A stretch of 34,477 nucleotides of DNA, from assembly GCA_012727895.1 (NCBI GenBank), contig JAAYGG010000088.1:1-34477 (forward strand). Reading direction: 5' to 3'. The DNA is from Bacillota bacterium (GTDB lineage: Bacteria; Bacillota; UBA4882; UBA10575). The notes below the pieces were generated by a model. The model worked only from the letters and a program-made list of their open reading frames with translations. It was not told the DNA's origin and did no database searches. A program made the position numbers and the translations under genes. This document shows, in pieces, positions 1 through 34,477 of the stretch (its first letter is position 1; each line of letters begins with the position of its first letter).

Positions 1-319
1 GCATTTCCCTTTCCCCGGCGCTCAAATCCCCTTGCCCTTTGTAACGCAGCATTCCCCAGGCCATCCAGAAAAGGAAGGCGCCCCCGAAAACGCTGATCAG
101 CCCCTGGCTAAGTTCGGCCTTGAGCAGGCCGCCCAAACCCAAAGCCAGCCCGGTAATAAGCGCCCCCTCCAGGAGGGCATGTCCCAATATCAACTGGGGG
201 CCGGCCCAGAACCCCCTGCGCAGCGATTCTTTGATGTTAACCGTCAGCAGCGGCCCGGGCATCATCGCACCGGAGAAAGCCACCGCCCAGGCACGAAAGA
301 AAATCTGTATTCCGCTCAA
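1..319 (-). CDS. LysE/RhtB-family exporter, N-terminal part
   Basis: This is the first ~106 residues of a multi-helix membrane protein cut by the left window edge. Translation from 319 gives an N-terminus with the LysE-family layout: a first helix ending in a GAMMPGPLLTVNIKESLRRG segment, where a PGP motif precedes a short basic stretch, then a helix containing a conserved GHALLE segment, then a third helix with FGGAFLFWMAWGMLR. LysE-family proteins export amino acids or related small molecules across the cytoplasmic membrane; the substrate cannot be read from the sequence. The start is a TTG at 319, because an in-frame TGA lies only three codons upstream and an AGGTGA ribosome binding site sits at suitable distance. 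It follows the small membrane protein gene on the same strand. The family call is fairly firm, the function only general. Confidence 0.72.
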   Translation of the reverse strand, partial: MSGIQIFFRAWAVAFSGAMMPGPLLTVNIKESLRRGFWAGPQLILGHALLEGALITGLALGLGGLLKAELSQGLISVFGGAFLFWMAWGMLRYKGQGDLSAGEREM

Positions 320-413
320 AATAAATCACCTGCCCCATTACTCCGGCCCACGGCTTGGCGTAAGCCGGATAATCCTTCCATACTACCCCGTACCAAACTA
401 CCCGTAGCCCGCC

Positions 414-824
414 TTAAAAGAAATACCAAAGCCCCGAGACGGCCAATACTACTGCCACCTGAACCCAAAAACCTGCCGGCCAGGCCAGTCGATTATGGGG
501 TACCAGCCCGCTGTGGCTCGGGAAAAACCGGGGCCTATCCTTACCTGGCAAATAACGGAGGACCAACTCCAGATCGGGCAGGGCCCCTCCCAGGCCGCCC
601 CAAGCAAAGGCGGGCGGGAAAAACCCCGGCCGCCAAAGGGCAAAAACCAGACAGCCCAGGGCTAAAAGGATGTCAAAAACCCCCAGAACGATCCTCTTAT
701 AATCATGATGGGGAACGGCGTCCAGGATAAGGTGGGAGATTACACCCCCGAAAAAAGCGGCCACAGGATGGCCCAGCCTTCCGGCGGTCATCCCGCCCGC
801 AACAGTATGGGTCAGACAATACAA
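414..824 (-). CDS. small membrane protein with HxxxDxxPHxD motif (YdjM/DUF457-like)
   Basis: About 136 residues. The N-terminus has a His-Thr pair (LTHTVAGG), then a hydrophobic segment ending in HLILDAVPHHD, then two further hydrophobic stretches and a final C-terminal helix ending in YFF. The paired HT and HxxxDxxPHxD residues at a membrane face resemble the small 'membrane-bound metal-dependent hydrolase' proteins (YdjM/DUF457 type), for which no firm reaction is known. I place the start at a TTG at 824, which has a clear AGGAGG 9 nt upstream; an ATG at 872 would add 16 residues (RANGLHVCV...) that do not look like this family and would put the ribosome binding site inside the gene. It lies downstream of murJ with about 90 bp between, possibly in the same transcript. 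The family resemblance comes from motifs only. Confidence 0.6.
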   Translation of the reverse strand: MYCLTHTVAGGMTAGRLGHPVAAFFGGVISHLILDAVPHHDYKRIVLGVFDILLALGCLVFALWRPGFFPPAFAWGGLGGALPDLELVLRYLPGKDRPRFFPSHSGLVPHNRLAWPAGFWVQVAVVLAVSGLWYFF

Positions 825-917
825 CCGGTCCAGCCTCCTTCCAACGCACACGTGCAATCCGTTCGCACGCAACCGGTATTCCCGGTCGTCTTCCCCCGGT
901 TTTACCTACTACTCTCT

Positions 918-2504
918 TCATGCTTTCCTCCTCAACACGAGTTGCCACAGGATCTCCAACTCCTCCATCCGGAATAGCTTGCTTAAAGCAAGATAAACAA
1001 GGACACCGGCGCCAATCATCCCCATGGTTTGGAGAAAGACCAGCCAAAAACCGCCGATATTAAGGAGGGCGAGGAGATTCCCCCATGGTTTCTGCAGAAA
1101 GCTGATGACTATGCCCATGCCGGCTGCAGAAAGCACGGAAAAAACCAGGGTACGCAGGAGCGAACGCCCACGGATGCTCCCGATTTTCTTCCGGAGAAGC
1201 AGGAGGGAAGCAACCATGTTAACCATCCCCATCAAGGAGAAGGAAAGCGCCAGGCCGCCGTGTTTCAACCCGGTATATTTAAGAAAGAAAAAGTTCAACA
1301 GGATCCCCAAGGCCATGGTGGCGCCGGTGATCTTTACCGGTGTAACCGTATCCTTCAAGGCATAAAAGCCCCGCGGGAGAATCTGAATCGCCCCGTGGGC
1401 AAAAAGGCCAAGACTATAAAAGAGCAGGGCATAGGCGGTCATCTCCGTATCCCGGACGGTAAATTTGTTATACTCAAAAAGCAGGCGAATAATGTCGTAC
1501 CGGAGGACAACAAAACCCATGGCCGCGGGAACGGTGATGTAGAAGATCGCCCGGATCGCCAGGGCCAGGTTCTCCTGGAAATCTTTCCACCTTTTCCTGG
1601 CGGCAAACCGGGCCAGGGTGGGGAAGAAGACCGTGGAGATGGCCATGGCAAAGATCCCCAAAGGGAGAAGGATCAAACGTTGGGCAAAACGGAGCGCTGT
1701 GATACTGCCTTCCGCCAGTCCTGAAGCCATATTGATCGTGACCCAGTTGTTGAGCTGGGTGGCGGAAAGCCCAACCAGAGCCGGTACCATCAAAACCAGG
1801 ATCTTCCGGAACCCCGGATGCCGGATATTCAGATAAGACGGGTCGTAACCACCGCCGGCCTTTTTGACCACATAGAAAGCTTGTGTAAGGAAGTTGGCCA
1901 CGGCGCCGGCAACCACACCAACGGCCATCCCTTTGATCCCGAAGCGCCGGCCAAGATAGAAAGCCCCAAGAATAATACCGATATTATAAATGACCGGCCC
2001 CAGGGCGGGAATGAAAAAATGACGGTACGAATGGAGGATCCCACCCATTAAACCGGCCAGGGCCGTAAAGAAGACTGCCGGGAACATCATCCGGATTAAT
2101 TGCACCAAAAGACGCAGTTGTTCATCGCGGAAATCGTAGGCGACCAAGGGCGCAAGCTGGCGGGCGAAGACCATCCCCAACAGGGTGAAGGCGGATAAAA
2201 AAATAACGGTTATATTCAGAAAAGTACTGGTCATCCGCCATCCTTCCTCTTCCTCGCCCTTTGCCAGGTAACTGGAGAACAAGGGGATAAAGGCCGCCGA
2301 GAGCGCGCCGCCCACCAGCAGATAATACATGAAATCGGGGATAACAAAGGCGGCGAAAAAGGCGTCGGTTTCCGCCCGGTCAAAGAAACGGCCGACAATC
2401 ATCTCCCTTACCAGCCCCAGCAAGCGGCTGAGGAAGATCATCCCCGAGACCATGCCCGCGGTTTTTGCCAGTCCTCCAGGAGTGTGGTTTTCTACCTCAT
2501 GCAT
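918..2504 (-). CDS. murJ: lipid II flippase MurJ (MviN family)
   Basis: This 528-residue polytopic membrane protein is expected to move lipid-linked peptidoglycan precursor (lipid II) from the cytoplasmic to the outer face of the cell membrane. The length is normal for MurJ. The N-terminal signature is clear: GMIFLSRLLGLVREMIVGRFFDRAETDAFFAAFVIPDF, with the Arg-containing loop between the first helices, followed by alternating hydrophobic segments consistent with about 14 helices and a basic C-terminus. The ATG start at 2504 has an AAGGAA ribosome binding site about 9 nt upstream. An AT-rich stretch just upstream (2515-2560) could hold a promoter, but no convincing pair of boxes is visible. 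It lies downstream of gpr and the small protein at 2741-3001. The family is certain; which of several Firmicute MurJ paralogues this is cannot be told here. Confidence 0.93.
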   Translation of the reverse strand: MHEVENHTPGGLAKTAGMVSGMIFLSRLLGLVREMIVGRFFDRAETDAFFAAFVIPDFMYYLLVGGALSAAFIPLFSSYLAKGEEEEGWRMTSTFLNITVIFLSAFTLLGMVFARQLAPLVAYDFRDEQLRLLVQLIRMMFPAVFFTALAGLMGGILHSYRHFFIPALGPVIYNIGIILGAFYLGRRFGIKGMAVGVVAGAVANFLTQAFYVVKKAGGGYDPSYLNIRHPGFRKILVLMVPALVGLSATQLNNWVTINMASGLAEGSITALRFAQRLILLPLGIFAMAISTVFFPTLARFAARKRWKDFQENLALAIRAIFYITVPAAMGFVVLRYDIIRLLFEYNKFTVRDTEMTAYALLFYSLGLFAHGAIQILPRGFYALKDTVTPVKITGATMALGILLNFFFLKYTGLKHGGLALSFSLMGMVNMVASLLLLRKKIGSIRGRSLLRTLVFSVLSAAGMGIVISFLQKPWGNLLALLNIGGFWLVFLQTMGMIGAGVLVYLALSKLFRMEELEILWQLVLRRKA

Positions 2505-2557
2505 CGGGATATTCCTTTCTCTATTAAAATAGAAACTACAAAAAGTATAAATAAAGG

Positions 2558-2740
2558 TTATTCACCATGGAGCGGGGAAATCCCTTCCGGAAAGATCACC
2601 CCGGCACGTACCATGGCAAAACCACCGCCGTTATCACCCTGTTCAGCGGTGGTATTTTTCGTAAACGCGTAAAATTCCGGACGCCGCCGGGAGATATCAA
2701 GGGCGGTGAAGGTGGCGTTCGCGCCTTTCGCAGGCAGAGT
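2558..2740 (-). pseudogene. open in-frame extension behind an amber stop
   Basis: The frame of the small protein at 2741-3001 continues after its TAG for 60 codons without a stop, ending at a TAA at 2558-2560. The predicted continuation is soluble and mixed in composition (it includes RRRPEFYAFTKNTT and FAMVRAGVIFPEGISPL) with codon use like the neighbours. No start codon with a ribosome binding site lies just after the TAG. It could be the second half of a gene broken by a nonsense mutation, a readthrough product, or a chance open frame. I recognise no family in it. The rest of the stretch up to murJ (2505-2557) is AT-rich and shows no gene. Confidence 0.35.
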
Positions 2741-3001
2741 CTACCTGGCGGTTTCTTCACGACGAAACCTCAGCAGGGGTAATCCCTGGTCCAATAGGTT
2801 TTTCGCGGTAACGGGAGAGATTTCCCAGGAACCGGGGGTCTCTTCACCGGTTGCCGTTGTCGCCGGCACCGCCTGCGGTTCATGAAAATATTTCCATCCC
2901 AGAAAAGTAAAGAAAAAAACCAGGATGAGCAGGAGATTCAAGCTAAAAAAATTCCATGCCACCGCCGGGGGGATCCCCGGCGCCCGGTTTTTTCCTTTCA
3001 T
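2741..3001 (-). CDS. small single-helix membrane protein, unknown
   Basis: 86 residues: a short basic N-terminus, one hydrophobic helix (about residues 13-36, rich in Phe and Leu), then a polar segment with PATTATGEE and a C-terminus NLLDQGLPLLRFRREETAR. The predicted topology is one membrane anchor with a short outside domain. The ATG at 3001 has GGAGG 7 nt upstream. It sits directly after gpr, the place where many spore formers carry spoIIP (a spore cortex amidase); the N-terminal anchor would suit a SpoIIP remnant, but none of the catalytic amidase motifs are present, so I do not name it so. The stop is an amber codon followed by a further 60 open codons in frame (see 2558-2740), which makes truncation possible. 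Confidence 0.5.
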   Translation of the reverse strand: MKGKNRAPGIPPAVAWNFFSLNLLLILVFFFTFLGWKYFHEPQAVPATTATGEETPGSWEISPVTAKNLLDQGLPLLRFRREETAR

Positions 3002-3061
3002 ACCGCGGCCTCCAATCCCTATAAAACTATTAACTGCAGGCCGGATTTATGAATAACTCCC

Positions 3062-4006
3062 CTAATCCAGGTACCGGAAGACTTCTTCCGGGGTTACCCC
3101 GGGGTGAAGGGCGATATTGATCGCCCCGGCCACCACCCGGGAGAGGTCCTCGATTAAGAGGTCAATCTCCTTTGGCGTGACGATCAACTGACGGAAAAAA
3201 GGACTTAATCGCTCCTGGATATTCAGGAACTCTCTCTCCACCCCCATTCCGGCCCCGGTCAACTCCAAGGCGTCATGGATTATGGTCCGGGCATCTACCA
3301 CCGTGGGTACTCCCAGGGCAATCACTGGCACCCCCAGCGTGGCGGCGGTAATCCCCAACCGGCGGTTACCGACCCCGGAACCGGGGTCAATGCCGGTATT
3401 CGCCAGTTGGACCACGGCCCCCAGCCGTTCCACATTGCGCGAAGCCAGGGCGTCGATGACCAGAATAAAATCCGGGCGGATCTTATCGACGATTCCCGCC
3501 ACGATCTCCCCGGTCTCCAGGCCGGTAATACCCAGCACCCCCGGGGAGATGGCACATACCGGCCGCAAACCGCCTCTTTTTTCCGGAGGGGAGAGGGACC
3601 AGAGATGCCTGGTAACCAGGACCAGTTCCACCACTTTCGGGCCCAAGGCATCCGGAGTGGCATTCCAATTCCCCAGTCCCACCACTAACACGGAAGCATC
3701 TTCGTCAATCGCCATCCCCCGCAGGTAGTTCCGGATCTCTTCCGCGAGGATCTTGCCGACTTCTTCGAGCTGGTCCTTATCCCGCCCGCGCAGGGCGGGT
3801 GCTTCCACCGTCACATAATAGCCGGGCTGTTTTCCCAGAGCCCGGCCGGCTTCTTCTGTTTGTACTGTAACCCTGCTGATCCGCGCGGGTCCCTTCTCTT
3901 CACTCTGGCTTATTACCCCCGGAATTACCCCTCCTCTTCTTTGGGTGGCCAGCTCATGGGCTTCCATGGCCAAGTCGGTCCTAATCGCTCCCCAGTCTGC
4001 TTCCAT
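3062..4006 (-). CDS. gpr: germination protease GPR (spore endopeptidase)
   Basis: 314 residues. GPR cleaves the small acid-soluble spore proteins early in germination; it is made as a zymogen in the forespore and loses a short propeptide. The expected N-terminal block IRTDLAMEAHE, around which the propeptide is removed, is present at about residues 8-18. Other family blocks include VVGLGNWNATPDALGPKVV, AISPGVLGITGLETGEI, IDALASRNVERLG and TGIDPGSGVGNRR. The length is slightly under the ~370 of Bacillus, as in many clostridial relatives. The start is an ATG at 4006 with only a weak purine-rich site (GGGCGGGG) upstream. It marks the host as an endospore former. Expression in the forespore under sigma-G would be expected from the family, but I could not find a convincing sigma-G box. 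Confidence 0.95.
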   Translation of the reverse strand: MEADWGAIRTDLAMEAHELATQRRGGVIPGVISQSEEKGPARISRVTVQTEEAGRALGKQPGYYVTVEAPALRGRDKDQLEEVGKILAEEIRNYLRGMAIDEDASVLVVGLGNWNATPDALGPKVVELVLVTRHLWSLSPPEKRGGLRPVCAISPGVLGITGLETGEIVAGIVDKIRPDFILVIDALASRNVERLGAVVQLANTGIDPGSGVGNRRLGITAATLGVPVIALGVPTVVDARTIIHDALELTGAGMGVEREFLNIQERLSPFFRQLIVTPKEIDLLIEDLSRVVAGAINIALHPGVTPEEVFRYLD

Positions 4007-4080
4007 CCGCTAAACCCCGCCCTTTCCTGCTGTTCTCCTCGGGCCGCCCGGAGCACCGGAGTGCACGGGCGCCGCACAGA

Positions 4081-4407
4081 TCACCTCAGTTCAGTGGGGA
4101 CGAAGGCATCAACTATACCGATGACCAGCGCCGCCAGCAATGCCCCCAGGACCGAGACCTCCAACGCTGGCACAATAAACTGGGCCAGGTAAATTACGGC
4201 CGCGGCAGTGAGAAAGCCCACCACACCCCGGGACTGGGGTGAGACATTCTTGCCGAAAAGGCTTTCCACTATATACCCGAGGACGGCAATGACCACTGCT
4301 GATAAAAGCGCGCCAAGAAAACCGCCGACCTTGAACCCGGGGACCAAAAAGCTGACAAAGAGCAAAACCAAGGCAGAAACCACGAACCTTATTATAGCTC
4401 CCAGCAT
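4081..4407 (-). CDS. phage-holin-family-4-like small membrane protein (YvlD type)
   Basis: 108 residues, almost entirely hydrophobic, with four predicted membrane helices: an N-terminal helix LGAIIRFVVSALVLLFVSFLVPGFKV, a Gly/Ala-rich second helix, a polar loop with SPQSRGVVGF, and two further helices ending in IGIVDAFVPTELR. The opening 'VSALVLLFVSFLVPGF' followed by 'GFLGALLSAVVIAVLGY' matches the arrangement of the YvlD/phage holin 4_2 family, chromosomal proteins of unknown role that are not actual phage holins. An AGGAGG site lies 8 nt before the ATG at 4407. It precedes gpr with 74 bp between and is divergent from rpsT, so the region 4408-4593 holds the rpsT promoter and possibly one for this gene. 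No other phage genes are near, so it should not be read as prophage. Confidence 0.78.
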   Translation of the reverse strand: MLGAIIRFVVSALVLLFVSFLVPGFKVGGFLGALLSAVVIAVLGYIVESLFGKNVSPQSRGVVGFLTAAAVIYLAQFIVPALEVSVLGALLAALVIGIVDAFVPTELR

Positions 4408-4499
4408 TGGCCCGACCTCCTTTACTGCAGATTACAGATTTATGGTCCCCCGGAGAAAAGAATTTATGCCGTAAAAAAAGAAAAGTTCTCAACTGGTGC

Positions 4500-4528
4500 T
4501 TGCATTAACCGGCCAAAAAGAGTAAACT
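4500..4528 (+). promoter_or_regulatory. sigma-A-type promoter of rpsT
   Basis: A TTGCAT box (4500-4505), a 17-bp spacer and a TAAACT box (4523-4528) precede rpsT by about 65 bp. This is the only good promoter-like pair in the divergent region between the holin-like gene and rpsT. Confidence 0.6.
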
Positions 4529-4593
4529 AGATATGTGTCGCGCACAAGGCGAAGAATTTATATAAAGCACCCATCCCACAAGGAGGTGAAGCA

Positions 4594-4869
4594 ATGCCCA
4601 ATATTAAATCGGCAGAAAAGCGTATGAAGACCTCGGCCATCCAGCGCCTGCGGAACAGAAGCCGCCGTTCGGCCCTGAAGACCGCCGTCAAGAAACTGGA
4701 AAAAGCCATGGGAACCGGGGTGGATAAAGCCGAAGAACTTCTGGCCGTTACCATGAAAGAATTGGACCAGGCCGCGGCCGCAGGAGTCATCCATAAAAAC
4801 ACCGCCGCCCGGAAGAAGAGCAGGCTGATGAAGAAGATCAACGCGCTTAAACAGGCGGCGGCGGAATAA
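4594..4869 (+). CDS. rpsT: 30S ribosomal protein S20
   Basis: 91 residues, highly basic. S20 binds 16S rRNA early in 30S subunit assembly. The N-terminus PNIKSAEKRMKTS and the block RNRSRRSALKTAVKKLEKA are typical of the family, as are the later NTAARKKSRLMKKINAL residues. A very strong ribosome binding site (AAGGAGGTGA) lies 5 nt upstream of the ATG. The gene is a stand-alone unit on plus: its own promoter at 4500-4528 and a hairpin terminator at 4875-4902 immediately after the stop. It converges on holA, which in many Firmicutes is its neighbour in exactly this arrangement. Confidence 0.97.
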   Translation: MPNIKSAEKRMKTSAIQRLRNRSRRSALKTAVKKLEKAMGTGVDKAEELLAVTMKELDQAAAAGVIHKNTAARKKSRLMKKINALKQAAAE

Positions 4870-4874
4870 TGAAG

Positions 4875-4902
4875 AAGGAGGTTTGCACCTCCTTATTTTT
4901 TT
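4875..4902 (+). terminator. rpsT intrinsic terminator, shared with holA 3' end
   Basis: A perfect 8-bp stem (4875-4882 with 4887-4894), a 4-nt loop and then an AT-rich run with seven T (4896-4902) follow the rpsT stop. The last bases of the stem overlap the holA stop codon on the other strand (4893-4895), so one hairpin separates the two converging genes. On minus the T-run is poor, so termination there would be weaker. Confidence 0.85.
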
Positions 4903-5909
4903 CTAAAGAGCCGGGCCAAATCATAGAGAAGCATCTCCAATTCCAGCCGTGGCCAACTCTGCCCGGTCTTGATCCGGAGATCCGCCTGGACCAAACGGTG
5001 GTGGGCGGCCCGCAGGCGGGCGAAGGAGAGGTTTTCCACTTGCACGAGGAGTTTTTCCGCTGTGTAAAGGTGACAACCCAACTCTTTTGCCAAATCCCTG
5101 CTCTCCAGCGGCAAGCCCCGCCCCTGCCGCAGGAGGAGAGTTAACAGGAGGAGCCGGATCTGCCGGCTCAACATATAAAAGAGCTTCATCTCGGCCTCGC
5201 CCCCGGCCAGCAATTGGTCGAGGAGACGCAAGGCCTCCTTTGTTTTTCCCTCGCTTACCCGGTCCAACATGGCAAAGAGATTGGTCTCTGTTGGCTCTCC
5301 CAGCAAAACCAGCCATTCATCCCGGGTCGGCCCGGATTTCCCTTCCCCCGCGTAAAGGGCGGCCTTCTCCAGCTCGTTCATGAGCGCCGTCAGGGAGGTC
5401 CCGCGGTACTCCACCAGCAACTCCGCAATGTCGGGAGGGATCCGCAGCCCCAACCGCCTCCCTTCCTCCGTAACCCACCTTCTTGCCTCATAAAACTTTA
5501 AAGGGCGGGCTTCAACGACTGCGGCCTTTTTCGCCAATTCTTGAAAGATCTTTCGCCGCCGGTCCGGTTTTTCAGCGGTCACCGCCAGGAAAACACCGGG
5601 AACCGGAGAAGAGAGGGCCGTGAGGAAGACGGGCTCGCAGGCGGCGTCCAGTTCCTCGATCCGGCGGAGAATTACCAGGCGGGCGGCGCCAAAAAACGCC
5701 GGCGTCCGCAGGAGATTCGCAAGGCTCTCCGCGGAGACTTCCCCGGCATTCAGATCTTCCTGGTCAAAACCGGCCTCCGCACCGGGGAACAACCGCTCGC
5801 GCAGGGCGGAAAGGCAGGTTCTTATCCAGTAGTCTTCCTCTCCAAAGAAGAAGCTGATCTGCGGCGGGTCTTCTTTTTGCAGCTTTCTTATGTACTCCGC
5901 TCCGCTCAA
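4893..5909 (-). CDS. holA: DNA polymerase III delta subunit
   Basis: 338 residues. HolA (delta) is the clamp-loader subunit that opens the beta sliding clamp. Visible family features are the N-terminal ISFFFGEEDYWIR segment, a central LVILRRIEELD, a segment ATEKP-type DRRRKIFQELAKKAAVVEARPLKFYEARRWV, and the C-terminal collar domain with EMKLFYMLSRQIRLLLL and a final RLELEMLLYDLARL. It has no nucleotide-binding P-loop, as expected for delta. I start it at a TTG (5909), which overlaps the comEC stop as TTGA and has AAGGAGG 8 nt upstream; a longer reading frame to 6107 would run back inside comEC in another frame. The overlap suggests translational coupling with comEC. Length and C-terminus agree with the family. 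Confidence 0.93.
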   Translation of the reverse strand: MSGAEYIRKLQKEDPPQISFFFGEEDYWIRTCLSALRERLFPGAEAGFDQEDLNAGEVSAESLANLLRTPAFFGAARLVILRRIEELDAACEPVFLTALSSPVPGVFLAVTAEKPDRRRKIFQELAKKAAVVEARPLKFYEARRWVTEEGRRLGLRIPPDIAELLVEYRGTSLTALMNELEKAALYAGEGKSGPTRDEWLVLLGEPTETNLFAMLDRVSEGKTKEALRLLDQLLAGGEAEMKLFYMLSRQIRLLLLTLLLRQGRGLPLESRDLAKELGCHLYTAEKLLVQVENLSFARLRAAHHRLVQADLRIKTGQSWPRLELEMLLYDLARLFRKK

Positions 5910-8326
5910 TTCCCTGCCCTCCTTTTCATTTCCACCCGACCTTTCCTGATACTTAATTCCAACCGCCCGTCGGTGTCGGTCCGCCAGATCACCGCCCCTG
6001 CCCGCGCCAGGTTTTCCAGGACAACGGGGGCCGGGTGGCCAAAGGGGTTCCCTTTTCCGGCCGAAATTACCGCCAGATCCGGGCTGGTGACCGCCACCAG
6101 TTCCCAACTGGTGGAAGTGGCGGCGCCATGGTGGGCTACTTTGAGGATATTCGCCCGCAGGAGGTTGCCATAGGCAGCCAGCAAATCGTCTTCCGCCTCC
6201 TTCTCTAGGTCGCCGGTGAGTAAAATCCGGATATCTTCGTAATCCAGCAAGAGAACGATGGAGTTGTTATTCACGTCCGACCGGGTGCCACTCAAATGGG
6301 AAGCGGGCGGGTGCAGGACGAGCCCTCGCATTTTCCCTAAACGGAAGGAGGTTCCCCGGGCGGCGCGGGTAAACGGCAACCCCCGTTCGGCAATAATCTC
6401 CAAAAAGCGGGCATAACCCCTGGTGGTATGGGGATAGCCGCTTTCCAAAACATGGGCCACCCGGATCTCGTCCTCCTCAAGCATCCTCACCAACCCGCCC
6501 AGGTGATCATCGTGGGGGTGGGTCAAAACCAACAGGTCCAACCGGTCAATCCCGTGCTCCCGCAGGTAGGGACGGACACCCCGCCCGTAACCCTCGGAGG
6601 TTCCCCCGTCCACCATCATGTAATACCCCCCGGGAATGGCGAAAAAGATGGCGTCACCCTGGCCCACATCAAAGAGGACCATCTCGAGGGCGGGGTCGAA
6701 TTGTTGCGCCAAAGCCCAACCGAGACCCGCCAAGACCAAGACGAAGAGGATGAGCAGGAGGTAAAAGAGGGGGATCCGCCGCCGCCGGTTTATAGGGTTC
6801 CTAATCAGTCCCCAGGTAAAAACCGCCGTCAGGGCATAGAAGCCGCCAACGGCCGGCCACGGTAAGGAAACCCGCAAGTAACCGCCGAACTCGGCAAAAA
6901 AGCCCAGTATCCGGTGGAAACAACCTAAAAGGATCTCATTGCCGGCGTTCAAAACCCGGGCGGCCGGGAAAAAGACCAAACCGCCCATGGCCGCCAGCAA
7001 TCCCAGTTGGATACAGGCGGAACCCAGGGGAACCAGGATTAAATTGGCGAAAGGGGCCAATAGCGTCACACCCCCAAAAAACCTGGCGCATAAAGGAGCT
7101 GTTCCGGCCTGGGCGGCCAGGGAAACCAGGAGCGGCCGGAACCACCCCTTATATTTCGCCTTGAACTGATCGGCAAAAGCCTCTTCCCAGACGGGGAGGA
7201 GAAAAAGCAGGCCGCCGCAGGCGGCAAAGGAAAGCCAAAACCCCCGGGAAAAAAGGTCCAAAGGGCGCAAAAGCAGGATGACACAGGCGGCTAAGGCCAG
7301 GAGGTTTTCGCTGCGCACCGGCTGTCGCCACCGGCGCCCAAAGATGGCGGCCAGGGACATTACCCCGGCCCGTAACGCGGGCGCCCCGGCGCCGGCCAGT
7401 AATAAAAAGACCAGCACCAGCGGGAGGGAGAATACGGCCAGCCAGCGTTCGGAGAGACCCAGGAGTTTGCCGAGGCCCCAAAAGAGGCTGAGCCAAAACA
7501 GGAGGTGAAGGCCGCTGACGGATAAGAGGTGGGCGACCCCGGCCCGGCGAAAGTCCCCGGCCGTCGCTGCCGGCAGCCCTTCATGCACCCCCAATAACAT
7601 GCCATGGAGCAAAGCCGCAGCCTGCGGCGAGAGAGTCCTCTCCCCGACCACCAGCAGCCGGCGGCGCGCGGCGGCGATCGCCATCCCCGCCAAGCCCGGC
7701 TGTCTTCCTGTCCGGGGCACGGGGGTCGCGGCCAGTTCCGGCGTCCCAGATGCCTCGTGGTAAGAGAGGTACCCGCCGGCGCCAACCATTAGCCCGCCGC
7801 CGATCTTCTCCCGGGTCCACCGGGTGACGCGCGCGGCGGGAACAGCCTCCCCGTCCCTTTCCCCAAAGACCCGCCCCCTGATTAGGAGGCGTTTTCCTAA
7901 AGCACCGGCGTCCAGGGCAGGCTCGCTGCCGGCCAAGAAAACCTCCCAGCGTAAACCTGCCGGGGCTTCTTCCCCGTCCACCGCCTCCAGGTCCAGGGGA
8001 AACCGGCACCCTCCCCGCCAGGGCGCCGGCAGATCCGCCACCCGTCCAAGAACAGTAACGGTCTTCCCGGCAAAGGCCCGGGTATACTCGGAAAACCTGT
8101 CGTTCTCCCGGCGTTCCCCGGCCCCCCGGGCCACCCCGGCAAGGAAAAAAAAGAGGAGTAAAAACCAGTAAAACCGTTTCCCGGCGGGAAGAAAAAAGAA
8201 CAAACCGGCCCCCGGCCCTAAAAAGACGAGGAAAAGCAGGAAACCGGCGGGTCCCCCGGCGTACCACCCGGAAAGGATCCCGGCCGCCAGGACAAACGCC
8301 GCCGGTACCAGCGGGTTATGTTTCAC
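5906..8326 (-). CDS. comEC: competence DNA channel protein ComEC/Rec2
   Basis: 806 residues. ComEC forms the channel through which single-stranded DNA enters the cell. Three domains are visible in order: an N-terminal membrane and beta domain (DUF4131 type, about residues 10-170), the competence membrane domain with the HLLSVSGLHLLF signature (266-277) and about eight helices, and a C-terminal metallo-beta-lactamase domain with DVGQGDA (553-559) and the metal-binding HPHDDH (603-608). All expected metal ligands of that first motif are intact, so the nuclease-like domain is probably active. The start is a GTG at 8326 that overlaps the comEA stop (GTGA), with GGAG upstream, so translation is likely coupled to comEA. 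The presence of both genes makes natural transformation possible, but pilus genes are not in this window. Confidence 0.96.
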   Translation of the reverse strand: MKHNPLVPAAFVLAAGILSGWYAGGPAGFLLFLVFLGPGAGLFFFLPAGKRFYWFLLLFFFLAGVARGAGERRENDRFSEYTRAFAGKTVTVLGRVADLPAPWRGGCRFPLDLEAVDGEEAPAGLRWEVFLAGSEPALDAGALGKRLLIRGRVFGERDGEAVPAARVTRWTREKIGGGLMVGAGGYLSYHEASGTPELAATPVPRTGRQPGLAGMAIAAARRRLLVVGERTLSPQAAALLHGMLLGVHEGLPAATAGDFRRAGVAHLLSVSGLHLLFWLSLFWGLGKLLGLSERWLAVFSLPLVLVFLLLAGAGAPALRAGVMSLAAIFGRRWRQPVRSENLLALAACVILLLRPLDLFSRGFWLSFAACGGLLFLLPVWEEAFADQFKAKYKGWFRPLLVSLAAQAGTAPLCARFFGGVTLLAPFANLILVPLGSACIQLGLLAAMGGLVFFPAARVLNAGNEILLGCFHRILGFFAEFGGYLRVSLPWPAVGGFYALTAVFTWGLIRNPINRRRRIPLFYLLLILFVLVLAGLGWALAQQFDPALEMVLFDVGQGDAIFFAIPGGYYMMVDGGTSEGYGRGVRPYLREHGIDRLDLLVLTHPHDDHLGGLVRMLEEDEIRVAHVLESGYPHTTRGYARFLEIIAERGLPFTRAARGTSFRLGKMRGLVLHPPASHLSGTRSDVNNNSIVLLLDYEDIRILLTGDLEKEAEDDLLAAYGNLLRANILKVAHHGAATSTSWELVAVTSPDLAVISAGKGNPFGHPAPVVLENLARAGAVIWRTDTDGRLELSIRKGRVEMKRRAGN

Positions 8327-9000
8327 GGGTTGCCGAACTCCAGGTATTTCTCGATTTTTTCCAGGGTCTTCACGCCGATCCCCGGAACATTCAACAAATC
8401 TTCAGGCCTGGTAAATGGGGCCACGGTCTCCCGGTACTCGATGATCCGCGCCGCCAGGACCGGCCCGATCCCCGGAATCGTCTGCAATTCACTGCTGGAA
8501 GCGGTGTTGGGATCGACTAACCGCCCCGGCCGGGCCATACTTCCTCCCGCAGCCCGTGGCTTCTCTTGCCCAGCCGGTGCTGCAGGCGTTGGCGCCGCGG
8601 GATTGGGTGCAGCGCCGGTTTTCGCCGGAGCCGCCGGCTCGCCGGAAGCGGGATACCCCGCCGGGACCCGGATCCTTTCGCCGTCCCTGACCAGGGCTGC
8701 CAGGTTCAGAAGATCGACCTGCGCCCCGGGCAAGGCGCCGCCGGCCGCCTCCAAAGCCTGATAGACCCTGGAGCCCACCGGCAAATGGTAAACCCCGGGA
8801 GCAACCACCGCACCGCTCACATGAACAATTATTTCACCCCGGAGTTCTCCCTCCGGCCACGGTTCCGTCACCGGGCTGACCGGGATAATCTCCACCGGGT
8901 CGCGTTGCAAGTGTTGATAGATTAAGGAACCTGTACCAAGCAGGATCCCGGCCAGGAGCAGGACCAGGACTTGCTTTTGCCGTTTGGAGAGTTCTTCCAT
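8323..9000 (-). CDS. comEA: competence DNA receptor ComEA
   Basis: 225 residues. ComEA is a membrane-anchored protein that binds incoming double-stranded DNA outside the cell membrane and passes it to ComEC. It has a short cytoplasmic tail, one membrane helix (VLVLLLAGILLGTGSLIYQ), a SLBB-type segment (IIVHVSGAVVAPGVYHLPVGSRVYQALEAAGG), a flexible Pro/Ala linker, and a C-terminal helix-hairpin-helix pair with NTASSSELQTIPGIGPVLAARIIEYR and LLNVPGIGVKTLEKI. I prefer the ATG at 9000, which has GGGGGG about 8 nt upstream, over a GTG-type start further up that would add ten Arg/Ala residues coded by an alternating CG tract. It is the first of the comEA-comEC-holA set. Confidence 0.94.
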   Translation of the reverse strand: MEELSKRQKQVLVLLLAGILLGTGSLIYQHLQRDPVEIIPVSPVTEPWPEGELRGEIIVHVSGAVVAPGVYHLPVGSRVYQALEAAGGALPGAQVDLLNLAALVRDGERIRVPAGYPASGEPAAPAKTGAAPNPAAPTPAAPAGQEKPRAAGGSMARPGRLVDPNTASSSELQTIPGIGPVLAARIIEYRETVAPFTRPEDLLNVPGIGVKTLEKIEKYLEFGNP

Positions 9001-9011
9001 GGCCAACCCCC

Positions 9012-9029
9012 CACGCGCGCGTGCGCGCA
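9012..9029. repeat. alternating CG/CA tract with 12-bp perfect palindrome
   Basis: Eighteen bases of strict pyrimidine-purine alternation, mostly CG, lie in the recN-comEA gap. The part 9012-9023 is a perfect palindrome. Such tracts can adopt left-handed (Z) DNA; a role here is not shown. Confidence 0.6.
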
Positions 9030-9062
9030 AAATCCAAAGAAAGCAGGGTGTTGTGCTGGAAA

Positions 9063-10811
9063 CTATGACTTGCCCCGGCCAATGGAGGCAGCCAGGGTAA
9101 GCATTTCCCGGGCGTGTTCCCGGGTGGTGGCGGTAACTTCCGCCCCCCCGAGCATTCTGGCTAATTCGTCGATGCGGGCCTCCTGGTCCAGGGTTCGCAC
9201 TTCCACCCTGGTTCTTCCCGCTGTTGTTTGTTTTTCAATATAGAAATGACGCCGGGCCATACTGGCAATCTGCGGCAGGTGGGTGACACAGATCACCTGG
9301 TGAGTCCGGGAGAGAAAGAGCAGTTTCTCCGCTACCGCCTGGGCGGTCCGCCCGCCGATGCCGGCATCAATCTCGTCAAAGACCACCGAGGGGATATTAT
9401 CCTTCTCCGCCAGCACCACCTTGAGGGCGAGCATCAACCGGGAGAGTTCCCCGCCTGAGGCAATCTTGGCCAGCGGCCGCAAGCCCTCACCGGGGTTGGG
9501 CGCCACCAGAAACTCCACCCGGTCAAGGCCATGACGGGTCACCGCCAGTTTTTCCCCGGCCACCGGCAGGCCGTTCTCCTCGTCGTCCTCCCGGCTAAAA
9601 TCTACTTTAAAAACGGTCTTCGCCATATTGACCTCCGCCAGGTGGGTCAGGACCGTCTTTTCCAGTTCGGCGGCGGCCTCCTTCCGGAAGGCGGAGAGGT
9701 CCTGAGCGGCTGCGGCCAACTCCTCCTCAACCCCCGCCAGTTCCCGGGTTAAAGCAGCCAACCGCTCTTCTTCACCCTCGATCATCGCCAGTTCCTCACG
9801 GATCTTCTCCGCGTACCCCAGGATCTCGGCGATATCCTTCCCGTACTTGCGCTTTAATTTATAGATCTCATTCAACCGCTCTTCAACCAGGGCCAATCTT
9901 TCCGGGTCAAATTCAATCTTCTCCCGGTAGAGGCGGAGTTCCCTGGAGGCCTCCTCGACCTGGGCGGCGGCCTCCCCCAGCATCTCCGCGAGCGGTTGCA
10001 GCCGCGGATCAATCTCCCCCGCTTTGGCCAGCAGTTGTTGGCTCTCCGCCAGCCGGTCGAAGGCGGCGCCGGGTTCATCTCCCCCGTAAAGAAGGTTATA
10101 GGCGGCGGAGGCGGCGGAAAAAAGCTCTTCCGCACTGTTCAAAAGCTCTTTCTCCCGCGCCAGTTCCTCTTCTTCCCCCGGCTGGAGCCGGGCCGCCTCG
10201 ATCTCTTGCAACTGGAAGGTGAGAAACTCCATCTTCCGGGCCTTCTCTTCTTCGCTTAAAGTCACTTGCGAAAGGGCCTCGCGAACCGCTTCTCTTCGCT
10301 CATAAAGGGCGGCCACCTTTGCGGCCTTCTCTTTAAGGGCTTGTCCACCGAAATCGTCCAGCAATTCCCGTTGGCGGGCGGGGGAGAGCAATGACTGGTG
10401 CAGATGCTGACCGTGGATATCCATCAATGCACTGCCGATCTGGCTCAGGGCAAGAACCGGAACGGTCCGGCCGTTAACCCGGCAGCGGCCGCGGCCGCCG
10501 GGCCGCGCTTCCCTCTCCATCACCAGCAGGCCGTCTTCGCCCAGGGGGATCCCCCATTCCTCTAAAGCCCGGGCCAGATCGGGGTTGGCCCGGTTCTCTT
10601 CCAATTCAAAGACGGCTTGCACTTCCACTGCTTCCGCCCCTACTCTGAGGGATTCAGTGGAAAAGCGCCCGCCCAGGATCAGGTTGACGGCATCAATGAT
10701 GATAGATTTCCCGGCGCCGGTCTCCCCGGTAAGGATATTCAGACCCTGGTCAAATTCGAGTTGGAGGCGGTCGATGAGGGCGAGGTTCGCCACGGTAAGC
10801 TCGCGGAGCAT
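9063..10811 (-). CDS. recN: DNA repair protein RecN
   Basis: 582 residues. RecN is an SMC-like ATPase acting at double-strand DNA breaks in the cytoplasm. The ATP-binding half-sites are complete: Walker A GETGAGKS (29-36), the ABC signature ASGGELSR (from about 451) and Walker B VVFDEIDAGIGG (476-487). Between them is a long Glu/Ala/Leu-rich region predicted as antiparallel coiled coil, and the Q-loop region IHGQHLHQSLL is present. The ATG at 10811 has AAGGAGG inside the last codons of argR, only four bases separating the two genes, so they are almost surely co-transcribed. argR-recN adjacency is widespread in Firmicutes. Confidence 0.97.
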   Translation of the reverse strand: MLRELTVANLALIDRLQLEFDQGLNILTGETGAGKSIIIDAVNLILGGRFSTESLRVGAEAVEVQAVFELEENRANPDLARALEEWGIPLGEDGLLVMEREARPGGRGRCRVNGRTVPVLALSQIGSALMDIHGQHLHQSLLSPARQRELLDDFGGQALKEKAAKVAALYERREAVREALSQVTLSEEEKARKMEFLTFQLQEIEAARLQPGEEEELAREKELLNSAEELFSAASAAYNLLYGGDEPGAAFDRLAESQQLLAKAGEIDPRLQPLAEMLGEAAAQVEEASRELRLYREKIEFDPERLALVEERLNEIYKLKRKYGKDIAEILGYAEKIREELAMIEGEEERLAALTRELAGVEEELAAAAQDLSAFRKEAAAELEKTVLTHLAEVNMAKTVFKVDFSREDDEENGLPVAGEKLAVTRHGLDRVEFLVAPNPGEGLRPLAKIASGGELSRLMLALKVVLAEKDNIPSVVFDEIDAGIGGRTAQAVAEKLLFLSRTHQVICVTHLPQIASMARRHFYIEKQTTAGRTRVEVRTLDQEARIDELARMLGGAEVTATTREHAREMLTLAASIGRGKS

Positions 10812-10815
10812 TCTT

Positions 10816-11268
10816 CTACCTCCTTAGTTTATGCAACCGGTTTAAAACGCCCTCCACCTGGTCTTTGTTTCTCACGATCACCAAAATCGAATCGTCGCCG
10901 GCAATGGTGCCAACGATCTCCTTCCAATCCAATTCGTCAAGGATCGCCGCCACTCCCTGCGCCGTGCCGCTGGTGGTTTTAATAACAATCAAATTTTCAG
11001 TGAAATCAATGGCAACCACCGTATCGCTGAACATGCGCTCCGCCCGTTTTAAGACCTCCGGCAAGAGCTTTTCCCCGGGAAGGGCATAGCGATAAGACCC
11101 TTCCGGAGTGGGGATTTTGATTAACCCCAACTCTTTAATATCCCGGGAAAGAGTGGCCTGGGTGACTTCCACACCCCACTTTTTGAGGAAATCGCTCAAC
11201 TCCTCCTGGGTGCGGACGTTTTCTTCTTTAATGATCGCCAAGATTAAGGCGTGCCGCCGGGCTTTCAT
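10816..11268 (-). CDS. argR: arginine repressor ArgR/AhrC
   Basis: 150 residues, the normal family length. ArgR is a hexameric regulator that, with arginine, represses arginine biosynthesis and activates catabolism. The N-terminal winged helix carries the SR motif in TQATLSRDIKELGL (37-49). The C-terminal oligomerisation and arginine-binding domain carries GTIAGDDSILVIVR (120-133), with the two Asp residues that contact arginine. I start it at the ATG at 11268, since the GGGAGG site stands 9 nt from it; a GTG at 11277 would sit directly on that site. It lies 17 bp after nadK and four bases before recN. No arginine genes are in the window, so its targets are elsewhere. Confidence 0.97.
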   Translation of the reverse strand: MKARRHALILAIIKEENVRTQEELSDFLKKWGVEVTQATLSRDIKELGLIKIPTPEGSYRYALPGEKLLPEVLKRAERMFSDTVVAIDFTENLIVIKTTSGTAQGVAAILDELDWKEIVGTIAGDDSILVIVRNKDQVEGVLNRLHKLRR

Positions 11269-11285
11269 CTGTTCCACCCTCCCTT

Positions 11286-12137
11286 TTAAACATCTCGAAA
11301 ACGCTCCCTCAGGAGATCGTAGAAACTGCGTTCCTGGAACCGTACCAACCGGGTTGGCTGAGGGGCGGTGTAACAGCTGATTACATCCCCTTCCTGCAGA
11401 CGTATTCCTTCCTGTCCGTCGGCGGTGATCATCGCCTCGCTTGGGAGGGAAGTAAAACTGATCTCAATTTTCGCGTCCCGTCCTACCACCAAAGGACGGG
11501 CAAAAACGGAATGGGCACAAATCGGGGTGATCATCAGGACCTGGAGCCGGGGTTCAAGGACCGGCCCGCCGGCGGATAGGGAATAGGCGGTAGAACCGGT
11601 GGGCGTAGTGACGATCAGCCCGTCCGCGGCAAACCCGGCGGTTAAATGCCCGTCAATCCGGATCTCCATCCTTAACATCCGGGGAGAAGCACCTTTCCCG
11701 ATAACGATATCATTCAATCCGACCAACGGCTCGCCGGCTTTTCCTCCCCGCCATACCCGGGCTTCAACCATAATCCGGTCTTCCAGATAGAACTCCCCGG
11801 CCTGCAAGCGACGGACGGCCTCCTTAATATCGTGGTCGTCAATCTCCGTTAAGAAACCCATATGCCCCAAGTTGACGCCGAAGATCGGCGTCTGCCGCTG
11901 CCGGAGTAACCGCGCGGCCCGCAGGAGGGTCCCGTCGCCGCCAAGGGCGATGCCCACTTCAATCCGGTCCAGTAACTCCTGGAGGGGATAACCCAGATCT
12001 TTCCTTCCCAGTTCCAGCGCTTTTTCTTCCTCCAGCAGCACCTCATACCCGGCACTTTCCAAAACAGCAATCAATTCCAGGGTGACGTCGGCCACCCGTG
12101 CCCGTTTGATATAGGGAAAAAGACCAACAACTCTCAT
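11286..12137 (-). CDS. nadK: NAD kinase
   Basis: 283 residues. NadK phosphorylates NAD to NADP in the cytoplasm, using ATP or polyphosphate. The signature GGDGT (66-70) is present, followed by GVNLGHMGFLTEI, the LNDIVIGKG block (NE/D motif), and the Gly-rich TTPTGSTAYSLSAGGPVL segment that binds NAD. An AAGGAG site lies 6 nt before the ATG at 12137. In many Firmicutes nadK, argR and recN follow xseA, xseB, ispA, dxs and tlyA; here that upstream set is absent and ricT precedes nadK instead, with a 97-bp gap that holds a weak terminator-like hairpin. Confidence 0.96.
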   Translation of the reverse strand: MRVVGLFPYIKRARVADVTLELIAVLESAGYEVLLEEEKALELGRKDLGYPLQELLDRIEVGIALGGDGTLLRAARLLRQRQTPIFGVNLGHMGFLTEIDDHDIKEAVRRLQAGEFYLEDRIMVEARVWRGGKAGEPLVGLNDIVIGKGASPRMLRMEIRIDGHLTAGFAADGLIVTTPTGSTAYSLSAGGPVLEPRLQVLMITPICAHSVFARPLVVGRDAKIEISFTSLPSEAMITADGQEGIRLQEGDVISCYTAPQPTRLVRFQERSFYDLLRERFRDV

Positions 12138-12196
12138 TATCGACTCCTTACTTTTTCTTTGCCTGCCTATATTCTTAATATTTTGCCATAATTTTC

Positions 12197-12225
12197 AAAA
12201 ATCCTCCCGGAAACCCGCTCCCGGG
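12197..12225 (-). terminator. weak terminator-like hairpin after ricT
   Basis: A 5-bp GC stem (12221-12225 with 12206-12210) is followed on minus by GGA and five T (12197-12201). It lies in the only gap near 100 bp inside the long minus-strand run, so transcription may partly reset between ricT and nadK. The stem is short. Confidence 0.35.
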
Positions 12226-12234
12226 GTTAAAGCC

Positions 12235-13065
12235 TTAATCTACATATTCCTCAATCTCGGTAATGGGGATCTCCAGGCGTTCCTTATCGGGAAACTCCAG
12301 GACCACCGTCTCCTCTTCCTGGTTCTCTTCCACGATCACGCCCTGTCGCCCTTGGTACGTGACGGTGGCGCCCACGGAAGACTCCTTTTCCTCTTTATTT
12401 TTATACTGGTCGCACTCGAATTTCAGGCAACACATGAGGCGCCCGCAGATCCCCGAGATCTTGGTGGGGTTCAGGGAAAGGTTCTGCTCCTTCGCCATTT
12501 TAATGGAGACGGGCTCAAAGTCCCCCAAAAACGTGCTGCAACAGAGAGGCCGGCCGCACGGTCCCAACCCTCCCAGCATCTTTGCCTCATCCCGCACGCC
12601 GATCTGGCGCAACTCGATCCGGACCCGGAAAACCGATGCCAGATCCCGGACCAGTTCCCTGAAGTCCACCCGGCCGTCGGCGGTAAAGTAAAAAATGATT
12701 TTATTCCGGTCAAAGGTGTATTCAACATCAACCAATTTCATGGCCAGCTTATGCTGGCTGATCTTCTCCAGCCCGATTTCAAAGGCTTTTTTCTCTTTTT
12801 CCTTATTCTCCAAGAGTTTTTCCCGGTCTTTCTCTGTGGCGACCCGGTGCACCTTTTTTAACGGCTGGGTAATCTCCTCTTCCGGGAGTTCTTTCGGCCC
12901 CACCATTACCGTGCCGTACTCCAACCCCCGGACCGTCTCCACAATTACATCCATCCCGGGTTTCAGTTCCAGTTCACTGGGGTCGAAATAATAGATTTTC
13001 CCCGCTTTTTTAAATCTAACACCAACTACGGTGAAGGTTTTCTGTTCTTGTCCAGTCTCGTTCAT
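12235..13065 (-). CDS. ricT: RicT (YaaT), PSP1-domain iron-sulfur protein
   Basis: 276 residues. In Bacillus subtilis RicT works with RicA and RicF in a complex that carries iron-sulfur clusters, activates RNase Y processing and affects sporulation and competence. The PSP1 domain is clear, with a Cys-rich core: GPCGRPLCC (C170, C175, C176) and CGRLMCCLKFEC (C207, C212, C213, C218), which are the expected cluster ligands. A charged stretch at 75-100 (EKDREKLLENKEKEKK) is likely helical. I start it at the ATG at 13065, whose first base overlaps the holB stop; a TTG one codon earlier is possible. It is the last gene of the tmk-darA-yaaR-holB-ricT block, in the same order as in Bacillus. Confidence 0.95.
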   Translation of the reverse strand: MNETGQEQKTFTVVGVRFKKAGKIYYFDPSELELKPGMDVIVETVRGLEYGTVMVGPKELPEEEITQPLKKVHRVATEKDREKLLENKEKEKKAFEIGLEKISQHKLAMKLVDVEYTFDRNKIIFYFTADGRVDFRELVRDLASVFRVRIELRQIGVRDEAKMLGGLGPCGRPLCCSTFLGDFEPVSIKMAKEQNLSLNPTKISGICGRLMCCLKFECDQYKNKEEKESSVGATVTYQGRQGVIVEENQEEETVVLEFPDKERLEIPITEIEEYVD

Positions 13066-13892
13066 CAATTATTCGTCCTTTCCATACCACCGGTTTCATA
13101 CAAAGATAAATACAGGTCCTCCAAGAGCAACCGGAGGTTGACATTGGCCGCCAGGTTCTCCCGGGCCCGGCGCACTGCCTGTAAAAAACGGAAATACCTG
13201 CGGTCCCCGGGGTTTTCCCGTAGACGCCGGTGGAAAAAAGCGGCCATTGACAGTAGATACGCATCCACATCCGCCCGTTCCTGTTTTTCCTTGACTTCCG
13301 CCAGGCGCAACAGGGAATAAAGGTCACCGGCGGCCAGCAGTTCCTCTTCGGGCAAGGACGCGTCCGCCGGCCCATCCATGGCCGCAGCCGCCGTTTCCGG
13401 GTCCTGCCCGAGATAAACCCGTTGCATCCGGGAGAGGACCGTCGGCAACACCATCTCCTCGTTCCCGGCCAAAGCCAGGAAGTACACGGCGGGAGGCGGT
13501 TCCTCCAAGGTCTTTAAAAAGGCGTTCGCCGCCACCTCGGTCATCTTTTCAAAGGAGGCAAAGAAGAAGACCTTGTTTTCCGCAAGATACGGGTGGTAAA
13601 CCACAGTCCGGCAGATCTCCCGGATCTGTTCCAGTTTAATCCTGTCCGGTTCAGGGGCGATACGGTGGAAATCGGGATGGCTGCCCCGCAGGAACAAACG
13701 ACAAGAACGACAGGTTGAGCAGGGTTTCCCTTTTTCTGCTGTGCAGAGCAGAATCTGGGCCAGGTGCAAGACAGTTTCTTCCTTCTTTGCCGAGGGGGGC
13801 CCCAAAAAAAGATAGGCATGGCTTGCTCTTCCTCCGGCAAAAATTCTTTCCAGGGCCGCCGCCCCGCCCGCACCTCCCGTTTTTTCCACCAC
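13065..13892 (-). CDS. holB: DNA polymerase III delta-prime subunit
   Basis: 275 residues. Delta-prime is a structural AAA+ subunit of the clamp loader. The P-loop position reads GPPSAKKEE (31-39): the usual Gly-Lys-Thr/Ser is lost, so nucleotide binding is not expected, as is common for this subunit. The zinc module is intact with C50, C58, C61 and C64. The NAFLKTLEEPPP segment and LPTVLSRMQRVYL (SRC-like region, with SRM in place of SRC) follow. The reading frame is open up to 13952, but that would overlap yaaR; the GTG at 13892 has GGGGGAG upstream and fits the family N-terminus. It lies 22 bp after yaaR and overlaps ricT by one base. Confidence 0.93.
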   Translation of the reverse strand: MVEKTGGAGGAAALERIFAGGRASHAYLFLGPPSAKKEETVLHLAQILLCTAEKGKPCSTCRSCRLFLRGSHPDFHRIAPEPDRIKLEQIREICRTVVYHPYLAENKVFFFASFEKMTEVAANAFLKTLEEPPPAVYFLALAGNEEMVLPTVLSRMQRVYLGQDPETAAAAMDGPADASLPEEELLAAGDLYSLLRLAEVKEKQERADVDAYLLSMAAFFHRRLRENPGDRRYFRFLQAVRRARENLAANVNLRLLLEDLYLSLYETGGMERTNN

Positions 13893-13914
13893 TGTGCTCC
13901 CCCCGGTTATTTCC

Positions 13915-14355
13915 CTAATAGTATAAATCCAAGAGCAGGCCTCTAATCTCATCCAAAGCCGCCATCAGCCTCATCGTATCCGTCTGCTTTTGCAGGACCA
14001 TCGTTGCCAGTTGTTCCAGGGAATAATTCACCTTTTCCACCAGGTAAAAGACTTTCCGGTTTCCCCGCCCGTCCCAGCGGCGCGACCCCTTAACCTGGTA
14101 ACTCCCGGCCACCACCTTTTTCATGAACTCCCGGACCGCTTCCCGGTAGCGGCGGAGATTGGCAAGGGTCCGTTCCTTTATCAGGTTCTGCGCTGCTTCA
14201 TCCACTGCCGCGATAAAATCCTCCAAGCTTCCCCCGGTGTTCTTCGCCTCGTATTCCTGGAGGGTCTCAAAGAACACCGAATGTTTCAAATTCACCTTTG
14301 CCGCGGCCTTCTTCCTCTCCGAGGAGCCTCTCCTCCCCACCCGTTTGATCTCCAT
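13915..14355 (-). CDS. yaaR: YaaR (DUF327) family protein
   Basis: 146 residues, soluble and largely helical. It matches the YaaR/DUF327 family by its position between darA and holB and by sequence: a basic N-terminus, F-x-x-x-L-x-E-Y-rich first helix (SVFFETLQEYEAK), a central block NLIKERTLANLRRYREAVREFMKKVV, and a C-terminal helix pair with KVFYLVEKVNYSLEQLATMVL. No biochemical role is established. I start it at the ATG at 14355 with AAGGAGG 8 nt upstream rather than at 14391, which would overlap the end of darA. The C-terminus ends in LLLDLYY. Conservation of this gene next to clamp-loader and nucleotide genes suggests a housekeeping role, but nothing more specific can be read. Confidence 0.9.
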   Translation of the reverse strand: MEIKRVGRRGSSERKKAAAKVNLKHSVFFETLQEYEAKNTGGSLEDFIAAVDEAAQNLIKERTLANLRRYREAVREFMKKVVAGSYQVKGSRRWDGRGNRKVFYLVEKVNYSLEQLATMVLQKQTDTMRLMAALDEIRGLLLDLYY

Positions 14356-14387
14356 CGTTGGCGCCTCCTTACCGTCAAAGGCCGGAC

Positions 14388-14717
14388 TCAAACCTTCTCA
14401 AAAGACTCTACCTGCACCACGAAGATGGTGGCGCCTCCCACTTCCACCTCCACCGGACTAGGGATATAGCTGCTCACTGTCCGTTCAACCGTTGCCATCG
14501 GGGTCACCAGTTGTTTCCGGGTGCGGCAAATTTCTTTAATGATGGCCGTTACTTCACTGGTTTTGTCATCCTTCGCCCCTATGAGCAAAGTGGTATTCCC
14601 CTGGCGCAGGAAACCCCCGGTGCTGGCCAGTTTGGTGGCGCCATACCCTTTTTCCATCAAGGCATTGAGCAGCTTATTCACATCCTGGTCTTGAACCACG
14701 GCAATGATCAATTTCAC
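14388..14717 (-). CDS. darA: cyclic-di-AMP receptor DarA (PII-like, YaaQ)
   Basis: 109 residues. DarA is a trimeric PII-like protein that binds cyclic-di-AMP. The sequence follows the family: MKLIIAVVQDQDVNKLLNALMEKGYGATKLASTGGFLRQGNTTLLIGAKD, including the GATKLASTGGFL(R)xGNTT stretch that lines the ligand site, and then the C-terminal ATIFVVQVESFEKV. The start is a GTG at 14717 that overlaps the tmk stop (GTGA), with AAGGAGG upstream, so translation is coupled to tmk. It is one of the signs of cyclic-di-AMP signalling in this host; the downstream partner of DarA is unknown in the family. Confidence 0.95.
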   Translation of the reverse strand: MKLIIAVVQDQDVNKLLNALMEKGYGATKLASTGGFLRQGNTTLLIGAKDDKTSEVTAIIKEICRTRKQLVTPMATVERTVSSYIPSPVEVEVGGATIFVVQVESFEKV

Positions 14718-15376
14718 CCGTTACCGCCTCCTTCCCCTAATCTCTCGAGAGCGATGGTTAACAACAGTTCCTGAATCTCCTGGACCGGTTTGCCCTGGCA
14801 CCGGAGGACTTTTATCCGGTCCGGCGCCGCTTCCGCCAGTTTCAGATATCCCTGTTGCACCTTTTCCAGAAAAGCGCGGCCCCTGGCTTCAATCCGGTCC
14901 CCGCCCCTTGCCGGGTCCCGCTGCCGGATCCTCCGCCATACCTCTTCTGTTTCCAGGTGAAAAAGAAAGGTAAGATCGGGCGCCAGGCCGCCGGCGGCAA
15001 TCCGGTTGATCTCCGTAATCTCTTCCAGGTCCAGTTCTAACCCGTACCCCTGGTAAGCCAGGGTTGAGTCGGAAAACCGCTCGCAGATAACAACCATTCC
15101 CGCAGCCAGCGCCGGGCCGATGATCTTCGCCACATGCTGGGCCCGGGCAGCTGCATACAAGAGGAGTTCAGCAAGGGGAACGGGTTTTTCCTCCCCCAAC
15201 TCCAGGAGCATCGTCCGGATCCTCTCGGCCAGGAGAGTTCCCCCCGGCTCCCGGGTCAAAAGGACCGCAAGCCCTCGTTTTTTCAAGTTCCCGGCCAGGA
15301 GTTTTGCTTGTGTGGTCTTTCCGGTCCCGTCAATACCTTCCAAGGTGATAAAAAAACCCTTTTTACCCTGGTACAA
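14714..15376 (-). CDS. tmk: thymidylate kinase
   Basis: 220 residues. Tmk phosphorylates dTMP to dTDP in the cytoplasm for DNA synthesis. The P-loop GIDGTGKT (14-21), the LTREPGGT segment, the CERFSDSTLAYQGYG block that contacts dTMP, and a LID region IRQRDPARGGDRIEARG are all visible; the DRxE in the LID is typical. The start is a TTG at 15376: an in-frame TAG lies close upstream and no ATG or GTG is available, and GAGGG stands at a fair distance. It lies 37 bp after the decarboxylase-like gene and overlaps darA at its end. This is the Bacillus order (yaaO-tmk-yaaQ-yaaR-holB). Confidence 0.95.
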   Translation of the reverse strand: MYQGKKGFFITLEGIDGTGKTTQAKLLAGNLKKRGLAVLLTREPGGTLLAERIRTMLLELGEEKPVPLAELLLYAAARAQHVAKIIGPALAAGMVVICERFSDSTLAYQGYGLELDLEEITEINRIAAGGLAPDLTFLFHLETEEVWRRIRQRDPARGGDRIEARGRAFLEKVQQGYLKLAEAAPDRIKVLRCQGKPVQEIQELLLTIALERLGEGGGNG

Positions 15377-15413
15377 ACAACCACTACCCTCATTCTATTC
15401 TATTCCACGTCTT

Positions 15414-16964
15414 TCAGAGATTCGACAATTCTTTTCCTATTTCCTCTTTTCCCGAACTGCAAAAGGGGCCTTTACCGTTCCCCGCTCCTTCTTCATCCGC
15501 CACTACCCGGACCAGATCCCCTTCCAGCCCGCGCAGCCAGCCGCCGGCCGCCCGGAAGGCCAATGCCCACTCCACCATGGCCCCGGTTATTCTTTCCCCT
15601 GGGGTCCAGAGAGGAATCCCCGGCGGGTAGGCCGCCACCCACCCGGCGGCCACCCTGCCTGCAGCCGCCCGCAACGGGACCCGGGCGGCGACGGCGGAAA
15701 CAGCCTCCCGGGGAGGTAAAAGCGGTTCCCCGCCGGAAAAAGGCGGTGGCGCCGTTTTTTCGTCTCCTCCCGGGCCGCGGGTACCCGCCAAAGCCCGGCA
15801 GGCTTTGAGGAGTCCCCTTATTTCCCGGGGCTTTTGCGCCGGGGAAATGATTAAATACAAGTTGTGGAGGTCGGCATATTCCACCTGAACCCGGTATTCT
15901 TCCCGCAAGACCTTTTCCGCGGCATACCCCGGCCATCCCGCCGGCGCCAGGGAAAAGGCCACCTTCAACGGGTCCAGATGATACCCCTTGGGCAATTCTT
16001 CACCGGTCAGGACCTTAACCCCGGGGAGATTGGCCAGTTCGTTCCGGATTTTTTCGCCATAGGCCGCGGCCCGGGCAAATAACTCCCGCCCATGCAGATA
16101 AAGGTGGCGCCGGGTGGAATCCAATGAAGCCAGGAGAATATAGGAGGGGCTGGTGGAACCGGTCAAGGAGAGGGCCTGCTCAACCCGGCCGGCGGGGATT
16201 TTCTCCGATCCCAGGTGGAGCAGGCCGGTCTGGGTCAAGGAGCCCATAAGCTTATGCGTACCCCAGACCCAAAGATCGGCGCCAACAGCGGAGGCCTCCA
16301 CTTCCCGGCCCAGGTAACGCAAGTGCCCGCCGTGGGCCTCATCCACCAGCAGGGGAAGGCCGGCGGTTCTGGCGGCTGCCGCGACCCCGGCCAGCGGGCC
16401 GTAAATCCCCTGGTAACCCGGGTTGGTGACGAAGAGGGCAACCGCATCCGGGTGGCGCCGGAGAGCTTCTTCGATGGTGGTGGGGGATGGCAACGCGGGG
16501 TGGCCGTCAATCCACCGGGGAGGAATGAAAACCGGCAGTAACCCGGAGAGAACCAGGCCGTTGATGACAGAAAGATGGCAATTCCGGGCGATTAAAATCT
16601 TCGCTCCCGGCCGCCCCACGGACAAGAGGGCGGCAAGGATCCCGCTGCTGGCCCCGTTGACCAGAAAATAACTGCGGCGGGCGTCGAAAGCCCGGGCGGC
16701 CAGTTCTTCCGCGGCCCGCCAGAAAAAATCCAGATCCCGGCCGCAGGCCACTTCCGGTAACTCGGTCAAATCCAAGGGAAAAAGGTCCTTCCCCTTCCTG
16801 CGCCAAACCCGTTCCGTAAAGCCGCCTCCCCTGTGGCCGGGCATGTGAAAAGGAAGCATCCGCCTTTTCCCGTAGGCCAAAAGGGCCTCCAGTAACGGGG
16901 CGTCTTTTTGGGTGAAGTTCTCCGCCTGTGGTGTACATCTACTGAACGGTAACCGGTTTCTCAT
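15414..16964 (-). CDS. Orn/Lys/Arg decarboxylase family protein (YaaO-like)
   Basis: 516 residues, a fold-type I pyridoxal-phosphate enzyme. The major domain has the family N-terminus PFHMPGHRGG, VNGASSGILAALL (phosphate site), NCHLSVINGLVLSG, the cofactor-contacting DEAHGGH (208-214) and the Schiff-base lysine in WGTHKLMGSLTQTG (K238). The C-terminal domain includes AAYPPGIPLWTPGE, as in arginine/lysine decarboxylases. Its position before tmk matches Bacillus yaaO. The substrate cannot be told: arginine, lysine or ornithine are all possible, giving polyamines. Residues 405-430 (GPGGDEKTAPPPFSGGE) look like a linker. The ATG at 16964 has no clear ribosome binding site nearby, which is unusual here; the true start could differ by a few codons. 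Confidence 0.86.
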   Translation of the reverse strand: MRNRLPFSRCTPQAENFTQKDAPLLEALLAYGKRRMLPFHMPGHRGGGFTERVWRRKGKDLFPLDLTELPEVACGRDLDFFWRAAEELAARAFDARRSYFLVNGASSGILAALLSVGRPGAKILIARNCHLSVINGLVLSGLLPVFIPPRWIDGHPALPSPTTIEEALRRHPDAVALFVTNPGYQGIYGPLAGVAAAARTAGLPLLVDEAHGGHLRYLGREVEASAVGADLWVWGTHKLMGSLTQTGLLHLGSEKIPAGRVEQALSLTGSTSPSYILLASLDSTRRHLYLHGRELFARAAAYGEKIRNELANLPGVKVLTGEELPKGYHLDPLKVAFSLAPAGWPGYAAEKVLREEYRVQVEYADLHNLYLIISPAQKPREIRGLLKACRALAGTRGPGGDEKTAPPPFSGGEPLLPPREAVSAVAARVPLRAAAGRVAAGWVAAYPPGIPLWTPGERITGAMVEWALAFRAAGGWLRGLEGDLVRVVADEEGAGNGKGPFCSSGKEEIGKELSNL

Positions 16965-17045
16965 AAGAAGGATTTCGACAGGTCTCTTTCGCTTCCTTTT
17001 TTAAAAAGGATATTAATACAAACACTTAATATAAATATAAACCAA

Positions 17046-17086
17046 TAAAAACCCGCTCCCCGCCCACGACGGGCAGGGGAGCGGGT
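17046..17086 (-). terminator. strong intrinsic terminator of sppA
   Basis: On minus, a 15-bp GC-rich stem (17071-17086 with 17051-17065, one bulged base) with a 5-nt loop is followed by five T (17046-17050). It stands about 55 bp after the sppA-like stop and insulates it from the decarboxylase-tmk run. The stretch 16985-17050 downstream is AT-rich and probably carries the promoter of that run, but no clear boxes can be assigned. Confidence 0.92.
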
Positions 17087-17141
17087 ACCAGCTTCAACCC
17101 GGAGAGATGGCAGGCTCATGCCCTCACATGACAGAGACGGG

Positions 17142-19562
17142 TCAGGGCAGGGTGAATTCCAAGGGCAACACTGGGAGCGGCTCCCCGTTATACCGGCTAC
17201 GGAACTGAACCGCTTCCAGTAACGGGTCTCTCTCCTTTTCCTCGATCCCGATCAACCGGGCCATAATCCCCCCTGTGCCAAACCAGCCCATTGCCGGGTA
17301 TTCAACTATTCTCACCCTTGCACCCGGGGAAAGGCCGGCTTTTTTCCTGGCCAGCCGTATGGCATCGGCAAGACCGCCAATCTCATCAACGAGCCCAATC
17401 TCCACACCGTCTTGACCCGACCAGACCCGCCCCTGGGCATAGGTTTCTATTTCCTCGTATTCCATACCCCTGCCTTCCGCCGCTTTCCGCAGGAATTCCT
17501 CATACACAGCGGCGCTTCTGGCTTTGAGGATCTCATATTCATCTTCCCGCAGGGGCCTGTCGGCCAGATGGATATTGACCAGGGGCAGCTGAATTCCAAA
17601 GCCAAAATCGGCAAAATGCCCCCGTTTGACCAGGTCGGTGCTTAAGCCAATCTTATCTTTGAAGCCCTTATCGTAAAACCACGAGCTGATGACGCCAATT
17701 GAGCCGGTAATGGTTTGCGGGGCGGCAAAGATGGTCTCCCCGTACATGGAGAGCCAGTACCCGCCGGAAGCGGCGACATCCCCCTGGCTGACAATGACCG
17801 GTTTTTTCTCACCCGCTTCGCGCAAAGCCTCGGCGACAATGTCGGCGGCCAGCGGGTCGCCGCCGGGCGAATCCACCCGGAAGACAATGGCTTTCACCCG
17901 CCGGTTCTCCCCGGCCTGCCAGATCTCATGGGCAAGGCGGCGGGCGCCAATCCCCATATCCAAATCACAGGCGCCAAGGGCGTAGATAACAGCAATCTGC
18001 GGCGGCTCGCCCCAATAATCATCGAACGGTTCGTTCCGCACGGGTATTGCGGAAGGGGTAATCAGGGGCTGCTTCTTCCCTTCAACTTCCTCGATGTGCT
18101 CATAGATCTTGTCCCAGCGCCCGACCGCATCCACCAGGTTATATTCGAGAGCCTTGTCCGGGCTGATAAAGCCCACCTTATTCACGAGTTGTTCGTAGTC
18201 GGCTTCCGGGATCTCCCTGGCGGCCATGATATCCGCCCGTACCAGTTCATAAGAGACATCGGCCAACCGCTGGTACTGTTCACGGTCGGCCGCGCTCATC
18301 TCCTCCCGGGTAAACGTCTCCGCGGCCGATTTGTAAGTGGAGAACCGGATCTCTTCCACCCCGATGCCAAGTTTCTCCAGCATCCCCTTGACATATCCCC
18401 GGCCGTACGCAAATCCGGTCAGTTGCACAACGCCTTGCGGATCCATAACAATATAATCGGCCACAGAAGCCAGGTGATAAGTGGTGATCCCGCACCGGTC
18501 GATATAAACCAGCACGGGCTTGCCGGTCTTTTGAAATTCGTGGAGTCTTTCCCGGATCTCCCATTGCATCACCGGCGAGGCATACATCCCCGAAAGGTTC
18601 AGGGCAATCCCGCTGATGGTCGGGTCCCGTTCCGCATCGGCAATTGCCTGCAAGACACCTTGTAACGTATTGGAGTAATCATAAAAACCGTACCGCCGGT
18701 ACCCCAGGTTGCCCCCTAGATCCAGGTAGAGATAGTTTTTACCCCGGCGTGCATAACGGTCACTAAGCGTCCGGTCGTATGCCCCGAACCGGATCCCGTG
18801 CGTGGTGGTGGCAGTCCCGTCGAACTCCGGGGTGGACCTGACCTGCTGGGTGTAGCCGAAACGGCCCAGGCTCAAGGAGGCCCCCACCGTCCAAATCTCT
18901 TCCTGAAATTGCCCGGTGAAGCGCAGGCCGGGAAGGCCCTCATAAATAAAGCCCACAGCCCAGCGGCCCTCCCCGGGGCTTTCACCTTTATCCATCCGTA
19001 AACCGGTGAAAACTGTTAACGTCTCATTGCCCCTTGGGCGCAGGGCCAAATCGACAGCGAGTTGCTGTTCCCCCCTGTATATACCCTGGTACCCCGTGGC
19101 GCCAAAGGAAAACCACCGGGTGGGGCGGGCCAAAAAACCCACTGTCAACAGGCGGTCACGGGCAAAGAGTTCCGTATCCCCCCGGGACCAGCCGTAACCC
19201 AACCCCAGGGCAAAAGACTTGTCCCCGATAGCCGTGGAAAGCCGGTAATCAATGACGGATCCGGCTGTAGTCCCTTCGCGAACCATCCCAAAACCGAGCT
19301 GGGGAAGGGCCCCAAAAAAGCCCCACTTCTGAAGTTTGCCGGCGGTGTTTTCCTGGTTGGACCAGGTAAAATAGAAATCGGGCTGGTGCAGATAGATCAG
19401 GGCCGCCGGGTTATCATAGCCATACAACCCGTATTGATAAGCGCCGCCGGTTGCCGGTGCCAAATCATGGTGCAGGGGAAGGGCCGCCTGAAGAGAGGCG
19501 GGCGCCAGCAAAAAAATCAGCACAAAAAAAATAAAAAAAATGCCTTTTACCCCTTTTCCCAT
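17142..19562 (-). CDS. sppA: SppA-type protease fused to N-terminal barrel-like domain
   Basis: 806 residues. The C-terminal ~530 residues are a tandem (67K-type) SppA peptidase, which degrades cleaved signal peptides and other membrane-associated peptides. The catalytic pair is intact: Lys411 in YKSAAETFTREEMS and Ser599 in GDVAASGGYW, with SPGGD at 565-569 and TGSIGV following. The N-terminus is a signal peptide (to about residue 26). Residues ~27-270 are not part of ordinary SppA: they have a GYDNPAAL motif (48-55), like the NPAAL/NPAGL found near the start of FadL/PorV-type barrels, then repeated short alternating strands rich in Gly, Tyr, Phe and Trp. This suggests an outer-membrane barrel that holds the protease on the periplasmic side. 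It has a strong promoter and terminator of its own. The peptidase call is firm, the barrel is inference. Confidence 0.88.
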   Translation of the reverse strand: MGKGVKGIFFIFFVLIFLLAPASLQAALPLHHDLAPATGGAYQYGLYGYDNPAALIYLHQPDFYFTWSNQENTAGKLQKWGFFGALPQLGFGMVREGTTAGSVIDYRLSTAIGDKSFALGLGYGWSRGDTELFARDRLLTVGFLARPTRWFSFGATGYQGIYRGEQQLAVDLALRPRGNETLTVFTGLRMDKGESPGEGRWAVGFIYEGLPGLRFTGQFQEEIWTVGASLSLGRFGYTQQVRSTPEFDGTATTTHGIRFGAYDRTLSDRYARRGKNYLYLDLGGNLGYRRYGFYDYSNTLQGVLQAIADAERDPTISGIALNLSGMYASPVMQWEIRERLHEFQKTGKPVLVYIDRCGITTYHLASVADYIVMDPQGVVQLTGFAYGRGYVKGMLEKLGIGVEEIRFSTYKSAAETFTREEMSAADREQYQRLADVSYELVRADIMAAREIPEADYEQLVNKVGFISPDKALEYNLVDAVGRWDKIYEHIEEVEGKKQPLITPSAIPVRNEPFDDYWGEPPQIAVIYALGACDLDMGIGARRLAHEIWQAGENRRVKAIVFRVDSPGGDPLAADIVAEALREAGEKKPVIVSQGDVAASGGYWLSMYGETIFAAPQTITGSIGVISSWFYDKGFKDKIGLSTDLVKRGHFADFGFGIQLPLVNIHLADRPLREDEYEILKARSAAVYEEFLRKAAEGRGMEYEEIETYAQGRVWSGQDGVEIGLVDEIGGLADAIRLARKKAGLSPGARVRIVEYPAMGWFGTGGIMARLIGIEEKERDPLLEAVQFRSRYNGEPLPVLPLEFTLP

Positions 19563-19635
19563 ATGGTTTTTTCACTCCTTTTCCCCGTAAAAACCAGGTT
19601 TAAAAGGGCAGTTTCTCCTTTACTTAGTTGTGATA

Positions 19636-19664
19636 AGCATAACAAAAAACCCCATTTTTGTCAA
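19636..19664 (-). promoter_or_regulatory. near-consensus sigma-A promoter of sppA
   Basis: TTGACA (19659-19664), a 17-bp spacer and TATGCT (19636-19641) on minus. The -35 box begins one base after the stop codon of the DUF2508 gene. The predicted leader is about 65-70 nt and ends in an AAAGGAGTG ribosome binding site. This is the best promoter in the window. Confidence 0.88.
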
Positions 19665-19665
19665 T

Positions 19666-19950
19666 TTAAAATTTAGAGTTTGCAAAGAACTTCTCCTGGA
19701 AAAGCCCGTCTTCCCGTGCTCTCCGCAGGAGATAGATATACCTTTTTTCCGCCGCCTCCATCGTATAGATGGCGTGATCGATCAGGTCCGGATCCGTAAC
19801 GGCATTAAAATAATCCCTGGCCGCCAGCCAGTCCCGTTTGGCCTCCTCAATCAAGCCAAACTGTTTTTCCAGTAAAACAGTGGCCGGCCTTTTCCTCCCG
19901 TCGCCGTTGAGTTGGGTGATTATCCGGGCCAAAATCCGGGTAAATGGCAT
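19666..19950 (-). CDS. DUF2508 (YaaL-like) family protein
   Basis: 94 residues, soluble and helical. The block EAKRDWLAARDYFNAVTDPDLIDHAIYTMEAAEKRYIYLLRRAR is characteristic of DUF2508, small proteins usually found between recR and bofA in spore formers (Bacillus yaaL). Here it stands apart from those genes, downstream of the DOMON-like protein and upstream of sppA. The N-terminus MPFTRILARIITQLNGDGRK is basic and amphipathic. The ribosome binding site GGGAGGGAG precedes the ATG at 19950, but lies inside one arm of a perfect hairpin (19956-19989). Function is unknown in the family. Confidence 0.85.
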   Translation of the reverse strand: MPFTRILARIITQLNGDGRKRPATVLLEKQFGLIEEAKRDWLAARDYFNAVTDPDLIDHAIYTMEAAEKRYIYLLRRAREDGLFQEKFFANSKF

Positions 19951-19955
19951 TTTTC

Positions 19956-19989
19956 TCCCTCCCGGGGTTATTATTGCACCCGGGAGGGA
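19956..19989 (-). promoter_or_regulatory. hairpin covering the DUF2508 ribosome binding site
   Basis: Perfect 11-bp inverted repeat (19979-19989 and 19956-19966) with a 12-nt AT-rich loop. On minus the second arm contains the GGGAGGGA Shine-Dalgarno sequence about 5 nt before the ATG. No T-run follows on either strand, so it is not a classic terminator; it may limit translation or protect the message end. Confidence 0.6.
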
Positions 19990-20003
19990 AAATCTATACC
20001 TCT

Positions 20004-21008
20004 TTAATTTCTTTTCTTTTGGTACCAGAAAATGCTGAAAACCGGTTTTTTACGGAGAAGGAGCCAAAGGGCCACCCCAACCCCAATAAGGGGCAAAAGG
20101 AGCCAGGGCTGCCAAGAGTCCCATTTCCTCCCCGTCCCCACCGGGTACAAACAGGCCATTTGCCCGCCGGGCAACACCTGCAACTGCTTCTCCTGGGCGT
20201 ACCTGCCGCCGGCCGGGGCCAGCAAATCAAGGACCCGCGGGACGTTTTCCTCCCCGGAACCGCCACCGAAGAACCACTCATCCGCCTCTTTTTTGATCTC
20301 CCGGAAAAAGCCCGGGCCAAACCCGTCATAAGAGCCGGTAAAAACATAATACCGCCAGTTGGCTTTGGGGGTCCCGATAAGCCGCTTTGGCACCGCCAGC
20401 CGGATCAGGTCCTCCGCCTGGAGATAGGCGGCGGTGATTGCCGTCTCCTGTAACCTCCCGGTCGTATCCCGGTGATAAACGGCACTGTTCTCCCAGCCGA
20501 CCCCGGTAAGGGCAAATTCCCACCGGTGCCGGGGAGAAAAGACCACCCGTGGTCCTTCGTTTACCGGTTCACTGTTGGTGCCGTTCCCGGTGGCAATATA
20601 GATATGGATCACCGGGTGAATAAAACCCTCCGGCGCCACCCAGGGGTTGGTGACGTTCTTGATCTTCACATCAAAGTAAATCTCTTCCCCCCGGCGGTCA
20701 CTCCAAACCCGGAAGGCCAAAAGGTCGAAGAGGCCTTCATAAGGAGCAAACGCCGGGTCACTGGGGTAAATATAGCTTCCCGGGCCGTAATCGTCCCCCT
20801 CCGGGTCCTCGGCATAAAAATGGACTGTCACATCGTCATTGGGCCGGGCGCCGGCAGCCGACGCACCGGATGGGCTGACCACCGGACTCCTCGTACCGGG
20901 CAGATTGCTCCCGCCCGCCGGAGCCGGGCAAAAGGCGAGCACCAGCCAAAAGGTGACTACCGGCCAGAAAAATAGGGGACAAACCCCCCATGCGCGCAGG
21001 AAACGCAT
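20004..21008 (-). CDS. exported anchored protein with glucodextranase-C/DOMON-like domain
   Basis: 334 residues. A signal peptide or N-terminal anchor (FLRAWGVCPLFFWPVVTFWLVLAFCPAPAGG) is followed by one beta-rich domain and a C-terminal membrane helix WLLLPLIGVGVALWLLL with a basic tail. The domain starts with DPEGDDYGPGSYIYPSDPAFAP (~67-88), then DLLAFRVWSDRRGEEIYFDVKIKNVTNPW and HPVIHIYIATGN, which matches the C-terminal DOMON-like domain of glucodextranase and of bacterial amylopullulanases, where it probably binds sugars. No catalytic domain is present. I start it at the ATG at 21008 with AAGGAGG 8 nt upstream, not at 21080. The protein would face the outside, fixed to the cell membrane. 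It could be a sugar-binding or sensing component; the substrate is unknown. Confidence 0.72.
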   Translation of the reverse strand: MRFLRAWGVCPLFFWPVVTFWLVLAFCPAPAGGSNLPGTRSPVVSPSGASAAGARPNDDVTVHFYAEDPEGDDYGPGSYIYPSDPAFAPYEGLFDLLAFRVWSDRRGEEIYFDVKIKNVTNPWVAPEGFIHPVIHIYIATGNGTNSEPVNEGPRVVFSPRHRWEFALTGVGWENSAVYHRDTTGRLQETAITAAYLQAEDLIRLAVPKRLIGTPKANWRYYVFTGSYDGFGPGFFREIKKEADEWFFGGGSGEENVPRVLDLLAPAGGRYAQEKQLQVLPGGQMACLYPVGTGRKWDSWQPWLLLPLIGVGVALWLLLRKKPVFSIFWYQKKRN

Positions 21009-21154
21009 CCTCCTCCCCTCCTTCTTCTCCAGATCTACGCCGGGAGGAAAGGAAGTATGCTTTGGGGTTAATTTCCCCAATCTTTTGGCAGACTAATATA
21101 GCATTTGGGAAGAAGCTGTAACAAAAGAAAATCCAAAGAAGGCAGGGTGGGAAG

Positions 21155-22366
21155 ATGGAAAAAAGCCTTAAGCCAACGATTGGGATCCTCGCCACCGTTC
21201 CTTTTATCATGGTCCTCGGTAATTCCATGTTAATACCGGTTCTTCCGGCCATCCGGGAAAACCTCCGGGTCAGCCTCTGCCAAACCGCCTTCTTGATCAC
21301 GGCTTTTTCCATTCCCGCCGGGATCGTCATCCCCTTTGCCGGGGTCCTCTCCGATCATTGGGGGAGGAAAAAAATCATGGTCCCTGCCTTGCTTGTTTAT
21401 GGCGCCGGCGGGCTCCTGGCCGGCCTGGCCGCCATCTTCGCCAAGGAAGCGGCCTATCCCTACCTCTTGGGCGCCCGGATCATCCAGGGGATCGGGGCGG
21501 GCGGGACCTACCAGTTGGCCATGGCCCTGGCCGGCGACCTCATCCAGGGGAAAGAGCGAATACAAGTGCTGGGTCTGCTGGAAGCCGGAAACGGCTTGGG
21601 GAAGGTGGTCAGTCCCCTGGCCGGGGCCGCCGTCGCCCTGATTTCCTGGTATGCCCCGTTCTTTGTCTACGGGATCTTGGCCTTCCCGGTGGCCCTTGCC
21701 GTCTTCCTGATAGCCAAGGAACCGCCGGGGCGGCGCCAGGCGGCCTCCACCCAAGATTACCTAAAGAGCCTGCAGGGCGTCTTCCAGGCAAAAGGAGTTA
21801 ACCTGGCTATTATTTTTCTCGCCGGGATGGCCGTCCTCTTTGCCCTCTTCGGCCTCTTGAGCCTGGTTTCCGACCTGTTGGAAAAGGTCTATCACTACCG
21901 GGTCTTCCGCCGCGGGCTGGTTATCGCCCTGCCCGTCCTGGTCATGGCGGTCACTTCCTACCTTTGGGGAATAGCCCTGAAACGGGCCCCGGCCGGAGCC
22001 TTGAAATGGTCAATCCTTGGCGGGCTTTTTCTCATCGCCGCCGGGATCTTTTTCTTCCCGGTTCTTTCCGGGCTCTTCCTGAGTATAGCCGCCACAGTCC
22101 TGGTGGGCCTGGGAACCGGATTTGTCCTGCCAGCCCTGAATACCCTGGTCACTTCTGCTGTCCCCGGCAGTGAACGGGGGTTGATTACCTGCCTCTATGG
22201 TACCGTCCGTTTCTTCGGTGTCGCCGTCGGCCCGCCGGTCTTTGGTTTGCAACTTCCACAGCCGACCCTATTCTGGAGCATTGCCGCTTTGCTCCTGGCC
22301 GTTCTCCTCCTGGCCGCTTTTCTGGTTAACCCGGAAAAAACCCTCCCCGCCGCCATGACTAACTAA
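21155..22366 (+). CDS. MFS transporter (DHA1 drug/metabolite type)
   Basis: 403 residues with about twelve membrane helices. The motif between helices 2 and 3 reads GVLSDHWGRKKIM, the standard MFS motif A, and helix 4 has ARIIQGIGAGGTYQLAMALAGDLI, with the R-x-x-Q-G-x-G-A pattern of the DHA1 group of proton-coupled exporters. The helix-5 segment GLLEAGNGLGKVVSPLAGAAVA corresponds to the export-associated motif C. Export of a drug-like or metabolite compound is likely; the substrate cannot be read. The ATG at 21155 has a purine-rich site (GGGTGGGAAG). It is divergent from the DOMON-like gene, with about 145 bp between, and precedes dacA by 75 bp. Confidence 0.88.
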   Translation: MEKSLKPTIGILATVPFIMVLGNSMLIPVLPAIRENLRVSLCQTAFLITAFSIPAGIVIPFAGVLSDHWGRKKIMVPALLVYGAGGLLAGLAAIFAKEAAYPYLLGARIIQGIGAGGTYQLAMALAGDLIQGKERIQVLGLLEAGNGLGKVVSPLAGAAVALISWYAPFFVYGILAFPVALAVFLIAKEPPGRRQAASTQDYLKSLQGVFQAKGVNLAIIFLAGMAVLFALFGLLSLVSDLLEKVYHYRVFRRGLVIALPVLVMAVTSYLWGIALKRAPAGALKWSILGGLFLIAAGIFFFPVLSGLFLSIAATVLVGLGTGFVLPALNTLVTSAVPGSERGLITCLYGTVRFFGVAVGPPVFGLQLPQPTLFWSIAALLLAVLLLAAFLVNPEKTLPAAMTN

Positions 22367-22380
22367 ACCAGCGGGAAATA

Positions 22381-22406
22381 TGATAAAATACTTGTGATAA
22401 AATACT
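22381..22406 (+). promoter_or_regulatory. tandem extended -10 repeats before dacA
   Basis: A 12-bp sequence occurs twice in direct orientation with a 14-bp period (22381-22392 and 22395-22406). Each copy contains TGATAAAAT, close to the extended -10 promoter element. No matching -35 box is seen at 17 bp. They lie just after the MFS stop and about 35-50 bp before dacA. Confidence 0.5.
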
Positions 22407-22440
22407 ACTGTATGAAAGAAAAATAACCGGGGGGATCGAC

Positions 22441-23928
22441 TTGCACCAGAGAATAGAGGGGAAAATAACCGGCCTATTTCTTGCCGTTCTTTTCTTTTTC
22501 ACCGTGCCCGCCCTGACGGCAGCGGAAGACCCCTTGCAACTCCGGGCCATTTCCGCCATTCTTGTCGATGGGGAGACCGGCAAGATCCTTTATGAAAAAA
22601 ACGCGGAGGAAGTTTTGCCGGTTGGCAGCATGTCCAAGATGTTCATGGAATATCTGGTCCTTGCCGCCATCAAAGAGGGGAAAATATCCTGGGAGACACC
22701 CACCGTCATCTCGGATTATGCCTGGCGGATCTCGCAAAACCTCCGCCTTTCCAATGTCCCGCTCCGGAAGAACACGCAGTATACCGTAAAAGAACTGTAC
22801 GAAGCGGCCGTCATTTACTCGGCCAACGGCGCTAGCATCGCCCTGGTGGAACTGTTGGCCGGTTCCGAGGGGGATTTTGTCCGGCTGGCCAATGAGAAAG
22901 CCAAGGAACTGGGGTTAAGAAATACCACCCTTGTCAATAGCACCGGTCTGGATAACAGCGACCTCATGGGGATGCATCCCGCCGGTACCAGCCCGGAGGC
23001 AACGAATCTAATGACCGCCAAGGACCTGGCGCTCCTGGCCTTCCATCTTCTCCGCGACCACCCGGAGGTCCTCACTGTTTCCAGTATTCCCCGGAAAACC
23101 TTCCGGGAGGGCACTCCCGACGCCGTACGGATGGACAACTGGAACTGGATGCTGCCGGGGCTTGTTTATGCCTACAACGGTGTCGACGGGTTAAAAACCG
23201 GTTATACCGCTCAGGCCGGTTATTGTTTTACTGCCACCGCCGAACGGGACGGGCGCCGCCTCATCTCCGTAGTGATAAAGACCGATTCCTATCAGACCCG
23301 GTTTAGCGAAACACGGAAACTCCTGGATTATGGTTTCAACCGTTTTGCCGTGGTCGAACTGGCCCCCACGGGTTTTGATGAGAACGGCCAAATGACCCTG
23401 GCGGTCCGGAGCGGAAAAAAGGAGACCGTTACGGTTACTCCCGCAGAACCATTGCGGGTTTTGCTCAAGCCTGAAGAAAAAGAGAACTACGAAGCGGTTT
23501 TCCAGCCCGCTCCGCAATTGCCGGAAAACCGCGGTTTAAAAGCGCCCGTAACCAAAGGCGAAGTCGCCGGCTACTTGGTGCCTGCGGTCAAAGAGGGTAA
23601 AAGGGTCCCCGCCTATGAGTACTTAACCGCCGAAGGACGGAACCGGGAGCGGGTGCCGGTTGTGACCACCGAATCCGTGGCCAAAGCAGGCTGGTTTACA
23701 CTGGCGATCCGGAGGATCCGCGCTTTCTTTGCCAACCTGTGGCAAAAGCTCTTTCCCCCGGGAAAAGAGAGAAAAACCTCCCTGCGCTTACCGGCAGCCG
23801 TCGCTAGAGCGGCGGCAACCCCCTGCAGGGAGGCCATGGTTGAGACTGTGGTTCAGGACAACCACTTATCCAAAAAGGAGCGGAGCTTCTCTTTTGGCTG
23901 TACACCGACGATCCTCTCCACCGGCTGA
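22441..23928 (+). CDS. dacA: D-alanyl-D-alanine carboxypeptidase (PBP5/DacF family)
   Basis: 495 residues. The enzyme trims the terminal D-Ala from peptidoglycan stem peptides outside the membrane. A signal peptide (to about residue 28) leads into the peptidase domain with all three motifs: SxxK at S63-K66, SxN at S127-N129 and KTG at 251-253. A second beta domain (about 305-410) follows, and a C-terminal amphipathic helix GWFTLAIRRIRAFFANLWQKLF is the usual membrane anchor. Beyond the anchor come about 55 extra residues; the last 25 are encoded across the end of the opposite trxA gene, and a trxA terminator lies inside the coding part. The stop may therefore have been lost from an originally shorter gene. 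The start is a TTG at 22441 behind GGGGGGAT. A sporulation-specific role (DacF/DacB) cannot be excluded. Confidence 0.92.
   Translation: MHQRIEGKITGLFLAVLFFFTVPALTAAEDPLQLRAISAILVDGETGKILYEKNAEEVLPVGSMSKMFMEYLVLAAIKEGKISWETPTVISDYAWRISQNLRLSNVPLRKNTQYTVKELYEAAVIYSANGASIALVELLAGSEGDFVRLANEKAKELGLRNTTLVNSTGLDNSDLMGMHPAGTSPEATNLMTAKDLALLAFHLLRDHPEVLTVSSIPRKTFREGTPDAVRMDNWNWMLPGLVYAYNGVDGLKTGYTAQAGYCFTATAERDGRRLISVVIKTDSYQTRFSETRKLLDYGFNRFAVVELAPTGFDENGQMTLAVRSGKKETVTVTPAEPLRVLLKPEEKENYEAVFQPAPQLPENRGLKAPVTKGEVAGYLVPAVKEGKRVPAYEYLTAEGRNRERVPVVTTESVAKAGWFTLAIRRIRAFFANLWQKLFPPGKERKTSLRLPAAVARAAATPCREAMVETVVQDNHLSKKERSFSFGCTPTILSTG
23772..23833 (-). terminator. trxA terminator inside dacA 3' coding end
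   Basis: On minus, arms at 23825-23833 and 23777-23785 pair perfectly over 9 bp and are followed by five T and a CTCTC run. An inner GC-rich pairing closes part of the loop. It fits an intrinsic terminator for trxA, placed about 20 bp after its stop, and overlaps the coding sequence of convergent dacA. Confidence 0.65.
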
Positions 23929-24179
23929 CCGTCTTTAAAGAGGATCAGGGTGGGGATGGACATGATCTGGTATTCCCCGGAGAGTTCCAGATTCTCATCG
24001 GTATTGACCTTTCCCACTTTCACCCGGCCTTGATACTCGGCGGCCACCTCTTCGAGGATCGGCGCTAGCATCCGGCAAGGCCCGCACCACGGCGCCCAAA
24101 AATCCACCAAAGCCATACCTTGATACGACAAGATCTCGTCCTGGAAGTTCTCTTTGCTTAACTCAAAAACCTGCGACAT
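23853..24179 (-). CDS. trxA: thioredoxin
   Basis: 108 residues. Thioredoxin reduces protein disulfides in the cytoplasm. The active site WCGPC is at 31-35 within VDFWAPWCGPCRMLAPILEEVA, followed by KVNTDENLELSGEYQIMSIPTLILFKDG with the cis-Pro in SIPT. A long open frame extends to 24341, but the ATG at 24179 has an excellent AAAAGGAGG site and gives the normal length. The last 76 bp overlap the end of dacA on the other strand. A likely promoter lies at 24208-24235. Confidence 0.97.
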   Translation of the reverse strand: MSQVFELSKENFQDEILSYQGMALVDFWAPWCGPCRMLAPILEEVAAEYQGRVKVGKVNTDENLELSGEYQIMSIPTLILFKDGQPVERIVGVQPKEKLRSFLDKWLS

Positions 24180-24207
24180 GGGGATCCCTCCTTTTGCCTT
24201 ATATTTT

Positions 24208-24235
24208 AGCATATCCGGGGGACCACCGAAACCAA
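24208..24235 (-). promoter_or_regulatory. probable promoter of trxA
   Basis: TTGGTT (24230-24235), a 16-bp spacer and TATGCT (24208-24213) on minus, about 30 bp before the trxA start. The boxes are moderate matches; an overlapping TAAAAT follows closely. Confidence 0.45.
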
Positions 24236-24291
24236 CCGGCCAATTTTTAATTTTTCTTTCACAAGGGGAAGGAGTGAAGGGAGGCACGGGC

Positions 24292-24885
24292 ATGAGGTTA
24301 AAGCTCAGCGGGATCAGGGACAAGCGGGTCCTGGCCGCCATGGAGAAAGTCCCAAGGCATGAATTTGTTCCCGATGAATATCTTTATGCCGCCTATGAGG
24401 ACCGGCCTTTACCCATCGGCTGCGGCCAGACCATCTCCCAGCCGTATATCGTCGCCCTCATGACCGAACTGCTGGAATTGAAAGAGGACGACCGGGTCCT
24501 GGAGATTGGCGCCGGCTCCGGCTACCAAGCAGCCATTTTAGCGGAATTAGTCAAAAGCGTTTACACAGTGGAGATCATCGCGGAATTGGCGGCCAAGGCC
24601 GAGAAAACCCTGCGGGCTTTGGGTTATGAAAATGTAAGATTCAAAACAGGGGACGGTTATTTCGGTTGGAAAGAAGAAAGCCCCTTTAACGCCATTATTG
24701 TCACCGCCGCCCCGGAAGAGGTCCCGCCCGCGCTTAAAGAGCAGTTGGCGGAAGGGGGAAGGCTGGTGATCCCGCTCGGCCCGCCCCAGGGGGTGCAGAC
24801 GCTCTGGAAATTCACCAGGCAGGGGCAGGCCTTTGTTGCGGAAAACCACGGCCTGGTGCGTTTTGTTCCATTTACCAGGAAGTAG
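24292..24885 (+). CDS. pcm: protein-L-isoaspartate O-methyltransferase
   Basis: 197 residues. Pcm methylates isoaspartyl residues in aged proteins, using S-adenosylmethionine, as a repair step. Family blocks are present: VLAAMEKVPRHEFVP, the catalytic-loop region GCGQTISQPYIVALM (43-57), the SAM-binding EIGAGSGYQAAILAEL (71-86) and VYTVEII, then FNAIIVTAAPEEVPPALKEQL and RLVIPLG. The ATG at 24292 has GGGAGG 7 nt upstream. The N-terminus lacks the first 10-15 residues usual in the family (the MVEEQ-type helix), so it is slightly short. It is divergent from trxA with about 110 bp between and converges on trkH. Confidence 0.94.
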   Translation: MRLKLSGIRDKRVLAAMEKVPRHEFVPDEYLYAAYEDRPLPIGCGQTISQPYIVALMTELLELKEDDRVLEIGAGSGYQAAILAELVKSVYTVEIIAELAAKAEKTLRALGYENVRFKTGDGYFGWKEESPFNAIIVTAAPEEVPPALKEQLAEGGRLVIPLGPPQGVQTLWKFTRQGQAFVAENHGLVRFVPFTRK

Positions 24886-24917
24886 ATTGGCCGGAAAACG
24901 GGTTCCTTCTACTCATC

Positions 24918-24941
24918 AAAAAAAAGCGGTTATTCCCACCG
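24918..24941 (-). terminator. possible weak terminator after trkH
   Basis: On minus, a 4-bp stem (24938-24941 with 24927-24930) and a run of eight T (24918-24925) lie about 60 bp after the trkH stop, in the pcm-trkH convergent gap. The T-run is good but the stem is weak. Confidence 0.3.
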
Positions 24942-25002
24942 GAAACAGGTTGTTTCTGCTCGCCAAAAAATCCGTATTACAAATCCGCGTCCTGGCCGCA
25001 GG

Positions 25003-26442
25003 TTATCTCCGCCAAAAACCCGGGGTAAGCAGGATCAGGACTGTCAGGATTTCCAACCGCCCCGCCAGCATCAGAAAGCTCAGGACCCACTTGGCCACCG
25101 GGTGCAGATGCGCATAGTTGGCGGCCGGTCCCACACCGGCGAACCCCGGGCCCACATTACCGATGGCAGCCGCGGCTGCGCTGATCGAGGTCAGCATCTC
25201 CTCACCGGTTCCCATTATAGTTAAAACCCCGCCCAGGAAGAGGGCGATATACAAAAAGAAGAAACTGAGGGTCTCATGGAGGATCCGGTCGGAGACGGCC
25301 GTCTCCCCGAATCTGGTCTGGATCACCAGGCGGGGGCGGGCAGTCTGCCGGATCCGGCGAAGGGCATATTTGAAGAGCAGAACCACCCGGGCCACCTTAA
25401 GCGAACCGGCGGTGGAACCGGTACAACCGCCGACAAACATCAAGAGAAAAAGGACCCCCTTGGCCAGGGACGGCCAGGTGTCAAAATTGGCGCTGGCGAA
25501 TCCGGTGGTGGTACAGACGGAAACCGCCTGGAAAAGACCATGCCGGACAGCGGCGGCCGGGGAAAAGCCCATACCGGCCATGAGGGAGTAAGCGATGAGC
25601 GCTGCAGCGGAGAGAATAATTAGGCCATACCATTTAAACTCCGTAGCCGCAAAGGACCGCTGCAGGCTCTTTCTCCGGAACAAACGGTAATAGAGGGTGA
25701 AATTAACCCCGGAGAGAAACATAAAGATGGTCACAACCCATTCCACCGTCCCATTGGCAAAGGCCTGAACGCTTAAATCCCGGGAGGAAAAACCACCGGT
25801 AGAGACGGTACCGAGTGTATGGATGAGGCTCTCAAAGAAAGATAGGCCGGCCAGGCTAAGGGCGACCATCTGCAGGAGGGAAAGGGCGGCGTAAATCAGC
25901 CACATCGCCACGGCCGTCTGTTTCAACCGGGGCAGAATCCGCTCCGGCGCCAAGCCCGGGACCTCGGCCTGAAAAAGCGTAATCCCCGTCGGCAAAATGG
26001 GGAAGATCGCCAGGGAGAGCAGGATAATCCCCATCCCGCCCAGCCAGTGGGAGAGGCTCCGCCAGAAGAGCACCTCCCTGGGGACCGCCTCCAGATTGCT
26101 AAGGATGGTTGCGCCGGTGGTGGTAAACCCGGACATACTTTCAAAAAACGCATCGGTATAGGACGGGGTTACCCCGGAAAGATAGAGAGGCAATGCGCCC
26201 AGGCCGGCAATGAGCAGCCAGCCAAGGCCGACGATGGCAAACCCGTCCCTGCGGCTTAAATTCCCTGAGGGTCTTACCATCTTCATCAGCAATCCCACCC
26301 CGGCAGTGACCAGGATGGAGACGACAAAGGCCGTAACCCCCGGGGACTGGTCCCAGATCGCCCAGAAGAGGGGGAACACCATGGTCAAGGCCAGTAAGAG
26401 CAGAACAGTGCCCAGCGTATGGAGGATCATTCTAAAATGCAT
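25003..26442 (-). CDS. trkH: TrkH/KtrB potassium uptake channel subunit
   Basis: 479 residues. This is the membrane subunit of a Trk-type potassium uptake system. Four pore repeats are visible, each with a filter Gly: SGFTTTGATIL, LGTVSTGGFSS, VSVCTTTGFASANF and AAIGNVGPGF. About ten to twelve helices are predicted. The ATG at 26442 overlaps the end of trkA by 11 nt; a second in-frame ATG four codons later is also possible. Together with trkA it forms a two-gene operon. Potassium uptake of this type is a known target of cyclic-di-AMP in Firmicutes through the gating subunit, so darA in this window may belong to the same signalling setting, but that is inference. Confidence 0.95.
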   Translation of the reverse strand: MHFRMILHTLGTVLLLLALTMVFPLFWAIWDQSPGVTAFVVSILVTAGVGLLMKMVRPSGNLSRRDGFAIVGLGWLLIAGLGALPLYLSGVTPSYTDAFFESMSGFTTTGATILSNLEAVPREVLFWRSLSHWLGGMGIILLSLAIFPILPTGITLFQAEVPGLAPERILPRLKQTAVAMWLIYAALSLLQMVALSLAGLSFFESLIHTLGTVSTGGFSSRDLSVQAFANGTVEWVVTIFMFLSGVNFTLYYRLFRRKSLQRSFAATEFKWYGLIILSAAALIAYSLMAGMGFSPAAAVRHGLFQAVSVCTTTGFASANFDTWPSLAKGVLFLLMFVGGCTGSTAGSLKVARVVLLFKYALRRIRQTARPRLVIQTRFGETAVSDRILHETLSFFFLYIALFLGGVLTIMGTGEEMLTSISAAAAAIGNVGPGFAGVGPAANYAHLHPVAKWVLSFLMLAGRLEILTVLILLTPGFWRR

Positions 26443-27811
26443 TATTTTCTCCCGTCCCTACCGGTTTTTCCGCCCGGAAAAGATTTTCCACCGCCGGGGC
26501 GGTAGAACGCAGGGAAAACAGAAGGGCCCGGTCGCCCGGGTGAATTTGCGTATCCCCCCTGGGCACAATGACCCTCCGGTTTTGGATGACCGCGCCGACC
26601 ACCGCTCCCGGCGGCATCTCCAAATCACGCAGGGGTTTTTGTGTTACTGCGGACCCCGGTTCCGCTTTCAATTCGATAAATTCAGCCTCACCCGAATTCA
26701 GCAGGCTGATGGAGAGGACGTTACTGGCGCGTACCAGTTTTAGGACGGTACTTACGGTGAGCAGGCGCGGGGTGATGGCGGCGGTGACCCCGCTCATCTC
26801 CGCCAGCGGGAGGTAATCCTCCCGGCTGATCTGGCAGATGATCTCTTCCACCCCCCGTTTATGCGCCAGCATACTGGCGACCAGGTTGGAATTGTCCGAC
26901 CCGGTCAAAGCGATAAAGATATCCCCCGGCCCCAGGTTTTCCTCTTCAAAGACCTCGATCTTGGTGGCGTCGCCATGCACCACCTCACATCCTTCCAAAT
27001 CCCGGGCCAGATCTTTGCTTTTCTCATCCGAGACCTCAATAACCTTGATCTCCGGCCGCTTCTTCCGGCCCCGCAAGAGCCCCACCAAATACCGGGTGAT
27101 TAAACCGCCGCCGGCAATTATAACCCGCTTAAACTTGGGGTTTTTCATCCTGACCAAACCGTTCAGGCTGTGAAACCCCGAGGTGGCCCCAACCAGGAAG
27201 AGCTTGTCTTTTGCCAGGAGTTGGGTGTTCCCGTTGGGGATAATAATCTCCCCGTCCCGGCTGATGGCAACGATCGTCAGGTTGGCCAGGCCGAGCTCGC
27301 GGATGTATTTGCCGCAGATCCCCATGGTTTCCTCGAGTTTCACCCCGACCATACTCAAACGCCCGTCGGCAAAGTACTCCATATCCGTGGCCATCGGGAA
27401 CTCCACCAGGCGAAAGATCTCCTGGGCTGCCAGGTGCTCCGGGTTGATAATCAAATCCAGGCCGAAACGGGCGTAGGAAAGGAGGTAAGGGTGGGGGGAG
27501 GTATAATCCGGGTTCCGCACCCGTGCCACCGTCACCGGCACCCCGCACTGTTTCGCCGTCATGCAAGCAATCATATTCAGCTCATCATTTTCAGTCACAG
27601 CGATGATGATATCCACGGCAGTTATGCCGATCTCTTCCAACACCGCAGCGCTGGCCCCATTGCCGGCCACCGTCATCACGTCAAGGGTCTCAATAACCGG
27701 CTTCAAGGCCGCCGGATCCTTGTCAATAACGATCACATCATGCTCCTCTTCCGAGAGGACCTTTGCGAGATCAAAACCGACTTTCCCTGCTCCCACCACA
27801 ACAACCTTCAT
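26432..27811 (-). CDS. trkA: Trk potassium uptake regulatory subunit TrkA
   Basis: 459 residues. TrkA is the cytoplasmic gating ring that binds nucleotides (NAD(H), ATP) and controls TrkH. It has two full repeats, each a Rossmann TrkA-N domain followed by a TrkA-C domain: the first begins MKVVVVGAGKVGFDLAKVL (GxGxxG at 7-12) with VIVIDKD, the second begins at about residue 230 with RVIIAGGGLITRYLVGLL. The C-domains read LGLANLTIVAISRDGEIIIPNGNTQLLAKDKLFLVG and the related MPPGAVVGAVIQNRRVIVPRGDTQIHPGDRALLF. The ATG at 27811 has AGGAGGTGG upstream. A strong promoter lies at 27894-27922. Confidence 0.96.
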   Translation of the reverse strand: MKVVVVGAGKVGFDLAKVLSEEEHDVIVIDKDPAALKPVIETLDVMTVAGNGASAAVLEEIGITAVDIIIAVTENDELNMIACMTAKQCGVPVTVARVRNPDYTSPHPYLLSYARFGLDLIINPEHLAAQEIFRLVEFPMATDMEYFADGRLSMVGVKLEETMGICGKYIRELGLANLTIVAISRDGEIIIPNGNTQLLAKDKLFLVGATSGFHSLNGLVRMKNPKFKRVIIAGGGLITRYLVGLLRGRKKRPEIKVIEVSDEKSKDLARDLEGCEVVHGDATKIEVFEEENLGPGDIFIALTGSDNSNLVASMLAHKRGVEEIICQISREDYLPLAEMSGVTAAITPRLLTVSTVLKLVRASNVLSISLLNSGEAEFIELKAEPGSAVTQKPLRDLEMPPGAVVGAVIQNRRVIVPRGDTQIHPGDRALLFSLRSTAPAVENLFRAEKPVGTGENNAF

Positions 27812-27893
27812 TTGCGGAACCCACCTCCTGCCATTATCCGGCCGGGTACTGCCCGTGAATAGAACTTCCGCACCATACGTGATTATTTAGCAT

Positions 27894-27922
27894 ATTGTAC
27901 CGCTTTTTTTGCTTTTCCGCAA
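27894..27922 (-). promoter_or_regulatory. sigma-A-type promoter of trkA-trkH
   Basis: TTGCGG (27917-27922), a 17-bp spacer and TACAAT (27894-27899) on minus, about 85 bp before the trkA start. Confidence 0.7.
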
Positions 27923-27989
27923 CAGTGTAGAAAAGACCTCTTTTTCCCTATTATTGTTTAATCAATTCTTTAGTCTTCCGCAATTATTA

Positions 27990-28037
27990 TGCCATGTGCG
28001 GGCGCAAGGACACCCGCAGCAAGCAACCACTATGGCA
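27990..28037. repeat. nested inverted repeats upstream of GH31 gene
   Basis: An outer 6-bp pair (27990-27995 with 28032-28037) encloses an inner 6-bp pair (27997-28002 with 28013-28018, 10-nt loop). Both are perfect. It could be an operator or a structured leader of the xylosidase transcript; no match to a riboswitch I know. Confidence 0.45.
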
Positions 28038-28159
28038 GGAGATATCGGGCCGGGAGAGAATTATTACTATAGAAGAAATTAAGCCGGCGAGTTTGAGAAA
28101 GAGATAGGATTAGAGAAACAGTACAACTGGGGAACCAGGCAAGATTTAGGAAGGGGTTG

Positions 28160-30538
28160 ATGGCCATCAAATTCACCGATGGAAACTGGCTGGTCAAAAA
28201 GGGGGTTAAGATCTTCTCCCCGGCCGCCCTTTATGATTACGAGACCGGGGATGGAACCCTGACCTTGTACGCACCGGCCCGTCCGATTCATCACAAGGGC
28301 GATACTTTGCAGGGACCCTTATTCACTATCGAGCTTTCTTCACCGGCGCCGGAGGTGATCAGGGTCCGTTTTTATCATTATAAAGGGGCGATTACGCAAG
28401 GCAACTCACCCGCCTTTACCATCAGTGAAGCGCCGGATGAGATTAGAGCGGGCACTCCCGTGCAGATCAGCGACGACGGCGATTACCTGGTTTACAAGGC
28501 AGGGAATCTGTCGGCCCGGATCAGGAAAAACCCCTGGTCAATCCGATTTTTCCACGGGGAGAAACTACTGACCGGCAGCGACTACCGGAGTATGGGCTAT
28601 ATCCAGACTGGCGACGATGATCTGCCCGAATACGGTTTCGGGGGCAGTAGTGTCTATATGCGGGAACAACTGAGCCTGGAGGTGGGCGAGGGCGTCTACG
28701 GGTTGGGGGAGCGTTTCACCGCCTTCGTCAAGAACGGGCAGACGGTGGAGATCTGGAACAAGGACGGGGGAACCGGGAGCGACCAGGCTTATAAAAATGT
28801 CCCCTTCTATTTGACGAATAGGGGCTACGGCGTGTTTGTCAACCATCCGGAGCACGTCTCCTTTGAAGTGGCTACGGAACGCGTCTCCAAGGTGCAGTTC
28901 AGCGTGGCCGGCGAATACCTGGAGTACTTCATCATCAACGGCCCGGGGTTAAAAGATGTTTTACAGCGGTATACCGGGTTGACCGGCCGCCCGGCCCTCC
29001 CTCCGGCCTGGTCCTTCGGCCTCTGGTTAACCACCTCCTTTACCACAGATTACAATGAGGAGATCGTCAACTCGTTCATTGACGGGATGGCCGCCCGGGA
29101 TCTTCCCTTGCATGTCTTCCATTTTGATTGTTTCTGGATGAAGGAGTTCCATTGGACCGATTTTCAATGGAATAAAGAGGCCTTTCCCGACCCCGAGGGG
29201 ATGCTGCGCCGCTTGAAAGAAAAGGGCCTTAGGATCTCGGTCTGGATCAACCCCTATATCGCCCAGAGGTCGGCCTTGTTCGACGAGGGCGCGGCCAAAG
29301 GCTACCTGCTGAAGAAGAAGGACGGCACGGTTTGGCAGGGCGACCTCTGGCAACCGGGCATGGGCATTGTCGATTTCACCAACCCCGAAGCCTGCGCCTG
29401 GTACGCCGGGAAGCTCCGCAGCCTGTTGGCGATGGGGGTTGACACCTTCAAGACGGACTTCGGCGAGAGGATCCCAACGGACGTGGTTTACTACGACGGT
29501 TCCGATCCTTACAAGATGCACAATTACTACTCTTACCTCTACAACCGGGTGGTCTTTAATGTTCTCAAGGAAAAGTTCGGGGAGAACAAGGCTGTGGTCT
29601 TCGCCCGTTCCGCCACGGCCGGGTCGCAAAAATACCCCGTCCACTGGGGTGGGGATTGCTTCAGCTCCTACCAGTCCATGGCGGAGACCCTCCGCGGCGG
29701 GCTCTCCCTCGGCCTCTGCGGGTTTGGGTTCTGGTCCCATGACATCGGGGGTTTTGAAGAGACGGCCACCCCGGACCTGTATAAACGCTGGGTTGCCTTC
29801 GGCCTTCTCTCTTCCCATAGCCGGCTGCACGGCAATGCCTCTTACCGGGTACCCTGGCTCTTCGATGAAGAGGCCGTTACCGTCCTGCGATTTTTCACCC
29901 AATTAAAATGCCGCCTGATGCCCTACATCTACCAGGCGGCCTGTGCAGCGCGGGACGAAGGCCTGCCGGTTCTCCGTCCGATGGTCCTGGAGTTCCCGGA
30001 CGATCCGGGCTGCCGCTACCTCGATACCCAATACATGCTGGGCGAGGCACTGCTGGTGGCGCCGGTCTTCAGCGAAGACGGGGAAGTCTCCTATTATTTA
30101 CCCCCCGGCCAGTGGAGTAACTTCTTCACCGGCGAAAAGATCGCCGGGGGCCGCTGGGTTAAGGAAAAACACGGGTACCTGAGCCTGCCGCTGCTGGTCA
30201 GGCCCAACCAAATCATCGCCGTTGGCAACAACAGCCGGCGGCCGGATTATGATTTTGCCGCCAACGTCACGCTTCACCTCTTCAACCTGGAGGAGGGCGC
30301 TGCCGCCTCAACCCGGGTCTATAATATGGAAGGCCGGCCTGAGCTTATGGTCCGCGCCGAACGGCGGGGGCAGAAAATTCTTCTCCAGGCCGAGGCCGCT
30401 GATAAACCCTGGTCCCTGCTCCTCCGCGGCGCCTGGCAGGTAAAAGAGGTCACAGGCGGGAGGTTGACAGCCAAAGACGGCGAGAGCCTGATTATCCCGG
30501 ATCATTACAACGGCGAACTCACTATTGAGCTGTTGTGA
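28160..30538 (+). CDS. yicI: GH31 alpha-xylosidase (YicI type)
   Basis: 792 residues. This cytoplasmic glycoside hydrolase removes alpha-linked xylose from the non-reducing end of xyloglucan-type oligosaccharides such as isoprimeverose. The GH31 barrel carries the nucleophile D433 in KTDFGERIP and the acid/base D499 in HWGGDCFSS; their 66-residue spacing equals that of E. coli YicI. The FHFDCFWMKEF stretch (320-330), with Cys-Phe-Trp in the substrate pocket, is what separates alpha-xylosidases from alpha-glucosidases of the family. An N-terminal beta-sandwich (1-280) and C-terminal beta domains (from ~640) flank the barrel. No signal peptide is present. The ATG at 28160 has GGAAGGGG upstream; a TTG one codon earlier is possible. 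No transporter or regulator gene is next to it. Confidence 0.95.
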   Translation: MAIKFTDGNWLVKKGVKIFSPAALYDYETGDGTLTLYAPARPIHHKGDTLQGPLFTIELSSPAPEVIRVRFYHYKGAITQGNSPAFTISEAPDEIRAGTPVQISDDGDYLVYKAGNLSARIRKNPWSIRFFHGEKLLTGSDYRSMGYIQTGDDDLPEYGFGGSSVYMREQLSLEVGEGVYGLGERFTAFVKNGQTVEIWNKDGGTGSDQAYKNVPFYLTNRGYGVFVNHPEHVSFEVATERVSKVQFSVAGEYLEYFIINGPGLKDVLQRYTGLTGRPALPPAWSFGLWLTTSFTTDYNEEIVNSFIDGMAARDLPLHVFHFDCFWMKEFHWTDFQWNKEAFPDPEGMLRRLKEKGLRISVWINPYIAQRSALFDEGAAKGYLLKKKDGTVWQGDLWQPGMGIVDFTNPEACAWYAGKLRSLLAMGVDTFKTDFGERIPTDVVYYDGSDPYKMHNYYSYLYNRVVFNVLKEKFGENKAVVFARSATAGSQKYPVHWGGDCFSSYQSMAETLRGGLSLGLCGFGFWSHDIGGFEETATPDLYKRWVAFGLLSSHSRLHGNASYRVPWLFDEEAVTVLRFFTQLKCRLMPYIYQAACAARDEGLPVLRPMVLEFPDDPGCRYLDTQYMLGEALLVAPVFSEDGEVSYYLPPGQWSNFFTGEKIAGGRWVKEKHGYLSLPLLVRPNQIIAVGNNSRRPDYDFAANVTLHLFNLEEGAAASTRVYNMEGRPELMVRAERRGQKILLQAEAADKPWSLLLRGAWQVKEVTGGRLTAKDGESLIIPDHYNGELTIELL

Positions 30539-30564
30539 TGCGCGCCGATCAACTCCGGCGCGCA
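30539..30564 (+). terminator. hairpin directly after GH31 stop
   Basis: A perfect 9-bp GC-rich stem with an 8-nt loop begins on the first base after the TGA. No T-run follows immediately, so it may protect the message end or help stop transcription rather than act alone. Confidence 0.45.
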
Positions 30565-30656
30565 GATCCGAAAACGGCTTTTGCCCTGGTAACGTTCTTT
30601 TTCATCTGATTGCTGTACGTGTACGAGGGATACTAATCCTTTAACAAGAACAAACA

Positions 30657-30685
30657 GCTGCCCGCCGGGAAAAAAGGCGGGCAGC
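30657..30685. terminator. hairpin between convergent GH31 and ddl genes
   Basis: A perfect 10-bp stem (30657-30666 with 30676-30685) with a 9-nt loop stands between the two converging genes. Neither side has a long T-run, though the minus side reads TGTTTGTTCTT. A bidirectional terminator is the best explanation. Confidence 0.6.
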
Positions 30686-30720
30686 CTTCACTTGTCAGCG
30701 GATCCGCAACATAGAGGGAT

Positions 30721-31818
30721 TTAGAAAAGCTTATTCTGTTTCAAATCTTCATGGCGCTCTATGGCCAATTCCACCAGGCGTTCGATCAACTTGGGGTAGG
30801 GGAGGCCCGATGCTTCCCACAGTTTGGGGTACATGCTGATCTTGGTAAAACCCGGGATGGTGTTGATCTCATTCACCAGCACCCGCCCGTCTTCACGGCG
30901 GACAAAGAAATCAACCCGGGCAAAGCCTGCGCAGTCAATGGCCTTAAAGGCGCGGACCGCCAAGGAACGGATCTCTTCCGTGGTTTCCTCCGGGAGGCCG
31001 GCGGGGATAATAAGTTCAGTCTTGTCATTCACGTACTTATCCTCGTAATCATAGAACTCCGCACCGGGGATGATCTCCCCCGGCACCGACGCCTCGGGCC
31101 GGTCATTCCCTAAGACGGCACATTCGATCTCCCGGCCATTGATAAAGGCTTCGACAATCAACTTCCGGTCGTAAGCCGCCGCTCTTTGCAAAGCTGCTTT
31201 CAGCTCTTCTCTGTCATGGGCCTTGGTAATGCCCACGCTGGAGCCGAGGTTGGCCGGTTTCACAAAACACGGGTACCCCAAGGCCTCTTCGATCTCCCCG
31301 ATTATTCCCTCCGGATTCCCTCGCCATTCCGACCGCAGGTAAACGCGGTAATCCCCAACGGGGATCCCTTTCTCTTGGAAAACCGCTTTCATCAACGCCT
31401 TATCCATACCAACGGCGGAGGCGGCCACCCCGGCGCCCACATAAGGGATGCCGGTCAATTCCAATAACCCCTGAACCGTCCCGTCTTCACCCCGCGGCCC
31501 GTGGAGGAGGGGGAACACCACGTCGACCTTTTCTTTTAACGCACCCAATAAAAAACCGCCGGTATTGTCGATCAGGCCCTCGCCTGCCTGCGGATGATCC
31601 GGCGCATCCGGCGACAGCGGGCGAACTTCCAAGGTCCCACTGGCCTTCACGGTCTGCGGTGAAAGCCCCGGATACCACCGGCCGTCTTTACCGATACCAA
31701 TCGGGAAAACCTCGATACGGTCTTTGTTGACCGCTTCCAGGACTGAACAGGCGGACATTATCGATACTTCATGCTCTCCTGATTGGCCCCCGTAAAGCAG
31801 GGCCACTTTCAAACCCAT
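30721..31818 (-). CDS. ddl: D-alanine--D-alanine ligase
   Basis: 365 residues. Ddl joins two D-Ala with ATP for peptidoglycan precursor synthesis in the cytoplasm. The N-terminal GGQSGEHEVSIMSA (10-23), PLLHGPRGEDGTVQGLLEL, the ATP-grasp core FVKPANLGSSVGI, the omega loop EFYDYEDKYVND (with the Tyr and Lys typical of D-Ala-D-Ala rather than D-lactate ligases) and the metal-binding LVNEINTIPGFTKISMYPKLW are all in place. I start it at the ATG at 31818 with GGGAGGTGA 5 nt upstream, since the open frame to 31845 adds eight residues without support. It lies 60 bp after the M23 peptidase on the same strand, possibly with an own promoter in the AT-rich gap. Confidence 0.96.
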   Translation of the reverse strand: MGLKVALLYGGQSGEHEVSIMSACSVLEAVNKDRIEVFPIGIGKDGRWYPGLSPQTVKASGTLEVRPLSPDAPDHPQAGEGLIDNTGGFLLGALKEKVDVVFPLLHGPRGEDGTVQGLLELTGIPYVGAGVAASAVGMDKALMKAVFQEKGIPVGDYRVYLRSEWRGNPEGIIGEIEEALGYPCFVKPANLGSSVGITKAHDREELKAALQRAAAYDRKLIVEAFINGREIECAVLGNDRPEASVPGEIIPGAEFYDYEDKYVNDKTELIIPAGLPEETTEEIRSLAVRAFKAIDCAGFARVDFFVRREDGRVLVNEINTIPGFTKISMYPKLWEASGLPYPKLIERLVELAIERHEDLKQNKLF

Positions 31819-31878
31819 GCTTTCACCTCCCGTTATCCATCCCATGCCGTTAATATAATATGTTCATGCCTGGAGAAA

Positions 31879-33039
31879 TTACGGCAGATATTTCAAGGGA
31901 TTAACCGGGGTCCCGTTCTCCCGTACCTCAAAGTGGAGGTGCGGGCCGGTGCTCCATCCCGTACTCCCGGAAAGGGCGATGGTCTGTCCCTTGGTCACCT
32001 CGTCGCCCTCTTTCACCAAAAGCCGGGAATTGTGGGCATAGGCAGTGGAGATCCCTTTCCCGTGGTCGATGGCGACGAACAAGCCGTACCCCCCGTTCCA
32101 GCCGCTGATAAGCACCACGCCGCTGTCGGCCGCCTGCACCGGGGTGCCGGAGGGGATGGCAATATCAATCCCGGAATGAAAACGCCTGCTCTTCAAGATG
32201 GGGTGAGTACGCCAGCCAAAGGGGGAACTGATGCGCCCGCGGGCGGGCCAGATTATCTTCCCGGTACCCAGGCCTTCCGCCCGTTGTCTCTTCCTGATCT
32301 GCTCCTCCAGTTCTTTGGAGATCCGTTCCAGTTCATCCAGGGCCGCTTCCAAGCTTTGCCGGTTATCTTGGATCCGTTTCAGCTCCACCCTGGTCTTCTC
32401 AACCAGCACCGCCTTTTCCTTCTGTTTTGTCACGGCTTTTTCCCGCAAAACACTGTAATTACGGCGCTCCGCCACCAGCCGTTCTTTTCTCTCCGTGTAT
32501 TCCGCTTCTTTCCGGGCCAGTTCCTCCCTGGCGGCGAGCATTCCTTCGAGCAGATTCAGGTCACGGCGGAGAAAATAGGAGACGGTCTCAAATTTACCGA
32601 CCAGATCCGCAAAGCTCGTGGCGGAAAAGAGGAGTTCCAGGTAGTCCGTGGCCCCGTATTTATAAACCGCTACCAGCCGGGCATTTAGAAGCTGCTGCCG
32701 TTTTTGGCACTCCTCCTCCAACTCGACTATCTCCTTTTCCAAGGCGACGATTTGCCGCTGGAGACGGGAGATGGCCGCGTCGGTACGGCGGAGATTTACT
32801 TCAATCCCGGCCAAATCCGATTCGATCTGCGCCAATTCACGCTGGGCACGGAGTAACAGGTTTAATACCGACTGTTCCTCTTTTTGCGTGCGCAAAAGCT
32901 CATCTTTGGTCTCTTCGATCCGTTCGGTAATCTCCTGTAATTCTTCGAAGGCTCCGGCCGGCCCGGCCCCTTCCAGCAGCAGGAAGAAAACCAGTCCCCA
33001 TAAAAAAAGGAAAAGCAACCCTTTCCCCAGCCTGTTCAT
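31879..33039 (-). CDS. M23 peptidase with N-terminal coiled coil (EnvC/PcsB-like murein hydrolase)
   Basis: 386 residues. A signal peptide or anchor (to about residue 30) leads to a long coiled coil (31-255, rich in Glu, Leu, Lys and Arg) and a C-terminal M23 zinc peptidase. The zinc ligands are H288 and D292 in FHSGIDIA and H369 in HLHFEV, with H336 in AYAHN as the catalytic His; all are intact, so it is probably an active endopeptidase on peptidoglycan cross-links, unlike Gram-negative EnvC, which acts only as an amidase activator. The middle stretch YKYGATDYLELLFSATSFADLVGKFE matches the coiled-coil proteins of this type found next to ftsEX-ctpA in Firmicutes; those genes are not in this window. 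The ATG at 33039 has GGAGG 11 nt upstream. A role in cell division or separation is likely. Confidence 0.9.
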   Translation of the reverse strand: MNRLGKGLLFLFLWGLVFFLLLEGAGPAGAFEELQEITERIEETKDELLRTQKEEQSVLNLLLRAQRELAQIESDLAGIEVNLRRTDAAISRLQRQIVALEKEIVELEEECQKRQQLLNARLVAVYKYGATDYLELLFSATSFADLVGKFETVSYFLRRDLNLLEGMLAAREELARKEAEYTERKERLVAERRNYSVLREKAVTKQKEKAVLVEKTRVELKRIQDNRQSLEAALDELERISKELEEQIRKRQRAEGLGTGKIIWPARGRISSPFGWRTHPILKSRRFHSGIDIAIPSGTPVQAADSGVVLISGWNGGYGLFVAIDHGKGISTAYAHNSRLLVKEGDEVTKGQTIALSGSTGWSTGPHLHFEVRENGTPVNPLKYLP

Positions 33040-33167
33040 GACTGTGCAAACCTCCGCCCCGTTTCGCGCGGTATTCTCTCCGGCTCAGAACTGGAACCCG
33101 GCCCAAGAAGGGCGGTTTTTTCTCCCGCGCAAAATCTTCCTTTAATTGTTTTTCGCTATTTTTTCGC

Positions 33168-34472
33168 CTAATCCTCCTTCCACATAACGTTATAGTCCCC
33201 GGATTTACCGTACTGCGGCCCCTCTCTCAACCCGCCGCACCAGTTAATCCCCAAATAAGCGGCGAGTTCCCGGTCGAGAGAGGAGAGATCCTCAAGGCCC
33301 ACTTCCCGCAGGTGTTCCTTGCCCATCTGTAGAGCGGCCGCCTGCATCTCCGCCACCGCCGCCCGGAGAAAATTGGCCAGGCCATGGGCGGCCCGGGAAA
33401 CATTTATTCCTTCCCCTTTCCCGTAGAAAAGCTTATCTATTGCCAGGCGCCGGGAGAAAGGAAACCCCTGCGGGTAAACCAGGGCAACGAGGGCGGCGGA
33501 ACCGATAAAAACCGCATCAGCCCCCAAGGCCATGGCTTTTAAAAAATCCACCGGCGTCACCAGCCCGCCGCCGGCCAGGAGAGTTACTTTCCCGCGGAGT
33601 TTCCGTTTCTCCAGGAAACGGCAGGCCCGGACCAGGAGATAGAGGGTGGGTAATCCCATGGCGCCACGGAGATTCATGGAGCCGGCTTTCCAGTCCCAAA
33701 ACCCGCCTTCCAGGCCGGTAACGCTCAAAAAATCGGGGCCGGCGCGGAGAATCAAGTCGAGTTCTTTCTCCAGGAAGCCGGTGCCGCCAATCTTCACCCC
33801 GATTGGTACCCCTCCCGTCTTCCGGCGGAGGTTTTCAATTAACTCCGCCAGTTCCGCCGGGGTTCTTATTCCCGCCACCCGGGGGGGAATATCATCCTTT
33901 TCCCCTGGTTTCCGGGGGAGAATTCCCCGGAGTTCCAAACCGGCTGCCCTTTGAGTAATAGCGGCCGCCCGGGGCAACGCTCCCCACGGTCCCCGCCCCA
34001 GTTGGATCTCGATGGCATCCGCCCGGAGCAAGGCCTCAAGATCCTTTCCCCATCCGCCCCGGATGTATTGGACAATAAGCTTCTCGGCAGCAGCCCGCTC
34101 CGCCGGTAAAAAAGGACCGCTCCCCGTATTGGTTGCCGTTCCTGCCATGGTTGCCCCCAGGGCCAATGCCTGTTTCGCCGCGGCGTTCAGGGTTTTATAG
34201 GCCATTCCCCCCAATAAAACCGGGATCTTCAGGGATAAAGGCCGGCGGCTGTTCGGGCCAATAATCACCCCGGTCCCAGGCAACCGGCCTTCATAAACGG
34301 GCAAATGATTCAGGTAAACAGGGTTAAAAACCAACTTGTCCCAGGGGGAAACCGGGCATCTCCCGCCGCCGGGAAAAAAACCGCCAACGCCCGCGTGTGC
34401 AGGCCACCGGGGATCTCCCTTCTGCAGTAGGGGAGCGGTGGTTAAAAGATCTTTCCGGTAATGATCGATCAC
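33168..34472 (-). CDS. FMN-binding glutamate synthase-like protein, start uncertain
   Basis: 434 residues to a GTG five bases from the window edge; the true start may lie outside. The sequence is the FMN-binding barrel of glutamate synthase (GltB2 domain): PVLLGGMAYKTLNAAAKQALALGATMAGTATNTGSG, ADAIEIQLGRGPWG, GVPIGVKIGG (with Lys), DFLSVTGLEGG and LLAGGGLVTPVDFLKAMALGADAVFIGSAALVAL. Only the C-terminal WCGG cysteine stands near the place where glutamate synthase has its 3Fe-4S ligands, so a cluster is doubtful. Stand-alone proteins of this kind are common in clostridia and their reaction is often unproven; glutamate synthesis should not be assumed without the glutaminase and NADPH subunits. 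The right window edge cuts its upstream region. Confidence 0.82.
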   Translation of the reverse strand: MIDHYRKDLLTTAPLLQKGDPRWPAHAGVGGFFPGGGRCPVSPWDKLVFNPVYLNHLPVYEGRLPGTGVIIGPNSRRPLSLKIPVLLGGMAYKTLNAAAKQALALGATMAGTATNTGSGPFLPAERAAAEKLIVQYIRGGWGKDLEALLRADAIEIQLGRGPWGALPRAAAITQRAAGLELRGILPRKPGEKDDIPPRVAGIRTPAELAELIENLRRKTGGVPIGVKIGGTGFLEKELDLILRAGPDFLSVTGLEGGFWDWKAGSMNLRGAMGLPTLYLLVRACRFLEKRKLRGKVTLLAGGGLVTPVDFLKAMALGADAVFIGSAALVALVYPQGFPFSRRLAIDKLFYGKGEGINVSRAAHGLANFLRAAVAEMQAAALQMGKEHLREVGLEDLSSLDRELAAYLGINWCGGLREGPQYGKSGDYNVMWKED

Positions 34473-34477
34473 AAACC

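Follow-up and report, generated by a model that had tools for sequence, protein, structure and literature searches.

SppA has been portrayed as an enzyme of the inner membrane that carries a short helix at its N-terminus (e.g. PMC13236525, 2026). Within the stretch of Bacillota DNA analyzed here (34,477 nt, hereafter the window) we distinguished a gene whose product lacks this helix and carries instead a cleavable-type signal peptide, followed by a predicted beta-barrel and a tandem peptidase region, in this order. The architecture of this protein, referred to as barrel-SppA, raises the question of which membrane holds the peptidase and how such a gene came to reside in its host.

The open reading frame, proposed in an earlier note made from the sequence alone, is real; it extends from an ATG to a stop codon on the minus strand, which the note had left unstated. 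Its features, together with two further loci of the host genome, are summarized in Table 1. Hydropathy peaks at residue 8 (2.44), and no second transmembrane helix was identified anywhere in the protein. The strong terminator downstream of the gene suggests that it forms its own transcription unit. Upstream of it a promoter-like site was recognized, although shuffled sequence gives equally many such sites.

Table 1. Features of the barrel-SppA gene and of two other host loci (window positions, unless a host locus is given)
Feature	Position	Strand	Remarks
Complete ORF, barrel-SppA	17142..19562	-	806 aa; full-length relatives 75-78% (genus), 34-47% (other phyla)
Sec signal peptide, residues 1-26	19485..19562	-	hydrophobic core ~8-26, AXA-like end
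Hatch-like N-terminal segment, residues 27-61	19380..19484	-	modelled helix 52-57 ahead of strand 1
GYDNPAAL motif, residues 48-55	19398-19421	-	conserved in 27 sequences
Predicted 14-strand transmembrane beta-barrel, residues 62-259	18786..19379	-	AlphaFold2, Foldseek, amphipathic strands
Short linker, residues 260-276	18735..18785	-	joins last barrel strand to first SppA strand
Tandem SppA (S49) region, residues 277-745	17328..18734	-	Pfam, TIGR and PDB matches
Catalytic Lys411 codon	18330..18332	-	aligns with YKSA motif of E. coli SppA
Catalytic Ser599 codon (AASGGYW)	17766..17768	-	alignment with E. coli SppA
Promoter-like TTGACA-17-TATGCT, extended TG	19636..19664	-	consensus only; just upstream of the ORF
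Intrinsic terminator: CCCGCTCCCC stem, loop, GGGGAGCGGG, then TTTTT	17052..17085	-	strong
Outer-membrane gene cluster of host	G000:C88 (L099:874-16607)		
Ordinary host SppA	G000:C132, L024:1089-2075		

On the basis of its sequence, the C-terminal part is unambiguously an SppA. The Pfam family Peptidase_S49 matches it in two stretches (1.3e-66), i.e. two S49 repeats, TIGR00705 covers residues 297-745 (5e-88), and E. coli SppA (PDB 3bez) was matched at 9e-53. The catalytic lysine (K411) lies in the first repeat and the catalytic serine (S599) in the second; both align with the catalytic pair of the E. coli enzyme and are invariant in 27/27 full-length relatives, as befits the intact tandem SppA recognized in the earlier note. 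The TIGR00705 score (295.9 bits) is below the equivalog cut-off of 311.45, so barrel-SppA is filed as an SppA variant and not as a 67K SppA, while its TIGR00706 score exceeds the respective cut-off. The 67K SppA of E. coli (S49; PDB 3bez/3bf0; TIGR00705) resembles barrel-SppA in having tandem S49 repeats, with the lysine in the first and the serine in the second, and shares about 30% identity with residues 297-742. However, it begins with an N-terminal transmembrane helix, where barrel-SppA has the signal peptide and the predicted barrel. The full-length model is weak (pLDDT 59), so the arrangement of the domains was not predicted, and the Foldseek result for this model was taken for the SppA part only.

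No family of Pfam or NCBIfam matches residues ~27-275, in line with the earlier remark that about 240 residues after the signal peptide are foreign to ordinary SppA. The GYDNPAAL motif reported for this region is present, and among 27 sequences G48 and P52 are invariant, while N51, A53 and L55 are nearly invariant. AlphaFold2, run with a 27-sequence alignment of full-length relatives, predicted 14 beta strands, preceded by a short helix over the NPA motif (mean pLDDT of the N-terminal region 83.4, pTM 0.78). When this structure was compared with the PDB using Foldseek, the best 50 matches were all transmembrane barrels (OmpG, porins, TbuX, FadL and, from the type 9 secretion complex 8gl6, chain F, considered to be PorV). 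Among these 50, the best E-value was that of OmpG (3e-7), and the query-normalised TM-score was highest for 8gl6 chain F (0.57), with 0.54-0.55 for TbuX and FadL; the E-values are modest and the TM-scores range from 0.4 to 0.57.

The alternation of residues over the predicted strands, noted previously from the sequence, exceeds chance. The mean interface-hydrophobicity phase difference was 0.56, compared with 0.30 +/- 0.06 in shuffled strands (0/5000 as high), the outward side having been chosen for each strand in the shuffles as well. Outward strand positions are 75% hydrophobic and 4% charged, and inward ones 28% and 19%, respectively; turns are short on both sides of the barrel (2-9 residues). 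These predictions support a transmembrane barrel, the closure of which was judged from the strand count and the fold matches. The more specific proposal of a FadL/PorV-type barrel was supported at the level of fold but not of sequence: none of the 27 members matches the FadL/Toluene_X, PorV, UPF0164 or TraF families of Pfam, and a barrel profile retrieved no relevant chain from the PDB sequences.

Likeness to known barrels is thus confined to structure. The 14-strand hydrophobe channels FadL and TbuX share with the predicted form of barrel-SppA the strand number and an N-terminal hatch-like NPA segment, but they are 360-420 residues long and give no sequence-profile match, whereas the N-terminal part of barrel-SppA comprises about 270 residues, has short loops and is fused to an enzyme. 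PorV, the type 9 shuttle, is free-standing and shows fold likeness (TM 0.57) with no sequence match. OmpG, a 14-strand monomeric porin, has the same number of strands as predicted here, but differs in its long loops and in the lack of a hatch and an enzyme domain (11% identity).

An outer-membrane anchor presupposes an outer membrane. The host genome, a metagenome assembly of 2.3 Mb in 164 contigs, encodes three Omp85 proteins, the best of which is located in a cluster with the order TamB - BamA (with POTRA) - OmpH - LpxD - LptF/G - unknown 745-aa protein - LptC - LptA. The Pfam LptD barrel model found no match in this genome, and the 745-aa protein (L099:4395-6632, minus strand) gave no Pfam match; it occupies the position expected for LptD and may be a divergent form of it. 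A GPR protease gene is located within the window, and SpoIVA is encoded in the genome. Judged by gene content, the host is diderm, since BamA, TamB, OmpH, LpxD and Lpt-type genes are present, and a spore-former, since Gpr and SpoIVA are. The diderm spore-forming Firmicute suspected earlier is therefore upheld, the BamA, OmpH and Lpt-type genes having been sought and found in the same genome, with TamB in addition. The third Omp85-like protein (374 aa; G000:C119, L101:5112-7951) has no POTRA match, and its gene overlaps the adjoining gene for a Peptidase-MA / PD40 propeller protein; the two possibly form a surface-protein export pair.

The host also encodes an ordinary single-domain SppA of the 36K type (an open frame of 329 aa, having a hydrophobic helix at its N-terminus), and two SppA kinds thus coexist in one genome. 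The 36K SppA of Bacillus subtilis (PDB 3rst) has its catalytic fold in common with barrel-SppA but, unlike it, consists of a single S49 domain that is anchored by a helix in the cytoplasmic membrane.

Barrel-SppA occurs in 3/3 species of the host genus, and was not found in approximately 396 sampled genomes from the rest of the family, order, class and phylum, in searches that included the barrel profile. In a scan of named genomes, full-length relatives (39-41%) turned up in Bacterium BMS3Bbin03, in a member of the Ignavibacteriaceae and in one of the Spirochaetales. The architecture is present in 36 of the 82 sampled genomes from the phylum of BMS3Bbin03, and the full-length form in 23 of 297 from the Ignavibacteriaceae phylum, where most genomes contain, additionally or instead, a 67K SppA of ~600 aa that begins with a long hydrophobic helix. 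The SppA of Flavobacterium columnare likewise has an N-terminal hydrophobic helix (PMC13236525). Among Spirochaetota, 14/149 sampled genomes were positive at E <= 1e-10; ten of these were examined and proved to be divergent SppAs that carry an N-terminal region in the corresponding place, nine of them with an NPA motif. The Spirochaetota proteins (L088-L098), SppAs of ~820-860 aa with a barrel-like N-terminal region bearing this motif, form a separate divergent clade, and the tree support bearing on one versus two origins of the fusion is 64/18. Omp85 is present in all three other genomes checked that hold a full-length barrel-SppA. A search of plasmids for the barrel found none, and plasmid tandem SppAs match only from about residue 223 on, with no full-length barrel form. 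The fusion reported for this spore-former is thus present but not peculiar to it, and barrel-SppAs apparently constitute an undescribed multi-phylum family.

The position of the gene bears on its origin. In six genomes of the family or order that lack barrel-SppA, the gene order is S11 - MFS - glucodextran_C - (w19666) - decarboxylase - tmk - holB, and the w19666/glucodextranase-C-like and Orn/Lys/Arg decarboxylase genes adjoin; in the genus, the barrel-SppA gene is inserted exactly between them. A tree of 46 proteins places the genus inside the barrel-SppA clade of other phyla (support 96/97) and sets this clade apart from both 67K groups (100/100). The presence in a single genus of Bacillota, the insertion at a syntenic locus and the nesting among proteins of the Ignavibacteriaceae phylum indicate that the gene was apparently acquired by horizontal transfer. 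A lineage related to Ignavibacteriaceae is a candidate donor, the tree backbone there being unresolved. The GC content of the gene (0.574) equals that of the window, and its GC3 likewise equals that of the surroundings, which argues against a recent transfer.

We consider it probable that barrel-SppA is an outer-membrane-anchored, periplasm-facing enzyme, a variant paralogous to the 67K SppA of the inner membrane and gained by transfer. In place of the usual inner-membrane helix it would have a Sec signal peptide that is cleaved off, and then a 14-strand barrel of FadL/PorV-like fold with a hatch at its N-terminus, which the BAM machinery would insert into the outer membrane after export. Traits of integral outer-membrane proteins are present, i.e. 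the signal peptide, amphipathic strands and BamA in the genome. Both termini of an even-stranded outer-membrane barrel lie in the periplasm, so that the SppA domain would be placed on the inner face of the outer membrane, hanging beneath it ~17 residues from the last barrel strand. The SppA of E. coli (3bf0/3bez) is a tetrameric dome with four helices anchoring its rim; by analogy, if the tetramer were kept, the catalytic dome would rest on four barrels. The SppA domain would most likely degrade peptides near the outer membrane, candidate substrates being signal-peptide remnants, misfolded fragments of outer-membrane proteins and incoming antimicrobial peptides. Such peptide clearance, the most likely use of barrel-SppA, is suggested by analogy with Bacillus SppA (SppA-SppI), for which a contribution to the cell's resistance against lantibiotics and cationic peptides has been reported (PMC7568657). 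In Leptospira interrogans an SppA was reported among the abundant surface-labelled proteins (PMC8659334), which we regard only as a lead, since the labelled SppA need not be a barrel form and cytoplasmic proteins were labelled too.

The barrel might also do more than anchor the enzyme. If it were a working FadL-like pore with a hatch, hydrophobic or peptide ligands would pass straight to the cutting SppA dome; the conserved hatch-like NPA segment, the fold matches to FadL, TbuX and PorV, and the short linker between barrel and SppA agree with this. We nevertheless find such a function unlikely, as the short turns on both sides are unlike those of large-loop uptake channels, and barrels serving merely as anchors are common. 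A PorV-like docking or shuttle partner that brings the peptidase to another outer-membrane machine is suggested by the TM-score of 8gl6 chain F and by the many relatives in the Ignavibacteriaceae phylum, but the family extends to Spirochaetota and a Bacillota genus and no partner gene lies within the insertion, which makes this role improbable.

Two further readings would remove the anchor or the host. A soluble beta domain at the N-terminus, in a protein that is periplasmic or secreted, would fit the lack of a match to any Pfam barrel family; this reading seems very unlikely in view of the hydrophobic, almost uncharged outward faces and the exclusive occurrence of transmembrane barrels among the best 50 Foldseek matches. 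The gene could also derive from a contaminating contig, given a fragmented metagenomic assembly and the likeness of the gene to counterparts in other phyla, in which case neither the Bacillota host nor the spore-forming background would be real. This explanation is hardly credible and was rejected: host genes flank both sides in a 34-kb contig, the gene occupies the identical place in three separately assembled species, with flanking synteny that matches the family, and its GC content is that of the window.

A literature search yielded no description of a barrel-fused SppA, nor any experiment on the location or activity of a member of the family. No entry for the barrel region was found in Pfam or NCBIfam, so barrel-SppAs would be annotated simply as SppA. 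If the anchoring in the outer membrane is true, it places the SppA peptidase at the other membrane and offers a naturally occurring case in which the function of SppA can be studied; it would also mean that genes for single outer-membrane enzymes can pass into diderm Firmicutes. We give about an even chance to the broader picture, in which a second SppA kind exists in four or more phyla, a dome on a ring of barrels at the periplasmic side of the outer membrane that clears peptides there, as classical SppA does at the inner membrane, and whose gene has passed singly from phylum to phylum, even into a spore-forming diderm Firmicute.

Several neighbouring genes of the window were also distinguished. 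Between positions 13065 and 23928 the order S11 peptidase - MFS - glucodextranase-C-like - small ORF - decarboxylase - tmk - holB is conserved in the family and order. The glucodextranase-C-like gene (20004-21080, minus strand), which lies divergent from the MFS transporter gene, is conserved in the family and encodes a glucodextranase C-terminal, SLH-like module as its sole recognized domain. An alpha-xylosidase gene (28157-30538, plus strand; GH31, PRK10658), unrelated to barrel-SppA, is located beside a gene encoding D-Ala-D-Ala ligase.
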